This document shows positions 1 through 64,000 of a stretch of 64,000 nucleotides of DNA, piece after piece; position 1 is the first letter of the stretch, and each line of letters opens with the position of its first letter. The position numbers were made by a program, and so were the translations under genes. The notes beneath the pieces were generated by a model. The model was not told the origin of the DNA and made no database searches. It worked only from the letters and a program-made list of their open reading frames with translations. The DNA is from Alteriqipengyuania flavescens. GTDB taxonomy: Bacteria > Pseudomonadota > Alphaproteobacteria > Sphingomonadales > Sphingomonadaceae. The stretch covers positions 1 to 64,000 of the forward strand of contig NZ_CP129107.1 of NCBI RefSeq assembly GCF_030406725.1. The letters are read 5' to 3'.

Positions 1-2723
1 CCCAGCGCCCCGCCGATCGAGGCGGTGGTGCGGTTGCCGCTCGATCCCAGCAGGACCGAGCTGGCCGCCTGGCCGATCACCGCGCCTTCCAAGGCGACGC
101 CGACCTTCTCGCCGATATCGTCGGCCAGGTCGCCCAGGCCGAGCTCGCGCAGCAGCTCCTTGGCCATCGTGCCAAACAGCTCGCGCGGCGACTTCATCCG
201 CAGCTGCTCGTCGTCGATCCGCTCGCCGGTGACGGTGATGGTGTTTTCCGGGTCCAGCGCGGTTGCCGCGCCGGCAGCAGCGCTTTCCAGGGCGTTGAAC
301 GCGCGCACCACGTTGATCGCCGCACTCGCCTGCTTCTCGTTCGCTTCGATCACCTGCGCCTGGCCGGAAAGCTGCTGCTCGATCTCGGCGAAGACCCCTC
401 CGAACAGCGTCTCGGTGAGGTAGCGCGCGAAATAATCGGCGACCTGGTCCTGCACCCCGCCGGCAAAATCGCCCAGCGCGGCGACGCCTTTGCGCGGAAT
501 ATCGGCGAAGAAGCGTTCGATCTCGCCGCGGAAGGCGTCCATTTCGCCCAGGTGTGCGCGCTCGATCTCGCGGCGGCGCTGGCCCTCGGCAGTCAGCTGC
601 CTCGCCACGCCGAGATTGCGCATCATCGCCTCGAACATGTCGCGCGTGACGCCGCGCTTGGCGAGCTCGGTGGCGAGCTGCTCCTCGCTTTCCGCGCCGA
701 CCATTTCCATCAGCTGGTGGATCAGGCCCAGTTCCTCGGCCTCGTCCTCCCGCCCTTCGACCTGCAGGCGGAGGAGGTCGTTCGACCGCTGCTGGCCCGA
801 CAGGATCTCGGCGAAGGGCCGCGTCAGGCTCTCGCTCACCTTGCCGCGCGCCTCGTCCAGCTGGCCGAGCAGCTCGTCGAGATTGGGCACCTCGGCCTCG
901 CGCAGTGCATTCTCGATCCGGTCGAGATCGGCCAGCGCGGCAGAAGCCTGCGCCAGATCCTGCGGCACCTCGTCGAACCGCGCGGCGATTGCCGCGATCG
1001 GCTCACCCAGGTTCGCCTCGATCGCGGCCCTGGCGAGCCCGGCCGACCTGATCGTTTCCTCGAAGCCGGGCGGCTTGCGTTCGCCGAGCGCGGCGACCAG
1101 CCCGTCGATCTCGCGCAGATCCGCCAGCGCCGCGTCCACGCCGCTCTTCTGCGGATCGTAGTCGCCCAGCAGCTTGGAAATCCGGTCACCGGCGTCTGCG
1201 CCGAAATCCGCAAGTTGTTCCGCCAGGCGTTCGCGGTACCGGTCCACACCGCCGCCGACGCCAGACCAGGCGACGTGGAAATGATCGGCGTGGTCGTTCG
1301 CCGAAGCCGCGCCGCGACCAGGGCCGAAAATCTGCTTGTTCCCACCTTTGCCGTAACGGATCTTGACCCCGGCGGCTTCGAGCATCCGTTCGACCTCGCT
1401 GGTCGAGTAACGAGCCATTCCCTCGGCCGGGACGAAGTCGATGGCCCGGCCGGCATAGTGGTCGCTGCCCTTCGTGTGCCTGCCGCCGGTCGTCGAGGTA
1501 ATCCGGACGCCGGGGAACAGTTCCTTTATCAAGGCGACCATTTCGCCGACGTTAGTCTGGCGTTCCGCGCTGCCGCTCGGCGACCGGCGCGCGGCGCGCA
1601 CTGTCTGCTTCGCTGCCTCTTCCTGCCGGCTGAGATCGGCCAGCTTGCGCGCCAGCTCCTCGACGTCCTCGGTCGAACCCCTCAATTCCCGGCGCATTCC
1701 GGCGAACCGCTCGGTAATCTCCGCCACCGGGTCCGTCTGGATTTTCGCCAATTCCGTCGCGAGGTCGAAGGTCGTGTTGCCGATAGACACCCTGATCTCT
1801 TCGAGCTCCCCGCGAATTCGCTCGGCAAGGAGGTCGGCGCTGTTGGTGATTTTCTTCCCGCTGTTCGCCGAGCTGGGCGCAGAGGCGGCGAGCAACCGCG
1901 AAGTCGCCAGCGCGTTTTGCAGCTTCGCCTCGGCCGCCTTCAAGTTCTCCCGCGCCTCGATCGAGGCAGCCTGCGCCCCTTCCAGCGCCGTCTCGCCCGC
2001 GCGCCGTGCCTCGCCGTTGTAAATGCGGATCGCGGCGATCACCTCCTCATAGCTGTGCCGTGCCAGGTCCAGCTTGTCCGCGAGTGTCTCGTTCGCCGCG
2101 CCTGCCTCGTCCGCCGCGTCGCCGCTGTCGAGCAGGTTCTGGATCAGCATCCCGACCACCGTGGTGCCGGCCAGGATCGCCGCGCCCCAGGGGCCGGAGA
2201 GGAAAGTGGCGAACTTCACCATCTTGCCTTTCGCCCCGTCGCCGGCATCGCCCATCATCGACAGCGCGCTGGCGGTCTGGCCGCCCTGCTGCGCGAGTAC
2301 GACGAGCGGATTGACGCCCAGCGCCACCTGCGAAGTGATGTCCTGCACCTGGAAACCCAGCTGCTGGTAGGCGGCCCGCTGCATCCCGGCAGAGGCGACG
2401 CTGCCAGCCTGCGCGCGTTGAGCCTCGCGAAGCGCGGCCTCGTATTCCTTCAGGTCGTTCTTCGAAGCGATGACCATCCGGTTGTACTGGCCCTGGCTGA
2501 TCGCCCCTTCGGACAGCGCCTCCTTTGCCGCCCCGATCGCGCTGGCGGCGATCGCCTGCTGCTTTGCGAAGGCATCCATCGCCGCGTCGAGCCGCCGCGC
2601 GCCCGCGCCCGCTTCGCCGAACGCGCCTTCCAGCCCGCGCGCCTTGGCCTCGGCGCGCGTCAGCTGGTCGACCAGCCCGTCGTCCGTCGCGTTGAGCCGG
2701 GCTCCAAGAACGAGATCGGTCAT
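1..2723 (-). CDS. Tail tape measure protein with embedded M15-type peptidase motif (partial, C-terminus off the left edge)
   Basis: At least 907 residues are visible, read from an ATG whose start overlaps the upstream stop by four bases (ATGA). The N-terminal part has the conserved stretch QLGFQVQDITSQ followed by VNPLVVLAQQGG near residues 120 to 145, typical of the TMP_2 tape measure family, then a hydrophobic segment and long Ala/Glu-rich helical regions. Residues 395 to 486 carry a peptidase M15-like signature: S-x-H-x6-D around His422 and Asp429, then H-x-H at 481 to 483. Family knowledge says the tape measure sets tail length and that embedded peptidases can help the phage cross the cell wall. 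The position downstream of the tail chaperones fits. The C-terminus is outside the window. Confidence 0.9.
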   Translation of the reverse strand, partial: MTDLVLGARLNATDDGLVDQLTRAEAKARGLEGAFGEAGAGARRLDAAMDAFAKQQAIAASAIGAAKEALSEGAISQGQYNRMVIASKNDLKEYEAALREAQRAQAGSVASAGMQRAAYQQLGFQVQDITSQVALGVNPLVVLAQQGGQTASALSMMGDAGDGAKGKMVKFATFLSGPWGAAILAGTTVVGMLIQNLLDSGDAADEAGAANETLADKLDLARHSYEEVIAAIRIYNGEARRAGETALEGAQAASIEARENLKAAEAKLQNALATSRLLAASAPSSANSGKKITNSADLLAERIRGELEEIRVSIGNTTFDLATELAKIQTDPVAEITERFAGMRRELRGSTEDVEELARKLADLSRQEEAAKQTVRAARRSPSGSAERQTNVGEMVALIKELFPGVRITSTTGGRHTKGSDHYAGRAIDFVPAEGMARYSTSEVERMLEAAGVKIRYGKGGNKQIFGPGRGAASANDHADHFHVAWSGVGGGVDRYRERLAEQLADFGADAGDRISKLLGDYDPQKSGVDAALADLREIDGLVAALGERKPPGFEETIRSAGLARAAIEANLGEPIAAIAARFDEVPQDLAQASAALADLDRIENALREAEVPNLDELLGQLDEARGKVSESLTRPFAEILSGQQRSNDLLRLQVEGREDEAEELGLIHQLMEMVGAESEEQLATELAKRGVTRDMFEAMMRNLGVARQLTAEGQRRREIERAHLGEMDAFRGEIERFFADIPRKGVAALGDFAGGVQDQVADYFARYLTETLFGGVFAEIEQQLSGQAQVIEANEKQASAAINVVRAFNALESAAAGAATALDPENTITVTGERIDDEQLRMKSPRELFGTMAKELLRELGLGDLADDIGEKVGVALEGAVIGQAASSVLLGSSGNRTTASIGGAL

Positions 2724-3079
2724 CGCCTAGCGCTCCCTGCCTTCGCGCCGAATTGTGCTAGCGCGGCCATTTCCATCCGCCGCAGATCGGCGAGCAGCTC
2801 GGGTGTCGGCTCGATCCCCAGCAACTCGGCGGTCGGCCGGATCGCAGCGTAATCGATGCCGGTGCGCTGCCCCGTCATCGCGTGGCGGTGCCACTGCGTG
2901 TCGAGCGCGAAGAACAGGTTGGCCGGATCCGCGTCGGCGAGCGGCACTTCGATCGGCGCGTCCTCGCCGCGCTTCTTCGCCAGCCAGTCGGGCAGGATCG
3001 CGTTTCGCGTCGCGGCGTCGTCGCTGGTGTCGCGCCCGCCCGTCCGGCCCGAGGCCCAGCGCCGGGCGAGCGCCCTCAG
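2720..3079 (-). CDS. Tail assembly chaperone T-type segment, probably made only by -1 frameshift
   Basis: This open frame of 119 codons has no ATG, GTG or TTG before a GTG at 2947, yet coding-like sequence (DAATRNAILPDWLAKK and onward) runs continuously from the end of the preceding gene. It is in the -1 frame relative to that gene and is entered exactly at a GGGAAAC heptamer. The stop overlaps the tape measure start as ATGA. The position between tail tube and tape measure and the overlap match the lambda G/GT arrangement, where the fusion binds tape measure and tail tube during assembly. If translated alone, only the last 75 residues (2720 to 2947) could be made. The frameshift reading is an inference from the sequence. 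Confidence 0.75.
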   Translation of the reverse strand: MRALARRWASGRTGGRDTSDDAATRNAILPDWLAKKRGEDAPIEVPLADADPANLFFALDTQWHRHAMTGQRTGIDYAAIRPTAELLGIEPTPELLADLRRMEMAALAQFGAKAGSARR

Positions 3080-3465
3080 TTTCCCGCGCGGGCATCCTTG
3101 CCGCCGCGCACCGCATCGCGATATGTCGAAAGCGTCGCCTCGAAAGTGCCGGGCACGTTGAAAAAGCGCGCCAGGCTCTCTTCGGAAAACTTGATCGGGT
3201 CCTCGTTCGCCTCGGCCACACCTTTCCAGTCGCGGATGATCTTCACGCCGAATTCCGCCATCGTCGCGGACAGGGTCTTGTCGTCCTTCTCGGGCTCGGC
3301 CTTGACCGTGATTGCGCCCGCCTCCTCCATCAGGGTGACAAGCGCATCGGAGCCGAGCAGCACGAACTGCATCTCGATCTGGTTGTCGATGCGCTCGCCT
3401 TCCTCGGTCAGGCCGGGGAAGGTCACTTTCTGCCAGGTGCGGCGCTCTTCGACGAGTTTGAACAT
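3076..3465 (-). CDS. Tail assembly chaperone, G-type
   Basis: This 129-residue protein lies between the tail tube and tape measure genes. It begins MFKLVEERRTWQKVTFP and reads like a small tail chaperone: a beta-rich first half (about residues 1 to 60) and a helical second half. Its length is close to other G-type chaperones. The gene ends in codons GCG GGA AAC TGA, which contain the slippery heptamer G GGA AAC directly before the stop. The longer fusion with the downstream frame would be about 248 residues. The assignment rests mainly on context and length; sequence similarity to a named family could not be tested. Confidence 0.8.
   Translation of the reverse strand: MFKLVEERRTWQKVTFPGLTEEGERIDNQIEMQFVLLGSDALVTLMEEAGAITVKAEPEKDDKTLSATMAEFGVKIIRDWKGVAEANEDPIKFSEESLARFFNVPGTFEATLSTYRDAVRGGKDARAGN
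3079..3085 (-). promoter_or_regulatory. Slippery heptamer GGGAAAC for -1 ribosomal frameshifting
   Basis: On the minus strand the bases read G GGA AAC in the frame of the G-type chaperone, followed at once by TGA. This fits the X XXY YYZ rule for tandem -1 slippage; lambda uses GGGAAAG at the equivalent place. Slippage gives GGG AAA CTG AGG and continues 119 codons in the T-type frame. Confidence 0.75.
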
Positions 3466-3564
3466 GATCTGATCCTGCGTTTCAATTCGGGTGAAGGGAC
3501 GCTGTGCCGGTCACCGCCCCTTCGTTGCTGTGGCCTCCGCTCGCGCGGCCGGCGCGGCCTGGAA

Positions 3565-4503
3565 TTACTTCGCGGTGAGGACGAGGTCGTCCGCTCCGCC
3601 GTCGACGGTCAGCAACAGGCCGATGTCGAACATCAGCACGTCGTCCTCCTCGGTCTCGCCGATCGAGGTGATCTGCGCCTTGGTGCCGCTCGCCTCGACG
3701 ATGTTCCCGGCCGTCTTCCCGTGGACGAAGCTCCAGGCGACGAGGTCGCCGGTGGCGAGCGCGGCGAGATAATCCTTCGCCGCCACACCGGGCGCTTCGA
3801 TCACCACTCGCGCGGTCGCCTGGTGGTTGCCGCCCTTGATGTAGCGCGCGCCGACCAGACTGCGCAGCGCGACGTTGCGGCCCGCCTCGATGCGCAGAGA
3901 GCGGGTGACCGCGCCGAAACCGTCGAGCGTGAACAGGCTGTTCTCGTTGTTGACCTCGACCGGCTCGATCCAGCCGGTAAAATCCGCCGCGCCCGGCGCT
4001 GCCTGGCTGCGCGGGGCAGCCGCCGGCACCAGACCGGTAAACTGCAGCCCGGCGAAGGGCAGAGCGCCGGCCGTGAAATCGAGGCTGAAGGTGCCGCGCT
4101 GGCCCACCGACTTGCGCAGCTGGTCGCCGGTCCAGGCGTATTCTGTAAGGCTGGAGGACGGGTCTCCGACCTGGGCGAAGACCTGCTCGGCCTTCTGCCC
4201 GGCGGTTACGTTGGCCGCCTTCATCCCTGCAGCTGCCAGCAGGGTCATCCACTTTGGCGCGGTGCCCGCCGCGCCGCTGCCGGCAAGCTCGACCTCGTAG
4301 GCAGAACGATAGCGCGCGTTCGACGGCTTCTGGCGGCTCGCCCCGAACTTGCGGGTGTCGAGATTACGCTGGACCTGGTCGACCTCGAGCGGGGTGGAAG
4401 AATAATTGCGGGTCAGGATCGCGTTGGCGGCCAGTGTCGGCGCGGCGTCGGTGCCGTAAGTCGCCTCGGTCTTCGCTGCGATCACGCGGGTCGTGTCAAC
4501 CAT
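3565..4503 (-). CDS. Major tail tube protein
   Basis: This 312-residue protein starts MVDTTRVIAAKTEATYGTD, an opening typical of tail tube proteins of non-contractile-tailed transposable and related phages (the TEATYGTDAAPT element). The rest is beta-rich with few charged clusters, as expected for a tube-forming fold. Its ATG overlaps the end of the preceding gene by eight bases. The gene is followed by 99 bases without a gene and then by the tail chaperone pair, the standard order in siphovirus tail modules. It would polymerise as hexamer rings around the tape measure in the virion. Confidence 0.85.
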   Translation of the reverse strand: MVDTTRVIAAKTEATYGTDAAPTLAANAILTRNYSSTPLEVDQVQRNLDTRKFGASRQKPSNARYRSAYEVELAGSGAAGTAPKWMTLLAAAGMKAANVTAGQKAEQVFAQVGDPSSSLTEYAWTGDQLRKSVGQRGTFSLDFTAGALPFAGLQFTGLVPAAAPRSQAAPGAADFTGWIEPVEVNNENSLFTLDGFGAVTRSLRIEAGRNVALRSLVGARYIKGGNHQATARVVIEAPGVAAKDYLAALATGDLVAWSFVHGKTAGNIVEASGTKAQITSIGETEEDDVLMFDIGLLLTVDGGADDLVLTAK

Positions 4504-4759
4504 AGAGTGTCTCCGTCATTTCGCGCGCGGCCTTGGTCAGCGCGTCGGTCCAGTCCTTCGGTTTTGCGGCCGGGTCCGCCTTCGCCTCGATCTCGCCGAG
4601 CACCCTGGCCCTGGCGATCGAATTGACAGGCAGGCCGAAACCGTCGATCTGCAATCCTCCCTGCCGCACCCGCGCCTCATCGGTCTGGGTGGGCTGGCTC
4701 TCCGCACTCGCCTTCGTCTCGGTATCCGGCTTCGTGGCGGCTTTCTTCGTGTCGGCCAT
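4496..4759 (-). CDS. Small phage protein between tail terminator and tail tube
   Basis: This is an 87-residue protein. The first 30 residues are Lys/Thr/Glu/Ala-rich and look disordered (MADTKKAATKPDTETKAS). The second part contains GLQIDGFGLPVNSIARARVLGEIE and a helical end. The ATG overlaps the stop of the tail terminator gene (ATGA), so it is translationally coupled. No family was recognised. Location in the tail module suggests a tail or neck accessory role, but this is inference only. Confidence 0.7.
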   Translation of the reverse strand: MADTKKAATKPDTETKASAESQPTQTDEARVRQGGLQIDGFGLPVNSIARARVLGEIEAKADPAAKPKDWTDALTKAAREMTETLYG

Positions 4760-5175
4760 CAGACCTTCCTTTCTCGGTAGTGGGTGGTGAACTCGACCGC
4801 CCAGCTCAGCGCGCTGGCATCGATGTCGAGCAGGCGTCCGCCCGCCAGGAAGCAGCCGCTCGCCGCTTCCGGGTGCTGCCATCCGAACAGCGCGTCCTTC
4901 ACGCGGGCGATTTCGTCGTGCAGCTGCTCGTCGACTGCCGCGTGGCCGGCGCGGCCGGCGGGCTTCATCACGATCACGACGGAAAAGGCGAAGGTCAGCT
5001 TCTGGTCGTAGGCACCGACCCGCTGGCTGCCCTGCGCCCGCTCGTTCTCGGGGATCACGAAATGCGCCGGCAGCGCGCGCGGCGGCGACTTCAGCTGCGC
5101 GAACTCGAACAGGCCGCTCACGTGCTCGCACCCCGCCTCGCGCAGCCGATCGGCGATGGGCTGGCTGGCGATCAT
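4759..5175 (-). CDS. Tail terminator (Gp37-like) protein
   Basis: This 138-residue protein sits between the gpG-type protein and the tail tube, where tail terminators lie in transposable siphophages. It starts MIASQPIADRLREAGCEHV and contains a central beta-strand pair (LTFAFSVVIVMKP) and a closing strand (ALSWAVEFTTHYRE), a pattern like Gp37/tail terminator folds that cap the tail tube. Both gene ends overlap their neighbours by four bases (ATGA). The assignment is by length, position and general pattern rather than by an invariant motif. Confidence 0.65.
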   Translation of the reverse strand: MIASQPIADRLREAGCEHVSGLFEFAQLKSPPRALPAHFVIPENERAQGSQRVGAYDQKLTFAFSVVIVMKPAGRAGHAAVDEQLHDEIARVKDALFGWQHPEAASGCFLAGGRLLDIDASALSWAVEFTTHYRERKV

Positions 5176-5333
5176 CCCTCGAACCCTCCGTCACATTCCC
5201 ATTCGCACTCTTCGCTGCCGGCGAGCGGGCAGTAGAATTTGGCCCCGTCCCAGTAGCCGGCGCATTCGAAGGCCGGTTCTTCGAAAACCTCGTCGTCCGC
5301 GAACTCGTCGTAAGGCTGCCGCCGCTCGCTCAC
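5172..5333 (-). CDS. Small acidic cysteine-containing phage protein (53 aa)
   Basis: A GTG start overlaps the stop of the gpG gene as GTGA and the stop overlaps the next ATG as ATGA, so the frame exactly tiles the space between two genes. The 53-residue product is very acidic and aromatic (about 15 Asp/Glu) and has four cysteines in its second half, in the elements FECAGYW, FYCPLAG and EECEWECDG. No family was recognised. The four cysteines could bind a metal or form disulfides. The coupling at both ends is the main evidence that it is real. Confidence 0.65.
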   Translation of the reverse strand: MSERRQPYDEFADDEVFEEPAFECAGYWDGAKFYCPLAGSEECEWECDGGFEG

Positions 5334-5830
5334 GCTGCCGCTCCTTCGACAAAGGCGCGCTGCAAGTGGGCGGTCAGGATCGCCTCGATATCCTCGCGGT
5401 CTTCCCGGTCGAACCCGAGATAGGGGCGCGCGGGCATCGTGACGCTGGCAACCACTCGGCCGCCGAAGGCCAGCGCCTTCTTCGTCTTGGGCCGGATCGT
5501 GCCGCCGAACTGGTGGATCGCGGCGTAGGTTTCCTGCGGCCCGTTCGGCCGCACGCCCACCTCCGCGTAAGTCGCACCCGATCGCCGGTCGAGGCTGCGG
5601 CGCAAAAAGCCCTTGTCCTGCAGCGTCTTGCCGCCGGCTTCTGCCGCACGCTTGCTCTTTCTCCACGGCACCCCGCTCGGGGCGACCTCGGCGTCGAACC
5701 GGCGGCGCGTCTGTGCCAGCATTTCTTCCGAAATCCGGTCCATCGCCCAGGTGAGGTCGCGTGCCTCCTCGCGCGCGCGGCGCAGCTGGTCCGCCAGGCT
5801 GCGATCGATGGTGAGGTTCATCCCGCTCAT
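5330..5830 (-). CDS. Virion morphogenesis protein, Mu gpG family
   Basis: This 166-residue protein matches the phage virion morphogenesis family (Mu gpG, PF05069) in length and in motifs such as WRKSKRAAEAGGKTLQDKG in the middle, AAIHQFGG near residue 105 and ARPYLGF near residue 134. In Mu, gpG takes part in tail or head completion and tail length. The start ATG overlaps the gp36 gene stop (ATGA); a second ATG three codons downstream is a possible alternative. The gene is on the minus arm, whereas gpF, which precedes gpG in Mu, is at the far end of the plus arm. Confidence 0.88.
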   Translation of the reverse strand: MSGMNLTIDRSLADQLRRAREEARDLTWAMDRISEEMLAQTRRRFDAEVAPSGVPWRKSKRAAEAGGKTLQDKGFLRRSLDRRSGATYAEVGVRPNGPQETYAAIHQFGGTIRPKTKKALAFGGRVVASVTMPARPYLGFDREDREDIEAILTAHLQRAFVEGAAA

Positions 5831-6552
5831 CGCCAGCCGTAATCCTTCAGCCCGTCGGGGTAGGCGCGAGTGCCGGGGTTGATCCGCACCCCGCCCTGGC
5901 CGGTCGGTTTGTCCACGCCGGGGTCCGCACCCAGGCTCAGCTCGCCCTTGCGCAGCGCGTCGAGGTTCTTCAGCGCGATCCGCCGCCGCTCCGCCACGTT
6001 GGCGGGCAGCTCGTCCTGATAAAGCGCCGCGCGGGCGAGGTCGGTCACGATCGCCACCACCAGCGTAGGCACCACGGCGAAAGGCAGCCGGTGCCGGGCA
6101 GACAAATGCGCCTCGACCTGCGCCTGCGCATCGACCAGCGCGCCGACCACCAGCGCGCGGTCGATCCGCCCGTCGCCCAGGTCGGCCAGGTGCAGCGCCT
6201 CGTCCCGCCCGATCCGGCCGACGAACTCGGCCACGCTCAGCATCGCAGCGCCGCCGTCGGGCATCGACCAGGCGCCTTCGATCACCGAGAGCTCGATGGG
6301 GAACTCGCGCTCGCTGCCGTCGGCAAGCCCGGCGATCACCGAAACGCGGTAAAGCTCGCCGTCGCGCCCACCCGACAGCCGGATGGCGAGATCGCCCGCC
6401 TCCAGCGTCACGTCCACCGCGATCGGCGCGGTGTCGGCGACCAGACCGCGCTCCTCGACGATCGCCGCCTCGAACGAGACGGCCGCGCCGCCCAGCGCGA
6501 TCCGGTGGACCAGCGCCTCTGCCGGCGTCTTGACCAGGACGATCAGCTTCAC
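5827..6552 (-). CDS. Gp36-like (DUF1320) neck protein with extra N-terminal domain
   Basis: The C-terminal half, from about residue 105 to 220, is a DUF1320/Gp36 domain: it begins MLSVAEFVGRIGRDEALHLA and contains the helices VDAQAQVEAHLSARHRLP and LARAALYQDELP typical of this family of head-tail connector proteins. The N-terminal 100 residues are beta-rich and not part of a usual Gp36 protein, which is about 140 residues long. A GTG at 6552 overlapping the upstream stop (GTGA) is the preferred start and gives 241 residues; an ATG at 6567 would add five. It probably completes the head neck before tail joining. Confidence 0.85.
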   Translation of the reverse strand: MKLIVLVKTPAEALVHRIALGGAAVSFEAAIVEERGLVADTAPIAVDVTLEAGDLAIRLSGGRDGELYRVSVIAGLADGSEREFPIELSVIEGAWSMPDGGAAMLSVAEFVGRIGRDEALHLADLGDGRIDRALVVGALVDAQAQVEAHLSARHRLPFAVVPTLVVAIVTDLARAALYQDELPANVAERRRIALKNLDALRKGELSLGADPGVDKPTGQGGVRINPGTRAYPDGLKDYGWR

Positions 6553-6743
6553 GCCGCGATCTCCCACTGTGCGATCGCCCAGGGATCGTTCGCCGGCAAC
6601 TGCCAGTTGACGCCCCAGCGCCCGTCGGCCGGCCAGCCTTGCGGGGCGGTGCGCGCCGTGTCGAACCCGTTGGTGAGCACGACGCGGACGCGCTTACCCT
6701 GCGCGGCGCGCGGGCAGTGGCCGGGATTGGGACGCAGCGCCAT
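6549..6743 (-). CDS. Small phage protein, unknown function (64 aa)
   Basis: A 64-residue basic, tryptophan-containing protein starting MALRPNPGHCPRAA with a strand-like KRVRVVLTNGFD segment and ending in WAIAQWEIAA. It lies four bases after the upstream gene and its stop overlaps the GTG of the Gp36-like gene. A longer reading from 6800 would overlap the upstream gene by 53 bases and is less likely. The function is unknown; the position between capsid and Gp36-like genes suggests a structural or connector role. Confidence 0.6.
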   Translation of the reverse strand: MALRPNPGHCPRAAQGKRVRVVLTNGFDTARTAPQGWPADGRWGVNWQLPANDPWAIAQWEIAA

Positions 6744-6747
6744 CGGC

Positions 6748-7293
6748 TCAGCCGTCGGCGCGGGCTGCGGCGACGCGCAGCAAGCTGGCGCGGATCTCAT
6801 CCTCGGCGGCGTCTTCGGCCAGCTCGAGCGCGGCAGTGCCCTCGTAGCCCGAGGCGGCCGCGAGATCGAGCAGCTGGCGCCGGTCGAGCTCGCCGAGCAG
6901 CTTGGCCCCGCGCGAGGCGACGATCGCTTCGACCTTTTCGGCGATGGTGGGTTTCGAACCCTTGGCTTCGACCTCGCCGACGCTTTCGGCCGAAATGATG
7001 CTATCGAGTTCCTTGTGGCTCTTGCCGTCCAGCTCGTCGCGGAACTTAGCCTGGGCCGTGATGAAGCCGAGATCAGCTTCGGCGGTGCCCGCCGCCGTGG
7101 CGCGCTGCGCGGTGCCGATCGGCTCTCCGTTCGCCTCAGTGGCGGAGCCGGGTGCGCGGCCCTTGACTGCGCGGATCGCGCCGATCGCGACGAGGCGCTT
7201 GGCTTCCTCGCCTTCGAAAGCGCGCGTGGTGCCGACCTTGTGCGCGGGCTTCTTGCCGTTGCTGATCGGGATAAGGATTTCGTAATCGGCCAT
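6748..7293 (-). CDS. Phage structural-region protein, unknown function
   Basis: This 181-residue protein begins MADYEILIPISNGKKPAHKVG, then EAKRLVAIGAIRAVKG, a pattern seen in small proteins encoded after the major capsid gene in Mu-like phages. The second half is helical and Ala/Glu-rich and ends with a LEM/HeH-like helix pair (ELDRRQLLDLAAASGYEGT). It lies 93 bases downstream of the capsid gene in the same operon. A head completion or head decoration role is possible but not shown. Confidence 0.65.
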   Translation of the reverse strand: MADYEILIPISNGKKPAHKVGTTRAFEGEEAKRLVAIGAIRAVKGRAPGSATEANGEPIGTAQRATAAGTAEADLGFITAQAKFRDELDGKSHKELDSIISAESVGEVEAKGSKPTIAEKVEAIVASRGAKLLGELDRRQLLDLAAASGYEGTAALELAEDAAEDEIRASLLRVAAARADG

Positions 7294-7386
7294 CGTCTGG
7301 CTCCTTGGGTTACTGGGTTTGCTGGGCAGGTGCGCGGTTTCGGCGGGCGGCCCTCTCCAAAGCCGCCCGCCGTCCGCGCGTCAGGA

Positions 7387-8331
7387 TCAGACGACGCCGC
7401 GGAACAGGAAGCCGGCGTCGCTGCCCACGATCTCCGGCGATTGCTCGTCGATGACGTTGTTCTTCCAGCTGCGGATGTCGTTGTCCCACACCACCGGCTC
7501 CACGAACGGGTGGCCGCGCAGGCGGTAGGTGTAGCCGTAGCTCGGCAGGCGCATGTTGCGCTGGCCTTCGGGCGCGACGTAGGCCAGCACCGCGTCTTCG
7601 CCCCAGACGTCCACCGTGGTGCCGTCGTCGAGGTCGTAGATCGCGTCGCCGGTCACCACCGTCGGCACGTCGAAATACTCCGCCAGCATCGCGTTCGAGA
7701 CCGCGGCGCTGTTCGTGTACTTGAAGTGATCGCGCACCTTGGCGTGGTTCTTGGCCGCTGCGCGCGCATCGGCCGAAAGCAGCAGCGTGTTCGGGCGGCG
7801 GCCGGTGCGCTTGCGGATCGCCTCCTTCGCGCTCTCGACCTGGTCGGCCGGGTTGCTGGCGTCGTCCGACCACTTGTCGGCGCCGGCCAGCGCCAGCTTG
7901 TTCTCGTCGGCGTAGGCGGCGGGATTGCGGGCGAGCTCGGCCTGCTGGATCTCCAGGCTCAGGGCGATCACCGCCAGGACCACGTCGACGCTTTCCTGCT
8001 GCAGGTCGATCCCCGGGACCGCCTGGGCATCTTCCAGGTACTCGATCGGGGTGACCGCCTGCAGCGCGTCTTGCGTGAGGTTGACCGGCAGCCCCTTGTA
8101 GGTCGCGGTGTAGCGGCCGATGTTGGTGCCCGGCGCGCGGATCGTCAGCACGCGGCGCAACGCCTCGCGATTGAACTCGATCCGCTTGGCTCCGCGGGCG
8201 GGCATGTTGACAACCGGGAACAGGGCGTGACCGACCAGCTCCGGATTGCTGTAGCCGCGGGCGTGTTCGGTGAGGATGGGATCGACCACGCGCGTCTGCG
8301 CTAGGGTCATGCTTTCGGCGAAACTGGTCAT
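7387..8331 (-). CDS. Major capsid protein
   Basis: This 314-residue protein follows the decoration and protease/scaffold genes, the standard place for the major head protein. It reads like a gpE-type HK97-fold capsid protein: an N-terminal arm, an E-loop-like segment (RIEFNREALRRV), a long spine helix region with EIQQAELARNPAAYADEN and a C-terminal P/A-domain-like end (MRLPSYGYTYRLRGHPFVEPVVW). A good ribosome binding site (AAGGA) lies nine bases before the ATG. The product would form the icosahedral head shell after scaffold removal by the protease encoded two genes upstream. Confidence 0.87.
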   Translation of the reverse strand: MTSFAESMTLAQTRVVDPILTEHARGYSNPELVGHALFPVVNMPARGAKRIEFNREALRRVLTIRAPGTNIGRYTATYKGLPVNLTQDALQAVTPIEYLEDAQAVPGIDLQQESVDVVLAVIALSLEIQQAELARNPAAYADENKLALAGADKWSDDASNPADQVESAKEAIRKRTGRRPNTLLLSADARAAAKNHAKVRDHFKYTNSAAVSNAMLAEYFDVPTVVTGDAIYDLDDGTTVDVWGEDAVLAYVAPEGQRNMRLPSYGYTYRLRGHPFVEPVVWDNDIRSWKNNVIDEQSPEIVGSDAGFLFRGVV

Positions 8332-8392
8332 TTCAAAGGTCCTTCATCGCAAATGAAACTGGGGTGATGGCTGGCGAGATGGCGCGGTAGGC

Positions 8393-8728
8393 TCAGGGCG
8401 TGAGGAGGACGGTGACGAGCGAACCGTCGCCCGCGCTGTCCTCCATCGCCTTGGCGACCGGCTCTCCGGCAGCGAGCGCGACGGCCTTGCCGTCCGCGCC
8501 GACTTCCAGCTTGTCGCCCGCGTTGAAGGCGCCGCCGGCCTCTACGGTCTGGGTGCCGTGGACGGTGACGGCGAAGGCCTCGTCCGGCTCGGCGGCGTAG
8601 TCGGCGACGCCCAGGGCATCGGCCGCTGCACCGGCGTGGCTGCCGCCGATGGCGACGAAACGGTGGGCGATCACTGCCGCCGACGCCGTCAGCGTCAGCG
8701 AGAGGAGCGGAGTTCGGGGAAAGCGCAT
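8393..8728 (-). CDS. Head decoration protein (DUF2190-like)
   Basis: A 111-residue protein lying between protease/scaffold and major capsid genes. It has the DUF2190 capsid-cement pattern: an N-terminal hydrophobic/Ala strand region (LSLTLTASAAVIAHRFV), the GDKLEVGADGKAV element in the middle and a C-terminal strand ending in VTVLLTP. Proteins of this kind bind the outside of the mature capsid and stabilise it. The N-terminal hydrophobic stretch resembles a signal peptide but is common in this family and probably belongs to the fold. Confidence 0.8.
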   Translation of the reverse strand: MRFPRTPLLSLTLTASAAVIAHRFVAIGGSHAGAAADALGVADYAAEPDEAFAVTVHGTQTVEAGGAFNAGDKLEVGADGKAVALAAGEPVAKAMEDSAGDGSLVTVLLTP

Positions 8729-8771
8729 TTCGGATTACCTCGTTTGGGTTGGCAGAAGGGCGAAAAGGCGG

Positions 8772-9365
8772 TCAGGACGCGAGCGAGGCCTGCGCCTCGC
8801 GCACGCAGTCCATCCACGGCTTGGCGGGGGTGGCGGAGCGTATCTTCGTCGCCTCGGCATGCAGGGCGGCCTGGTCCTGGTCGACCGTGTAGCCTGGAGG
8901 CGCTGCGAAGCCCGTGGAAACGGACGCTGCGCCCTTGGCCTCGGGCTTGGCGCTCTCGCCCAGCGAAACGATCGTCCCGCCGCCAGAAAGCAGCGTCTTG
9001 AGCGCGGCGTCGGGCGAGAGGCTCTTGGCCGCGTCACCTTCGCCGAAGCTGACCTCGGCATCGGTCTCCAGTTCGCCGAGCGCATCGAGCACGCCGATCA
9101 CCAGGTCCTTGCCGGCCGGCGCGAGCTTGGCCTCGCCGATCAGCCCCTCGGCAAAGCTGACGTTGGCCGCGTGGCGCGCGGCCTTGGCTGCCTTGGCCTG
9201 GTCGGCTTCGCGCTTGGCGATGTCCGCCTCGCGCCGGTCGAGCGCGGCGCTGCGTTCGGCGAAGCTGCTTTCGTTCGGGGACGTGGCGGCCGACGCGGTC
9301 TGCGCGGGCGCGGTTTCCGCAGGCGCTGCGGTTTGGGCGGAAGGCGTGGCAGTCGGAGTGGCCAT
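8772..9365 (-). CDS. Internal in-frame scaffold product (Mu gpZ-like)
   Basis: Within the protease gene an ATG at 9365 (residue 159) is preceded on the minus strand by AAGGAG at a spacing of six bases, a stronger initiation signal than the gene's own start. Translation would give 197 residues: Ala/Pro/Thr linker, coiled coil and C-terminal scaffold region without the protease domain. Mu gene Z is nested in gene I in just this way and supplies the scaffold. Expression of the internal product here is an inference from the initiation signal. Confidence 0.65.
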   Translation of the reverse strand: MATPTATPSAQTAAPAETAPAQTASAATSPNESSFAERSAALDRREADIAKREADQAKAAKAARHAANVSFAEGLIGEAKLAPAGKDLVIGVLDALGELETDAEVSFGEGDAAKSLSPDAALKTLLSGGGTIVSLGESAKPEAKGAASVSTGFAAPPGYTVDQDQAALHAEATKIRSATPAKPWMDCVREAQASLAS

Positions 9366-9839
9366 GGCAGGCTCCTTTTCGGTTTCGGGTTCGGTGTGGA
9401 TGGTGATCGCCTCGCCCGGCTCGCACTCGGCGAACTGGACGGTGCCCAGCCCCTTGATCCCGGCCGCGTGCGCGCCGAGGAAGCCGACGTGCTTCAGGTA
9501 CCAGTTGCCGGGCTTGGGGTTGTGCGGGTGCGCCGGTTCGTACAGCCGGGCGGAGACCTTGCGATAATCGCCTTGGCGGACGCGCTCGGCAAAGGCGGGC
9601 GAGATCCGGTCGGGCCGGGCGACGAGCTCGCCGTCCTCGACCGCCAGGCTGCCGACCCAGCCATAAGCCGGGTCGTCCATTTCCGGGTGCCCGATCACCA
9701 GCGGCGCGGGATCGCTGTCGGCGTCGTAGCCGGCGGCGATCGCGGCGAGGTCGGCCGCGCCGAACGTCACCGTCTTGCCCTCGACCGAACGGAAGGTGCC
9801 TTGCTTCAGGATGCGAATGCGGGGCGGGGTTTGATCCAT
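8772..9839 (-). CDS. Phage head maturation protease/scaffold (Mu gpI-like)
   Basis: This 355-residue protein is the first gene of the minus arm. Residues 1 to about 150 form the Mu gpI-type protease domain (PF10123): a conserved GHPEMDDPAYGWV element near residue 50 and a WYLKHVGFLGAHA element near residue 120. After residue 150 comes a low-complexity Ala/Pro/Thr linker, then a coiled-coil-like region rich in Arg/Glu/Ala and a scaffold-type C-terminus. An internal in-frame start at residue 159 is listed separately. The protease would cut the scaffold and itself during head maturation. The ATG at 9839 has only a weak AGGG ribosome binding site. Confidence 0.87.
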   Translation of the reverse strand: MDQTPPRIRILKQGTFRSVEGKTVTFGAADLAAIAAGYDADSDPAPLVIGHPEMDDPAYGWVGSLAVEDGELVARPDRISPAFAERVRQGDYRKVSARLYEPAHPHNPKPGNWYLKHVGFLGAHAAGIKGLGTVQFAECEPGEAITIHTEPETEKEPAMATPTATPSAQTAAPAETAPAQTASAATSPNESSFAERSAALDRREADIAKREADQAKAAKAARHAANVSFAEGLIGEAKLAPAGKDLVIGVLDALGELETDAEVSFGEGDAAKSLSPDAALKTLLSGGGTIVSLGESAKPEAKGAASVSTGFAAPPGYTVDQDQAALHAEATKIRSATPAKPWMDCVREAQASLAS

Positions 9840-10021
9840 GCCGACTGCCCTAGTCAGCCCCGGCGCCGCCTTCGTCGGTGAGCGGGCTTACCCCCCCCCC
9901 CCGCAGGTCGTGGATCCGGCAAGGGTTTTTGCACGCCGCCCGCACCGCTGGCAAGCCCGGCTTTCCTGCGGAACCGACAATCCCGTCAGCGCGCGGCGCA
10001 ATGGATCAGGAGAATACGATC
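9840..10021. promoter_or_regulatory. Divergent intergenic region with a 12-base C tract
   Basis: This 182-base space separates the minus-strand late arm (protease onward) from the plus-strand 146-residue gene, so it should hold the promoter for the head and tail genes. No consensus sigma-70 pair is clear, in line with activator-dependent late promoters in Mu-like phages. A run of 12 C lies at 9891 to 9902, followed by a T-rich patch at 9935 to 9939. A CAGGAG ribosome binding site before the plus-strand gene is at its right end. Confidence 0.45.
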
Positions 10022-10462
10022 ATGGCTTTCGAGACGATCGAGAACTGCGCCCCGGCTAAGCCCGCGGCCGTGCCCGCCGACGGTGTCCGCTTCACCGCGC
10101 GAACCTTGCAGCGTCGGGATCGGAAAGCGCCGGCCCGCTTCATCTTGCTGTCGATCGGGGCAGCGCTGGCGAAGCGCCTGGCGCTGTCGGGCGAACGGAC
10201 TTCGCTTGCGTTGGCCTTCGGCTCGGGCAGCGATGCCGGCAAAATGCGCCTGTCGGTCGATGTCTCGTCCGGCAGCTTCCCCGCGAAGCGCGACAAGAAG
10301 GGCAATTACAACCTCACCTTGAACGCGGCGACCGCCGACGGCCTGTTCGCGCTCGAGTTCGAACCCGCCAGCGTGCCAGAGGTCGAAGTGGGTGCGGCCA
10401 TGGGCAAGCCGCCGTTCGCGATAGTCGATCTGCCCGAAGCGATGCTGGCCCTGGACGACTAG
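10022..10462 (+). CDS. Phage protein, unknown function (146 aa)
   Basis: The ATG at 10022 is chosen because CAGGAG lies ten bases upstream; an ATG at 10001 and longer readings through the C tract are possible but lack such a site. The product is 146 residues with a helical first half (ARFILLSIGAALAKRLAL) and a beta-rich second half (KMRLSVDVSSGSF, NYNLTLNAATADGLFALEFE). It ends with an acidic tail. It stands alone on the plus strand between the two arms and is followed by a hairpin terminator. No family was recognised. Confidence 0.65.
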   Translation: MAFETIENCAPAKPAAVPADGVRFTARTLQRRDRKAPARFILLSIGAALAKRLALSGERTSLALAFGSGSDAGKMRLSVDVSSGSFPAKRDKKGNYNLTLNAATADGLFALEFEPASVPEVEVGAAMGKPPFAIVDLPEAMLALDD

Positions 10463-10483
10463 ATCGGGCGAGAAAACGCAAAC

Positions 10484-10513
10484 GGGGCGGAGAACCGGCC
10501 TGGCCTCCGCCCC
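10484..10513 (+). terminator. Rho-independent-like terminator
   Basis: A perfect nine-base-pair stem GGGGCGGAG/CTCCGCCCC with a 12-base loop lies 21 bases after the stop of the 146-residue gene. The following bases GCTTTAT are only weakly T-rich, so termination strength is uncertain. Confidence 0.6.
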
Positions 10514-10589
10514 GCTTTATGCCGTGAGCATAAATGCACAGCAATCTGGGCGCAATTTCAGGGGTGCCCGCACCCCACCTAGCCAAAAG

Positions 10590-10612
10590 CGCCTCGAAGC
10601 AATTCTGAGGCG
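10590..10612. terminator. Bidirectional hairpin terminator
   Basis: A CGCCTC/GAGGCG stem with an 11-base loop is followed by TTTTT on the plus strand and by CTTTT on the minus strand. It lies at the convergence of the plus-strand phage gene and the minus-strand repressor-cargo operon and can serve both. Confidence 0.65.
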
Positions 10613-10670
10613 TTTTTCGCGGGGGTGTGATTTTCGCTTAGCCGAAGTGGCGTAGGCGTCGTCCGGCCGG

Positions 10671-10766
10671 TCAGCCCAGCCAAGTCCGCAGCGGTGGTAT
10701 AACGAGGAGCGCGTAGAAGGCAGCCGCCGCCGCCAGCGCACCCCAGAACCGCACGCGCCGCTTCAC
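10671..10766 (-). CDS. 31-residue membrane peptide coupled to the nuclease gene
   Basis: A GTG start overlaps the stop of the nuclease gene as GTGA. The 31-residue product has a basic start (VKRRVRFWG), one hydrophobic segment of about 18 residues (ALAAAAAFYALLVIPP) and a short end TWLG. It therefore looks like a single-pass inner membrane peptide with the N-terminus in the cytoplasm. It is the last frame before a hairpin terminator. No family was recognised. Its small size leaves real doubt, but the coupling and clean membrane pattern support it. Confidence 0.5.
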   Translation of the reverse strand: MKRRVRFWGALAAAAAFYALLVIPPLRTWLG

Positions 10767-11095
10767 GGCCAGCGGCGCGCGTGGCCTCGGGCCAGCAGCC
10801 GCTCGCCGAGGTCGCCCTGGTCGGTCGCGCACCGCGCCACCGGCCGCCCGAAGCGGTCCCGCTCCTGGAAACCGTTGATGCGCGGATCGGCGTCGACCAG
10901 CTCACACCGCACCTGGCGTCCCGCGATCATCGCCGCGAGCGCGTCACCCGCTTCGGCAAAGCCCGTCTCCCCTCGCTCAGGCGCGTCGATCCGCGCCAGG
11001 CGTACCCTGCCGTTGGCATCCGCCACGTTGGCGCAGCGCAGCGTGTCCCCGTCGACGACCACGGCGGACAGGCAGAAAAATACCGTGAGCACCAC
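10763..11095 (-). CDS. Thermonuclease-family (SNase-like) nuclease, probably exported
   Basis: This 110-residue protein has the staphylococcal nuclease signature: VVDGDTLRC at residues 13 to 21, RLARIDAPERGE around residues 32 to 43 with the catalytic Arg and Glu, and ERDRFGRPVARC near residue 80 with the second catalytic Arg. It is a minimal version of the domain. The first dozen residues (VLTVFFCLSA) are hydrophobic and look like a short export signal. A GTG start abuts the stop of the upstream secreted-protein gene. It is on the same strand as the repressor, so it may be expressed in the lysogen. Substrate would be DNA or RNA, probably in the periplasm. Confidence 0.82.
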   Translation of the reverse strand: MVLTVFFCLSAVVVDGDTLRCANVADANGRVRLARIDAPERGETGFAEAGDALAAMIAGRQVRCELVDADPRINGFQERDRFGRPVARCATDQGDLGERLLARGHARRWP

Positions 11096-11644
11096 TCAGC
11101 CGGCGAAGGGATCGAAGGAAGGATCGGTGCGCAGGTGCGAGCGGCACGCGTCGAGCATCCCGAATGCGTTGTTCGAACCGCTGAGGTCGAACTGGGCGAA
11201 AGGCACCCCTTCGTGGCCGAACCAGATCGTCGTCGCTTCGCGCAGCTGCTGGTCGAACTGGGCACCGTCGTTCGCCGCGCGCAGGATCCGCCAGTTAATG
11301 CGCGGCCCGCCATCCTCTTCCGCCGTGCCGGCCGCATCGAGCGTCCAGATATCGCGAATGTCGCCTGCACTGTCGAGCAGGATCGCCTGCAGTTCCACAT
11401 CTCCTGTCTCGAGGCTGGACCACGCGGGATTGGAAAGCGCGAAGTCGTAAGCGTTGCGCGAACCGTGGGCGAAGACCGTCAGAGCCGACCCGTTGTAGTG
11501 CTCGGGAAAACGCATCAGGCAGACGCCTAGGCCCGCGTCTCCCACCACCGTCCACTCGCCGTCGGTTTGCTGGAATGTCACCGCCCGCTGGCCATCCTGC
11601 ACTGCGAGACCCAGCGCCGCCACCAGTCCGAACAGTCCGATCAT
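11096..11644 (-). CDS. Secreted protein of unknown function in the repressor-linked operon
   Basis: The ATG at 11644 has a GGGGAGG ribosome binding site and gives 182 residues starting MIGLFGLVAALGLAVQDGQ, a signal peptide with a likely cleavage before or near the Gln-Asp-Gly. The mature part is beta-rich with motifs GVCLMRFPEHYNGSALTVFA and INWRILRAANDGAQFDQQL and two cysteines. It resembles small sphingomonad periplasmic proteins but no named family was recognised. It lies 11 bases after the repressor and one base before the nuclease, so the three genes look co-transcribed. Confidence 0.75.
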   Translation of the reverse strand: MIGLFGLVAALGLAVQDGQRAVTFQQTDGEWTVVGDAGLGVCLMRFPEHYNGSALTVFAHGSRNAYDFALSNPAWSSLETGDVELQAILLDSAGDIRDIWTLDAAGTAEEDGGPRINWRILRAANDGAQFDQQLREATTIWFGHEGVPFAQFDLSGSNNAFGMLDACRSHLRTDPSFDPFAG

Positions 11645-11655
11645 CGCATCCTCCC

Positions 11656-12303
11656 CTATAAGGATCGCAAGCAGGCTACGACCCGGCCAACCAGCTGGCA
11701 ATCGTCTTCCGCGATCAGGTAATCCGAGACGTGCGGATTGTCGGATAGCGCCTCGACCTGTCCGCCGCCGAGCACCCGCAGGCGCTTGACCATCCCGACC
11801 TCGCCGATCGCCAGCGCCCAGATCTGGTCGCTCATCCGCAAATGATTCTGCGCCAGGTCGATCAGCAGCAGGTCGCCGTCACTCAGCGTCGGCTTCATGC
11901 TGTCGCCGATCCCCCGCACCAGCCGCAGCTTGTCGGCGGGCGACTTGGTGAACCCGGCGATCAGCGACTTGGGGAATTGCTCGACCCGCTCCTCGGCGTG
12001 CTCGTCGATGAAGGTTCCGCCCAGGCCGTAAGCGAGGTCGAGAACGCGGATCGGGACCGTTTCTGATACCTCCTCAGATGACTGCAAGTCCTTGGTCAAC
12101 CGCTTACCGAACACGATGAAATGCAAGTCGAGGCCGATCTCGTCGATCTTTGCCATGGTCGCCGTATTCAATGACGTCCGATCGTTCTCGTATGCGATCA
12201 TCGTGTTCTTAGAGACGCCGAGTTCGGTCGCAAGGTTCGCCTGAGATAATCCCGCCCGCTCGCGTTCCGCGCGAAGCCGCGAACCATAAGTTCCCTCACC
12301 CAT
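11656..12303 (-). CDS. Prophage repressor, XRE helix-turn-helix plus S24 peptidase-like domain
   Basis: This 215-residue protein has an N-terminal XRE helix-turn-helix (residues 8 to 60; SQANLATELGVSKNTMIAYE is the core) and a C-terminal S24/LexA-like domain. The Ser-Lys dyad is visible as GDSMKPT with Ser135 and VKRLR with Lys173, the usual 38-residue spacing. No Ala-Gly pair sits at the LexA cleavage distance, so SOS-type self-cleavage is not assured. The start is chosen at the ATG just before the XRE domain. It faces ner across 52 bases, as Mu c faces Ner, and should keep the transposase operon off in the lysogen. Confidence 0.9.
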   Translation of the reverse strand: MGEGTYGSRLRAERERAGLSQANLATELGVSKNTMIAYENDRTSLNTATMAKIDEIGLDLHFIVFGKRLTKDLQSSEEVSETVPIRVLDLAYGLGGTFIDEHAEERVEQFPKSLIAGFTKSPADKLRLVRGIGDSMKPTLSDGDLLLIDLAQNHLRMSDQIWALAIGEVGMVKRLRVLGGGQVEALSDNPHVSDYLIAEDDCQLVGRVVACLRSL

Positions 12304-12343
12304 AGAGCGATTTTCTTCTTGAATGGTGCGGAAAACTTGTCCA

Positions 12344-12363
12344 TGGTCCAGTCTTATGGACCA
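12344..12363. promoter_or_regulatory. Candidate repressor/Ner operator
   Basis: A perfect inverted repeat TGGTCCA, six bases, TGGACCA lies in the repressor-ner gap and overlaps the ner start codon. A related half-site TTGTCCA lies just upstream. The 52-base gap between the two divergent starts must hold operator and promoter functions. Binding by repressor or Ner is inferred from position. Confidence 0.55.
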
Positions 12364-12607
12364 CAACAACGCAATTGGTGCAGTTTTCGTTTGCGGCCTC
12401 CACCCGGAGGACGTGAAGGCGATCATCCGCAAGCGCTACGGCTCGATCAGTCGGTTCGTGAAACAGAACGGGCTTCCTTCGACGGGGGTGAGCGACCTCT
12501 TCCGGGGGCGCACCAGCGCCCCGGTCCGCAAGGCGGTCGAACGGGTCATTCGCGATCACGACCGGGCTACCGGCAGCACGCAGGCGAAGAAGGTGGCGCA
12601 AGCATGA
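12356..12607 (+). CDS. ner: Ner-like DNA-binding regulator
   Basis: This 83-residue protein has the Ner/Nlp fold pattern: LHPEDVKAIIRKRYGSISRFVKQNGLPSTGVSDLF with a helix-turn-helix, then the basic RTSAPVRKAVERVI helix. In Mu, Ner turns down both repressor and early transcription after induction. The ATG at 12356 is preferred; an earlier start at 12323 would run back over almost the whole gap to the repressor. Its stop overlaps the next ATG (ATGA). It is the first gene of the early operon, directly before the transposase, as in Mu. Confidence 0.88.
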   Translation: MDHNNAIGAVFVCGLHPEDVKAIIRKRYGSISRFVKQNGLPSTGVSDLFRGRTSAPVRKAVERVIRDHDRATGSTQAKKVAQA

Positions 12608-12684
12608 GCCCCGCCTATCACGCGCCTCGCGCCGAGTCTTGTCCCTATTTCGTTCGCACCGGCGCGGGACGGTCTGCGCGATGA
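12604..12684 (+). CDS. 26-residue frame coupled between ner and transposase
   Basis: An ATG overlaps the ner stop (ATGA) and its own TGA overlaps the transposase ATG (ATGA). The product is MSPAYHAPRAESCPYFVRTG plus six residues, with no recognisable domain. It may be a real peptide or only a coupling device that carries ribosomes from ner to the transposase gene. Confidence 0.4.
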   Translation: MSPAYHAPRAESCPYFVRTGAGRSAR

Positions 12685-14531
12685 CCGGCGTGCCGAAATT
12701 CCTCTCCGCAAAACAGATCGCCGACATGGCTCTCGAAGGCCTGCCGACGACGAAGCGCGGCGTGAACAAGGTGGCGCAGCGCGATCGATGGACGTCGAAG
12801 AAACGCTGCGGCCCCGGTGGCGGGCGGCTTTACGCCGTCTCCAGCCTGCCGGTCGAAGCGCAGAACGACTTGCTGGCGCGCGCCGGCGAAGTGAAGCGCA
12901 AGCTCGCCGCTTCTTCATCGCGCGGGCGAGGGAGACCTAAGGGGAGCGGTGCATTCTTCGTCCAGCACCCCGAGATTGCTCAGGCGGTTGCGGGCTGGGT
13001 TGCTTGCCGCAAGGTCTCTGCCTCGATCATTCGCGAGATGATAGTCCAGCATTTCGACGAAGCACCCTGCCTGCGCGTGGTGCAGAAACAGATCGCGACA
13101 TTCGAACGCGACAACGAGCTTGTCCTCGAAAGCTTCCGCGATCCCTCGCGCTTCAAGTCCACCCGCCGCGTCTCGCTCGGCCGCGCCGACGCCGGGATAA
13201 CCTACGCCAACCAGCTCTGGGAGCTCGACACGACGCCTGGCGACGTTCTGCTGGTCGAAGGCAGGCGCGCCATTCTCGGCGTGATCGACGTGTTCTCGCG
13301 CCGGGTGCGCTTCCTCGTCGCCCCTTCCGAAAGCGCGCAGTCGGTCCGCCGCCTGCTCGCCTCGACGATGCAGGCCTGGGGTGCGCAGCCGACCGCCGTC
13401 GCCACCGACCAGGGTTCGGGTTACATCAACAAGGCGATCGTCAGCGCACTGGAGCTGCTCGGGATCGAGCACCGCGACTGCCCGCCGGCCAGCCCGGAGA
13501 AGAAACCGTTCATCGAACGCGTGTTCGGCACTTTCCAGCGCCAGCGCTCGGAAATCCTCGCCGGCTACTGCGGGCATGACGTGGCCGAGGCGCAGCGCCT
13601 GCGCGAACGCGCCCGCAAGGACAGCGGCAAGCCGCTGATCGTCCCCGAGATGACGGCCGTGGAACTGCAGGTCATTCTCGATAACTGGGCCGACGGTACT
13701 TACCTCCAGGCCCGTCACTCCACGCTCGGCACCACGCCGCTGGCGCGCTGGCAATCCTCTCCGCCGGGCGCAACCCGCGCGCCTTCTTCCGACGAACTGC
13801 GCATCGTCCTGTCCGCGCTGGTCGGCGAACGCACCGTCGGCAAGAAGGGCGTCGTCTGGCAGCGCGGCAGCTACTGGCACCCCGCGCTTGTCCCCTTCAT
13901 CGGCAAGACCGTCACCGTCCGCCGCGACGAGGACGAGCTCGGCGAGCTGATGGTCTTCGACGAGGACCGCCGCTTCCTCTGCACTGCCGTCAACCACGAA
14001 CGCTCCGGCCTGTCGGAGGAGGATTTCGCCCGTGCCGCCCGCCGCGACCAGGACGAATGGATGAAGGCAGCGCGCGCGGGGCTCTCGTCCAAGATGCGCC
14101 GCTACCGGATCGAGGATGCGCGCGACGCGATCCTGCGCGCCGATGCCGAGCGGGCCGGGAAGCTCGTCGCCTTTCCTTCGCGCACCGTGGCCGAACCGTC
14201 TGACACGGTCCGTTCGATCCGCGCCGCTGCCGACGCCGCCCCGCCAAAACCGACTGCGCTGCGGCAAGGACATTCCGCAGGCGCCCCCGAGCCGACCGAG
14301 GCCGATCTCGACGCCCGCGTGCGCGAGGCCGATCAGCTGCTCGCTGCCGCTGATCGCGGCGAAACGGTCGACGAGGCTCGCCTGCGCTGGGCGCGCAGCT
14401 TCGTCACCCGCTCGACCTACCTGACCCGCAAGTTCCCCGATGCCGATTTCAGCGGCGTCAACCTCTCCACCCGCGAAGGCCGCGAGGCTGCCTACCGCCA
14501 GTTCCAGAAGGCGTCCGGCTCGGCGAGCTGA
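12681..14531 (+). CDS. Mu-type DDE transposase A
   Basis: This 616-residue protein matches Mu A. Residues 5 to 65 form the MuA-N winged helix-turn-helix (FLSAKQIADMALEGLP). The integrase-like core holds the catalytic triad Asp183 (WELDTTP), Asp243 (ATDQGSGY) and Glu279 (KPFIERVFG), a D-D-35-E spacing. A beta-barrel domain (Mu_transpos_C, near residues 380 to 440) and an Arg-rich C-terminal region follow. It joins phage ends to target DNA for integration and replicative transposition. The length is slightly below Mu A (663). The start overlaps the upstream coupled frame. All catalytic residues are present. Confidence 0.95.
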   Translation: MTGVPKFLSAKQIADMALEGLPTTKRGVNKVAQRDRWTSKKRCGPGGGRLYAVSSLPVEAQNDLLARAGEVKRKLAASSSRGRGRPKGSGAFFVQHPEIAQAVAGWVACRKVSASIIREMIVQHFDEAPCLRVVQKQIATFERDNELVLESFRDPSRFKSTRRVSLGRADAGITYANQLWELDTTPGDVLLVEGRRAILGVIDVFSRRVRFLVAPSESAQSVRRLLASTMQAWGAQPTAVATDQGSGYINKAIVSALELLGIEHRDCPPASPEKKPFIERVFGTFQRQRSEILAGYCGHDVAEAQRLRERARKDSGKPLIVPEMTAVELQVILDNWADGTYLQARHSTLGTTPLARWQSSPPGATRAPSSDELRIVLSALVGERTVGKKGVVWQRGSYWHPALVPFIGKTVTVRRDEDELGELMVFDEDRRFLCTAVNHERSGLSEEDFARAARRDQDEWMKAARAGLSSKMRRYRIEDARDAILRADAERAGKLVAFPSRTVAEPSDTVRSIRAAADAAPPKPTALRQGHSAGAPEPTEADLDARVREADQLLAAADRGETVDEARLRWARSFVTRSTYLTRKFPDADFSGVNLSTREGREAAYRQFQKASGSAS

Positions 14532-14569
14532 CCCGATTTCACTGCCCTTTCAATCGCAAGGAAACGACC

Positions 14570-15355
14570 ATGAAGCACCAGCACCCCATCCCGGCCAGCA
14601 AGGCGGAGCCGCCCCCTCCGCGCGGGGCAGGCCAGGCGCACCTGACCAACATGACTCTCGCCCGCCAGGCGATGGTCGATTGCACCTCGGTCGGCGAGAA
14701 CATGCCGCGTCTGGGCCTGTTCTACGGCCCGTCGGGCTACGGCAAGAGCGTGGGCGCAGCCTTCGTCGCCGCGCGTTTCGACGCGGGCTACGTCGAGGCC
14801 AAGTCGATCTGGACCCAGCGCAGCCTTCTTTCCGAACTGGCCCGCTCGATCGGCATCACCAGGATCGAGCGAACCGGCCCGCGCATTCTCGACCAGCTGA
14901 TCGAGCAGCTGCGGGCCCACCCGCGCCCGCTCATCATCGACGAGATGGATTACCTCGTGAAAAAGCAGATGGTCGATATCATCCGCGACATTCACGACGC
15001 GACTTCGGTCGCCATCCTGATGATCGGCGAGGAGGCGCTGCCGGCAAAGCTGCGCGAGTGGGAGCGGTTCGACAACCGCATCCTGGTGCGCGCCCCGGCG
15101 CAGCCTGCCAGCGAGGATGACGCGCTCAAGCTGCGCGATGCCTACCGCGGCGAGGTTGCGATTGCCGATGACCTTGCGATCGAGTTTTGCCGCGCCTGCG
15201 GCGGCGTCACGCGCCGGATCGTAATCAACCTGGAAATCGCGCAGAACCTCGCGCTCGACGCAGGCGAAGCTGCCATCGACCGGGCGTGGTGGGGCAATCG
15301 CCGCGTCGAGACGGGCGCGCTGCCCGTCCGCCGCGTTGCGGAGCGCGGCGCATGA
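14570..15355 (+). CDS. Mu B-like transposition ATPase (AAA+)
   Basis: This 261-residue protein carries a Walker A motif GPSGYGKS at residues 53 to 60 and a Walker B LIIDEMDY with Asp124-Glu125, followed by a sensor region (ILMIGEE). In Mu, B coats target DNA, selects insertion sites and activates the transposase. The gene is 38 bases downstream of the transposase, as in Mu. The first 30 residues are Pro-rich and lack the long Mu B N-terminal helix-turn-helix domain. The stop overlaps the following ATG. Confidence 0.92.
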   Translation: MKHQHPIPASKAEPPPPRGAGQAHLTNMTLARQAMVDCTSVGENMPRLGLFYGPSGYGKSVGAAFVAARFDAGYVEAKSIWTQRSLLSELARSIGITRIERTGPRILDQLIEQLRAHPRPLIIDEMDYLVKKQMVDIIRDIHDATSVAILMIGEEALPAKLREWERFDNRILVRAPAQPASEDDALKLRDAYRGEVAIADDLAIEFCRACGGVTRRIVINLEIAQNLALDAGEAAIDRAWWGNRRVETGALPVRRVAERGA

Positions 15356-16074
15356 GCGCGCTTACCGCCCGCCGGTGGCCCGACTGGGTCGGTACGCCGT
15401 CCGTCGTCGTCCCGACTATCCCGTGTCCCGCCACCGCGCCTGTCCCGCTCGACCTCGGTGAGACCTTGCTACCACCGGCGCGCCTCTGGAACGCACTGCG
15501 GTGGCACGAAAGCCCGGTGTCGCTGAAGACCCTGTTTGCCGACGCGCAGGTTCACCACGCCATCTTCCACGAGCTCCTCGACCAATGGTCGGCGCAGGGC
15601 TGGCTCGTGACTTACTCCACACCCTTGAGGATCCGGATGACCGATGAAGCCCGGGCGCGCAGCGCGCCGCCCGCAACACTCCGCCGCGTCGAGAACCGGC
15701 GCCTCAATTCGATGCGAGCGAGGATGTGGTCCGCGATGCGCGTCCTTCGCGCCTTTGACCTGCCCACGCTCTGCTTCGCGGCCGAGGTGAGCCAGGGCAA
15801 CGCCCGCACTTTCCTGCGCGACCTCGTCAGGGTGGGCTACGCCACTGAAATAGGAAGCGGCATGCGGGCAGGGTGGAAGCTGGCGAAAGACACCGGCCCT
15901 ACGCACCCGATCATCCGCACGATCCCGAACCGCGCCGTCAAGGGCCTCCTCCTGGTCGAACTCCGCGACCGCAACACCGGCACGCAGACTTCGGTCCGCG
16001 TGCGCGCCACGCGCTCGTCCAGAAAGACCGCGGGTGCGCCTTCAAGGCGGGCTTCGGATGGGGGGGTAGGTTAA
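15352..16074 (+). CDS. Early-region phage protein, possibly winged-helix
   Basis: A 240-residue protein coupled to gene B by an ATGA overlap. It contains two segments that look like winged-helix units: ARLWNALRWHESPVSLKTLFADAQVHHAIFHELLDQWSAQGWL near residues 43 to 85 and a second near residues 120 to 165 (MRVLRAFDLPTLCFAAEVSQ). The C-terminus is basic and likely disordered. No named family was recognised. Presence in the early operon suggests a role in DNA binding or regulation of replication. Confidence 0.65.
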   Translation: MSALTARRWPDWVGTPSVVVPTIPCPATAPVPLDLGETLLPPARLWNALRWHESPVSLKTLFADAQVHHAIFHELLDQWSAQGWLVTYSTPLRIRMTDEARARSAPPATLRRVENRRLNSMRARMWSAMRVLRAFDLPTLCFAAEVSQGNARTFLRDLVRVGYATEIGSGMRAGWKLAKDTGPTHPIIRTIPNRAVKGLLLVELRDRNTGTQTSVRVRATRSSRKTAGAPSRRASDGGVG

Positions 16075-16106
16075 CCATGTCTGTTAAGGTTAATGCCTCG
16101 CTAACC
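16069..16106. promoter_or_regulatory. Cluster of GTTAA/TTAAC motifs around a regulator start
   Basis: In otherwise GC-rich DNA, GGTTAACC (16069 to 16076), two GTTAA copies (16083 and 16089) and GCTAACC (16100 to 16106) lie within 38 bases around the start of the helix-turn-helix gene at 16077. The arrangement could be a binding site for its own product. Confidence 0.35.
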
Positions 16107-16472
16107 AATCTCGCGAAGGCGCAGGACGCCTGGGGTGCGGCGATGCCCGAGTGGGTCGCCATCATGGCCAAGGCCTGCGATGCCTCCAATCAGCGCGAGG
16201 TTGCCCGCCAGCTCGAGAAGTCGGGTGGTTATGTCAGCCGGATCATCAACTGCAGCTACGGCGGCAGCTACGACGAGGCGCGGCAGCTTGTCATGGGCCG
16301 GTTAGGCGACGGGACGGTGCGCTGCCCGGTCTGGGGCGACGACATCCGCCTCACCGCCTGCATCGCTTATCGCCGCGCCAAGACGCCGCCGGGCAACCAT
16401 GCCGAGCGGCTCTACGCCCGCGCCTGCCCGACCTGCCCGAACAACACCGACCGCGAAGGCGCAGTCTCGTGA
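16077..16472 (+). CDS. Helix-turn-helix/CxxC phage regulator-like protein
   Basis: This 131-residue protein has a probable helix-turn-helix at residues 35 to 60 (ASNQREVARQLEKSGGYVSR) and a C-terminal cysteine pair CPTCPNN near residue 117 with two more cysteines upstream (VRCPVWGDD, LTACIAY), which could form a zinc site. Proteins with this layout occur in the early region of alphaproteobacterial Mu-like phages. Transcription control or DNA replication roles are possible. It begins two bases after the upstream stop and its stop overlaps the next GTG. Confidence 0.65.
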   Translation: MSVKVNASLTNLAKAQDAWGAAMPEWVAIMAKACDASNQREVARQLEKSGGYVSRIINCSYGGSYDEARQLVMGRLGDGTVRCPVWGDDIRLTACIAYRRAKTPPGNHAERLYARACPTCPNNTDREGAVS

Positions 16473-16699
16473 GCAGCGCGCAGCACACCCGGCGCGATTA
16501 CGCCGCGCTGATCGGGCAGCGCGGTTACGTCGTGCTCTTCCACCGCGCGGGTGAGAACCACTGCCCGAGCTGCGGCAAGTCAAACTGGATCATCGGCCGC
16601 ACCAGCGCGGAGTGCGCTTTCTGCGATCTTGCGATCCCGCTCGCCGAACCGGTCGGTCCCGAAATCCACCTCGACCCAGAAACCGAAAGGAAAGCGTGA
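16469..16699 (+). CDS. Small zinc-ribbon protein
   Basis: A GTG start overlaps the upstream stop (GTGA). The 76-residue product has two CxxC knuckles, CPSCGKSN near residue 33 and ECAFC near residue 50, spaced as in a zinc ribbon, preceded by a strand (GYVVLFHRAG). The C-terminus is acidic and proline-rich. The stop shares a base with the ATG of gam. Function unknown; nucleic acid or protein binding is likely for such a fold. Confidence 0.65.
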   Translation: MSSAQHTRRDYAALIGQRGYVVLFHRAGENHCPSCGKSNWIIGRTSAECAFCDLAIPLAEPVGPEIHLDPETERKA

Positions 16700-17328
16700 T
16701 GGCACGCGAAAGAAGAAAAGCCGCTGCGCAATCTGCGCCTCAGACGATCGAGGAAGCGACCGCGCTCGCGGCCCGCTACGTTGACCTGCTGGACGCGATC
16801 GAACTGGAGCGGGTCGAGGCCCAGTCCGCGATCGACGAGGTTCTGGCAGCGCGCGACGCCGTGATCGCCCCGCGCGAAGAGGAACTCAAGGACATCTTCC
16901 GCCAGCTCCGGCCGTGGTGGACTGCCAATCGCGAGGATCTGACCGATGGCAAGCGCAAGTCGATCGAGCTCGCCGGTGCCCAGCTCGGCGATCGCACCAC
17001 CACGCCGCGCCTCGCTGCGCCGAAGGGCATGACCCAGGGCGACCTCACCGATCTGCTGGTCGAGCGCGGCCTGCGCGATCTCGTCCGCACCCGCCACGCG
17101 ATCGACAAGCCGGCCTGCCTCAAGGTGATCCGCTGGCTCGACCGCGAGGAGCCCGATCCCGCTGCCACCGCGCCCGAGCGCTTCCAGGACGCGATGATGC
17201 GCGCCCTGGGCGAACAGCTCGTCGCGATCGGCACCACTGTCACCCAGCGCGAGGAATTCTTCATCGATCGCGCCGGCGACCGCAACCAGGACCCCGAAAT
17301 CGTCCCCGTCGAAGGAGAAGCCGAATGA
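16699..17328 (+). CDS. gam: Host-nuclease inhibitor Gam
   Basis: This 209-residue protein matches Mu Gam (PF07352): a long N-terminal coiled coil (LLDAIELERVEAQSAIDEVLAARDAVIAPREEELK, residues 28 to 65), the RKSIELAGAQLGDRTTTPRL strand region near residue 90 to 110 and a C-terminal segment with KPACLKVIRWL. Gam binds linear double-stranded DNA ends like Ku and protects transposition intermediates from exonuclease. The initiation TGATG overlap couples it to the zinc-ribbon gene. The position in the early operon is as in Mu. Confidence 0.92.
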   Translation: MARERRKAAAQSAPQTIEEATALAARYVDLLDAIELERVEAQSAIDEVLAARDAVIAPREEELKDIFRQLRPWWTANREDLTDGKRKSIELAGAQLGDRTTTPRLAAPKGMTQGDLTDLLVERGLRDLVRTRHAIDKPACLKVIRWLDREEPDPAATAPERFQDAMMRALGEQLVAIGTTVTQREEFFIDRAGDRNQDPEIVPVEGEAE

Positions 17329-17651
17329 AAAACCACCAACCGAAGGACAGCGAGTTGATTGCCGTCCGCGCCGAGAATGTGAAGGCGCTGCCGGCACGGC
17401 TCTGCGACAGTTTCGCGCCGCCGCTCGACACCGCGCCGCTCCACCCGGACGGTCGTCAGATGGCGGTTCTGGTTGCACGGATCGATGCACCGGCAGGGCC
17501 GATCGTGGCGTTGAGCTTCGTCCTCGGCGATCGCCAGACGACCCTCACACTGAATTGCGGCGAGCTCGACAGCTTCTGCCACGCTCTGGCCGACGCCACG
17601 CTCTGGCAGAACGAAAAGCTGCGCCAGAAGGCCGGCGGGGCGGTCCACTGA
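17325..17651 (+). CDS. Early-region phage protein, unknown (108 aa)
   Basis: This 108-residue protein overlaps gam by four bases (ATGA). It has a beta-rich core (MAVLVARIDAPAGPIVALSFVLGDRQTTLTL is the central part, here given in pieces: MAVLVARID, IVALSFVLGD, TTLTLN) followed by a helix with DSFCHALADATLWQNEKLR. No family was recognised. It is tightly coupled to the next gene by a TGATG overlap, so it belongs to the same transcription unit. Confidence 0.6.
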   Translation: MKNHQPKDSELIAVRAENVKALPARLCDSFAPPLDTAPLHPDGRQMAVLVARIDAPAGPIVALSFVLGDRQTTLTLNCGELDSFCHALADATLWQNEKLRQKAGGAVH

Positions 17652-17875
17652 TGGACCGTCTCGTCAAGGCCGCCACTCTCCCGCACCTCGGCGCGCGCGT
17701 CATCGATCGCGCCACCGGGATCGAGGGCACGCTCGTCGCCACCACCCGCTGGCTCGATCGTTCGGATGAAGGCGCGATCCTTCGCCCCGGCGTCGATGCC
17801 GATGGCCACCCATGGCCGGTCCACTGGGTGCCCGCTGCCCGGATCGTGGCCGAACTCGAAGGAGCTTCATCGTGA
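17651..17875 (+). CDS. Early-region phage protein, unknown (74 aa)
   Basis: A 74-residue protein with strand-like segments GARVIDRATGIEGTLVATT and HPWPVHWVPAARIV, which together look like a small SH3-like or KOW-like barrel. It starts in a TGATG overlap and ends in a GTGA overlap. The function is unknown; placement among gam-linked small genes suggests an early accessory role. Confidence 0.58.
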   Translation: MDRLVKAATLPHLGARVIDRATGIEGTLVATTRWLDRSDEGAILRPGVDADGHPWPVHWVPAARIVAELEGASS

Positions 17876-18156
17876 CGCCCCAGCAGAAGCGCACGCTCGA
17901 TTACGTGCGCGCCTATCATGCCGAGCACGGCCGCGCCCCGACGATGCAGGAAATCGCCGATGCCACCGGCGTCAAGGCGAAAAGCCAGGTCAGCAGGCAG
18001 CTCAACACGCTCGCCGAATACGGTTTCCTGCGCCGGACCAACCATTTCTCCGGGAAATACGTGCCGGCCGAAGTCCCGGCCGTCGACCTGGCCCACGTCC
18101 CGACCGAAACGCTGCGCGCCGAACTCGACCGCAGGCAGACGGAGAGCGCGCGATGA
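17872..18156 (+). CDS. LexA-type winged-helix DNA-binding protein
   Basis: This 94-residue protein starts at GTG and opens with TPQQKRTLDYVRAYHAEHG, then PTMQEIADATGV and VSRQLNTLAEYGFLRR, which is the LexA N-terminal DNA-binding domain pattern (PF01726). There is no S24 peptidase domain, so it is a stand-alone DNA-binding unit. It may regulate the early operon or compete for host LexA-like sites; that is inference. It is coupled on both sides (GTGA at the start and ATGA at the end). Confidence 0.72.
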   Translation: MTPQQKRTLDYVRAYHAEHGRAPTMQEIADATGVKAKSQVSRQLNTLAEYGFLRRTNHFSGKYVPAEVPAVDLAHVPTETLRAELDRRQTESAR

Positions 18157-18293
18157 TTGCCGCTCTCGCCTCCGCCTTCTTTGTGGTCGCTGGCGCCGCC
18201 TCGATCGCCGTGATCGTCACGAGCCTGCGGCGCGCTCTTGCCGTCGCCGCCGATCTTCGCGCCGCGCTGGAGGACCTGACATGGGCAAGTTGA
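18153..18293 (+). CDS. 46-residue membrane protein
   Basis: A single hydrophobic segment of about 20 residues (ALASAFFVVAGAASIAVIV) directly follows the start, then a basic-amphipathic tail (SLRRALAVAADLRAALEDL). It looks like a single-pass inner membrane protein with a cytoplasmic C-terminal helix. The ATG overlaps the previous stop (ATGA), and its end overlaps the next gene by 13 bases. Holin-like size is noted, but a single early-operon membrane peptide is not enough to call a holin. Confidence 0.6.
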   Translation: MIAALASAFFVVAGAASIAVIVTSLRRALAVAADLRAALEDLTWAS

Positions 18294-18685
18294 AGAAGAT
18301 CAGCGAAGACCAGGTCCGCGAACTCGCCGAGCTGCGCGAGCAAGGTTGGTCATACCAGCGCCTGGCCGATCGGTTTGGCCTGTCTCCTGCCGGCGTCCAT
18401 TACCACTGCCTCAAGGAAGGTGCGCTGTCGCCTGGGCAGCTGTGTGGCCGACCGACCGGCTCGACCAATGGCCGGTCGTTCGGTGGAAAGGGCTTCAACG
18501 GACCCGTGCGTTACTTTTCGAAGCAGGAGGATCGCGAACTGGTCCGCCGGCGTGAGGATGGCCAGTCGATCAGTCGAATTGCCCGAGAGATGGATCGAGC
18601 CAAGACCTCGGTCCGCGTCCGTCTCCTTACCATCGCGCGCGAGCAGGCCATTCGGGAAGAACGCGTGGCGGAGGCGGCGTCGTGA
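18281..18685 (+). CDS. Helix-turn-helix phage protein with two HTH segments
   Basis: The ATG follows GGAGGACCTGAC, a strong ribosome binding site. The 134-residue protein has two resolvase-like helix-turn-helix segments: residues 10 to 45 (VRELAELREQGWSYQRLADR, then GLSPAGVHYHCL) and residues 78 to 115 (ELVRRREDGQSISRIAREMD). A basic Gly/Arg linker joins them. It probably binds DNA; role in the phage is unknown. It is coupled to the next gene by a GTGA overlap. Confidence 0.7.
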   Translation: MGKLKKISEDQVRELAELREQGWSYQRLADRFGLSPAGVHYHCLKEGALSPGQLCGRPTGSTNGRSFGGKGFNGPVRYFSKQEDRELVRRREDGQSISRIAREMDRAKTSVRVRLLTIAREQAIREERVAEAAS

Positions 18686-18897
18686 GGGCCGCTTCGCCTT
18701 CTGAATGCGCAGGTGCAATCGGCGCTGCCGCACTCGCCGTCATGGCCAGCCCTGCGCAGCGCCGCGCCTGGCTCGCCGGCTACACCGGCCGGTCTTGCCC
18801 GCGCCACGCCTCGCGCGATGGCCGCGATTTCTTCCTCAAGGGTCGGCAGGCCCGCACGCTCCTCGACCAACTCCGTTCTCACCAGGAAACCCGCTGA
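18682..18897 (+). CDS. Early-region phage protein, unknown (71 aa)
   Basis: A GTG start overlaps the preceding stop. The 71-residue product is mostly helical with AAALAVMASPAQRRAWLAGY near residues 14 to 33 and a positively charged end (KGRQARTLLDQL). No family was recognised. It is part of the run of tightly spaced small early genes; the next gene starts one base after its stop. Confidence 0.55.
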   Translation: MRAASPSECAGAIGAAALAVMASPAQRRAWLAGYTGRSCPRHASRDGRDFFLKGRQARTLLDQLRSHQETR

Positions 18898-18898
18898 C

Positions 18899-19495
18899 AT
18901 GCTCAAGATCATCGCCGATTTTCCCCACGCCGGCAGCGAGGCATTCCTGCGTCCCGACGGCCGCAAAGTGCGTATCGTGCAGCACCTCGCCGACGGGCGT
19001 TGCATCGTCGGCGAGGTGCCCGATAGCCCGAAAGCGCGCGACGCCAGCGACAATTTCCGCGTCGATTTCACCGCCCTGGCCGCAACGAAGGACATCGCGT
19101 GCGATCCATCGACAGATCCGCGTCCACGCCGCATCCAGCTCAAACGGACCAAGGGCTTCGGTCTGCCCGATAACACCCGCAACGTGGCCCGGCCGACTGC
19201 CTGGGGCAACCCGTGGCGTCCGTCCGATTACATCGACGCGGGCTATCAGGCAGGTCAGCACGAAGCCCGGCGCACCTGTGTCGAGATTTACCGCGCCTGG
19301 CTCACCGGAACTTCGCACTGGGCGCTGACAGGGTGGACGATTGCTCCGCCCGACCTTTCGGCCCTGCGCGGTCTCAACCTCGCCTGCTGGTGCAAGCTCT
19401 GCAGCCGCCACGCCCTGGGCAAGCCGCGCGGTGTCGATTGTCCCGACTGCGAACCCTGCCACGCCGATGTCTTGCTGGAACTGGCCAATGAGTAA
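18899..19495 (+). CDS. DUF4326-containing protein
   Basis: This 198-residue protein has an N-terminal beta domain of about 60 residues and a C-terminal DUF4326 domain (about residues 80 to 198). The latter is recognised by RTKGFGLPDNTRNVARPTAW, WGNPW, the EIYRAWL helix, NLACWCKL and the terminal CHADVLLELANE, typical of this phage-associated family. Cysteines in CWCKLC, CPDC and PCHAD may bind zinc. Biochemical function of DUF4326 is not established. It overlaps gemA by eight bases. Confidence 0.8.
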   Translation: MLKIIADFPHAGSEAFLRPDGRKVRIVQHLADGRCIVGEVPDSPKARDASDNFRVDFTALAATKDIACDPSTDPRPRRIQLKRTKGFGLPDNTRNVARPTAWGNPWRPSDYIDAGYQAGQHEARRTCVEIYRAWLTGTSHWALTGWTIAPPDLSALRGLNLACWCKLCSRHALGKPRGVDCPDCEPCHADVLLELANE

Positions 19496-20117
19496 GCAGC
19501 CGAAGCGCCGCTCCGCGCCCGCCGATGCGCGCACGCGCAAGATGCGCGCCGTTCTCGCCGCGTGCCGTCGACTCGGCATCGATGGGGACGCTCGCAAGGA
19601 CCTGCAGCTGGAAGTGATCGGCGTCGCCTCAATGGCGCATATGTCGGACGGTCAGCTCGGCCGCCTGCTCGATCATCTCAACAGGGACTGGAAGCGCGGC
19701 AACCAGGACCGCCCGCACATCGGCAAGATCAAGGCGCTCTGGTGGAGCCTCTACTGGCTCGGCGCTGTTGGCGATCCGGGTGACCGCGCGATCTCCGCCT
19801 TTGTGCAGCGCCAGACCGGCATATCCGCCCTGCGTTTTCTCGACCACACTCGCGCCCATTCGGTCATCGAGGCGCTGAAAGATTGGCTTGCGCGCGAAGG
19901 AGTCGTCTGGCCAGAGAGCCTCCGTGGCGGTGATGGACGCGCAGAGCGCTTCGCAGTCATCGATGCCATCGCCGGCCGCTTTTCCGATCCTGCCGTGACT
20001 TTTCAGGCCACCCGTCGGGGGCTCGGCCTGCCGGATGCGCGCGCCCTCTGGTCCGAACGCGAACTCGATGATCTCATTCGCCAGCTCGGCAAGCAGCTTC
20101 GAGCCGCGAGCCAATGA
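19488..20117 (+). CDS. gemA: GemA-like regulatory protein
   Basis: This 209-residue protein matches the GemA family (DUF1018, PF06252) of Mu: central HMSDGQLGRLLDHLNRDWKR, LWWSLYWLGAVGDP and, at the end, LDDLIRQLGKQL. In Mu, gemA (gp16) affects host gene expression and DNA gyrase-linked topology; molecular activity is uncertain. The N-terminus is basic (SKQPKRRSAPADARTRKMR). It is followed with a four-base overlap by the Mor-type gene, the same order as in Mu. Confidence 0.88.
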   Translation: MSKQPKRRSAPADARTRKMRAVLAACRRLGIDGDARKDLQLEVIGVASMAHMSDGQLGRLLDHLNRDWKRGNQDRPHIGKIKALWWSLYWLGAVGDPGDRAISAFVQRQTGISALRFLDHTRAHSVIEALKDWLAREGVVWPESLRGGDGRAERFAVIDAIAGRFSDPAVTFQATRRGLGLPDARALWSERELDDLIRQLGKQLRAASQ

Positions 20118-20599
20118 CCACCGCGCGCCGCCCCGAATTGACCCTGGCCGATCTGCCGATCCCGCGCACTGCGAAGGTGACCCGCAAATGGCCTGCGCAG
20201 ATGGTCGAGATGGCCGATCACATCGGCGCGTTCCACACGCTCCACTTGATTGCGGCCTTTGGCGGGCAGCAGATGCGCATCCCGCTCGATCCCGATCGCA
20301 GCCCGTTCCGCGATGTTCTCGACCCGCAGCGCGTCGATCTCATGGCCCGGATCTACGGTGGTAACGAGCTGGAATTGCCTGTGGGGCGCGCCGCGCTCGA
20401 CGAGGCGCGCCGCGCGCCCGTGCTTGCGTCTGTCCGTGCGGGCGATATGACTGTGCGCGAGGCCGCACGGATCCTCGGCACTGCGCGCACCTACGTTTCG
20501 CAGCTGGTCAATCGCACTGCAGAGGCAGAAGGTGCCGCGCCGCTGCCAAGCCGCCGCGTCGACAAGCGTCAGCTCGACATGTTCCCCGACCGGGCTTGA
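20114..20599 (+). CDS. Mor-type middle/late transcription activator
   Basis: This 161-residue protein resembles Mu Mor: an N-terminal dimerisation part with WPAQMVEMADHIGAFHTLH and IAAFGGQQMRIP near residues 27 to 57, then a C-terminal helix-turn-helix (VRAGDMTVREAARILGTA, residues 108 to 130). In Mu, Mor activates the middle promoter that leads to late expression. Here it is the last gene of the early operon and is followed by a 130-base gap before the terminase/portal module, where an activated promoter is expected. No separate C-type activator was seen in the window. Confidence 0.82.
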   Translation: MTTARRPELTLADLPIPRTAKVTRKWPAQMVEMADHIGAFHTLHLIAAFGGQQMRIPLDPDRSPFRDVLDPQRVDLMARIYGGNELELPVGRAALDEARRAPVLASVRAGDMTVREAARILGTARTYVSQLVNRTAEAEGAAPLPSRRVDKRQLDMFPDRA

Positions 20600-20729
20600 A
20601 TTGCAGGTCGCCGCGGTGAGGCGACTTACCCCGCCATCGACCGCATGGAACCCTTAGCGATAGCGCGTTGCAACACACGTTAATCGTCGGGGGTCCGATG
20701 CACTTTCACAGCCGATCGCAGGAGGCCCC
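20600..20729 (+). promoter_or_regulatory. Gap before the packaging module, likely activator-dependent promoter
   Basis: This 130-base gap is the largest between ner and gpF. A GTCGCC/GGCGAC hairpin (20607 to 20625) lies just after the Mor-type gene but has no T tract. The rest includes TTGCAACACACGTTAAT, AT-richer than its surroundings, and ends with an AGGAGG-type site before the next ATG. No consensus -10 box is clear, as expected for a Mor-dependent promoter. Confidence 0.45.
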
Positions 20730-21149
20730 ATGAACCTCCTCGATATCATCCGAACCTGGTGGCCGATCGCCGCTTTCGTCACACCGTTCATCCTCGCCGG
20801 GGGCTTCGCCTGGCTGAAGAACCAGTTTCCGACCAAGCTCGACCTCGAGAAGCTCCGCACCGAGGGTGAGAAGGAGTTGGAGAAGCTGCGCATCACGAGC
20901 GCGCGCGAGATCGCCGAACTGTCGGTCCTGGCTCGAACCACGGCTGATGCGCAGATCGCCGATCGCGGCAAGATCGACATGCTCATGGCCGATGTCGCGC
21001 GCCGTCCCAGCAAGGTCGACCTCAGCAAGGATATCGGCAAGTTGGCCGAGCGCGTCGGTCGTCTCGAAAGCTCGATCGCCAGCGTGAGCGATCAGCTGCG
21101 CACCAACAACGGCTACCTCCACACTCTCATCGACAAGCATATCTCGTGA
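20730..21149 (+). CDS. DUF2730-like phage membrane/coiled-coil protein
   Basis: The ATG follows a strong CAGGAGGCCCC site. The 139-residue protein has an N-terminal membrane segment (WWPIAAFVTPFILAGGFAWL, residues 10 to 29) and a long coiled coil (LEKLRTEGEKELEKLRITS and onward), the pattern of the DUF2730/Mu gp25 family. It is the first gene of the packaging module. Its role is unknown; in other Mu-like phages a related gene sits beside the lysis genes, and it might act in the membrane. Confidence 0.75.
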   Translation: MNLLDIIRTWWPIAAFVTPFILAGGFAWLKNQFPTKLDLEKLRTEGEKELEKLRITSAREIAELSVLARTTADAQIADRGKIDMLMADVARRPSKVDLSKDIGKLAERVGRLESSIASVSDQLRTNNGYLHTLIDKHIS

Positions 21150-21439
21150 GCGTGCCCGAAATCATCCGGCCCAACATCCGCAGGGCCATCCTCGATTTGC
21201 TCAACGATACCGGCGGCCAGCTCAATGACGACGTCATCGCGCGTCTGCTGGCGAGCCTCGGTCACCGTGTCGCGCGCCGCGACATCCGCGAGGAACTCGC
21301 CTGGCTGAAAGAAAAGGAGCTCGTCAAAACCGAGGAGGTCGGCCCGTTCCTCGTGGGCGAGATCACGCCTGACGGCATCGACTGTTCGGATGGCAATCTT
21401 CGCATCGAGGGCGTTCTCCGGCACCGGACGGGGCGCTGA
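21146..21439 (+). CDS. Mu gp26-like winged-helix protein
   Basis: A GTG start overlaps the previous stop. The 97-residue protein has a winged-helix pattern: IRRAILDLLNDTGGQLNDDVIARLL, HRVARRDIREELAWLKEKELV and a closing beta hairpin (FLVGEITPDG). It matches the small conserved protein encoded just before gp27 in Mu-like phages. The exact role in packaging is unknown; DNA binding is plausible from the fold. Confidence 0.78.
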   Translation: MSVPEIIRPNIRRAILDLLNDTGGQLNDDVIARLLASLGHRVARRDIREELAWLKEKELVKTEEVGPFLVGEITPDGIDCSDGNLRIEGVLRHRTGR

Positions 21440-21442
21440 ACG

Positions 21443-21982
21443 ATGGGCGGCCGTTCTTCCATCGACCAGCTCCCTCGCGCGCTGCGCGATGCCGTGCATG
21501 CCGCGATCGCCGACGGTCTCACCATCACCGAGATCCGCGACATGCTGGAGGAGGAGGGTGCTGACGTATCGCGCTCGGCGGTTGGGCGCTACACCAAGCA
21601 GTATAGCGAGGTTGCCGCGCGCACTCGCGACATGACCGGCGTCGCCCGCGCTTTCGCCACCGAATTCGGCGATGCCGAAAGCCCGCAGGTCAAGCTGATC
21701 GTCCAGCTCTTCACCAGCTTGCTGACCCAGGCCATCATGCCGATGGCCAGCGGAGAGAGCGGCGAGATCGACGCGCGCGAGGTCCATTTTCTCGCCCGCG
21801 CGTTCAAGGATTTCACCAGCGCCAGCAAGACCGATACCGATCGCTCCGCCAAGGAACGCGAAGAGGATCGCAAGCGCGCGCGGCAGGAAGCTGCCGAGAA
21901 TGCCGAGAAGGCGGCGCGCGGCAGCGGGGCCAGCCCCGATACGATCGCGGCGATCCGCAAAAGCATTCTGGGGATCGACTGA
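21443..21982 (+). CDS. Small terminase subunit-like protein (DUF3486, Mu gp27)
   Basis: This 179-residue protein matches the DUF3486/Mu gp27 family: an N-terminal helix-turn-helix (RSSIDQLPRALRDAVHAAIA, then LTITEIRDMLEEEGADVSRS and AVGRYTKQY) and a helical C-terminal region with a charged coiled coil. It stands directly upstream of the large terminase module and is thought to recognise the packaging site. Its stop shares a base with the next ATG (TGATG). Confidence 0.87.
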   Translation: MGGRSSIDQLPRALRDAVHAAIADGLTITEIRDMLEEEGADVSRSAVGRYTKQYSEVAARTRDMTGVARAFATEFGDAESPQVKLIVQLFTSLLTQAIMPMASGESGEIDAREVHFLARAFKDFTSASKTDTDRSAKEREEDRKRARQEAAENAEKAARGSGASPDTIAAIRKSILGID

Positions 21983-22395
21983 TGGAGCCGGTCCGCCGTG
22001 TTGTCGGCCGCGTGGAAAGTGGTCCTGGCGATTTGCCGCGCCTCGCAGCATTTGCGGCCGTCGAGGCGCGCGAGCTCGGTTTCGAAGTTGGCAGGATTTC
22101 GGTCAGCCGGTCTGCCTCGTTCAGCCAGTCCCGCTATTTCACCGCGGTCGATGTCCGCGGCAATGGCTGGAACATTCGCGTGGCCGACCACCACCGGCCG
22201 TTCTCGTCGAGCTACCAGACCCCCCATTTCGACCTAGTTTCGCTCGATGGTCGCTCGGGCCTGTGCGCCCTGCGCGAATTCCTCCTGGAAATCGTTGCGG
22301 GGGAACGGGAATGGTTCGACCTGTCGCCGACCGGCCGCCGTCCTGCGCGCAAGCGGCGCTGTAATCCCAAGCGGTGGAAGGGTGGGTGGATATGA
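21982..22395 (+). CDS. Phage protein between small and large terminase, unknown
   Basis: This 137-residue protein starts in a TGATG overlap with the small terminase gene and ends in an ATGA overlap with the large one. The middle (FSQSRYFTAVDVRGNGWNIRVADH) is beta-rich; the C-terminus is highly basic (RPARKRRCNPKRWKGGW). No family was recognised. Insertion of a gene between gp27 and gp28 is not the Mu order, so it may be a lineage-specific packaging accessory. Confidence 0.6.
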   Translation: MEPVRRVVGRVESGPGDLPRLAAFAAVEARELGFEVGRISVSRSASFSQSRYFTAVDVRGNGWNIRVADHHRPFSSSYQTPHFDLVSLDGRSGLCALREFLLEIVAGEREWFDLSPTGRRPARKRRCNPKRWKGGWI

Positions 22396-23936
22396 GCAGC
22401 GGCGCACCGGCGGTCCTGCTTCCCTATCAGAGGGAAGCGATCCTGCTGTCCGACCAACACGATCTGCTCGTGATCGAGAAGTCGCGCCGGACCGGGATCA
22501 CCTACGGGTTCGCGGCGGACGCGGTTCTCACCGCTGCCGAACGGGGCCGCGGCGGGCAGAACGTCTTCTATATCGCCTACAATCTCGACATGACCCGCGA
22601 ATTCATCGACTACTGCGGCAGCTTCACCAAGGCCTTCGACAAGGCGGCCTCTGCCCCCAGTGAGTTTCTCTACGATGACGGGTCGGAGGAAGGCATCAAG
22701 GCATTCCGGATCGATTTCCCTTCGGGCTACTCGGTCGTTGCCCTGTCCTCCAAACCCCGCTCGCTGCGCGGCAAGCAAGGCAAGGTCATCATCGACGAGG
22801 CTGCCTTCCACGACCAGCTCGCCGAACTGCTCAAGGCCGCTCTCGCGCTGTTGATGTGGGGCGGCAAGGTCGTCCTGATCTCGACCCACGACGGGGCCGA
22901 CAATCCGTTCAACGAGCTGATCGAGGAAATCCGCGCCGGAAAGCGCAGTGGATATGTCCAGCGCGTCACTCTCCGCCGCGCGCTCGAGGAAGGTCTCTAC
23001 CGCCGCATTTGCCTCGTGACGGGGAAAGAATGGACGGCGGAGGCGGAGCGCGAATGGGAAGCCGATCTGCGCCGGAAATATGGCGCGGCCGCAGAAGAAG
23101 AGCTCGACGTGGTCCCGGCGCGCGGTAGCGGCGTCTACATCGCCCGCGCGACGATCCAGGCGGCCATGAGCGCCGACCTTCCAGTGATCCGGCTGACCTG
23201 TCCCGACGGGTTCGAGCGTGAGCACGAGGCATATCGCACCGATTGGGTCCGCGAATTCCTCGAAGAAGAGGTCGCCCCCTGGCTCGCCGACTTCGATCGA
23301 CGCCGCCATTCCTTCTTCGGCCAGGACTTCGCCCGGTCGGGTGACGTCTCGCCGGCCGTCTTCGGTCAGTACGACGATCTCGGTCGCCTCATCGCCAGGG
23401 TCACGCTTGAGATGCGCAATGTTCCGTTCCGAGAGCAGGAGTTCGCGCTCAACTGGATCCTGAAGCGCCTGCCGCTTTTTGCTGCGGGAAAGGTCGACGC
23501 GCGAGGCAATGGCTCCGCACTCGCCGAGGCTCTCCAACAGGACTGGGGGTTCGACCGTATCGAAGCGGTCCAGACCAGCGAGAAGACCTATCTCGCGTTC
23601 ATGCCCAAACTTCGTGCCTCGATCGAGGATCGCACCATGCTGATCCCGCTCGACGACGGGACGATGGACGATCTGCGCATGGTCAAGCTTGTGCGCGGCG
23701 TCCCCAAGATCCCCGACCGCTCCGTCGTTTCGAAGGCCGATGGGGCGAAGGGACAGCGTCACGGCGATAACGCGATTGCACTGATGCACTTCCGTGCCGC
23801 AGCCGACGAGGATTTTGCACCTTTCGATTTTCGTTCTGCAGGCGGTCGCTCGATCGTCGGGCGCGCCAGCGCCGGCGCTTCGTCGGAGCGCGGCTTCGGC
23901 ACCGTTGGCTCGCGCGCAACCATGAGAGGATATTGA
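22392..23936 (+). CDS. Large terminase (Mu gp28-like)
   Basis: This 514-residue protein has an N-terminal ATPase with LLPYQREAILLSD, a Walker A-like EKSRRTGIT near residues 34 to 42 and Walker B KVIIDEAAFH with Asp135-Glu136, then the motif VVLISTHDG. The C-terminal nuclease half contains FFGQDFARSGD and the end motif GDNAIALMHF. It pumps phage DNA into the head and cuts it. The start at 22392 overlaps the upstream stop; an ATG six codons earlier is less likely. Headful packaging starting from a phage end is usual for Mu-like phages. Confidence 0.93.
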   Translation: MSSGAPAVLLPYQREAILLSDQHDLLVIEKSRRTGITYGFAADAVLTAAERGRGGQNVFYIAYNLDMTREFIDYCGSFTKAFDKAASAPSEFLYDDGSEEGIKAFRIDFPSGYSVVALSSKPRSLRGKQGKVIIDEAAFHDQLAELLKAALALLMWGGKVVLISTHDGADNPFNELIEEIRAGKRSGYVQRVTLRRALEEGLYRRICLVTGKEWTAEAEREWEADLRRKYGAAAEEELDVVPARGSGVYIARATIQAAMSADLPVIRLTCPDGFEREHEAYRTDWVREFLEEEVAPWLADFDRRRHSFFGQDFARSGDVSPAVFGQYDDLGRLIARVTLEMRNVPFREQEFALNWILKRLPLFAAGKVDARGNGSALAEALQQDWGFDRIEAVQTSEKTYLAFMPKLRASIEDRTMLIPLDDGTMDDLRMVKLVRGVPKIPDRSVVSKADGAKGQRHGDNAIALMHFRAAADEDFAPFDFRSAGGRSIVGRASAGASSERGFGTVGSRATMRGY

Positions 23937-23937
23937 A

Positions 23938-25479
23938 ATGGCCGTGCCGGCAAACCGCAGGCAGATGGGAGAACTGGGGCAGCGCATCGCCACCACTGGC
24001 AATGGCCGCGATATCACCCGGCCGTTCGTGCAGGGGTTGCAGCAACCGCGCGATCCGCGTCTCCTTCGGGCGGTTGATTGGGGTGTCTACGATCGCATCC
24101 TCGAAGATGACCAAGTCTTCTCCACGCTGCAGCAGCGGCGCGGTGCAGTCGTCAGCCGGGACTGGAACGTGGTTCCAGGCAACGAAGACGATCCACGTTC
24201 GGTCGCCGCAGCCGACGCCTTGCGCGAGAACCTCCTGCGGATCGGATGGGATCGCATAACAGACAAGATGCTCTTCGCACCCTTCTACGGCTACGCTGTC
24301 GCGGAACTGCTTTGGGCTCCCATGAACGGTCGGATCGAGTTCGAGAACATCCACGTCCGTCATGCGCGCCGGTTCCGCTTCAACGACAGCGGCGAGCTTC
24401 GCCTGATCACCCGCGACAACATGACCCGCGGCGAGGCGCTGCCCGACCGCAAGTTCTGGGTGGTCGCCGCTGGAGGCTCGGACGACGACGAACTTTATGG
24501 TCGCGGCCTGGCCGAATGGCTCTACTGGCCCGCGCTGTTCAAGCGCAACGGCGTTCGGTTCTGGAACAACTTCACAGATCGCTATTCGACGCCGACCGCG
24601 CTGGGCAAATATCGTGCCGGAACTTCCGATGCCGAGATCGACAAGCTGCTCGCCGCGCTTCAGGCCTTCGCCACCGACAGCGGGATCGCGGTTCCCGACG
24701 GCATGGCGATCGAGCTGATGCACGTCGCGCAGGGCGGATCGATCACCAATTTCGAGACACTCTGCCGCTACATGGATGCTGCTATCAGCAAGGTCGTTCT
24801 CTCGCAGACCATGACCACCGACGACGGCGCATCGCTTAGCCAGGCGCAGGTCCATGCCGGCGTGAAGCTGGAGGTCGTAAAGTCCGATGCAGACCTGCTG
24901 TCGGACGGTTTCAACGCGGGGCCGGCGCGCTGGTTCACCGATCTCAATTTCGGCACCGATGTCGCCTCGCCCCGCGTCATGCGCGATATCGAAGAAGAGC
25001 TCGACACCAAGCACCAGGCCGAAACCGACGCCGTTCTCGCACAGATCGGTTGGGTGCGGACCGAGGAAAGCTTCCGCGACACCTATGGCGATGGCTATCA
25101 GCGCACGACAGATGCGGTCGCAGATATTGGCGCCTCCGCACCGCGGAACGTGAACCTTGAGCAGGACGAGCAGCCTGGGCAGGCATCGCTTGCCGAAGCG
25201 GTTGGACCCGACGTTCCTCCGATCGATAGCAGCCGCGAAGATCTACCGGGCTACGTCGCCAGTCGCGTTCTGGCGGCTACCGACGAACAGATCGCTGCCT
25301 ATGCGGCCGAAGGCTTGCTATCCGCTCTCGCCACCGCGGGAGACAGCGATGATCTCGATGACATCCTCGCATTCCGCATGCATCGCGACACCCGTGACGA
25401 TCCCCTCTACCAGGCGCTCCACCGGGCGAGCTTCGCCATGCGCCTCGACATCGACACGGGCGGGGAGCCGATCGCATGA
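23938..25479 (+). CDS. Portal protein (DUF935, Mu gp29-like)
   Basis: This 513-residue protein matches the DUF935 portal family: DDQVFSTLQQRRGAVVSRDW near residues 58 to 77, then MLFAPFYGYAVAELLW, a stem region and QAQVHAGVKLEV. It would form the dodecameric channel at the packaging vertex. It begins one base after the terminase stop and ends in an ATGA overlap with gpF. The C-terminal 100 residues are acidic and probably flexible (HRDTRDDPLYQALHRASF near the end). Confidence 0.93.
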   Translation: MAVPANRRQMGELGQRIATTGNGRDITRPFVQGLQQPRDPRLLRAVDWGVYDRILEDDQVFSTLQQRRGAVVSRDWNVVPGNEDDPRSVAAADALRENLLRIGWDRITDKMLFAPFYGYAVAELLWAPMNGRIEFENIHVRHARRFRFNDSGELRLITRDNMTRGEALPDRKFWVVAAGGSDDDELYGRGLAEWLYWPALFKRNGVRFWNNFTDRYSTPTALGKYRAGTSDAEIDKLLAALQAFATDSGIAVPDGMAIELMHVAQGGSITNFETLCRYMDAAISKVVLSQTMTTDDGASLSQAQVHAGVKLEVVKSDADLLSDGFNAGPARWFTDLNFGTDVASPRVMRDIEEELDTKHQAETDAVLAQIGWVRTEESFRDTYGDGYQRTTDAVADIGASAPRNVNLEQDEQPGQASLAEAVGPDVPPIDSSREDLPGYVASRVLAATDEQIAAYAAEGLLSALATAGDSDDLDDILAFRMHRDTRDDPLYQALHRASFAMRLDIDTGGEPIA

Positions 25480-26693
25480 GCCGCCCCGATATCCGCCTCA
25501 CCATGTTCCTGCCGCCCGACGACACCTTGCGCGTTTGGCAGCTGCGCGACGCACTCCGGCCCAGCGTGCGCTGGCACGAGATGATGCACGAGGATCATGC
25601 ATCCGCGTTCACCGTGGCCAAGATCACCCAGCTCGACCTGCTGCGCGAGGTTCGCGAGAGCCTCGACCGGGCGATCAGCGAAGGGCGCACGTTCGAGGCT
25701 TGGCGTGACGATATCCTGCCCGAGTTGAAGAAGGCAGGCTGGTGGGGGCTGGTGGCGGACGAGAAGCTGACCGGCACTTCCGATCCGATCGTCGTCAATC
25801 GCCGCCGCCTCGAGACGATTTTCAACACCAACATGCGCATGTCGGCGGCAGCCGCGGCATGGGTCAAGATCCAGCGTGAGAAGGAGCGCTTCCCTTATCT
25901 GCGGTATCTGTCCGACCATTGGCGCAAGGATCCGCGCAAGGATCACCAAAGCTGGCACGGCACGATCCTGCCCGTCGACGACCCGTGGTGGCAGACCCAT
26001 TTCCCGCCGAACGGATGGGGCTGCAAGTGCCATTACGAGCAGGTCAGCGAAGAGCGTATGCGGGATCGTGGCTGGACTGTCTCGCCCCGACCTGTCGATG
26101 GTCAGCCGCGGCAGTTCCGCGCGGCCGGACGCGCCGAGCCTGTCGCGGTCCCGCAGGGTATCCATCCTGGCTTCGGGTACAATCCCGGCACAGCACACCT
26201 CCGTGCGCTCTCCCAGAAGACGTCCGCTTCGCTTATGAATGCCGAGGCGGCCGGCCTGGACGAGGTCGCCCGTCGGGCGCTCGCCGATATCGTCGCCGAT
26301 CCCGCTTTCGAACAGTTCGTCGCATTGCCCGATGCAGACTTCCCTTTGGCAATGCGCCAACGCCTCGACGGGGACAGCGAGCGCCAGACGCTGCTCGTAG
26401 TGCTGTCGCCCGATGCCATCTCCACGCCCGAGGGAACTGCGAATTGGACCGCCGGCGATCTGCGTCGTCTGTCCCGCATCATCGAGAACCCCGAACGCAC
26501 CCGGATCGATGACAGCGGCCGCCTCGTCATCCAGGGCACCGGTGACGATGGCGCCTATTACGAAGCCATTCTCGACATCGCATCCGCAGGCCCCGCGCGC
26601 CTGCTTTCGGTTGCTCTGATCGAGGCCCTCGGCTTCGCCGAACCGAAGGGCCGGATCGGTCGGTTCGTGGATCGGTTTTTGGGACGCAATTGA
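25476..26693 (+). CDS. Mu gpF-like minor head protein with extra C-terminal domain
   Basis: This 405-residue protein has the phage Mu protein F-like head morphogenesis domain (PF04233) in residues 60 to 230: SEGRTFEAWRDDILPELKKA, RRRLETIFNTNMRMS, then YLRYLSDHWRKDPRKDH and NGWGCKCHYEQV. Such proteins enter the head with DNA. The last 150 residues form a separate domain (QTLLVVLSPDAI, YYEAILDIASAGPARLLSV) that may be of the phage-linked PBECR toxin-nuclease type, but no catalytic set could be confirmed. It is the last plus-strand phage gene and is directly followed by the terminal repeat array. Confidence 0.9.
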   Translation: MSRPDIRLTMFLPPDDTLRVWQLRDALRPSVRWHEMMHEDHASAFTVAKITQLDLLREVRESLDRAISEGRTFEAWRDDILPELKKAGWWGLVADEKLTGTSDPIVVNRRRLETIFNTNMRMSAAAAAWVKIQREKERFPYLRYLSDHWRKDPRKDHQSWHGTILPVDDPWWQTHFPPNGWGCKCHYEQVSEERMRDRGWTVSPRPVDGQPRQFRAAGRAEPVAVPQGIHPGFGYNPGTAHLRALSQKTSASLMNAEAAGLDEVARRALADIVADPAFEQFVALPDADFPLAMRQRLDGDSERQTLLVVLSPDAISTPEGTANWTAGDLRRLSRIIENPERTRIDDSGRLVIQGTGDDGAYYEAILDIASAGPARLLSVALIEALGFAEPKGRIGRFVDRFLGRN

Positions 26694-27174
26694 GGCGCTG
26701 ATGCAACGCGGTTTCAGCGGCTATTTCCTGTTCCCACTTCTCGAGATGCCAAACGGTGAAGTGGGAACGGATTGCCGAACCTCTAAGCCGCAGAATTGCG
26801 ACCTTTTTGAGAAGTGGGAACGGCAACAGGCGAGAAGTGGGAACGCGGCCCGTTTCAGCGTCCCACTTCTCGCTTGGTTTATGAGAGAAGTGGGACGGCG
26901 TTTTTGCCTCTCAACCCCGCAGGATTGCACGGTTTTTGGGGAAGTGGGACGTGCGACCTGCAAGAAGTGGGATGACGCACGGATTTCTGCGGGTTTGCGG
27001 CCCGTTTTCGCCGCTTAAGTGGGAACGAACTGGGATGCCCGCCTATGCCGGCGCACAGAGGCCTTTTCTAGCTCTAACCCGCAGGCAACCGCCATTTTCA
27101 TCCCATTTTGTCCCGCTCAATGCCACAAAATCCCGCCCCGCCGTCCCCCCGTATTTTCTGTCGTCTCACAGCCA
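26694..27174. repeat. Terminal repeat array (GAAGTGGGA motif), candidate phage end
   Basis: No convincing gene lies in these 480 bases. The motif GAAGTGGGA (or its reverse TCCCACTTC) occurs at 26732, 26758, 26811, 26834, 26861, 26887, 26941 and 26964, with variants TAAGTGGGA (27016) and GAACTGGGA (27027). Two copies sit in a longer repeat of about 35 bases (26788 to 26822 and 26918 to 26950) built as CCGCAG-ATTGC, a T5 tract, then the motif. Two inverted pairs form dyads (26731 to 26767; 26861 to 26895). Position between the last phage gene and the first host gene suggests transposase-binding end sites; a host intergenic repeat is the alternative. Confidence 0.65.
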
Positions 27175-27363
27175 ATGCTGATCCGCCAGATCGAGAAATT
27201 CCTGCGAGAACACGAAATGCCGCCGACCAAATTCGGCCGGCTTGCCGCGCACGACCCGCGCTTCGTGCTCGATCTCAGGATGGGACGCGAACCGCGCCAG
27301 CACACCGCCGCGCGGATCGAAGGCTTCATGACCGGTTACCGGGAGGCTGCCAATGTCCGCTGA
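27175..27363 (+). CDS. Small conserved sphingomonad protein
   Basis: This 62-residue protein starts MLIRQIEKFLREHEMPPTKFG and contains RLAAHDPRFVLDLRMGREP, a pattern of a small helix-turn-helix-like protein family seen in Sphingomonadales. It is the first clear host gene after the prophage. No strong ribosome binding site lies before the ATG, which may reflect separation from its original upstream region. It overlaps the next gene by 11 bases. Confidence 0.65.
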   Translation: MLIRQIEKFLREHEMPPTKFGRLAAHDPRFVLDLRMGREPRQHTAARIEGFMTGYREAANVR

Positions 27364-27709
27364 GACCGCCCCGCCCCAACCCGCCCGCCGCCGCATCCGC
27401 CGCAGCCCGGGCGACCGCCTGCGCGATGCCGTAATCGCCTTGGCCGGCAAGGACGCCGTACTGGCGCGCCATATCGAGAAAAGCTGGGCCAGCATCACCT
27501 TTGCCGGCACCCGCCACACGCTGGAAATCGTCTATTCGGGCGACGGGATCGCGGCGGGCGAGCGGTTCATTGCGGACCTGCCGGATCACGAATTCGCGCT
27601 GGCCGGCCAGCTGGTGGCCGATGCCGTCATCGTGAGCGCGGATCATGCACTGTTGCCGGAGCCGCGCCTGTCGGTGACCTGCGAACTGCTCTTGCTGGAA
27701 GAAGGCTAG
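27353..27709 (+). CDS. Conserved hypothetical host protein
   Basis: This 118-residue protein has a basic Pro/Arg-rich N-terminus and then DAVIALAGKDAVLARHIEKS, SWASITFAGTRHTLEIVY and AGERFIADLPDHEF, a beta/alpha pattern conserved in sphingomonads as far as can be judged by eye. The function is unknown. It overlaps the small gene upstream and converges with the dehydrogenase gene, the two stops overlapping by four bases. Confidence 0.65.
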   Translation: MSAETAPPQPARRRIRRSPGDRLRDAVIALAGKDAVLARHIEKSWASITFAGTRHTLEIVYSGDGIAAGERFIADLPDHEFALAGQLVADAVIVSADHALLPEPRLSVTCELLLLEEG

Positions 27710-28644
27710 TAACCCAGAGCCGGATCGAACCGGGGCTCGACCGGCTTCCCCTTCTCCCACCGCGCCAGGTTTTCGATGAACCTGTCGGCGCTGCGCATGA
27801 ACATTTTCGACTGTGCGCGGCCCGACAGGTGCATCGTGAGCAGCGTGTTATCCAGCGCCCAGAGCGGGTGATCTTGCGGCAGTGGTTCGGGCGTGGTCAC
27901 GTCCAGCAGCGCGCCGCCGATGGATTTCGCCTCCAGCGCCGCGACCAGCGCCGGCTGGTCGACCACGCTGCCGCGGGCGATGTTCACCAGCACCGCGTCG
28001 GACTTCATGGCCTCTAGCTCGTCCGCGCCGACCATCCCGTCGGTCTCGGGCGTTGCGGGCACGGCCAGGATCACCCAGTCGAATTCGCCCAGCTTGCCGC
28101 GCCACTCATCCGGCCCCAGGGCGCCTTCAGCCCCTGACCGCCGCACCGGCACGACCTCCACATCGAACGCTTCCAGCCGCGCCTTGATGAGCTTGCCGAT
28201 CGCGCCCATGCCCAGCAGCAGGGCGCGGCTGCCGGCAAGTTCGATCTTGCCGGGGCTATCGAGCAGCCATTCCTTGCGATCCTGCGCGCGCACCACCTCG
28301 CGATAGCCCTTGGCGTGGACCAGCATCAGCATCACGACATACTCGGCGATGGTGACGGCGTTGATCCCCGCGCCGTTGGTGACAATGGTGCCGCGCTCCT
28401 GCAGCAGGTCGAGCGGCAGGAAATCCAGCCCGGCGTAGATCGAGTTGAGCCAGCGCAATTCGTCCGCGCGTCGCACGGCTTCCGCCATCGGTTCGTGCTG
28501 CTGCAGGTCGAACCAGCCGATCTCCGCCTGCGGGGCAAGCTCCAGCAGCTGTTCGGTGGAGGCGAACCACAGCGGCTCCACCCAACCGGGCAGGCGCGGT
28601 TCGACCAGCGGGCGGATCATGGCGGACAGGACGGCCCTGGTCAT
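27706..28644 (-). CDS. D-2-hydroxyacid dehydrogenase family protein
   Basis: This 312-residue protein has a Rossmann NAD-binding motif GMGAIG at residues 145 to 150 (ALLLGMGAIGKLIKARLEAF) and the family's catalytic Arg224 (NIARGSVVDQ), a Glu near 253 (TTPEPLP) and His272 (LTMHLSG). Such enzymes reduce 2-keto acids with NAD(P)H; the substrate cannot be told. The start at 28644 is chosen because the ATG overlaps the cysS stop (ATGA), so the two genes are coupled; a GTG/ATG a few codons upstream is less likely. Confidence 0.88.
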   Translation of the reverse strand: MTRAVLSAMIRPLVEPRLPGWVEPLWFASTEQLLELAPQAEIGWFDLQQHEPMAEAVRRADELRWLNSIYAGLDFLPLDLLQERGTIVTNGAGINAVTIAEYVVMLMLVHAKGYREVVRAQDRKEWLLDSPGKIELAGSRALLLGMGAIGKLIKARLEAFDVEVVPVRRSGAEGALGPDEWRGKLGEFDWVILAVPATPETDGMVGADELEAMKSDAVLVNIARGSVVDQPALVAALEAKSIGGALLDVTTPEPLPQDHPLWALDNTLLTMHLSGRAQSKMFMRSADRFIENLARWEKGKPVEPRFDPALGY

Positions 28645-30155
28645 GCGAGCTTCCACTCCCAGCCGAGTTGATCGCCGTCCATCACTTCGACGCCCTTGGC
28701 CGCAAGCTCGTCGCGGATGGCGTCAGAGGCGGCGAAGTCCTTTTCGGCGCGGGCGGCCTTGCGGCGCGCGAGCGCGTCCTCGATCTCGCTTTCTTCGATC
28801 GCGGCGGACGCGGGCCGGATGCGGAGATCGGCGCGGGAGACGGACAGCAGGTCGAGGCCGAGCACCGCGTCCATTGCAGCGATTGCTTCAAGCTTCTTTC
28901 CGACGTCGGCCTTTCGAGCGCCCAGAACCGCTTCCAAGGCATTCAAGCCAATTGAGGTGTTGAGGTCGGAGGATATTCCATCGTGAAACTGTTGGTGGAA
29001 CGCACCGAGCAAACTCCCCCACTCGTCACCCTGAACTTGTTTCAGGGTCCATCCCTCTGTTTGCAAAGAAATTTCTGACGGCTCCATGGATGCTGAAACG
29101 GGTTCAGCATGACGGGACTTGAGGGTCTCCACCGCCATCACCATCCGCTTCAACCGCGTAAGCGCCGCCTCAAGCCCCTCCCACGAAAACTCCAGCTCGC
29201 TGCGGTAATGCGCCTGCAGGCACATGAGGCGATAGGCGAGCGGGTGATAGCCCTTGTCGACCAGCAATTGCAGCCGCAGGAACTCGCCCGCGCTCTTGCT
29301 CATCTTCCCGCTGCGCTCGACCAGGAAGTTGTTGTGCATCCAGATCTTCGCGCCGGAATTGCGCGCATCGTCGAGGCCATTCGTGCAGCAGTAGGCCTGG
29401 TTCTGCGCGATCTCGTTCGGGTGGTGGATCTCGCGGTGATCGATCCCGCCGGTGTGGATGTCGAACGGGAAGCCCAAAAGCGCTTCGCCCATGACCGAGC
29501 ATTCGAGGTGCCAGCCCGGCGCGCCGCGGCCCCACGGGCTGTCCCATTCCATCTGCCGGGTCTCGCCCGCAGGGGTCTTGCGCCAGATGGCGAAGTCTGC
29601 GGCGTTGCGCTTGCCCTCGACCGTGTCGATCCGGCCCTCCCCGTCGTCGGTCACGGCGCGCGCCAGACGCCCGTAGTCCTCCACGGTGGAGACGTCGAAA
29701 TAGAGCCCGCTGTCGAGCTCGTAGCAATGCTTCTCCGCAATCCGCTGCCCCCAGGCGATCATAGCCTCGACATATTCGGTGGCGCGCGGGTGCTGCTTCG
29801 TCTGCACGTTCAGCCGCGCAAGGTCGCGCTCGAAATCCTGCTGGTAGAATTTGGCGATCTCCCACGCGCTCTTGTTCTCGCGCGCGGCCATGCGCTCCAT
29901 CTTGTCCTCGCCCTCGTCCGCGTCGGAGGTCAGGTGGCCAACATCGGTGATGTTGATCACGTGGGTGAGCTTGTAGCCCTTCCACTGCAGCACCCGCCCC
30001 AGCGTGTCGGCGAACACATAGGCGCGCATGTTGCCGATGTGCTGGTAGTTGTAGACCGTCGGCCCGCAGGAATAGACGCGCGCCTCGCCCGGGTGGACGG
30101 GCTCGAAGGTCTCGAGGCTGCGGGTGAGCGAGTTGAAAAGCTGAAGGTCGGTCAT
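28641..30155 (-). CDS. cysS: Cysteinyl-tRNA synthetase with in-frame repeat insert
   Basis: This 504-residue class I synthetase charges tRNA-Cys. The zinc and signature parts are present: YSCGPTVYNYQHIGNMRAYV (Cys30-type ligand and HIGN), GWHLECSVM, HHPNEIAQ and KMSKS (RSGKMSKSAGEF). After the catalytic core, the helical domain is interrupted at about residues 346 to 378 by SRHAEPVSASMEPSEISLQT continuing to KQVQGDEW, which is the translation of a palindromic intergenic-type repeat (listed separately). The protein is longer than usual (about 460 to 490). The insert lies between helices LKRMVMAVETL and LLGAFHQQFHDG, so activity may be retained. Confidence 0.95.
   Translation of the reverse strand: MTDLQLFNSLTRSLETFEPVHPGEARVYSCGPTVYNYQHIGNMRAYVFADTLGRVLQWKGYKLTHVINITDVGHLTSDADEGEDKMERMAARENKSAWEIAKFYQQDFERDLARLNVQTKQHPRATEYVEAMIAWGQRIAEKHCYELDSGLYFDVSTVEDYGRLARAVTDDGEGRIDTVEGKRNAADFAIWRKTPAGETRQMEWDSPWGRGAPGWHLECSVMGEALLGFPFDIHTGGIDHREIHHPNEIAQNQAYCCTNGLDDARNSGAKIWMHNNFLVERSGKMSKSAGEFLRLQLLVDKGYHPLAYRLMCLQAHYRSELEFSWEGLEAALTRLKRMVMAVETLKSRHAEPVSASMEPSEISLQTEGWTLKQVQGDEWGSLLGAFHQQFHDGISSDLNTSIGLNALEAVLGARKADVGKKLEAIAAMDAVLGLDLLSVSRADLRIRPASAAIEESEIEDALARRKAARAEKDFAASDAIRDELAAKGVEVMDGDQLGWEWKLA
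29025..29113. repeat. REP-like palindromic element inside cysS
   Basis: Two imperfect palindromes make up the element: ACCCTGAA...TTTCAGGGT at 29028 to 29048 and ATGCTGAA...TTCAGCAT at 29090 to 29110, bounded by GTCA and TGAC ends. The wording GTCACCCTGAACTTGTTTCA and ATGCTGAAACGGGTTCAGCA is typical of abundant sphingomonad intergenic repeats. Here it is read through in frame by cysS. Confidence 0.8.
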
Positions 30156-30188
30156 CGCAGGCGGCTTTGAAAGCCCGCGCGCCGATGG

Positions 30189-30851
30189 TCAATCCCAGCC
30201 GAGGAAGCGGATGTGCTCGTCCAGCGGCACGCGTTCGCGCTCGAAATTGTTCACCGGCGCATCGGGGTCGCGATAACCGATTGCCATGCCGCAGAAGAAC
30301 ATGGTGCGTTCGTGGTCGAGGCCGAGGTGGTCGCGGATGACGTTCGCGTAGTAGGCCATGAATTCCTGGAAGCAGGAATCGAGCCCTTCTTCCCGCAGCA
30401 GCAGCGCCACGGTCTGCAGCCACATGCCCGTATCCGACCATTGCGGCGCTTTCATCAGGCGCGGGAAATGGACGAACATCACGGCCGGCGCATCGAAGCT
30501 GGTAGCGTTGCGGGCCATCGCGTTCATGCGCGCCGCCTTGTCTTCCCGCTCGATGCCCAGCGCATCGAACATGCCGCGCGAAATGCCGTATAGGCGCTCC
30601 TTGTACTTCTCTTCCGCCTTAGGGGCGTCCCAGTCGTATTCGAGCTCCTGCGGAGGCGTGGTCCGCATCTTCGCCTGCAAGTCCCTCAGCGGCTGGCCGG
30701 TGAGGATCGAGGCCTCCCACGGCTGGTAATTGCACCCCGATGCCGCCCAACGCGCCTTGTCCATGACGCGCCGCAGCGTCTCGAGCTCGACCGGTTTATC
30801 GAGGAATTCGCGGATGGAGCGGCGGGAGGTGACGGCTTCGGTGACGTTCAT
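30189..30851 (-). CDS. Nitroreductase family protein
   Basis: This 220-residue protein opens with the FMN-binding motif SRRSIREFLDKPVE and has KARWAASGCNYQPWEASIL near residue 35, the TGMWLQTVALLLREEGLDSC helix near residue 141 to 160 and MFFCGMAIGYRDP with the terminal phosphate-binding part. Such dimeric flavoproteins reduce nitro groups, quinones or related acceptors with NAD(P)H. The gene lies 33 bases from cysS and three bases after cobT on the same strand and may be co-transcribed with them. Substrate unknown. Confidence 0.9.
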   Translation of the reverse strand: MNVTEAVTSRRSIREFLDKPVELETLRRVMDKARWAASGCNYQPWEASILTGQPLRDLQAKMRTTPPQELEYDWDAPKAEEKYKERLYGISRGMFDALGIEREDKAARMNAMARNATSFDAPAVMFVHFPRLMKAPQWSDTGMWLQTVALLLREEGLDSCFQEFMAYYANVIRDHLGLDHERTMFFCGMAIGYRDPDAPVNNFERERVPLDEHIRFLGWD

Positions 30852-30853
30852 GG

Positions 30854-32677
30854 CTACCCCTCAACCTCGAACAAATCCGCCAGCTGTTCGATGATCGTGC
30901 CGCCCAGCTGTTCGGCATCCATGATGGTGACCGCGCGGCGATAGTAGCGGGTGACGTCGTGGCCGATGCCGATGGCGACCAGCTGCACCGGCGACTGGCG
31001 TTCGATCCACTCGATCACCTTGCGCAGGTGCGCTTCGAGGTATCCGGCGTGGTTCACGCTGAGCGTGCTGTCGTCGACTGGCGCGCCGTCGGAGATCACC
31101 ATCATGATGCGGCGGTCTTCGGGGCGGGCGAGCAGGCGGTTGTGCGCCCAGATCAGCGCCTCGCCGTCGATGTTTTCCTTGAGCAGCCCTTCGCGCATCA
31201 TCAGGCCGAGATTGCGGCGCGCATGGCGCCACGGTTCGTCGGCCTTCTTGTAGACGATGTGGCGCAGGTCGTTCAGGCGCCCGGGCTTCTGCGGCTTTCC
31301 GTCGGCGAGCCATTTCTCGCGGCTCTGGCCGCCTTTCCACGCCTTGGTGGTGAAGCCGAGGATTTCCGTCTTCACTCCGCAGCGCTCCAGCGTGCGGGCG
31401 AGGATGTCCGCGCTGATCGCCGCGATGCTGATCGGGCGGCCGCGCATGGAGCCGGAATTGTCGATCAGCAGGGTGACGACCGTGTCCTTGAACTCGACGT
31501 CCCGTTCGATCTTGTAGCTGAGCGAGTGGCCGGGGCTGACGACCACGCGGGCAAGGCGTGCGGCATCCAGCAGGCCTTCCTCCTGGTCGAAATCCCAGCT
31601 GCGGTTCTGCTGCGCCATCAGGCGGCGCTGGAGCCGGTTGGCGAGGCGGGTGACGACGCTCTGCAAGCCCGCCAGCTGGCTGTCGAGATAGGCGCGCAGC
31701 CGGGTCAGTTCCTCGCTGTCGCAGAGTTCTTCCGCCTCGACGATCTCGTCGAAAGCCTCGGTGAAGACATTGTAATCGAGCGCCAGCAACTCGTCCGCGG
31801 GGTGGCGGTTGGGGCGCACGGGCATCATGCCCTCCTCGCCCTCGTCCTGCGGCTCGCCCTCGGGGCTTTCGGCGTTCTCGTCGAACTCGGGCTCGCCCTC
31901 CCCGTCGGCGTCGCCTTCCGCCATTTCGCCGGCGACTTCGCTCGACCGGTCCTGATCGGGATCGTCGGTCTGGTCGTCGCCCTGGTCCTCGTCGGGCTCG
32001 GCACCGTCCTGGTCCTCGCCATCCTCGTCGGTCGCGTCCTGCGCCTCGTCGGGGCGGGTGAGGTCGAGGTGGCGCAACAGGTCGAGGCTGAGCGACTGGA
32101 AGGCGGACTGGTCGTCCAGCGTCAGCGCCAGCCGCTCGAAATCGTCGCCGCTGCGGCTTTCGATGAATTCGCGCACGCTTTCGACCTCGGCACGCACGCG
32201 CCCGGGCACCGGCGCGCCGGTCAGCTTCTCGCGCAGCAGGAGGTGGAGCGCGGCGGGCAGCGGCACGTCCTCACCCTCGCCAAGCTTGGACAGCGGGCCG
32301 GTCGCGACTTCGCTTTCCAGCGCGGCGGTCAGGTTGTCGCGCGTGCCCGCCATGGCCCGCGCGCCCAGCGCCTCGTACCGCGCACGCTCGACCGCGTCAT
32401 AGGCCGTGCGGGCCAGCGGCTCGGCCGGGGCGCCCTTCTCGTGCAGCGCCTCGTTATGGTGGCGCAGGCGCAGGGCGAAGCGATCGGACACGCCGCGCGC
32501 TTCGGCGGCTTGCCCTGCCGGCAGGTTTCGCGCGGGCATCGGCACGCGGAAATTGTTGCCGGACTGGACCGGGCTTTCAGCGGTCCACGCGACCTCCACC
32601 TCTTCCTCGCGCGCAATCGCCCGCGAGGCGCCGGTCAGGGCGCGTTTGAACCGGTCGAGAGGCGTTTCGTCGGACAA
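30854..32677 (-). CDS. cobT: Cobaltochelatase subunit CobT
   Basis: This 607-residue protein matches CobT, the large AAA-associated subunit of the aerobic cobaltochelatase that inserts cobalt into hydrogenobyrinic acid a,c-diamide. It has an N-terminal domain, a very acidic Asp/Glu-rich linker (about residues 210 to 290), and a C-terminal von Willebrand A domain with the MIDAS motif DNSGSMRG and the later ISDGAPVDD. The start codon is TTG at 32677 with a weak ribosome binding site. The window has no cobS beside it. Some relatives work instead as a CobT-like repair factor, so the cobalamin role is by homology. It fits the B12-dependent methionine synthase nearby. Confidence 0.9.
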
Positions 32678-32689
32678 AGCTTCAAATGA

Positions 32690-33343
32690 TCAGAGGATCG
32701 ACTGGCCGGTGGCTTCCCAGTCCTTCAGGAAGCCTTCGATGCCCTTGTCCGTCAGGACGTGGTTGGCGAGGCCCATGATGACCTTCGGCGGCGCGGTGGC
32801 GACATCCGCGCCGATCTTCGCGCTTTCCAGGATGTGAGTCGCGTGGCGCACGCTGGCGACGAGGATTTCGGTCGAGAAAGCGTAATTGTCGTAAATGCGG
32901 CGGATGTCTGCGATCAGGTCCATGCCGTCGAAGCCGTTATCGTCGTGCCGGCCCACGAAGGGGGAGACGAAGGTCGCGCCGGCCTTGGCCGCCAGCAGCG
33001 CCTGGTTGGCGGAAAAGCACAGGGTGACGTTCACCATCGTACCGTCGCCGGTCAGCGCCTTGCAGGTCTTCAGCCCGTCGATCGTCAGCGGCACCTTGAT
33101 GCAGACATTGTCCGCGATTGCGCGCAGCTTTTCCGCTTCCTTCATCATCGTCGGGTGGTCCAGCGCGACCACTTCGGCGCTGACCGGCCCGTCGGTCAGG
33201 CCGCAGATTTCCTTCGTCACTTCCATGAAATCCCGGCCCGATTTCGCAATCAGGCTGGGATTCGTGGTGACCCCGTCCAGCAGGCCGGTGGCGGCCAGTT
33301 CCTTGATGGCGTCGATCTCGGCAGTGTCGGCGAAGAATTTCAT
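32690..33343 (-). CDS. fsa: Transaldolase/fructose-6-phosphate aldolase-type enzyme
   Basis: This 217-residue protein is of the short transaldolase/FSA type: [10 protein letters not shown] start, GVTTNPSL near residue 24, the Schiff-base lysine Lys83 in NVCIKVPLT, then [26 protein letters not shown] cut here as [14 protein letters not shown] and [14 protein letters not shown] cleaves or forms fructose 6-phosphate from dihydroxyacetone and glyceraldehyde 3-phosphate, while close relatives act as transaldolases; sequence by eye cannot tell them apart. It ends 12 bases before cobT on the same strand. Confidence 0.9.
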
Positions 33344-33440
33344 GTGCGGGCCAGCCTTTCTGCGTGTGGGGCGAATCTCGCCAAGCCAGTTAGCGAAGGC
33401 TGGCCCCTGCGGCTAGGGTCAGCACCTAGGGCGCGGGCGT

Positions 33441-34142
33441 TCAGTACCCCCCGCTGGCGCCGAGCACGGCGATGATGGCGGGATCGTTGCTGAGGCGCGG
33501 GTTGTCACGGATCAGCCCTTCCTCGATGCCCATCTGATTCCAGATCGCATCGTCCGCCTCGCGCGCGAAATTGCCCACCGTGCGTTCGATATCAACACCC
33601 GAGAGCGCGGAGAGAAGCTGGCCGACCACGGGTTCGCGGCTGATGCGCATGGCGTCGCCGATTTCCGGCACCATGACTTCGATCAGGGACTGGCCCATGT
33701 TGTTGCGCAGGAAGCCGGTGGCGGCGGTGCGCCCGCCGGTGACCAGAGCGATGGCGTTGCCGATGCCGATGGTGCGCACCGTATCGTAAACGACCGGCGC
33801 GGCGCGCTCCGCACCCTCGACCGCGATCATCGCGAATTCGCGCTCAAGCCGATCCTTCACGATGCCGCTGGTCAGGATCGACTGCAGCACGCCGCCGCGG
33901 TTGCCGAGCACGTTTGCAAGGCCGAGCTTGGCGATCTGCCCGTCGTACCAGCCGCCCGGCTCCGTCAGCGCGGCGAAGGTCCGCTCCGCGCTCAACAGCA
34001 GCAGGTTGCGGATGGCATCGATCGGGCCCCAGCCGAAGCCGCCCAGGGTGGAGCAGCCGGCAAGGCCCACGCTGGCGGTGCCGGCGGCAATGCCGCGCAG
34101 CATGGTGCGGCGGTCGAGAATGGTGGCGGTGGCCTGCGTCAT
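33441..34142 (-). CDS. DUF4197 lipoprotein
   Basis: This 233-residue protein starts with an RR-containing signal (DRRTMLRGIAAGTASVGLAGC) ending in a lipobox LAGC, so it should be a Tat- or Sec-exported lipoprotein. The mature part matches DUF4197 in elements AIRNLLLLSAERTFAAL, GWYDGQIAKLGLA and GNAIALVTGG, with a helical repeat structure. Function of the family is unknown. It is divergent from priA across about 80 bases. Confidence 0.85.
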   Translation of the reverse strand: MTQATATILDRRTMLRGIAAGTASVGLAGCSTLGGFGWGPIDAIRNLLLLSAERTFAALTEPGGWYDGQIAKLGLANVLGNRGGVLQSILTSGIVKDRLEREFAMIAVEGAERAAPVVYDTVRTIGIGNAIALVTGGRTAATGFLRNNMGQSLIEVMVPEIGDAMRISREPVVGQLLSALSGVDIERTVGNFAREADDAIWNQMGIEEGLIRDNPRLSNDPAIIAVLGASGGY

Positions 34143-34223
34143 AATCTTCGAACTCCCAATATCCCGGATTTCCGGGGATGGCCCTTGCGGGGATGGCTTT
34201 GCGGGCACCATATGGAGCCTTCC

Positions 34224-36389
34224 ATGAACCGCGTCCGACTCCTCGTTTTCAACGCCGCGCTGGGCGCGCTGGACTATCGCGTGCCCGACGGGATGGCGGT
34301 GGAGCCTGGCAGCGTGGTCATCGCGCCGCTCGGGCCCCGGCAGATCACCGGAATCGTCTGGGAAAACGAACATTTACCGGCAGCCGAAGTTCCTGACGCC
34401 AAGCTGCGCCCCTTGCTCGCCGCCCTGCCCGTCCCGCCCATCCGGGCGGAGCTGCGCCGTTTGATCGAATGGACGGCGGACTATTACTGCGCCTCGATGA
34501 GCGCGGTGGCCCGGATGGCGCTGTCCAGCGGGCAGGCGCTGAAAGGCGCGAAGACCGCCACCGAATACCGCCTGACGGAGCAGGAGCCCGACCGGATGAC
34601 GCCCAAGCGCGCGCAGGCGATGGACGCGCTGCAGGGCGAGCAAGGCTCGATCCGCGAGCTGGCCGAGCTTTCCGGCACGTCGGAAGGCGTGCTGCGCGGT
34701 CTGGCGAACGGCGGCGTGCTGGAAGCGGTCGAAGTCGACCTCGACCGGCCCTACGCCCGCGCCGATGCCGGCCATGCATTGGTGGAACTGAACCCCGACC
34801 AGGAAGAGGTCGCCGCGCAGCTCGTCGAGGCCGTGGAGGCCGGCAAATTCGCGCCGTTCCTGCTCGACGGCGTGACCGGCTCCGGCAAGACGGAGACCTA
34901 TTTCGAACCGATGGCGCAGGCGCTGCGGATGGACCGCCAGGTGCTGGTGCTGCTGCCCGAAATCGCGCTGACCGAGGCCTTCCTGAAGCGGTTCGAGGAG
35001 CGTTTCGGCGCGCCGCCCGTGGTGTGGCATTCCTCGCTCAAATCGTCGGAGCGGCGGCGGGCCTGGCGCGCCATCGCGGCGGGCGAGGCGCAGGTCGTGG
35101 TCGGCGCGCGCTCGGCGCTGTTCCTCCCCTTCGCCCGGCTCGGCCTCGTCGTAGTGGACGAGGCGCACGAGGTCAGCTTCAAGCAGGACGACGGCGTGCG
35201 CTACAACGCCCGCGACGTGGCCGTCATGCGCGCTCGGTTCGAAGGCGTGCCCGCCATCCTCGCCAGCGCGACTCCGGCCCTGGAAAGCCTGCAGATGGCG
35301 GCCAGCGGCATTTACGAACGGCTGGAATTGCCGAGCCGCTTCGGCAGCGCCGAACTGCCCGATATCGCGACGCTGGACCTGACGAAGCACCAGCCGGCAC
35401 GGCAGCACTGGCTCGCTCCGCCGCTGGTCGAGAAGCTGCAGGAGCGGCTGGACCGGGGCGAGCAATCGCTGCTGTTCCTCAACCGCCGCGGCTATGCGCC
35501 GCTGACCTTGTGCCGCCATTGCGGATACCGCTTCCAGTGCCCCAATTGCAGCGCCTGGCTGGTGGAGCATCGCCTCAGCCAGCGGCTTGCCTGCCACCAT
35601 TGCGGGCACGAGACCGCGCCGCCAGCCGCCTGCCCCGATTGCGGGGAGCCGGACTGCCTCGTCGCGTGCGGCCCCGGGGTAGAGCGGATTGCGGACGAGG
35701 TGCGCGAAGTGCTGCCGGGGGCGCGCGTCGCAGTCGTCACGTCGGACACGCTCGGTTCGCCCGAACGCGCCGCGGCCTTCATTGCCGAGGCACAGGCACA
35801 GGCGATCGACGTGATCGTCGGCACCCAGTTGGTCACCAAGGGCTTCCACTTTCCCGAGCTGACGCTGGTCGGCGTGGTCGATGCCGACCTCGGCCTCGAA
35901 GGCGGGGACCTGCGCGCAGCGGAGCGGACCTACCAACAGATCGCGCAGGTCGCCGGCCGCGCCGGGCGCGGTGAGAAGCCGGGCGAAGTCCTGCTGCAGA
36001 CCCGCCACCCCGAAGCCGCCGTGATCCAGGCGCTGGTCGAAGGCGACCGGGACGCATTCTACGAAGCGGAAACAGAGGCGCGCCGCCATGCCGGGGCCCC
36101 GCCTTTCGGCCGCTGGGCCGCCATCATCGTGTCGAGCGAGGACGAGGCGGAGGCACGCTCCGCCGCCAAGCTGCTCGGCGGGACCAAGCCTGCCGCGGAC
36201 GGGATCGACATCTACGGCCCCGCCCCTGCCCCGCTGTCGCTGCTGCGCGGGCGCTATCGCTATCGCCTGCTGGTCAACGCGCGGCGCAATGCGGAATTGC
36301 AGAAGGTGATCCGCAGCTGGCTAGGCGGCCACGAGTTTCCGCGCGGCGTGCGCGTGGCGATCGACATCGATCCCTACAGCTTCGTCTGA
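34224..36389 (+). CDS. priA: Primosomal protein N', helicase PriA
   Basis: This 721-residue 3'-5' helicase restarts stalled replication forks. It has the 3' DNA-binding domain at the N-terminus, Walker A DGVTGSGKTET near residue 220, DEAH motif (VVVDEAHEVSFKQ), LASATPALES, the zinc-binding cysteine pairs CRHCGYRFQCPNC and CHHCGHET ... CPDCGEPDC, and the C-terminal helicase lobe with TQLVTKGFHFP and QVAGRAGRG. The ATG at 34224 follows GGAG at a good distance and is preferred to one four codons upstream. All helicase motifs are intact. Confidence 0.96.
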   Translation: MNRVRLLVFNAALGALDYRVPDGMAVEPGSVVIAPLGPRQITGIVWENEHLPAAEVPDAKLRPLLAALPVPPIRAELRRLIEWTADYYCASMSAVARMALSSGQALKGAKTATEYRLTEQEPDRMTPKRAQAMDALQGEQGSIRELAELSGTSEGVLRGLANGGVLEAVEVDLDRPYARADAGHALVELNPDQEEVAAQLVEAVEAGKFAPFLLDGVTGSGKTETYFEPMAQALRMDRQVLVLLPEIALTEAFLKRFEERFGAPPVVWHSSLKSSERRRAWRAIAAGEAQVVVGARSALFLPFARLGLVVVDEAHEVSFKQDDGVRYNARDVAVMRARFEGVPAILASATPALESLQMAASGIYERLELPSRFGSAELPDIATLDLTKHQPARQHWLAPPLVEKLQERLDRGEQSLLFLNRRGYAPLTLCRHCGYRFQCPNCSAWLVEHRLSQRLACHHCGHETAPPAACPDCGEPDCLVACGPGVERIADEVREVLPGARVAVVTSDTLGSPERAAAFIAEAQAQAIDVIVGTQLVTKGFHFPELTLVGVVDADLGLEGGDLRAAERTYQQIAQVAGRAGRGEKPGEVLLQTRHPEAAVIQALVEGDRDAFYEAETEARRHAGAPPFGRWAAIIVSSEDEAEARSAAKLLGGTKPAADGIDIYGPAPAPLSLLRGRYRYRLLVNARRNAELQKVIRSWLGGHEFPRGVRVAIDIDPYSFV

Positions 36390-36505
36390 GGCCTGCCGGC
36401 CCCTGCCAACTGCACAGCTGCAAACTTCCTGCTTTGGAATGCAAAGCAAAGCTCTTTGCCCTTACCACTTCCCCTCTCCCCCAGGATTGCTATGCCCGCC
36501 GCGAC

Positions 36506-37438
36506 ATGACCACCCAGCTCAACCCTGCCCACGAGCGCGCAGTCGCGTACGAAGAACCGCTGTTCGGCGGGCTTCCGGGCGACATGCGCGCCAGCTTCGA
36601 ATTCTTCCCGCCCAGAACAGAGAAGATGGAAGCGCAGTTGTGGGACGCGGTGCAGGAACTTAAGCCGCTCGATCCTGCGTTCGTGTCCGTCACATATGGC
36701 GCGGGCGGTTCCACGCGGGAGCGGACGCACGACACGGTGAAGCGGATCATCGCGGAAGCCGGCATTCCCGCTGCCGCGCACCTCACCTGCGTCGATGCCA
36801 GCAAGGCGGAAACGCGTGCCGTGGCGGAGCAATACTGGGAAGCGGGCGTGCGCCACATCGTCGCCCTGCGCGGCGATGCCGGCGAGCCGGGCGCCGCCTT
36901 CACGCCGCATCCGGACGGGTTCGCAAGCGCGGCTGAGCTAGTCGCGGGCCTGAAGGAAGTCGCCGATTTCGAGATTTCGGTCGCCGCCTATCCCGAGACC
37001 CATCCCGACGCCTCTTGCCCCGACAGCGACATTGACAACCTCGCCCGCAAGCTCGACGCGGGCGCGACGCGGGCGATCACGCAGTTCTTCTTCGCGCCGG
37101 AAACCTATTTCGCCTTCCGCGACAAGCTGGATGCGCGGGGCATCACCGCGCCGGTGGTACCGGGCATCCTGCCAGTGACCAACGTCGCCCAGGCGCGCAA
37201 GTTCGCCGGGCTGTGCGGTGCGCAGATCCCGGAATGGATGGACGGTTTGTTCGAAGGGCTGGACGAACGGCCCGGCGCGCGCGACCTCGTCGCCGCGACG
37301 GTCGCCGCCGAACTGGTGCGCCGCCTTTATGCCGGCGGTGTGCGGGACTTCCATTTCTACACGCTCAACCGCGCGAAGCTGAGCTACGCGATCTGCCACC
37401 TGCTCGGCATGCGCCCGAAGGATGCGGCCCATGGGTAA
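36506..37438 (+). CDS. metF: 5,10-methylenetetrahydrofolate reductase
   Basis: This 310-residue FAD enzyme makes 5-methyltetrahydrofolate for methionine synthase. Visible features are SFEFFPPRTEKME near residue 33, FVSVTYGAGGSTRERTHDTV, HLTCVDASKAE, the IVALRGDAGEPG NADH/FAD loop, RAITQFFFAPETYF and PVVPGILPVTN. The start is chosen at the ATG before TTQLNPAHERA; longer readings have no family support. The stop overlaps the next gene by eight bases, placing metF and the two metH genes in one operon. Confidence 0.94.
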   Translation: MTTQLNPAHERAVAYEEPLFGGLPGDMRASFEFFPPRTEKMEAQLWDAVQELKPLDPAFVSVTYGAGGSTRERTHDTVKRIIAEAGIPAAAHLTCVDASKAETRAVAEQYWEAGVRHIVALRGDAGEPGAAFTPHPDGFASAAELVAGLKEVADFEISVAAYPETHPDASCPDSDIDNLARKLDAGATRAITQFFFAPETYFAFRDKLDARGITAPVVPGILPVTNVAQARKFAGLCGAQIPEWMDGLFEGLDERPGARDLVAATVAAELVRRLYAGGVRDFHFYTLNRAKLSYAICHLLGMRPKDAAHG

Positions 37439-38477
37439 GCGGCAGGAACTGCTGGACGCCGCCGCGCAGGCGATCCTGATCAAGGACGGCCCATACGGCA
37501 CGGCAATCCAGAACGAGAAGCTGGGTGAAGACGGCTATCGCGGCGACTACGATCTCGGCTTCGACCAGAAGGGCAACAACGACCTCGTCAACCTGACGCG
37601 GCCCGATGTCATCGCGAAGATCTGCAACAGCTACATCGATGCAGGCGCGCAAATCCTTGCCACCAACACCTTCAACGCCAACCGCATCAGCCAGGCGGAT
37701 TACGGTGCCGAAAGCCTGGTGGCAGAAATCAACGCGGCGGCCGCGCGGATCACCCGCGAGTGCATCGACACGGCCACCGCAAGGGACGGCGTCCCCCGCT
37801 TCGTCGCCGGCGCTCTGGGTCCCACCAACAAGACCCTGTCGCTCAGCCCCGATGTCGAGGATCCGGGCTATCGCGAGGTCGATTTCGACACCATCGTAGA
37901 GGTTTACCGCGAACAGGCTGGCGCGCTGATCGACGGCGGGGCGGACTTCATCCTGATCGAGACGATCTTCGATACTCTGAACGCCAAGGCCGCCATCATG
38001 GCCGTGCGCCGGCTGGTGGAAGAGCGCGCGGCAGACATCCCGATCATGCTGTCGATGACGCTGACCGACCTGTCGGGCCGCAACCTTTCGGGCCACACGG
38101 TGGAAGCGTTCTGGAGCGCGGTCCGCCATGCGAACCCGGTGACCGTGGGCCTCAACTGCAGCTTCGGCGCGGACCAGCTGCGCCCGCATATCCAGGTTCT
38201 GTCCGACATCGCCGATACGCTGCTGATGGCCTATCCCAATGCCGGCCTGCCCAACGACCTCGGGGAATATGACGAGATACCCGAAACCACCGCGTCGCTG
38301 GTAAAGGTGTGGGCGGAAAACGGCCGGGCCAATATCCTGGGCGGCTGCTGCGGTTCCACCCCCGCACACATCGCCGCCATCGCGCAGGCCGTGAAAGGCC
38401 TGCCGCCGCGCAAGATCCCCGAAGCCGACGGCAAGATGCACCTTGCCGGGCTGGAAAACTTCACGATCGACGCCTGA
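37431..38477 (+). CDS. metH: Methionine synthase, homocysteine-binding part (split MetH)
   Basis: This 348-residue protein is the homocysteine S-methyltransferase module of MetH on its own polypeptide. It has DGPYGTAIQ near the start, [35 protein letters not shown] and the zinc-binding cysteines in VGLNCSFGA and [10 protein letters not shown] near residue 305. It transfers the methyl group from methylcobalamin to homocysteine. The gene overlaps metF and its TGA shares a base with the ATG of the second part (TGATG), so the two halves should be made in step. Confidence 0.93.
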
Positions 38478-41089
38478 TGTCCGACCTCAGCACCGCCCGC
38501 TTCGTCAATATCGGCGAACGCACCAACGTGACCGGCAGCGCCCGGTTCAAGAAACTGATCATGGCCGGCGATTACGACGCCGCCGTCGAAGTCGCGCGCC
38601 AGCAGGTGGAGAACGGCGCGCAGGTGATCGACGTGAACATGGACGAAGGCCTGCTCGACGCGGAAGCGGCGATGACCACCTTCCTCAAGCTGATCGCGGC
38701 GGAACCCGATATCGCTCGCGTTCCGGTGATGATCGACTCATCGAAATTCGAAGTGATCGAAGCCGGGCTGAAATGCGTTTCCGGCAAGCCGATCGTCAAT
38801 TCGATCAGCATGAAGGAAGGCGAGGACGCTTTCCTCCAGCATGCGCGCATCTGCCGCGATTACGGGGCCGCGGTCGTGGTCATGGCCTTTGACGAGGAAG
38901 GCCAGGCCGACACGAAAGAGCGCAAGGTCGAAATCTGCACTCGCGCCTACAAGCTGCTGACCGAAAACGGCTTTCCGGCCGAGGACATCATCTTCGATCC
39001 CAATATTTTCGCCGTCGCGACGGGGATCGAGGAGCACAACCGCTACGGGCTCGACTTCATCGAGGCGGTGGCTGAGATCAAGGCAGCCTGCCCCCGCGCG
39101 AAGACCAGCGGCGGCCTGTCCAACCTGTCCTTCAGCTTCCGCGGCAACGAACCGGTGCGCCGCGCGATGCATTCGGTCTTCCTCTATCACGCCATTCCCG
39201 CCGGGCTCGACATGGCGATCGTCAACGCCGGGCAGCTCGACGTGTACGACGCGATCGACCCCAAGCTGCGCGAGGCGTGCGAGGATGTGATCCTGTGCCG
39301 CGACGACGGCGCGACGGAGCGGCTGATCGAACTGGCCGAAAGCTTCCGCGGGAAGAGCGCGGCGGACGAAAAGGCCGCCGAGGAATGGCGCAGCTACGAC
39401 GTCAAACGCCGGCTGGAGCACGCACTGGTCAAGGGTATCGACGCGCATATCGTGGAAGACACGGAAGAAGCGCGCCAGGCCGCCGGCCGCCCCATCGAGG
39501 TCATTGAAGGCCCGCTGATGGACGGCATGAACGTGGTCGGCGACCTGTTCGGCAGCGGCAAGATGTTCCTGCCCCAAGTCGTCAAGTCCGCCCGCGTGAT
39601 GAAGAAGGCGGTGGCCCACCTCATCCCTTTCATCGAAGCGGAAAAGGACCTGCTGCCCGAAGCCGAGCGCAAGGCGAAGGGCAAGATCGTGATGGCGACC
39701 GTGAAGGGCGACGTCCACGATATCGGCAAGAACATCGTCGGCGTCGTCCTGCAGTGCAACGGTTATGAGGTGATCGACCTCGGCGTGATGGTGCCGTGGT
39801 CGAAAATCCTGGAAACCGCGCGCGAGGAAAAGGCCGACATCATCGGCCTGTCCGGCCTGATCACGCCTTCGCTGGACGAGATGGTCACGGTAGCGGAAGA
39901 GATGCAGAATGCGGGGATGGACCTGCCGCTGCTGATCGGCGGCGCGACGACCAGCAAGGTCCACACGGCGCTGCGCATCGACGGCGCGTACGAAGGGCCG
40001 GTCATCCACGTGCTCGACGCCAGCCGCGCGGTCGGCGTCGCCAGCCGCCTGCTATCCGAAACGCAGCGCGACGACTTCGTGGACGAGACGGCGGGCGAAT
40101 ATGAAAAGGTTCGCGCCGCACGCGCAGGCAAGTCCCCCAGCGTCCTCCTCAGCCTGGAGGAAGCGCGGGCGAACCATTACGACCCGTTCTATTCCGACAA
40201 GCCGGCCCCGCCGCTGAAACCCGGCCTGCACGTCTTCGAAGACTGGGACCTGGCGGATTTGCGCCGGTATATCGACTGGACGCCCTTCTTCCGCACGTGG
40301 GAGCTGCACGGCAATTATCCCGCGATCCTGGAGGACGAGGTGGTCGGCGAAACCGCGCAGCAGCTATTTACCGAAGCGAACGCGATGCTCGACCGGATCG
40401 TTGCGGAAAAGTGGCTCACCGCGCGCGGCGTCGCCGGGTTCTGGCCCTGCGCGCGCGACGGGGACGACATCACCGTGCACGTGGACGAAGGCGAACATCC
40501 GGTGTTTCCCTTCCTGCGCCAGCAGGTGAAGAAATCGCGCGACCGGGCCAACATGTGCCTTGCGGATTTCATCGATCCGGCGGGCGACTGGATCGGCGGC
40601 TTTGCGGTCGGCATCCACGGGATCGACAGCCATTCCGAACGCTTCCGCGCGGACAAGGACGATTATTCCGACATCCTGCTGAAAGCGCTGGCAGACCGTT
40701 TCGCGGAAGCCTTTGCCGAGGCGCTGCACAGGCATACACGTACTGACCTGTGGGGCTATGCGCCCGCCGAGCAGTTCGACAACGTGGCGCTGATCAAGGA
40801 ACAGTATCGCGGTATCCGCCCGGCCCCGGGCTATCCCGCCTGCCCCGATCACAGCCTCAAGCCCATGCTGTTCGACCTGCTGGATGCAGAGGCAAACGCA
40901 GGGCTCTCGCTGACCGAGAATTTCGCCATGTGGCCCACGGCCGCGGTGTGCGGGTTCTATTTCGGCCATCCGGAGAGCGAGTATTTCGGCGTCGCGCGCA
41001 TCGGCCGCGACCAGCTGGAAGATTATGCGCAGCGCCGCGGCGTCGATCTCGCCACGGCGGAGCGGTGGCTCAGGCCCAACCTCGACTAG
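38477..41089 (+). CDS. metH: Methionine synthase, folate/B12/reactivation part (split MetH)
   Basis: This 870-residue protein carries the remaining MetH modules: pterin-binding barrel ([18 protein letters not shown] and [11 protein letters not shown]), the cobalamin cap and B12-binding domain with GDVHDIGKN (Asp412-x-His414-xx-Gly, the lower-ligand motif), then [11 protein letters not shown] and [11 protein letters not shown], and the AdoMet-binding reactivation domain at the end ([12 protein letters not shown]). Together with the 348-residue gene it makes a complete cobalamin-dependent synthase of normal total length. The B12 need links it to the cobT gene nearby. The initiation overlaps the first half's stop. 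Confidence 0.95.
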
Positions 41090-41095
41090 CCTTCG

Positions 41096-41524
41096 CTACC
41101 GCGCGTCCGCAGCATCGTAATTGGCGCGCGCCTGCATCATCGCCGCCTGGTTTTCCATTGCCCAACCCGCGATCGCGGCGACCGGCGCGCTCAGGCTCTC
41201 GCCCAGCGGGGTGAGCGCATAGTCGACGCGCACCGGCACCGAAGGCGTGACCGTGCGCGAGACGATCCCGTCCCGCTCCAGCGCCCGCAGCGTGCGGGTG
41301 AGCATGCGCTGCGAAATACTGTCGATCCGCCGCCGCAGCTCGCTGAAGCGCAGGTCCTCTTCCGCCAGCGCCATTACCACGCGCACGGTCCATTTGTCGC
41401 CGATGCGCGAAAGCAGGTCGTTGATGGCCTGGCACGCCGGCGCATCGGGAACCGCAAGGGTTACACCCCTGTTCCTATCCCGCGCGGATGTGCCATCTTG
41501 CGCTATCTCCATCACAGTAACCAT
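41096..41524 (-). CDS. HxlR-family transcriptional regulator
   Basis: This 142-residue protein has the HxlR/MarR-like winged helix: ACQAINDLLSRIGDKWTVRV, RFSELRRRIDSISQRMLTR and LRALERDGIVSRT. It has a single cysteine before the winged helix (APACQAI), typical of redox- or electrophile-sensing HxlR regulators. It is divergent from the azoreductase gene with only 41 bases between the starts and most likely controls it. An in-frame ATG four codons downstream is a possible alternative start. Confidence 0.88.
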   Translation of the reverse strand: MVTVMEIAQDGTSARDRNRGVTLAVPDAPACQAINDLLSRIGDKWTVRVVMALAEEDLRFSELRRRIDSISQRMLTRTLRALERDGIVSRTVTPSVPVRVDYALTPLGESLSAPVAAIAGWAMENQAAMMQARANYDAADAR

Positions 41525-41552
41525 ATGGCCTCCTGGTAATCAGAAGTAACCA
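41516..41552. promoter_or_regulatory. Direct repeat AGTAACCA between hxlR-type and azoreductase genes
   Basis: AGTAACCA occurs at 41516 to 41523 and again at 41545 to 41552, 29 bases apart and so about three helical turns. The first copy overlaps the regulator's start codon. This is a likely operator for the HxlR-family protein, by position only. Confidence 0.45.
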
Positions 41553-41565
41553 AGGAACCGAAAGT

Positions 41566-42162
41566 ATGCAAATCCTCCGCATCGACAGCGCCACCACCGG
41601 CGAACAGTCCGTCTCGCGCCGTATCAGCCAGATGATCGCCGACCACTTTTCCGAAAAGCACCCCGATGCGACTTTCGTCACCCGCGACCTGTCGACGGAC
41701 CCGGTTCCCCATCTCGACCCGGTGACCACCGCCGCCGTGCGCACCGCGCCCGAAACGCACGAAGAATCGGTCGAGCGCGCCTATCCCGAACAGAAGGGGG
41801 TGCTCGATGAATTCCTCGGTTCCGACATCGTGATTATTGGCGCGCCGATGTATAATTTCTCGGTCCCGTCGAACCTCAAGGCGTGGATGGACCGGCTGGC
41901 AGTGCCCGGCGTCACTTTCGGCTATTCGGAGAACGGCCCGGAAGGCAAGGCCGGAGGACGGCGCGTGATCATCGCCTCGTCCCGCGGCGGCGAATATGGC
42001 GACGACAACTCGATAGACCACCAGGAAAGCCTGCTGAAGGGCTTCATGGGCTTTCTCGGCATCGACAGCGTCGACGTGATCCGCGTCGAAAAGGTCGGCT
42101 ACGGCGAAGAAGCGATCGAGGAAGGCATCGCCGCCGCCAAGAAGGAAATTGCTTCGCTGTAA
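41566..42162 (+). CDS. azoR: FMN-dependent NADH azoreductase-type flavoprotein
   Basis: This 198-residue protein has the flavodoxin-like azoreductase pattern: ILRIDSATTGEQSVSRRISQ at the start, PMYNFSVPSNLKAWMDRL near residue 95 and the ASSRGGEYGDD loop near residue 148. Such enzymes reduce quinones and azo compounds with NADH and protect against electrophile stress. The divergent HxlR-type regulator supports inducible control. A GGAACC-like weak ribosome binding site lies before the ATG. Confidence 0.9.
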   Translation: MQILRIDSATTGEQSVSRRISQMIADHFSEKHPDATFVTRDLSTDPVPHLDPVTTAAVRTAPETHEESVERAYPEQKGVLDEFLGSDIVIIGAPMYNFSVPSNLKAWMDRLAVPGVTFGYSENGPEGKAGGRRVIIASSRGGEYGDDNSIDHQESLLKGFMGFLGIDSVDVIRVEKVGYGEEAIEEGIAAAKKEIASL

Positions 42163-42200
42163 GCGCGGTGCGATAGCGCGGTCCGACTTGGCAGGGGACC

Positions 42201-43142
42201 GTGCGCACTATCTCTCGAACTTTCGCAAGAAGGCCGCCGGGGCGCATCGTGCGCGTCGGCGGCCTTGGCCTGCTTGCCGGATGGATGGCGCTGCTCCTCC
42301 TCGCGCCGCTCGATGGCGAGCTGCTGCAAAGACTATGGTTTCTGCCCGGGGTCGGCGTCGTCGGGGCGATCATCGCCAACACCTCCGGCACAGGAGGCGG
42401 GGTTGTCTTCGTGCCGGTGTTCAACGCCTTGCGCGAATTTGCGGTCATGGACCTCTCGCCCCTGCAGATCGTGGGCGTTTCGATGGGCATCCAGTCCTTC
42501 GGCATGACGATGGGCGCGCTGCGCTGGACCGATCGGTTGTTCCACCAACCGCCACCGGCCCCCGGCGAAGCGCTGGTTCGCCCGCGCGATTTCGCCATCG
42601 TCACGCTGGGCGTGCTATGCGTGTCCCTGCCCCTGCTCCTGCTTGTCCAGCGCTTCGCGACATTCGACGCGCAGCTGGTCCTGCTCGGCTACAAGGCGTT
42701 CTCCATCGTCCTCGGCCTGGTCCTCATCGTGTCCACCTGGACGGTGAACCGCACACGGCCGGAACGCGCGCGGCTGGAGCGGGTCGACCTCGTTGCCCTC
42801 CTCCTCATCGCGATCCCGGGCGGCATGATCACGCCGCTGTTCTCGGTCGGCATCGGGGAGCTTGTCGCGCTCTATCTCTTCATCCGGCACTACCCGATCC
42901 TGCTGTGTACCGGCACGGCCTGCGCGATCTCCTCGGCCAGCATGATCGCGGGGGTCCTGTGGCATGTCGAGGCAGCGACCATCCGGTGGGAAGTCGTCCT
43001 GCTCGCGGCGCCTGCCGCCGTGCTAGGCGGGTTCCTCGCCCGGCCCATTGCCCTGTGGCTTGGTGCCCGGCGCCTAAAGACGCTTGCGGGCCTGTGGATC
43101 GTGCTGTCGGCGCTCTACCTCGTCTGGCTGGCTGCGGTCTGA
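42201..43142 (+). CDS. TauE/SafE-type membrane permease
   Basis: This 313-residue protein has eight or so membrane segments and the TauE/SafE family signature: GAIIANTSGTGGGVVFVPVF near residue 55, SPLQIVGVSMGIQSFGMTMG and later GGMITPLFSVGIGE with TGTACAISSAS. Such proteins move sulfite, sulfonates or organic anions across the inner membrane. The N-terminus is basic before the first segment. The substrate cannot be told from the context (azoreductase upstream, decayed photolyase-like gene downstream). Confidence 0.85.
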   Translation: MRTISRTFARRPPGRIVRVGGLGLLAGWMALLLLAPLDGELLQRLWFLPGVGVVGAIIANTSGTGGGVVFVPVFNALREFAVMDLSPLQIVGVSMGIQSFGMTMGALRWTDRLFHQPPPAPGEALVRPRDFAIVTLGVLCVSLPLLLLVQRFATFDAQLVLLGYKAFSIVLGLVLIVSTWTVNRTRPERARLERVDLVALLLIAIPGGMITPLFSVGIGELVALYLFIRHYPILLCTGTACAISSASMIAGVLWHVEAATIRWEVVLLAAPAAVLGGFLARPIALWLGARRLKTLAGLWIVLSALYLVWLAAV

Positions 43143-43176
43143 CGGCACCAACCGCGCGGGTACGCGTTGGGCGCCC

Positions 43177-43674
43177 ATGCAGAACCCGATCCTCGTCCCC
43201 ATCCTCGGCGACCAGCTGACCCGCGACCTCGCCTCCATCAGGGGCCGCACCTAGGACGATACCGTCGTCCTGATGATGGAGGTCTGGGACGAGACAACCT
43301 ACGTAAAGCACCACAAGCAGAAGATCGCGCTGATCTTTTCCGCCATGCGCCACTTCGCCGCCGAGCTGGAGAATGCCGGCTGGACGGTCGATTACGTCCG
43401 GCTGACGGACGCGGACAACGCCGGCAGCTTCACCGGCGAGGTCGCCCGCGCCGTGGAGCGTCACGATCCGCGCGCGATCCATGTCGTCGAGGCCGGGGAA
43501 TGGCGCGTCCAGCAGGCGATCGAGGAATGGCTGGACAAGTTCGACTGCGACGTCGCGATCCTCGAGAACGACCGCTTCGTCTGCTCGCTGGCGGAATTCA
43601 ACGACTGGGCGGACGACCGCAAGACGCTGCGGATGGAAAACTTCTACCGCGAAATGCGCAAGAAGACCGGCTGA
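43177..43674 (+). pseudogene. Photolyase/cryptochrome-related gene, nonsense mutation and truncation
   Basis: The frame starting at 43177 reads like the N-terminal third of the FeS bacterial cryptochrome/(6-4) photolyase-related family: PILVPILGDQLTRDLASIRG, VVLMMEVWDETTYVKHHKQK, IALIFSAMRHFAAELENAGW, VVEAGEWRVQQAIEEW and RMENFYREMRKKTG. A TAG at 43252 to 43254 interrupts it after 25 codons, and the frame ends at 43674, about 166 codons in, while family members are about 510 residues. The flavin- and DNA-binding C-terminal part is absent. The remnant is therefore non-functional. Confidence 0.82.
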
Positions 43675-43882
43675 CGCCCGCATCGGACGGCTGGGCGCGC
43701 AACTGAAAGGCGCGCAAATCCGCCATTTTCCGGTATCGGCGGCTCGGTTCGTCGCACAGCAGGCCCCGCCGACCCCTGCACTGCCCGGTTCGTTCATCGC
43801 CCCGACAGACGCCAGCCGCATGGCGCTTCCCGACATTTACACCGGCGACCGCAAAGGTCGCGGAAATCCGGAAGGGAAAACC

Positions 43883-44788
43883 ATGTCCAACATCAAGACA
43901 CCCGCGGCGTCGTTCATCGCCCTCGCGCTCGTCGGCGCGGGCCTGCCCGCCGCGGCGCAGCAGCAGCCCGCCGAAGTCGCGGCGGAAGCCAGCCAGTCCA
44001 TCCTCGTCAAAGGGCAGGTCCCTGCCGACATCTCGGACCTGCCCGACGGGCCGGACATCGAAGGCATCATCTCGGACCGTCTCGGCAGCGCGATGGAAGT
44101 GACGACGCCGGCCGGCGAGGCGACGATGGTCGGCCTGAGCCAGGGCACCAGCATCAAGGGCCGCGGCGGTTTTCTCGGCCTCGGCCGAACCGAAGTGACC
44201 GGCGACATGCTGCTCGCCGGCCTGCCGGTGGAAATCGAAACCGTGCAGTGGGGCGGCGGACTGCTTGCCAAGCGGGTGCGCTTCTCCAACTCCGACCTCG
44301 AAACCGCGCAGATGATCCGCGGCGGCACCGCCGGCCAGTTCGCGCGGCAGGGTGCGGCGATCGAGGCCAACACCGAAGCTGCCGAGGCGCTGCGCGGCCG
44401 CATGGGCGAGATCGACAATTACGACGTCGTCGGCGTGACCAATGTCTATTTCGACACCGGCAAATGGAGCCTGCCCGGCACCGCCGAGCGCGAGCTGTGC
44501 GCCGCCGCGATGCAGGCCGACAGCATCGACAATTCGCTGCTGCTGGTCGTGGGCTACACCGACTCCGTGGGTGACGAGGATTACAACCAGATCCTGAGCG
44601 AACGTCGTGCCAGCCGCGTGGTCAACACGCTGCAGCAGAAATGCAGCTGGAAACCCTGGCGCATGCTCTCGCCGACCGGCATGGCCGAATCCGACCCCAC
44701 GGCGGACAACAGCACCGCCGCCGGGCGCGCGCAGAACCGCCGCGTTTCGGTGAACATCCTGGTCAGCAAGGCCGCGCAGGGCCTCTGA
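43883..44788 (+). CDS. OmpA-family outer membrane protein
   Basis: This 301-residue protein starts with a signal peptide (SFIALALVGAGLPAAAQQQP). Residues 190 to 301 form an OmpA-like peptidoglycan-binding domain: VTNVYFDTGKWSLP, VVGYTDSVGDEDYNQILSERRASRVV and GRAQNRRVSVNIL. The segment before it is glycine-rich and beta-like (GGFLGLGRTEVTGDML). It probably tethers the outer membrane to peptidoglycan. The start is at the ATG after GGAAGGGAAAACC. A terminator hairpin follows. The 208 bases upstream, from the photolyase remnant, hold no gene. Confidence 0.85.
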   Translation: MSNIKTPAASFIALALVGAGLPAAAQQQPAEVAAEASQSILVKGQVPADISDLPDGPDIEGIISDRLGSAMEVTTPAGEATMVGLSQGTSIKGRGGFLGLGRTEVTGDMLLAGLPVEIETVQWGGGLLAKRVRFSNSDLETAQMIRGGTAGQFARQGAAIEANTEAAEALRGRMGEIDNYDVVGVTNVYFDTGKWSLPGTAERELCAAAMQADSIDNSLLLVVGYTDSVGDEDYNQILSERRASRVVNTLQQKCSWKPWRMLSPTGMAESDPTADNSTAAGRAQNRRVSVNILVSKAAQGL

Positions 44789-44809
44789 TCCCGGCGACAA
44801 GAGACACGG

Positions 44810-44841
44810 GCGGGCGGCCTTTTCGGGCCGTCCGCCTCTTT
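44810..44841 (+). terminator. Terminator after the OmpA-family gene
   Basis: A GGCGG-CGGCC stem with a TTTTC loop pairs with GGCCG-CCGCC and is followed by TCTTTC; flanking ACACG and CGTGT can extend the stem. It lies 20 bases after the OmpA-family stop. Confidence 0.6.
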
Positions 44842-44920
44842 CGTGTCCGCAATCCGGAACGCAGCCGTCGCCGCGCTGGTTGGAAGGGGGCAACCCCGAG
44901 GAACCCGAGAAAGACTTTCC

Positions 44921-46300
44921 ATGGCCGACATTACCACCGTCAACCCCGCAACCGGCGAAGACATCCACTCCTACGACCACATGAGCGAGGACGAAGCCTT
45001 CGCCGCGGTCGAAGCCTGTCACGAAGCATTTACCCAGTGGAAGCTGCGCAGCCTCGAAGACCGGGCCGAAGTGATCAAGGCGCTCGGCAAGGGCCTGCGC
45101 GACAACAAGGAAGAACTCGCGCAACTGATGACGCGCGAAGTCGGCAAGCTGATCGGCGACAGCCGCGACGAGGTGGAACTGTGCGCCGCCATTTGCGACT
45201 GGACCGCCGCCAACGGGCCGAAGGAACTGGCCGACGAAAGCCGCGATCCCAGCAACGCCGGGCGCGGCATCGTGACCTTTTCGCCAATCGGCGTCGTCTA
45301 CGGCATCCAGCCGTGGAATTTCCCCGCCTACCAGGTTATCCGCTATGCCATCGCCAGCCTGATGGCGGGTAACGGCGTACTGCTGAAGCACTCCTCGCTG
45401 TGCACCGGCAGCGGCCTGATGATCGGCAAGATCTTCCGCAAGGCAGGCCTGCCGGAAAACCTCTTCACCGTGCTGGTGATCGGGCACGACCTGTCGGACA
45501 AGATCATCGAGCATGACAAGGTCCGCGGCGTGACGCTGACGGGCTCCGACGGTGCGGGCCGCCATGTGGGCGAGAAGGCCGGCGCGGCAATCAAGAAAAC
45601 CGTGCTCGAGCTTGGCTCCAACGACGCCTACATGGTGCTGGAAGACGCGGATCTCGACCTGGCCGCCGAAGTCTGCGCGCAGGCGCGGCTCTATAACAAC
45701 GGCCAGACCTGCATCAACGGCAAGCGCTTCATCGTGACTGACAAGGTGTACGACGCCTTCATCGAGAAATTCGTCGCCCGCTTCGAAGGCGTCGATCTGG
45801 GCGATCCGACCGACGAAGACAGCGACATGGGCCCGATGAGCTCCGCCGACCTGCGCGACGACCTGCAGGACCAGGTCGACAAGTCGGTCGCCAACGGCGC
45901 CAAGGTCGCCTGCGGCGGCAGTGTGCCGGATCGCAAGGGCGCATGGTACCCCGCGACGGTGCTGACCGACGTCGCACCCGGCCAGCCGGCCTATGACGAC
46001 GAGTTGTTCGGCCCGGTCGCCAGCGTGATCCGCGCAAAGGACGACGAGGACGCCATGCGCCTCGCCAACGACAGCCGCTACGGCCTTGGTGGCGGTATCC
46101 TGTGCGGTGACGAGGACCGCGCGATCGAGCTGGCATCGAAGCATTTCGACACCGGCATGGTCTATATCAACACCTACGGCGTCGCGGACCCGTCCATGCC
46201 GTTCGGCGGGGTCAAGAACTCCGGCTACGGCAAGGAACACGGCGGCTTCGGCGTGAAGGAATTCGTCAACGCCAAGGCGATCTTCGTGGGCAAGAAGTAA
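44921..46300 (+). CDS. NAD(P)-dependent aldehyde dehydrogenase, succinate-semialdehyde type
   Basis: This 459-residue enzyme has the ALDH fold: WNFP (PWNFPAYQVIRY) near residue 132, catalytic Glu230 in VLELGSNDAYMV and nucleophile Cys264 in NNGQTCINGKR, plus VYINTYGVADPSMPFGGVKNSG cut here as DPSMPFGGVKNSGYGKE near the end. It resembles succinate-semialdehyde or related aldehyde dehydrogenases (the start is MADITTVNPATGED). The first good ATG lies at 44921 after a gap of 130 bases with the terminator. It converges with ada. Confidence 0.9.
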   Translation: MADITTVNPATGEDIHSYDHMSEDEAFAAVEACHEAFTQWKLRSLEDRAEVIKALGKGLRDNKEELAQLMTREVGKLIGDSRDEVELCAAICDWTAANGPKELADESRDPSNAGRGIVTFSPIGVVYGIQPWNFPAYQVIRYAIASLMAGNGVLLKHSSLCTGSGLMIGKIFRKAGLPENLFTVLVIGHDLSDKIIEHDKVRGVTLTGSDGAGRHVGEKAGAAIKKTVLELGSNDAYMVLEDADLDLAAEVCAQARLYNNGQTCINGKRFIVTDKVYDAFIEKFVARFEGVDLGDPTDEDSDMGPMSSADLRDDLQDQVDKSVANGAKVACGGSVPDRKGAWYPATVLTDVAPGQPAYDDELFGPVASVIRAKDDEDAMRLANDSRYGLGGGILCGDEDRAIELASKHFDTGMVYINTYGVADPSMPFGGVKNSGYGKEHGGFGVKEFVNAKAIFVGKK

Positions 46301-46310
46301 GCAACCAGGC

Positions 46311-47333
46311 TCAGCGCTTCTCGCGTTCCAGAAGCTCGCGCTTGATCTTCGTGCCATAGGCATAGCCGCCCAGCCCGCCGTCGGCGGCTATGACCCTGTG
46401 GCACGGGATCAGTACGGCGATATTGTTCGCCCCGTTCGCCCCGCCGACCGCGCGGCTGGCTTTCGGGTTGCCGAGCGCGGCGGCGAGTTCGCCGTAGCTG
46501 CGCGTTTCGCCTGCCGGAATTTCGCGCAAGGCCTGCCACACGCGCTGCTGGAAAACGGTGCCTTTGACGTCCAGCGGGATATTCCCGGCGCTGCCCGGGG
46601 TTTCGACGGCGGCCACGACCTCTTCAAACAGGTCGCGAAAGTTCTCACCGGCAGGCACCAGCGTGGCGTTGGGAAACCGGTCGCGCAATTCCGGCTCCCC
46701 TTCCCCGAAGCTGAGGCAGCAAACGCCCCTGTCCGTTGCGGCGACGAGCATCGCGCCCAGGCTCGTGTCGATCACGCTCCAGTGCACGGTGCGGCCCTTC
46801 CCGCCGCCGCGCCAGTCGCTCGGTGTCATGCCCATCCTGCCCTCCATCGCGGCGTAGAAGCGGCTCGGCGCTTCGAAGCCTGCATCGTAGATCGCTTCGC
46901 CGACCGTTTCGGCCCCGCTTAGTTCTTTCCGCGCCCGCTCTTCGCGCAAGGCCCGTGCATAGGCCGCGGGTGAAAGCCCCGTGGCGCGTGTGAAGACGCG
47001 CTGGAAATGCGTCGGCGAATAGCCGGTCAGCGCCGCCAGGTCGCCGAGCGTGTGGCGCCCCGCCGACCGCTTGATCGCGTCCACCGCCGCCAGCACGGCA
47101 GCCTCGTCCCGCGCGACATCGTCCGGCAGGCACCGTTTGCATGCCCGCAAGCCGCTCGCCTTCGCCTCGTCGCCGCTCGCAAAGAAACGCACGTTCTTGC
47201 GCGCCGGATGCCGTGCGGCGCAGCTCGGCCGGCAATAGATGCCGGTGGTAAGCACGCCGGTCACGAAGCGCCCGTCGAACGTGCGGTCGCGGCGCTGCAC
47301 GGCGTTCCAGGCGATGTCGTCGGTCGGTTGCAT
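46311..47333 (-). CDS. ada: Ada-type adaptive methylation response protein
   Basis: This 340-residue protein combines an N-terminal zinc-methyltransferase domain (Cys34, Cys38, Cys65, Cys68 in GIYCRPSC and RACKRC), an AraC-type helix-turn-helix (residues 85 to 170, TLGDLAALTGYSPTHFQRVF) and a C-terminal O6-methylguanine-DNA methyltransferase with the alkyl acceptor Cys311 in LIPCHRV. It repairs alkylated DNA and, once methylated on Cys34 or Cys38, activates alkylation-response genes. The start at 47333 is preferred, with an ATG five codons upstream possible. It is divergent from the protease gene across 82 bases. Confidence 0.93.
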   Translation of the reverse strand: MQPTDDIAWNAVQRRDRTFDGRFVTGVLTTGIYCRPSCAARHPARKNVRFFASGDEAKASGLRACKRCLPDDVARDEAAVLAAVDAIKRSAGRHTLGDLAALTGYSPTHFQRVFTRATGLSPAAYARALREERARKELSGAETVGEAIYDAGFEAPSRFYAAMEGRMGMTPSDWRGGGKGRTVHWSVIDTSLGAMLVAATDRGVCCLSFGEGEPELRDRFPNATLVPAGENFRDLFEEVVAAVETPGSAGNIPLDVKGTVFQQRVWQALREIPAGETRSYGELAAALGNPKASRAVGGANGANNIAVLIPCHRVIAADGGLGGYAYGTKIKRELLEREKR

Positions 47334-47415
47334 GGCAGGTGTTGTAGCCATCGCGGCGGAGGCTTGCATCCCGAAGCTTGCGATCAAAACCCGCAGTCGC
47401 GTATTGCCGCAGGCG

Positions 47416-48963
47416 ATGACACGGTTTTTCACGATCCTCGCCGCGCTGCTGGCGCTCCTCGCCCCGCAACTGGCCGCTGCCGATGCCGCCGATATCGATG
47501 CCGCCGCGCGCGGGGTCGTCCGCGTGCTGATCGTGGGGACGGACGAGGAAGGCGAAAGCTTCCCCGTCAGCCACGGGACCGGCTTCGCGGTTTCCGGCAA
47601 CCGGTTGGTCACCAACAACCACGTGGTCGACGAAGTGCGGATCGACCCCCGGCTGCGGGTGCTGGTCGTTCCGGCAGAAGGCGGCGAGGCGGTGGAAGCC
47701 CGCGTTGTCAGCTACAGCCCGCGCAACGACCTGGCGCTGATCGAGATTGCCAGCGGCCTGCGCCTGCCGCCGCTCACCATCGCCGGCGCGGCGGAGGCCG
47801 ACAGCGGCGACGTCTATGCCGTGGGCTATCCGCAGAATGTGGACATCGCGCAGGGGCTTGGCCTCGGCGACGTGTTCCGCGCCACGCCGCCCGTAAAGGC
47901 GCGCGGCTCGCTCGCCGGGCGGCGCCCGTCGCGCCAATTCGACACCATCCTGCACACCGCGCCGATTGCGCGCGGGAATTCGGGTGGGCCGCTGCTGGAC
48001 AATTGCGGGCGCGTGGTCGGCGTGAACAGCTTCGGCGCATCGAGCAGCGGTACGGATGCCGAGTTTTTCTTCGCAGTATCGATGCGTGAATTGCTGCCGT
48101 TCCTGCGTGCGAACGACGTCCAGCCGCGCGTCAACGCCATGCCTTGCCGCAGCCTGGTGGAGCTCGATGCGGAGGAACAGCGCCGCGCCGAGGCCGCCGC
48201 GCGGCAAGCAGACGAAGCGCAGAGCGCCGCCGCCCGCGAACGCGCCGCCGCAGAAGCCAGCTTCCGCACCCAGGTTAGCCGCGACATCGCCGAATCGCGC
48301 GACAACGGCCTGGCGGTAGCCGCCGTGCTGCTGGTCCTCTCGCTCGTCGCCGGGTTCGCCGCCTACCAGCTGCACGTGAACGGCAAACGCAACCCCTTCA
48401 TCGCCGCCGCCGTGCTGGCCGCCATCGCGCTGGTCGCAGCGGTCGTGACATGGTTCAGCCGGCCGCAGCTGCGCGAGATTGACGACCGGGTCGCCATGCG
48501 GCTGGACGAGGAATTCGGCACCGGCAGCGCCGATCCCGTATCCGGCGAAGGCGCGCTTTCCGGCGATCTTGTCTGCACCGTCGACCCGCAGCGCAGCCGC
48601 ATCACCGGCGCTTCGGTAGAGGATCTGCCGTTCGAATGGAGCGCGGGCGGCTGCGTCAACGGGCGCACCCAGTATGGCCTGCTCGATGGCAAGTGGTCGC
48701 GCGTGTTCGTGCCGAACGAGGAAGCGGCCGTCTCGCTCAACCGCTTCGACCCGGCGACCGGCGAATACCGCATGGAACGCTACCTGTTGGGCGCCGCCGA
48801 CATGGCCGCCGCGCGCGAGGCCCGCGGCACCTATCGCGGGCCCGGCTGTGGCGTTGACGAAGCCGCCGCCCGCGATTTCGGCGAGAAGCAGGACGCCGTG
48901 CTGGCGCTGCTGCCCGACCGCCCGAACGAGCGGGTGGTCTACAAATGCAGCAAGGCCGATTGA
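47416..48963 (+). CDS. Membrane-anchored trypsin-like serine protease
   Basis: This 515-residue protein starts with a signal or anchor segment (MTRFFTILAALLALLAPQLA) and has a trypsin-like protease domain with His69 (VTNNHVVD), Asp105 (NDLALIE) and Ser189 (RGNSGGPLLD). After a coiled-coil-like region (EQRRAEAAARQADEAQSAAA) come two membrane segments near residues 305 to 350 and a periplasmic or cytoplasmic C-terminal domain of 150 residues of unknown type with four cysteines. It resembles HtrA-like proteases without PDZ. It could act in envelope stress or regulated proteolysis; that is inference. Confidence 0.8.
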   Translation: MTRFFTILAALLALLAPQLAAADAADIDAAARGVVRVLIVGTDEEGESFPVSHGTGFAVSGNRLVTNNHVVDEVRIDPRLRVLVVPAEGGEAVEARVVSYSPRNDLALIEIASGLRLPPLTIAGAAEADSGDVYAVGYPQNVDIAQGLGLGDVFRATPPVKARGSLAGRRPSRQFDTILHTAPIARGNSGGPLLDNCGRVVGVNSFGASSSGTDAEFFFAVSMRELLPFLRANDVQPRVNAMPCRSLVELDAEEQRRAEAAARQADEAQSAAARERAAAEASFRTQVSRDIAESRDNGLAVAAVLLVLSLVAGFAAYQLHVNGKRNPFIAAAVLAAIALVAAVVTWFSRPQLREIDDRVAMRLDEEFGTGSADPVSGEGALSGDLVCTVDPQRSRITGASVEDLPFEWSAGGCVNGRTQYGLLDGKWSRVFVPNEEAAVSLNRFDPATGEYRMERYLLGAADMAAAREARGTYRGPGCGVDEAAARDFGEKQDAVLALLPDRPNERVVYKCSKAD

Positions 48964-48972
48964 TTTGCCACC

Positions 48973-49601
48973 ATGGAGAACCGGCAGATCCTGAAAGTCG
49001 CAGGCGTAACCGGGATCGCCGTATTTGCTGCGCTGGTCCTGCCTATGCTGCTGCCGGATTCAGGAGATAGCGGGGACGGATCGCCCTCCGCCCGAACCGC
49101 AACAAGTCTCTTCGGAAGTCCAGCTTGGTGAATGGCGTGCCGCAGCCTTGGAAACCTGCCGTTGCCAGCAAGTCGGCGGACGGGAAAATGAATGTCCCGA
49201 ACCGCTATTCACTGCGACACGCCGGATAGTCCTGAAGACTTATGGACAGAGAACAGATCGATTTTCCGCGCACGACCTGCGGCCCGCTGGAGGAACGCCA
49301 GCGGTGTCTCAAGTTTGCCGACGGACAAAAGTGCATCACGGAAGGCTATTTTCTCGCAGAACCGCTTGATGAAGAGCCGGTGCCGCCGGCATGCACAGCG
49401 AGGGAAGCCGGGATCGTCCTCGCCGGAAATCGCGAGTTACGCGGCAGGCTCTATGATTTCGGCGACCGCACGCCAACCAACGTGGAGACGATGATGGCCG
49501 ACAGGGAGCTTTCCGAAGCGGCGGCAGTCGGCCTGCGCGAGATTGCAAAAGATCCGCAAGGGTCGGCCGCCGCAGTGGATACGGAAGACGCCTGCGGCTA
49601 G
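48973..49601 (+). pseudogene. Probably frameshifted small membrane-anchored cysteine-rich protein gene
   Basis: Protein-like segments follow each other in three frames: an N-terminal membrane anchor (ILKVAGVTGIAVFAALVLPM) in the frame of the ATG at 48973, then VQLGEWRAAALETCRCQQVG in a second frame, then REQIDFPRTTCGPLEERQR and GYFLAEPLDEEPVPPACT in a third that ends at 49601. Each frame alone is short: 52 residues (48973 to 49131) and 119 residues (49242 to 49601). Two +1 frame changes would join them. Either the gene is broken or the last frame is a real separate 119-residue protein; sequencing error is the third possibility. Confidence 0.45.
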
Positions 49602-50425
49602 GCCGCCAGGGCCTCGCCGCTCAGCGTGATGCGGTGCATGATGCGCTCTTCGCCGGGATAATCGTTCAGCGCCATGTGCCACGTCGTCCGGTTGTCCCAG
49701 ATCGTCACCGTGCCGGGCTTCCACACCACCCGTGCCTGCGCCTCCGGCGTCATCGCGGCGGCATAGAGCCTTTGCAGCAGCGGCAGGCTTTCCTCGCGCG
49801 TCTGCCCTTCGAAGTGCAGGGTGAAGGCCGGGTTCACGTACAGCAGCTTGCGGCCTGTCTGCGGGTGGCGGATCACGACCGGGTGGGTCGCCAGCGTCTT
49901 CAGCTCCTGACCGCGCAGCGCCTTGCCCTGGTCGGTCTGGGCATAGGCGCCGTCGGGCGCATAGATATGGTCGGCGGAATGGACGGCGCGCATGCCGGCG
50001 ATCTCGGCCTTCGTCTCCTCGTCCAGCGCATCGTAGGCCGCGCCCATGTGAGCGAACAGCGTGTCGCCCCCCTTGAGCGGCAGGGTCCGCGCCACGAGGA
50101 TGGAGCCCATCGCCGGCACCTGGTCATAGGAATGGTCGGTATGCCAGCCGCCGCCGATATTGGTCTGCTGGTCCTTTTCCTTGCGGACCTCGGCAATCTC
50201 CGGATGCTCTCCATTCAGCGGGAAGTAGTTGTTGATGTCGATCCCGCCCCACCGGTTGGCGAGCTCAATGTGCTGCTGCGGCGACAGGTCCTGCCCGCGC
50301 AATACCACGACGCCGCTTTCCCAGACCGCTTCCTTCAACTGATCCAGCGCTTCGTCGGACATTTCGGCGAGCTGGCAGCCGGTCACCTCGGCGCCGATTT
50401 CCTCGCCCAGCGGGGTCATCTTCAT
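49598..50425 (-). CDS. TauD/TfdA-family Fe(II)/2-oxoglutarate dioxygenase
   Basis: This 275-residue enzyme has the TauD facial triad pattern: HTD in GGGWHTDHSYDQVPAMGS near residue 95 and the distal His in NRTTWHMALNDYPG near residue 250, followed by the 2-oxoglutarate-binding Arg (MHRITLSG). The start is chosen at an ATG after GCAGGAGAG. Such enzymes hydroxylate sulfonates, phenoxyacetates or similar compounds; substrate unknown. It converges with the preceding minor gene by four bases. Confidence 0.9.
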   Translation of the reverse strand: MKMTPLGEEIGAEVTGCQLAEMSDEALDQLKEAVWESGVVVLRGQDLSPQQHIELANRWGGIDINNYFPLNGEHPEIAEVRKEKDQQTNIGGGWHTDHSYDQVPAMGSILVARTLPLKGGDTLFAHMGAAYDALDEETKAEIAGMRAVHSADHIYAPDGAYAQTDQGKALRGQELKTLATHPVVIRHPQTGRKLLYVNPAFTLHFEGQTREESLPLLQRLYAAAMTPEAQARVVWKPGTVTIWDNRTTWHMALNDYPGEERIMHRITLSGEALAA

Positions 50426-50632
50426 CGCATCTCTCCTGCGCGACTCGCGCGGCGATGCTACGCCGAAACCCGCGCGTCGCCAAATCACCCGCGATCTGCC
50501 GGATACCCGGCTTGCATGAATCGGGGGCGGCTGCTAGGCGCGCGCCAATCTTGCGAGGGCCGCCCGTTCCGGCCGGCCGTTTCGCAGTCGATCAGATAAT
50601 CCGTTACCCGGACCCGAGAAGGACTTTTGCGC

Positions 50633-51190
50633 GTGGAGATTTCCGCCGGTATTCAGGCTAGCCTGGCAGGCCGCTATGCTTCCGCCCTGTTCGACCTCGC
50701 TGCCGAAAAAGGCACCGTGACCGCTGTCGAATCGGACCTCGAGAAGCTCGAAGCAGGCCTCGACCAGTCGGACGAACTGCGCCAGCTGACGACCAATCCG
50801 CAGGTTTCGCGCAACGATGCGCAGAAGGCCGTGTGGGGCGTTGCCGCCATCATGGGCCTGGCCGACCTCACCCAGAACTTCCTCGGCACGCTGGCGCAGA
50901 ACCGCCGGCTGGGCCAGCTGCCCGCCATCATCCGCGCCTTTCGCGCCATCGCCGCCGCCCAGCGCGGCGAAGTGACGGCCGAAGTCACCAGCGCCCACGC
51001 CCTCACCGACGCCCAGCTTTCCACGCTGGAGCAGAAGCTGAAGGCCCGCGAAGGCCGCACCGTGAAACTAACCACCAAGGTCGACCCCGACTTGCTCGGC
51101 GGCCTTGTCGTCACCATCGGTTCGAAACGCATCGACGGTTCGATCCGCACCCGCCTCAACACCCTCGCCAACGCGATGAAAAGCGCCTGA
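50633..51190 (+). CDS. atpH: ATP synthase subunit delta
   Basis: This 185-residue protein (OSCP/delta family) joins the F1 head to the peripheral stalk. It has [15 protein letters not shown] at the start, [17 protein letters not shown] and the C-terminal [21 protein letters not shown]. The GTG at 50633 is preferred because AGAAGGA lies nine bases upstream; a TTG at 50627 is closer to it and less likely. It is the first gene of the F1 operon; the F0 genes are not in the window, as is usual in alphaproteobacteria. Confidence 0.92.
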
Positions 51191-51210
51191 CAGGCTCAAA
51201 GGACAACGCA

Positions 51211-52740
51211 ATGGATATCCGCGCCGCAGAAATCTCCAAGGTCATCAAGGACCAGATTGCCAATTTCGGCACCGAAGCCGAAGTCACCGAAGTCGGCAGC
51301 GTGCTGTCGGTGGGTGACGGTATCGCCCGCATCCACGGCCTCGACCAGGTCCAGGCCGGCGAGATGGTCGAATTCCCCGGCGGCATCCAGGGCATGGCGC
51401 TCAACCTCGAAGCCGACAACGTCGGTGTCGTGATCTTCGGCTCCGACGCCGAGATCAAGGAAGGCGACACCGTCAAGCGGACCGGCACAATCGTGGACGT
51501 TCCCGTCGGCAAGGGCCTGCTCGGCCGCGTGGTCGACGCGCTCGGCAACCCGATCGACGGCAAGGGCCCGATCACCGACGTGACCCGCGCCCGCGTGGAA
51601 ACCAAGGCCCCCGGCATCATCCCGCGCCAGTCGGTGCACGAACCCGTGCAGACCGGCCTCAAGGCCATCGACGCCCTGGTCCCGATCGGCCGCGGCCAGC
51701 GGGAACTGATCATCGGCGACCGCCAGACCGGCAAGTCCGCCGTCGCGATCGACACCTTCATCAACCAGAAGGAACTGAATGCGGGCGACGACGAATCGAA
51801 GAAGCTCTACTGCGTCTATGTCGCCGTTGGCCAGAAGCGCTCCACCGTGGCGCAGCTCGTCAAGACGCTCGAGGAAAACGGCGCGATGGAATATTCCATC
51901 GTGATCGCCGCCACCGCGTCGGAGCCTGCCCCGTTGCAGTACCTCGCCCCCTACACCGGCTGCGCGATGGGTGAATTCTTCCGCGACAACGGCATGCACG
52001 CCGTGATCGTGTACGACGACCTTTCCAAGCAGGCCGTCGCCTATCGCCAGATGTCGCTGCTGCTGCGCCGCCCGCCGGGCCGCGAAGCCTATCCGGGCGA
52101 CGTGTTCTACCTCCACAGCCGCCTGCTGGAGCGTGCGGCAAAGATGAACGCCGACCAGGGTTCGGGCTCGCTCACCGCGCTGCCGATCATCGAAACGCAG
52201 GCCGGCGACGTGTCAGCCTATATCCCGACCAACGTGATCTCGATCACCGACGGCCAGATATTCCTCGAAACCGAGCTGTTCTACCAGGGCATCCGCCCGG
52301 CCATTAACGTCGGCCTGTCGGTCAGCCGCGTGGGCGGTGCCGCCCAGACCAAGGCGATGAAAAAGGTGTCGGGCTCGATGAAGCTGGACCTCGCGCAGTA
52401 CCGCGAGATGGCCGCCTTCGCCCAGTTCGGCAGCGACCTCGACGCCGCCACGCAGAAGCTCCTCAACCGCGGTGCGCGCCTGACCGAACTGCTCAAGCAG
52501 CCGCAGTTCTCGCCCCTGCCCTTCGAAGAGCAGACCGTGTCGATCTACGCCGGCACCAACGGCTATCTGGACGATATCCCGGTGAACCGCGTGACCGAAT
52601 ACGAAGCCCAGATGCTGAGCTTCATGCGGAACGAACACGCCGACGTGCTCACCGACATTCGCTCGAGCGGCAAGTTCGAGGGCGAAACCGCCGACAAGGC
52701 GAAAGCCGCGCTCGACACGTTCGCCAAGCAGTTCGCCTGA
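51211..52740 (+). CDS. atpA: ATP synthase subunit alpha
   Basis: This 509-residue non-catalytic F1 subunit has the P-loop GDRQTGKS at residues 169 to 176, the beta-barrel domain at the N-terminus ([20 protein letters not shown]) and the family signature [14 protein letters not shown] near residue 365. Three copies alternate with beta in the F1 head. The gene follows atpH by 20 bases with an AAAGGA site and precedes atpG by 28 bases. Confidence 0.97.
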
Positions 52741-52768
52741 GCCTGAGAGAGACACCTAGGGAGCCAAC

Positions 52769-53644
52769 ATGGCCTCGCTGAAAGAACTCAAGGGTCGGAT
52801 CAACTCGGTCAAGTCGACCCAGAAGATCACCAAGGCCAAGCAGATGGTCGCTGCGGCCAAGCTGCGCCGCGCGCAGGCGGCGGCGGAAGCCGCGCGCCCC
52901 TATGCCACGCGGCTGGCCGACGTGATGGCCTCGCTCGCAAGCAAGGTGTCCGGTGACGGCGCGCCGAAGCTGCTGGCCGGCACGGGCAACGACCAGCGTC
53001 ACCTGCTCGTCCTCGTCAACACCGACAAGGGCCTGTGCGGCGGCCTCAACGCCAACCTCGTCAAGGCTGCGAAGCTCAAGGCGAAGGAATTGCTGGCCCA
53101 AGGCAAGGACGTGCAGTTCTACCTCGTCGGCAAGAAAGGCCGCGCGCCGATCAAGCGCGACTACGCCGACCGGATCGAACAGCACTTCGACACCAGCACC
53201 GTGCGCAACCCCGGTTTCGAGGAAGCCGAAAGCATTGCGGACGAGCTGATCGAAATGTTCGAAGGCGGCAAGTTCGACATCGCGCACCTGATTTTCCCGA
53301 CCTTCAAGTCGGCGCTGGTGCAGGAACCGACGATCAACCAGCTGATCCCCGTCCCCGCCCCGGAAACGGACGCGGCAGCCGGCAGCGACGCGGTCGTGGA
53401 ATACGAGCCCGGCGAGGAAGAAATCCTCGAAGAACTGCTGCCGCGCTACGTCAAGACGCAGGTCTTCGGCGCGCTGCTGGAAATCGCCGCGTCGGAACAG
53501 GGCGCTTCGATGACCGCGATGGACAACGCCACGCGCAACGCCGGCGACCTGATCAGCAAGCTCACCATCCAGTACAACCGCAGCCGCCAGGCCGCGATCA
53601 CCACCGAACTGATTGAAATCATTGCAGGCGCGGAAGCGCTCTAA
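52769..53644 (+). CDS. atpG: ATP synthase subunit gamma
   Basis: This 291-residue central-stalk subunit begins [20 protein letters not shown] and ends [20 protein letters not shown], the two long helices that form the rotor coiled coil, with [20 protein letters not shown] in the Rossmann-like middle. Its rotation drives the alpha/beta catalytic cycle. The middle contains an acidic stretch ([14 protein letters not shown]) also seen in other alphaproteobacterial gamma subunits. It is 21 bases before atpD. Confidence 0.95.
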
Positions 53645-55135
<1,491 letters not shown>

Positions 55136-55140
55136 GGCAT

Positions 55141-55398
55141 ATGGCCCTTCACTTCGAACTGGTGACCCCTGCCAAGCTGGTCCGGTCGGAAGACGTCCAC
55201 ATGGTCGTCGTCCCCGGCAGCGAAGGCGAATTCGGTGTGCTGGAAGGCCACGCGCCTTTCATGTCGACCATCCGCGACGGCGCGGTGCAGGTCTACAAGA
55301 CCGAAGGCGCCGCCCCGGAAGAGATCGAAGTCCGCGGCGGTTTCGCCGAAGTGGGCGAAAACGGCCTCACCGTCCTGGCGGAACACGTCGAAGGCTGA
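55141..55398 (+). CDS. atpC: ATP synthase subunit epsilon, short form
   Basis: This 85-residue protein is the N-terminal beta-sandwich of the epsilon subunit ([57 protein letters not shown]). The usual subunit is about 130 to 140 residues with a C-terminal helical hairpin that inhibits the enzyme; that hairpin is absent here. Short epsilon subunits are known in alphaproteobacteria, where a separate zeta protein can do the inhibition. A terminator follows 28 bases after the stop. Confidence 0.92.
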
Positions 55399-55426
55399 TC
55401 GCCTCGATCACGACCTGAAAGATAGA

Positions 55427-55452
55427 GGGCGGCCCGATGGGTCGCCCTTTTT
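55427..55452 (+). terminator. Rho-independent terminator of the atp operon
   Basis: A nine-base-pair stem GGGCGGCCC/GGGTCGCCC (one G-T pair) with a three-base GAT loop is followed by TTTTT. It lies just after atpC and marks the end of the atpHAGDC operon. Confidence 0.85.
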
Positions 55453-55577
55453 CGTGGACGAAGTGGCACGGTAAACGGACCTGCAACCACAGCGCGAAAG
55501 GCGGGGTTAGGCCTTTGGGGCGAAATTACCCATGCAGCGGGGACAATCGAGGGGGCACCATGAAGGAGCACTCGCCC

Positions 55578-55820
55578 ATGTCGCATACAGTGTCGCAACC
55601 GATATCCGATATCCGCGGCCCCGCCGCCCAGCGCCGCGAGAACCGCGCCGCGAAGGCCAAGCTGCCGCCCAGCTACGACGTCCACTGGTCGCAGCGCCGC
55701 AAGGCCGAAGTCGTTCGCGCCGTGCGGGACAAGCTGATCACGTTCGATGAAGCGCGCTTGCGCTACTTGCTCAGCCGCAGCGAATTCGAAAGCTGGGAGC
55801 AGGAATTGGAAGACGCCTGA
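55578..55820 (+). CDS. DUF1153/SciP-type DNA-binding protein
   Basis: This small protein (80 residues from the ATG at 55578, 86 from 55560) has the DUF1153 helix-turn-helix: HWSQRRKAEVVRAVRDKLIT, FDEARLRYLLSRSEFESWE. In Caulobacter the family member SciP restrains CtrA-activated genes in G1. Here an AAGGAG site sits nine bases before the 55578 ATG, so it is preferred. The N-terminal part contains SHTVSQPISDIRGPAAQRRE. The gene stands alone after the atp terminator. Cell-cycle control is inferred from the family. Confidence 0.82.
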   Translation: MSHTVSQPISDIRGPAAQRRENRAAKAKLPPSYDVHWSQRRKAEVVRAVRDKLITFDEARLRYLLSRSEFESWEQELEDA

Positions 55821-55872
55821 GGTCCATCCGGTTCAGTCGGGCCATAGGCATAATCACACCTGCCACGAAAAA

Positions 55873-55898
55873 GGGGCGCGACCGCAAGGCCGCGCCCC
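55873..55898 (-). terminator. Terminator of the lipoprotein gene
   Basis: An eight-base-pair stem GGGGCGCG/CGCGCCCC with a ten-base loop is followed on the minus strand by TTTTT (and on the plus strand by TCTTC). It lies 25 bases past the lipoprotein stop and 53 bases past the DUF1153 gene and may serve both. Confidence 0.75.
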
Positions 55899-55922
55899 TC
55901 TTCATGTTCGCTAAGCGATGGC

Positions 55923-56186
55923 TTATTCGCCGTCACCCACCGACATGTTGTCTTCATCGACAGCGTCGGCTGCTTCGCCAGCGGCGTCAGCCTGTGCGTC
56001 CAGAGCCTCTTCGGCTGCTTCGTCGCCCTGTGCGTCGGCCAGATCGGCCTGCTCTTCGAGCACGTCTTCTTCGGCTTCGGCTTCAGCCACGGCCACGTCT
56101 GCGGCCTGGTCTTCTTCCGACTGTGCGCATGCGGCGAGGCTTGCGGCTGCGAATGCAGCCATCGTGATTGCGGTCAGTTTACGCAT
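55923..56186 (-). CDS. Small acidic lipoprotein
   Basis: This 87-residue protein has a lipoprotein signal (MRKLTAITMAAFAAASLAAC) with the lipobox LAAC, and a mature part of about 68 residues that is almost only Ala, Asp, Glu and Gln (EAEAEEDVLEEQADLADAQG, AAEEALDAQADAAGEAADAV). It looks disordered or helical and strongly negative. It may bind cations or act as an envelope spacer; no family was recognised. The ATG follows GGGAGTTCCC-type sequence, with the start chosen by the signal peptide. Confidence 0.75.
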   Translation of the reverse strand: MRKLTAITMAAFAAASLAACAQSEEDQAADVAVAEAEAEEDVLEEQADLADAQGDEAAEEALDAQADAAGEAADAVDEDNMSVGDGE

Positions 56187-56252
56187 GGGAACTCCCTGTC
56201 TTGTTGATTGCGTTACCCACCACAATGGCCGAATGCCGGATGGGTTCCGGCT

Positions 56253-57152
56253 TTATGGCGAAATTTTGGCAGACTGCAAGCGGCTGGCGTTCCACAGGTA
56301 CAATCCTGCCCCGATAATTAGCGCTGCGCCGACTAGGGTTTGCCAATCTGGAATGTCGCCGAACAGGACGATACCGAGCAGCGTGGCGACCAGCATCTGG
56401 ACATAGGTCATCGGTGCGACCGTGGCCGCCCCGGCGCGTGTCGTGCCGAGATAGACGAGCCAGTGGGCCGTCGTGGCCGTCACCGCGACCACCGCGCAGC
56501 GCAGCGCGACGTGCCATTGCGGCCAGCCTATCGCCAGCTCTGGCAGGCCGCTCGCCACTCCCAGCAGGGCTGCCACCACCAGTATCGGCGCGGCGATCGA
56601 GGCGATGGAAAACTGCATCGCCAGCGGGCTCGCCAATTTGGCGGACATGCGGTTGCCGATCATCACGAAGCTCATGCCGATGGCAGAGCCCAGCGGCAGC
56701 AGCGCCGACCAATCGAAATCGGCCGGGTCGGGCCGCAGCACCAGCATGACGCCGGCAAATCCCCCGACCAGCGAGATCCACGTCTCCTTGCGCGATTCCT
56801 CGCCCAGCATCACGATGGCGAGCACGGCGGTCAGCATCGGGCTGGTGAAGACGATCGCGGTTGCGGTGGCCAGCGGCATCACGAACACCGCGCTGAAGAA
56901 GCTGAGCGTCGCAAACGCCACACCCGCGCCGCGCATCAGCTGCACCCCGGGGCGCGGCAGGCGGAACCCGCCCGGCCCTTCCCGCCAATACAGCAGCACG
57001 CCGAGACCGATGGCGCCGAGCGTATAGCGCAGCGCCGCAACCCCGGTCGGCGGCCAGGCCCCGGCCATCGTCTTGATGATCGCATCGCCCAACGACAGGA
57101 ATGCAAATCCGGCCAGTGCAAAAAGCAATCCGCTGCGTTCGTCCTGCTGCAT
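56253..57152 (-). CDS. EamA/DMT-family transporter
   Basis: This 299-residue inner membrane protein has ten predicted membrane segments in two EamA repeats. The first repeat contains LLFALAGFAFLSLGDAIIKT, LRYTLGAIGLGVLLYW and IVFTSPMLTAVLAIVML; the second contains VAPMTYVQMLVATLLGIVLF and GAALIIGAGLYLWN. Substrate unknown; the family moves amino acids, nucleosides or other small metabolites. It is divergent from the polysaccharide glycosyltransferase gene across about 130 bases. Confidence 0.88.
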   Translation of the reverse strand: MQQDERSGLLFALAGFAFLSLGDAIIKTMAGAWPPTGVAALRYTLGAIGLGVLLYWREGPGGFRLPRPGVQLMRGAGVAFATLSFFSAVFVMPLATATAIVFTSPMLTAVLAIVMLGEESRKETWISLVGGFAGVMLVLRPDPADFDWSALLPLGSAIGMSFVMIGNRMSAKLASPLAMQFSIASIAAPILVVAALLGVASGLPELAIGWPQWHVALRCAVVAVTATTAHWLVYLGTTRAGAATVAPMTYVQMLVATLLGIVLFGDIPDWQTLVGAALIIGAGLYLWNASRLQSAKISP

Positions 57153-57280
57153 GCCGCGCGCTTTGGCAGGCTGCGGCGCAAAAGCAAGCCCGGCCCGCGT
57201 GGCAGCGGCTCGCCATGGTTTACCATTCCTTAAGGCCGATGCGCGAAAGTCGGTTCGAACGGGGGCGAATTGCGGCACAC

Positions 57281-58288
57281 ATGACCAAGCTGATCATCCA
57301 GATTCCCTGCCTGAACGAGGCGGAGGACCTGCCGGCCACATTGGCGGCCCTGCCCCGCCAGGTTCCGGGTATCGACACCGTAGAATATCTCGTCATCGAC
57401 GACGGATCGAGCGACGACACCGCCGGCATCGCCGCGCGCTGGGGCGTCCATCACATCGTCCGCCATCGCCGCAACCGGGGCCTTGCCGCTGCGTTCCAGA
57501 GCGGTGTGCGCGAAGCGCTGGCGCAAGGGGCGGACGTCATCGTCAACACCGATGCGGACGGGCAATACGAAGGCGCGGACATCGCCCTGCTGGTCACGCC
57601 GGTTCTGGAAGGAAGCGCCGATATCGTCGTCGGCGATCGGGGCGTGGCCAGGAACGCGCATTTCGGCAACTTCAAGCGCCGCCTGCAGCGCATCGGCAGT
57701 GCCGCCGTCCGCAAGCTCAGCGCCACCGACATCACCGATGCCGTCAGCGGCTTTCGCGCCTTCAGCCGCGATGCCGCCCAGCGCCTGACAATCACCACCG
57801 AATTCAGCTACACCACCGACATGCTGATCCAGGCCGGGCGCAAGCGCATGGCCATCGCCAGCGTGCCGATCCGCACCCACGCGACCCCGCGCCCAAGCCG
57901 CCTGTTCCGCAGCGTGCCGCGCTTCATCATGCAGACCGGCGTCACGATGGCGCGGGCCTATACGATGTACAATCCGCTGCGCGCCTTTGTCGGCAGCGGC
58001 CTCGTGGTGGCGCTAATCGGTATGGTCCCGCTGCTGCGATTCGTGTGGTTTTATCTGCAGGGACAGGGCGACGGGCACATCCAGTCGATCGTGATCGGCG
58101 GGGCGCTGCTCGTCATCGGGGTGCTGCTGTGCATCCTCGGCGTGCTGGCCGACCTGGTCGCCGCCAATCGCAAGCTGCTCGAAGCGAACCTGCTCGAGAT
58201 CCGGCAACTGCGCGAGAAGGTCGATGCGCAGGCAGACGCCTTCTCTGACTCCGCCGATGAACACCCGCGTCGGTCGCGCACGGGATAG
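57281..58288 (+). CDS. Family 2 glycosyltransferase with C-terminal membrane segments
   Basis: This 335-residue protein has a GT2 catalytic domain: IQIPCLNEAEDLPATLAAL, YLVIDDGSSDDTAGIAARWG, VNTDADGQYEGADI (DxD-like) and the TDAVSGFRAFSRDAA loop. Two membrane segments near residues 240 to 300 (VVALIGMVPLLRFVWFY and IVIGGALLVIGVLLCILGVL) anchor it, as in dolichol- or undecaprenyl-phosphate sugar synthases (DPM/ArnC type). It may load a sugar on a lipid for the downstream GT-C protein. The TAG stop is four bases before the next ATG. Confidence 0.88.
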   Translation: MTKLIIQIPCLNEAEDLPATLAALPRQVPGIDTVEYLVIDDGSSDDTAGIAARWGVHHIVRHRRNRGLAAAFQSGVREALAQGADVIVNTDADGQYEGADIALLVTPVLEGSADIVVGDRGVARNAHFGNFKRRLQRIGSAAVRKLSATDITDAVSGFRAFSRDAAQRLTITTEFSYTTDMLIQAGRKRMAIASVPIRTHATPRPSRLFRSVPRFIMQTGVTMARAYTMYNPLRAFVGSGLVVALIGMVPLLRFVWFYLQGQGDGHIQSIVIGGALLVIGVLLCILGVLADLVAANRKLLEANLLEIRQLREKVDAQADAFSDSADEHPRRSRTG

Positions 58289-58292
58289 GCGC

Positions 58293-59915
58293 ATGCAGAC
58301 CGCAATCGCCCGGCGTCCGATCTCCAGCCTCCCCGCTTGGCTCGCCGACGGGCGAACGCTCGCCATCGCCTGCGGCCTCGCCATCCTGGCCATGCAGGTC
58401 GAACTGGTTTTCGCCAAAAGCGTGAACTGGGACGAATTCTTCGGTTTCGGCCAGATCCACCAGTGGTTGTGCGGCGAACCGGTGCCGGTCCTGCAGGTGC
58501 CCTATGTCTACCTCTTCGGCTGGGTGCCGCGCCTGCCCGGTGGAGCCATCGACCACATCCTCGCCATCCGGGCGCTGATCCTGCCGTTCGAACTGCTCAC
58601 GGCTGCCGTGATCTTTGACCTCGCCCGCCGCTTTGCCAGCCGCAACGCCGCACTGCTGGCGGCGTTGGCCTATATCGGCGGAGGACACGTGTTCCTCCAC
58701 GCCTTCGCCCTGCGCGCCGACATGATCGCGGCGAGCCTGCTGATGGGCGTGCTGTGGGTGGTCCTCACCCGCCCGCTCCGCTCGCCGGCACTGGCGGGCG
58801 CGGCGCTTCTCTTCACCCTCGCGATGATCGCCACGATCAAGAGCGTCCTGTATGCGCCCGCAATCCTTGCCGCCCTGTGGTGGCGCCGTGACAGCCTGCC
58901 ACTGCGCCTCCTGATCCCCGCAGCGGCAGTGGCGGCAGGCCTGGGCCTCGTCGCCCTGGTCGCGACCGGCGCATCCGGTCCCCTATTCACGATGGCAGCG
59001 TCGTCTGCCGAACGCATGTTCGATGGCGGACTGTTCCCGCAAGGCGGCTATCTCGCCGACCAGCTGCTGACCGCACCGATCCTCACGATCATGCTGCTCG
59101 CCGGCGCTGTCATCCTGTGGCAGCGGTGCCTGCAGGCCCTGCCCTTCCTCGCCGCGTGCCTCGTGCCGCTGCTGGCGGTCGCGATCTATCGCAATGCCTT
59201 TCCCTATTACTACGTCTTTGCGCTGCCGCCTGCGATGATCATCGCTGCGGCCGGGGCGGACTGGATGCAGAAGCGATACGGCCTTGCGCCCGTCGCCGCC
59301 GTGCTGGCGATCAATGCTCTTGCCCTCTCCCTGTCGGAAGACCGCCAGGTCCTGCACGACCAGCACACCGTGCACGCGGGGATCGCCGAGATTTTCCCCG
59401 AGCCTGTCACCTATATCGACGACGCCGCATTCGTCGGCCCCTTCCCGCGCGCGGTGCATCACTTCGCGAGCGGCTGGGGCCTGTCGGGCTATCGCGCCGC
59501 TCGCCAGCCGAGCTATCGCATGGCGATGGAGCAGCGCGTCGTCCCCTTCCTGCTGCGCGAAGGCCCGGCGATGGAGAATTTCGATCCGGCAAGGGACGGC
59601 GAATTGATGCTGCTGGGCGAAGATACCGCAGCCCTGCGCGACAATTACATCCGCCACTGGGGCAAGGTCTTCGTGGCGGGCAAGCGGATCGGTCCGGGGA
59701 TCGGGCGGATCGAGGTGCTGGTTCCGGGCACCTACACCGTCGAGGGCTCCGCTGTCACCGTCGACGACCGAACCCATGCACCGGGCCGGACGGTCGTCTT
59801 GCAGCGCGGCGAGCATGCCGTGTCCGCGCAGGGAACCGCGACCTTGCGCTGGGGAAATCATTTGCCGCGCCCGGCCTTTGCGTGGCCCGACGGGGCGCTC
59901 TACACCAACTATTGA
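58293..59915 (+). CDS. GT-C-type membrane glycosyltransferase, probable
   Basis: This 540-residue protein has about ten membrane segments and the first-loop acidic motif SVNWDEFFGF near residue 45, typical of GT-C (PMT/ArnT-like, family 39) enzymes that use lipid-linked sugars. A soluble C-terminal domain of about 170 residues follows (YIDDAAFVGPFPRAVHHFAS, LVPGTYTVEGSAVTVD). The start at 58293 is four bases after the upstream gene; an ATG at 58257 is possible. It and the flanking genes form one plus-strand operon. The acceptor is unknown. Confidence 0.75.
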   Translation: MQTAIARRPISSLPAWLADGRTLAIACGLAILAMQVELVFAKSVNWDEFFGFGQIHQWLCGEPVPVLQVPYVYLFGWVPRLPGGAIDHILAIRALILPFELLTAAVIFDLARRFASRNAALLAALAYIGGGHVFLHAFALRADMIAASLLMGVLWVVLTRPLRSPALAGAALLFTLAMIATIKSVLYAPAILAALWWRRDSLPLRLLIPAAAVAAGLGLVALVATGASGPLFTMAASSAERMFDGGLFPQGGYLADQLLTAPILTIMLLAGAVILWQRCLQALPFLAACLVPLLAVAIYRNAFPYYYVFALPPAMIIAAAGADWMQKRYGLAPVAAVLAINALALSLSEDRQVLHDQHTVHAGIAEIFPEPVTYIDDAAFVGPFPRAVHHFASGWGLSGYRAARQPSYRMAMEQRVVPFLLREGPAMENFDPARDGELMLLGEDTAALRDNYIRHWGKVFVAGKRIGPGIGRIEVLVPGTYTVEGSAVTVDDRTHAPGRTVVLQRGEHAVSAQGTATLRWGNHLPRPAFAWPDGALYTNY

Positions 59916-60997
59916 TGACCGCGCCGCGCATCCTGTTCGTGACCCGCAAGTGGGCGCCCGCGATCGGCGGGATGGAGACGTACAGCCACCGCCTCAGCGA
60001 AGAGCTGGCCGAGATCGAGCCGGTCGAGGTGGTCGCCCTGCCCGGCCGCGAAGACGGTTCGCCGCCCTCCGCAGCGGCCTTGCTCGCCTTCCCCTTTACC
60101 GTCCTGCGCCACCGGTTTGCGCGCGACACCGTTCCCGACGTGCTGCATCTCGGCGACATGGCTATCTGGCCGCTCGGCCTGCTGGCGAAGCTGTTCGCGC
60201 CGGGACGGCAGGTGGTGCTGTCCGCCCATGGTACGGACGTGTCTTACCCCGCGCGCGGCGGCTTTCTCGGCAAGACTTACGGTGCTTACCAGCGGCTCGG
60301 CGCGCGGCTTCTGGGGCGGAGCGCCACAGTGGTGGCCAATTCGGATACGACGGCGGAGGCTGCCCGGGGACTGGGCTGGCACGTCGCGGCGATCGTGCCG
60401 CTGGGGACGGATCTGCGCGCGCCGCAGGAACCCGCCGCCCACACCGACGAAATCCTGTTTGCCGGCCGCCTCGTCACTCGCAAGGGCTGCGGCTGGTTCG
60501 TGCGCGAAGTCCTGCCTCTGCTGCCGGAGCGTTTCACGCTCGCCGTGGCGGGGACCGGCTGGGCGGAAGACGAGGCCTTCGTGACCGAACACCCGCGCGT
60601 GCGCTTCCTTGGCGGGCTCGACCAGGCCGAACTCGCTCGCGCATACGGCCGGGCGCTGTGCGTCATCGTGCCCAATATCGAACTGGCCAACGGTGAATTC
60701 GAAGGCTTCGGCCTCGTCGCGCCGGAAGCGGCGGCGTGCGGCGGCGTGGTCCTCGCCGCGCGGACCGGCGGCCTGACGAGCGCCGTGCGTGACGGTGAGA
60801 CCGGGTTCCTCCTGCCTCCCGGCGATGCCGCGGGGTGGAAGGCGCAGATCGAGGCAGTCGCGGCATGGAGCGTGCCTGAGCGTGCGGACTTCATCCGCAA
60901 TGCGGCGAGGGTCGCGACCGAACATTACAGCTGGCCCCGCGCGGCGCGCGAGACCTTTGCCGTCTACGCGCTGCCTTCGCCCGCTTTCCATGCCTGA
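59915..60997 (+). CDS. Family 4 glycosyltransferase
   Basis: This 360-residue protein has the GT-B fold: ILFVTRKWAPAIGGMETYSH at the start, VVLSAHGTDVSYPARGGFLG, EILFAGRLVTRKGCGWFVRE in the C-terminal lobe, and the donor motif EGFGLVAPEAAACGGVVLA with the E-x7-E pattern. It transfers a nucleotide-activated sugar in surface polysaccharide synthesis. The ATG shares a base with the upstream stop (TGATG). Its last 34 bases overlap the convergent minus-strand gene. Confidence 0.92.
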   Translation: MTAPRILFVTRKWAPAIGGMETYSHRLSEELAEIEPVEVVALPGREDGSPPSAAALLAFPFTVLRHRFARDTVPDVLHLGDMAIWPLGLLAKLFAPGRQVVLSAHGTDVSYPARGGFLGKTYGAYQRLGARLLGRSATVVANSDTTAEAARGLGWHVAAIVPLGTDLRAPQEPAAHTDEILFAGRLVTRKGCGWFVREVLPLLPERFTLAVAGTGWAEDEAFVTEHPRVRFLGGLDQAELARAYGRALCVIVPNIELANGEFEGFGLVAPEAAACGGVVLAARTGGLTSAVRDGETGFLLPPGDAAGWKAQIEAVAAWSVPERADFIRNAARVATEHYSWPRAARETFAVYALPSPAFHA

Positions 60998-61758
60998 TTG
61001 CGCAGTTGCAGATTCGACAGGCCGCGCTTGGCGAAACGGCAGCGCAGGAATTTGTCGAAGAACCAGCTTTCGCGGCCGGCAGGTACCAGCTTGTAGAGCA
61101 GCCTCTCCAGCCGGTTCCAGTGCGCGTCGCTGCGATCGCTGCGCCGGTCCGAAGCATGGCAAACGAGGCGCGGATCATAGGCAATGCCGCCGTATTCGCG
61201 CACCCGGCAGACGATTTCGTGATCTTCCAGCACGAACGGCCAGCGCGCCGGATCGAAGCCGCCCGCCTGCTCCAGCGCGCCGCGGCGGAAGGCTTGCGCA
61301 CATCCCCCGCCATGGCATTTGCGCGGCCACAATGCGATCTGCATCCGCTTGCTCGGCGAGACCTGCGAACGACGCCGGTCGGAGCCCGTGTTGATGCCGA
61401 TCACCATGGCCGCGTCGGGGTTGGCATCGAAAGCGGCGAGCAGCCTTTCGACATAGTCGGGTGGGTAGAATGTGTCGGCGTCCAGCGTGCCCACGAGTTC
61501 CCCCGACGTCGCCGCAATCCCGGCCATGATCGCCATCGTCTTGCCGGGCGTCGGTTCTGAAAGCACCTCTGCCCGCAGCTGCGGCGACCGGGCCAAGGCC
61601 GCCTCAGTCTCTGCCACGGAGCCGTCGGTCGATCCATTATCGACAAGGGCAAGCGCGAACCGGTGGCAGCTCTGCGCAGCAAGGCTGTCGATCGTGTCGC
61701 CGATGAACCCTTCCTCGTTGAAAAAGGGCAATACGAAGGTGATCCGCGGCGCGGTCAT
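60964..61758 (-). CDS. Family 2 glycosyltransferase
   Basis: This 264-residue GT2 protein has ITFVLPFFNEEGFIGDTIDS, LALVDNGSTDGS, GTLDADTFYPPDYV (DxD) and the EDHEIVCRVREYGG acceptor-side motif. The start is chosen at the ATG whose frame begins MTAPRITFV; it overlaps the stop of the next gene upstream by four bases (ATGA). It is the last gene of the minus-strand flippase operon and overlaps the plus-strand GT4 gene at its 3' end by 34 bases. Confidence 0.92.
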   Translation of the reverse strand: MTAPRITFVLPFFNEEGFIGDTIDSLAAQSCHRFALALVDNGSTDGSVAETEAALARSPQLRAEVLSEPTPGKTMAIMAGIAATSGELVGTLDADTFYPPDYVERLLAAFDANPDAAMVIGINTGSDRRRSQVSPSKRMQIALWPRKCHGGGCAQAFRRGALEQAGGFDPARWPFVLEDHEIVCRVREYGGIAYDPRLVCHASDRRSDRSDAHWNRLERLLYKLVPAGRESWFFDKFLRCRFAKRGLSNLQLRNQAWKAGEGSA

Positions 61759-62513
61759 CGGCCCGATGCTGCGAGCTTGAGCCGCTTGAACGGCAGATAC
61801 AGCGACCACCAGCCGCGAAGCGCCTTCCGGCCTCTGGACGAGGCGGCATGGGCAAGCTGGGTGCGGCGAAATTCCAGCAGGCGCGCCCGCATACCGGGCC
61901 AGTCTGTCCGCGAGCTGATACCCGTCGCCGGCATCACCGTGTACGCTTCCTTCACCGCCAGCGCGGTCGCGCCGTGGTTCCGGGCGCGCAGGAGCCAGTC
62001 GTAATCCATGGCAATCCGGTAGGAGGTGTCAAATAGGCCAATCTCGTCGAAGAGCCGCCGCCTCGCGAACAACCCCTGGTGCGGCATCGTCATGTGCAAG
62101 TGGCTGCGCCAACCTGCCCCGCGGCTCTCGACATATGTGCGTCCGACCCCGCTTTCGACCTGCACGCCGAAAGAAACAAGGTCGTGGGTTCCCAGATGCC
62201 TCGCACAGGCCGACAGGCTGCCGGCATCGACGAAATAATCCTCCGCCTGCAGCACGAGGACATAGTCTCCCCTCGCCATGGCAACGCCCTTGTTCAGCGC
62301 ATCGCCAATCCCCTCGTCCGGCTCGCTGATCCAGCGCACCCGGTCGCCGAGCGATCGCAGGAAGTCGACGGTGCCGTCGCTCGACCCACCGTCGACGACG
62401 ATATGTTCGACATCGCCGAAGGTCTGCTCCGCCACGCTCCGCGCCGTGGCCCTCAGCCCGTCCAGCGCATTATAGCTGGCGCTGACGACGGAAATGCGCG
62501 GCCCCGCGCTCAT
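61755..62513 (-). CDS. Family 2 glycosyltransferase
   Basis: This 252-residue protein is a GT2 of the WcaA-like type: ISVVSASYNALDGLRATARS, HIVVDGGSSDGT, RGDYVLVLQAEDYF (an ED motif in place of DxD), and YRIAMDYDWLLRARNHG, the acceptor-site motif with MDYDW. It is coupled on both ends by ATGA overlaps. It should add a sugar to the lipid-linked repeat that the neighbouring flippase exports. Confidence 0.9.
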   Translation of the reverse strand: MSAGPRISVVSASYNALDGLRATARSVAEQTFGDVEHIVVDGGSSDGTVDFLRSLGDRVRWISEPDEGIGDALNKGVAMARGDYVLVLQAEDYFVDAGSLSACARHLGTHDLVSFGVQVESGVGRTYVESRGAGWRSHLHMTMPHQGLFARRRLFDEIGLFDTSYRIAMDYDWLLRARNHGATALAVKEAYTVMPATGISSRTDWPGMRARLLEFRRTQLAHAASSRGRKALRGWWSLYLPFKRLKLAASGR

Positions 62514-63823
62514 GACACTGCCTCCCGCACTTGCGCGCCGTACAGCGTCCAAAGGCGCCGCGTGGCGGACACCGGGTCGAGCGCGCGGACCAGCCGGATG
62601 GCCCACGCGCGGGTCTCCGGGAAGATCAACGCAGCGACGATCGTCGCGAACAGGTAAGCGAACCACGTGGCAATCGCCGCGCCAGCCCAGCCCCACCGCG
62701 GGATCAGCACCGCGTTGAGCGCGATGTTGACCCCTGCAGCCAGGGCGGCCGCGCCGGCCGACTGCCAGACCAGCCCGCGCACCGTCAGCAGCGTACCGAA
62801 AGCGAAATAGAGGAAATAGAGCGGGGTTGAGGCGCTGAGAGCCAGGACCATCTTCAGCGCCGGAGCGTAGTCGGCTCCGAACACCGGCACCAGCAGCATC
62901 GCGCAGCCCAACGCGGTAACGCCGATGACCGGCCATGCGGCCAGCGCGAAAATGTCGAGAATTCGTTGCGAGAACGTGTCGAAATCGATTGCCGTATCCG
63001 CATGGTTGCGCACCGTGGCCGACATCAGCGTGGCCTGGAGCACGACGGGGACGAACCACGCAAGCTCCGCAAGGCGTGCCGCCAGCCCGTATTGTCCGAG
63101 TTCCGCCTCGCCCACCATCCAGCCGAGCATCAGCTGATCAACCCGCATGACCCCGGCCATGCACAACGTGGCGATCATCAGGGGGAATCCTTCACGCGAA
63201 AGGGCGCGCGCATCCGGTTGCGGGCGGGACGCAGGCTTTATCGGCGAAAGCATCAGCCATGCGGCGATCCCGGCGCCAGCCGCCAGAACGGCCTCTGCGC
63301 TGCGCAGCGCCACCAGGGCTTCCAGCGAAGGCGCCTTTATCGCCACCCACGCCGTCACCGCAGCCACGCCAAGGATCACCGCAATGCGCATCGCGGCGAA
63401 CCGGCCGACCTGTTCGCGGGCCTTGACCGCCGTGGCGAAGCTTTCCCCCGGGCTTACCAGCACGGCCACGAGCGCAAGGGCGACGATGGTGGCGGTCACC
63501 CCCTCCGGCGGCGTGCGCATCGCAAAAAGCGCGGCGCCGACCAAGGCGGCAAGGATCATGGCGGGCACGGTTACCCCCATGGCAGAGCGCAGGATCGAGC
63601 GCCCAGCTTCCGGAGCGGCGGCAATGCGGCGCATCACCACCGGTTCCATGCCGGAGCGGGCCAGCGGCATTACCAACACGGCCAGACCGATCGCCCAGCT
63701 ATAGGCACCGAAGCCCGCCGGGCCGAGCGCGCGGGCGACCAGCGTCATGACCGCAAGTCCGGCGAAAAGCCGGGCCAGCATCTCGCCCGAAAGCCATCCG
63801 AAATTTGCCAGCAAACTTCGCAT
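62510..63823 (-). CDS. Polysaccharide/lipid-linked oligosaccharide flippase (Wzx/MOP superfamily)
   Basis: This 437-residue protein has twelve or more membrane segments and the MOP (PST) pattern: NFGWLSGEMLARLFAGLAVM then LVARALGPAGFGAYSWAIG at the start, VDQLMLGWMVGEAELGQYGL near residue 225 to 245 and INALNAV-type later helices. It would flip undecaprenyl-linked oligosaccharide to the periplasm for O-antigen or exopolysaccharide assembly. It is the first gene of the minus-strand operon; 177 bases upstream to the window end hold no gene. Confidence 0.9.
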   Translation of the reverse strand: MRSLLANFGWLSGEMLARLFAGLAVMTLVARALGPAGFGAYSWAIGLAVLVMPLARSGMEPVVMRRIAAAPEAGRSILRSAMGVTVPAMILAALVGAALFAMRTPPEGVTATIVALALVAVLVSPGESFATAVKAREQVGRFAAMRIAVILGVAAVTAWVAIKAPSLEALVALRSAEAVLAAGAGIAAWLMLSPIKPASRPQPDARALSREGFPLMIATLCMAGVMRVDQLMLGWMVGEAELGQYGLAARLAELAWFVPVVLQATLMSATVRNHADTAIDFDTFSQRILDIFALAAWPVIGVTALGCAMLLVPVFGADYAPALKMVLALSASTPLYFLYFAFGTLLTVRGLVWQSAGAAALAAGVNIALNAVLIPRWGWAGAAIATWFAYLFATIVAALIFPETRAWAIRLVRALDPVSATRRLWTLYGAQVREAVS

Positions 63824-64000
63824 CGAAGCGCAGCCGCCCCTTTCCCGTGCTCGCGCATGCCCGCTCGCGCGCGCACCGCAGATACAGCCGTTTCCTAGGC
63901 GGGGCGTGGTTAACGCGGCGTAAAACCCCCGGTAAATCGTAAATGCGCGTTTCCAAGGCGATTTCCGGTTTGTTTACCATTCCTGCCTACCACAGCCGAC

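What the first reader, a model, noticed from the sequence alone, without database searches (positions are those of the whole stretch)
10671..11644. Repressor-linked cargo operon: secreted protein, exported thermonuclease, membrane peptide
Three genes follow the repressor on its strand with gaps of 11 bases, one base and an overlap, then a terminator. All three appear to enter or cross the inner membrane. Being tied to the repressor, they should be expressed in the lysogen. A periplasmic nuclease with a partner and a membrane peptide next to an immunity gene could be a superinfection-exclusion or host-fitness module not described before.
Basis: inference. Interest (0 to 1): 0.6.

Follow-up and report, generated by a model that had tools for sequence, protein, structure and literature searches.

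The report
Repressor-linked nuclease cargo in Mu-like prophage
Right behind the gene that keeps this bacterial virus dormant sits a small gene cluster, found in changing versions in at least nine related viruses, that encodes a cell-envelope protein and a small DNA-cutting enzyme, most likely used by the dormant virus to keep other DNA (rival viruses or stray DNA) out of its host.

Summary
The genes are real. Downstream of a CI-like S24 repressor in a Mu-like prophage lie ORF1 (182 aa), a staphylococcal-nuclease-family enzyme (110 aa) and a doubtful 31-aa membrane peptide, then a hairpin terminator.

The exact trio was not found elsewhere, but the core is. Searching with the nuclease alone, nine relatives with enough upstream sequence all have an S24/HTH repressor upstream on the same strand: eight viral contigs and one Erythrobacter MAG. 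Between repressor and nuclease lies a changing partner: lipoproteins of three families, ORF1-type, or membrane-anchored. A syntenic sister Mu-like phage keeps repressor and nuclease but has an unrelated partner. In 20 repressor loci the first gene is a lipoprotein in 9 (11 with shorter starts), against 1 of 180 other ORFs. So this is a repressor-linked hotspot of envelope cargo.

Correction: the nuclease's "signal peptide" is modelled as strand β1 of its fold, so export is not shown, although four invariant cysteines favour an oxidising compartment.

Most likely role: lysogen-expressed barrier to incoming DNA (superinfection exclusion, or blocking transformation as proposed for YokF/Dns/IdeA). 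No function was tested. New variant of a known kind.

The parts
11656..12303 (-). S24-peptidase CI-like immunity repressor, first gene of the operon
   Evidence: Pfam Peptidase_S24 1.8e-14 plus HTH_3/HTH_31; PHROG transcriptional repressor 1.8e-32
11096..11644 (-). ORF1, 182 aa, predicted periplasmic beta-rich protein, two cysteines (C42, C167) conserved in all four relatives aligned
   Evidence: SD GGGGAGG; 46% identical relative in the repressor-SNase operon of L074; relatives with signal peptides in chromosomes of the family; first 20 residues under pLDDT 50
10763..11095 (-). Small SNase-family nuclease, 109-110 aa, catalytic residues conserved, four invariant cysteines
   Evidence: Pfam SNase 22.3 bits over cut-off 21; AF2 pLDDT 90, Z 14.0 and rmsd 2.3 to staphylococcal nuclease; residues aligned with S. 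nuclease D21/R35/D40/E43/R87 invariant in 10 relatives
10671..10766 (-). Putative 31-aa single-span membrane peptide (GTG, GTGA overlap with the nuclease stop)
   Evidence: coding-like codon composition; no relative found downstream of the nuclease in the loci read
10584..10632 (-). Bidirectional hairpin terminator closing the operon
   Evidence: -12.4 kcal/mol on the - strand, -17.0 on the + strand, z -2.6 and -2.9
12639..14531 (+). MuA-type DDE transposase, divergent from the repressor
   Evidence: Pfam rve 1.3e-14, Mu-transpos_C 1.7e-14, HTH_Tnp_Mu_1 3.6e-12
14570..15355 (+). MuB-type transposition ATPase
   Evidence: PHROG DNA transposition protein 8.4e-47
10025..10462 (+). 145-aa gene convergent with the cargo operon; counterpart at the same place in the sister phage L070
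   Evidence: short DNA match window 10361-10330 to L070 7197-7228, similar 146-aa ORF in L070; no family

Best explanation
The region is the lysogeny operon of a Mu-like prophage: immunity repressor, then a cargo module transcribed with it. Shown: gene order, tight spacing, terminator hairpin, purifying selection on the nuclease and ORF1, and recurrence of repressor - exchangeable envelope protein - small SNase in other phages. Inferred: because they ride on the repressor transcript, the cargo is made in the quiescent lysogen; ORF1 works in the periplasm and the nuclease acts with it at the envelope. The module makes the lysogen refractory to incoming DNA: the exchangeable partner recognises or stalls a particular DNA-entry route, and the conserved nuclease cuts the DNA. 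The main target is more likely superinfecting phage DNA than transforming DNA.
For: A search with the SNase alone, blind to the repressor, found relatives that all have an S24/HTH repressor upstream on the same strand where enough sequence is held: L006, L068, L070, L072-L076 and the Erythrobacter MAG L089. In the window, L006, L068, L070 and L074 the nuclease start touches or overlaps the previous stop. In 20 repressor loci the first downstream gene is a lipoprotein in 9 (11 with shorter starts), against 1 of 180 other ORFs. Sister phage L070: backbone blocks 71-80% DNA identity and SNase 76%, but no match for the partner gene. Partners recur in different combinations. ORF1 and the nuclease carry invariant cysteines; the nuclease has 4 or 6 in all 11 loci against 0.55 per 100 aa in other phage genes. 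Precedents: Ltp lipoprotein in a lysogeny module blocks phage DNA injection (PMC3952083); prophage nuclease YokF, an SNase, and Dns lower transformation (PMC4774983).
Against: No expression or infection data. The nuclease has no leader that could be removed without losing strand beta-1, so its export is unproven. No cargo protein matches a known defence family. Several loci have apparently cytosolic or unknown first genes (HIRAN, bPH, WYL). ORF1's relatives include chromosomal proteins outside any prophage context seen, so it could have a housekeeping role.
Confidence: 0.42

Rival explanations
1. Anti-transformation device: the nuclease, exported or surface-held, destroys environmental DNA taken up into the periplasm, protecting the prophage from being replaced by homologous recombination; the partner anchors or helps it.
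For: Known role proposed for prophage or ICE DNases YokF, Dns and IdeA (PMC4774983); YokF is an SNase-family lipoprotein of prophage SPbeta.
Against: The partner gene is exchanged between sister phages, as expected if it must match changing phage targets; uptake of naked DNA would not demand that. Competence of these hosts is unknown; export unproven.
Confidence: 0.2
2. The nuclease is a cytoplasmic enzyme without leader; it acts on DNA inside the cell (incoming phage DNA, or host DNA on induction), and the envelope protein before it is an independent cargo gene.
For: N-terminal hydrophobic stretch forms strand beta-1 in a confident model, and relatives with leaders keep the same F-x-C...VDGDTLRC block after a separate leader.
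Against: Four or six cysteines in every phage copy, with four conserved positions, in a cysteine-poor phage proteome; an unspecific nuclease made constitutively in the cytoplasm should harm the lysogen.
Confidence: 0.2
3. General host-fitness cargo: envelope protein plus nuclease help the lysogen use DNA as phosphate or carbon source or shape biofilm DNA.
For: Distant relatives of both proteins are chromosomal in this family.
Against: Does not explain the linkage to the immunity repressor or the turnover of partners.
Confidence: 0.1
4. Hitch-hiking only: the gap behind the repressor is a tolerated insertion site and the genes have no joint function.
For: Content of the site is very variable, including cytosolic domains.
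Against: SNase always behind a repressor in nine other loci, with dN/dS 0.11-0.31; lipoproteins far above background.
Confidence: 0.08

Closest known systems
YokF, SNase-family lipoprotein nuclease of Bacillus prophage SPbeta
   Same: Prophage-encoded nuclease with an SNase domain (Pfam 9.5e-33; 27% identity over 100 aa), reported to lower transformation about tenfold (PMC4774983).
   Different: 296 aa with an Excalibur domain and annotated as a putative lipoprotein; not next to a repressor in the stretch read; ours is about 110 aa without a clear leader and sits in the repressor operon.
Ltp superinfection-exclusion lipoprotein of Streptococcus phages TP-J34/TP-778
   Same: Exported protein encoded in the lysogeny module, on the repressor's strand, made in the prophage state (PMC3952083).
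   Different: No nuclease partner; no sequence comparison with ORF1 was made; window ORF1 lacks a lipobox, although many relatives' partners have one.
Dns of Campylobacter prophage CJIE1 and IdeA of a Vibrio cholerae ICE
   Different: Not compared by sequence here; no repressor link or exchangeable envelope partner stated there.
mEpimmI phage exclusion lipoproteins
   Same: Several lipoprotein types in one phage group; two of them shown to exclude different phages, which parallels the exchangeable partner (PMC11893012).
   Different: Located in the structural gene cluster, no nuclease.

Membership tests
SNase / thermonuclease (PF00565) | Profile match above the curated cut-off | tested here: met
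   22.3 bits against 21
SNase / thermonuclease (PF00565) | OB-type SNase fold | tested here: met
   AF2 pLDDT 90.4; Z 14.0, rmsd 2.3 over 100 residues to 1snd
SNase / thermonuclease (PF00565) | Catalytic residues equivalent to D21, R35, D40, E43, R87 | tested here: met
   D16, R31, D36, E39, R83 invariant in 10 phage sequences and aligned with S. nuclease by profile
SNase / thermonuclease (PF00565) | Nuclease activity | not testable with these tools
   needs purified protein
Prophage-encoded exported DNase (YokF/Dns/IdeA kind) | Encoded in a prophage or integrative element | tested here: met
   Mu-like prophage genes on both sides
Prophage-encoded exported DNase (YokF/Dns/IdeA kind) | Leader for export | tested here: inconclusive
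   13-15 hydrophobic residues that are also strand beta-1; even, invariant cysteines favour an oxidising compartment
Prophage-encoded exported DNase (YokF/Dns/IdeA kind) | Lowers natural transformation | not testable with these tools
   no experiment
Lysogeny-module superinfection-exclusion protein (Ltp kind) | Gene in the repressor operon | tested here: met
   11-base gap behind the repressor, no promoter-like site found between
Lysogeny-module superinfection-exclusion protein (Ltp kind) | Lipobox / membrane anchor | tested here: not met
   window ORF1 has no lipobox; partners in 9-11 of 20 related loci do
Lysogeny-module superinfection-exclusion protein (Ltp kind) | Blocks DNA injection of other phages | not testable with these tools
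   no experiment
Known anti-phage defence systems (PADLOC) | Match to a defence-family profile | tested here: not met
   no match for ORF1, SNase or 8 partner proteins at E 0.1

The most novel reading that the evidence does not exclude
A two-part exclusion system of alphaproteobacterial prophages: an exchangeable periplasmic or lipoprotein partner stalls DNA of particular rival phages in the envelope, and a dedicated, disulfide-bonded mini-SNase encoded behind it in the repressor operon destroys it. The phage would carry both the block and the shredder.
Probability: 0.2. Interest if true: 0.68.

Novelty: new variant of a known kind. Interest (0 to 1): 0.45.

Why it matters
It defines a recurrent place, directly behind the immunity repressor, where prophages of this bacterial group carry fast-changing envelope proteins, often with the same small nuclease. 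That gives a short list of candidate exclusion factors in a group where I found little described, and a simple genetic test: delete the cargo while keeping immunity. If the nuclease works with the partner, it would show a phage carrying its own enzyme to destroy DNA stalled in the envelope.

Tried and rejected
ORF1 alone: no relative in the phage collection or, with single-sequence patterns, in viral contigs; its relative in L074 appeared only through the nuclease search. A viral scan with the ORF1 pair returned only L074's own contig. Fold search for ORF1: modest model (pLDDT 62.7, two sequences) and no PDB or viral match that fits, TM normalised by the query under 0.35; I draw nothing from it. 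Genome scan with the single nuclease sequence found nothing; with the four-row alignment it gave only L089 as a close hit among many ordinary thermonucleases. The closest order-level SNase hits (L037-L040) are in other contexts and were not counted as the module. Defence library: nothing. Lipobox for the nuclease rejected: the residue before C7 is mostly F, L or V, and the same cysteine lies inside the domain of relatives with a separate leader. A 53-aa membrane peptide was rejected in favour of 31 aa on codon composition.

Full report
CONTEXT. The window starts inside a Mu-like prophage: MuA and MuB, terminase, Mu portal and MuF run right from 12.6 to 26.7 kb; head protease and major capsid run left from 9.8 kb. 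The left arm continues at the other end of the contig, with an endolysin. The repressor and its cargo lie between the two arms.

THE OPERON. An S24/HTH repressor (12303-11656) is followed after 11 bases by ORF1 (11644-11096), which has the Shine-Dalgarno GGGGAGG. Its TGA is directly followed by the GTG of the nuclease (11095-10763). A GTGA overlap leads to a 31-codon ORF (10766-10671). A bidirectional hairpin (10632-10584) folds better than all but 2 of 200 shuffles. No sigma-70-like promoter was found in the region (weak evidence in this group). Cotranscription is inferred.

THE NUCLEASE. It belongs to the SNase family by profile and by predicted fold: pLDDT 90, Z 14.0 and rmsd 2.3 to staphylococcal nuclease. 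The catalytic set is invariant in ten phage sequences. Pairwise dN is 0.21-0.41 and dS 1.2-2.7, so it is under purifying selection. It has four cysteines, as do eight relatives; L075 and L076 have six. Other phage proteins in the window average 0.55 per 100 residues. Against export, the first 14 residues occupy the place of S. nuclease residues 6-19, strand beta-1. Relatives with a long N-terminal leader or anchor (L101, L136, L023) carry the same block, F-x-C followed by five residues and DGDT(L/I)RC, after that leader. In the window an in-frame stop directly precedes the start, so no longer leader exists. Export remains possible because of the cysteines. Disulfide pairing was not tested.

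ORF1. It has no known family. One phage relative, 46% identical, lies in contig L074 in a chain running from an HTH repressor through several further genes to the same small nuclease. That relative begins MRSLRISGCLLASAFALGG, a typical signal peptide by eye. More distant relatives with signal peptides occur in chromosomes of the same family. Two cysteines are invariant. I infer a soluble periplasmic protein; the window copy's own signal sequence is weak because it has no basic residue.

RECURRENCE. A scan of viral contigs with the nuclease alignment alone gave close relatives; every one with enough upstream sequence has an S24/HTH repressor upstream on the same strand: L006, L068 (= L050), L070 (= L047), L072, L073, L074, L075, L076, plus the Erythrobacter MAG L089. 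L069 and L071 are cut off by contig ends. What lies between differs: lipoprotein family A (L006, L076; also without nuclease in L051, L061, L062, L063), family B (L072, L073; similarity seen by eye), a tRNA_anti-like lipoprotein (L075; here other genes on the opposite strand also intervene), ORF1 type (window, L074), a 205-aa secreted protein plus a 31-aa membrane peptide (L070), a 336-aa protein with a possible membrane span (L068), and a 106-aa anchored protein (L089). L070 is a true sister of the window phage: backbone blocks match at 71-80% DNA identity and the nuclease at 76%, while the partner gene shows no match. The nuclease is thus retained while its partner is replaced.

HOTSPOT TEST. 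In 20 repressor loci (several related, so not all independent), the first downstream gene is called a lipoprotein in 9, and in 11 if shorter starts are allowed in L063 and L064. Among 180 other likely coding ORFs in the same loci the call was made once. Cytosolic or other domains also occur there: HIRAN, bacterial PH, WYL.

RARITY. In about 400 genomes of the family only the window's genome and the L089 genome carry a nuclease of this close clade; three others match more weakly. It is an uncommon cargo.

FUNCTION. The literature gives two precedents: lysogeny-module lipoproteins that stop phage DNA injection (PMC3952083), with different lipoproteins excluding different phages (PMC11893012), and prophage DNases that lower transformation (PMC4774983), of which YokF is an SNase. 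Marine Citromicrobium carry Mu-like prophages whose lysogens show superinfection immunity and more phage resistance with more prophages (PMC12486242); that paper does not mention nucleases in its main text. I judge a barrier to incoming DNA most likely and superinfection exclusion more likely than anti-transformation, because the partner turns over between sister phages. All functional steps are inference.

VERDICT. The general claim (repressor-linked nuclease plus partner, found in other prophages) holds; the exact trio, the export of the nuclease and the membrane peptide are weaker than stated.

Noticed in passing
window 1-27000 and L046 10400-19068: The Mu-like prophage has a two-armed layout: repressor and transposase sit in the middle, head-protease/capsid/tail/lysis genes run left and terminase/portal/MuF run right, unlike Mu where repressor and transposase are at the left end. 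The sister phage L070 shares the arrangement around the repressor.
   Followed up: partly
L070 5588-6536: Behind the nuclease of the sister phage sits an HTH protein followed by an IrrE-like M78 metallopeptidase, absent from the window phage: possibly further lysogeny cargo or a second regulator.
   Followed up: partly
L053 3286-3672, L057 4680-5051, L198 5086-5568: Bacterial PH-domain genes are the first gene after the repressor in several related phages; in SPbeta a PH-domain gene (yokE) also neighbours the SNase gene yokF. Possibly a coincidence.
   Followed up: partly
L057 5695-5808, L070 about 4885-4980: Small single-span membrane peptides with a similar IEF-(A/F)-L core appear in this region of two different phages; in L070 the stop overlaps the nuclease start.
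   Followed up: no
L076 5001-5246 and L040 about 9505-9834: Nuclease copies that look broken (frame lost or internal stop), suggesting the gene is sometimes lost.
   Followed up: no
L046 9432-10622: A second S24-type regulator gene lies next to the left end of the prophage, apparently host-encoded.
   Followed up: no
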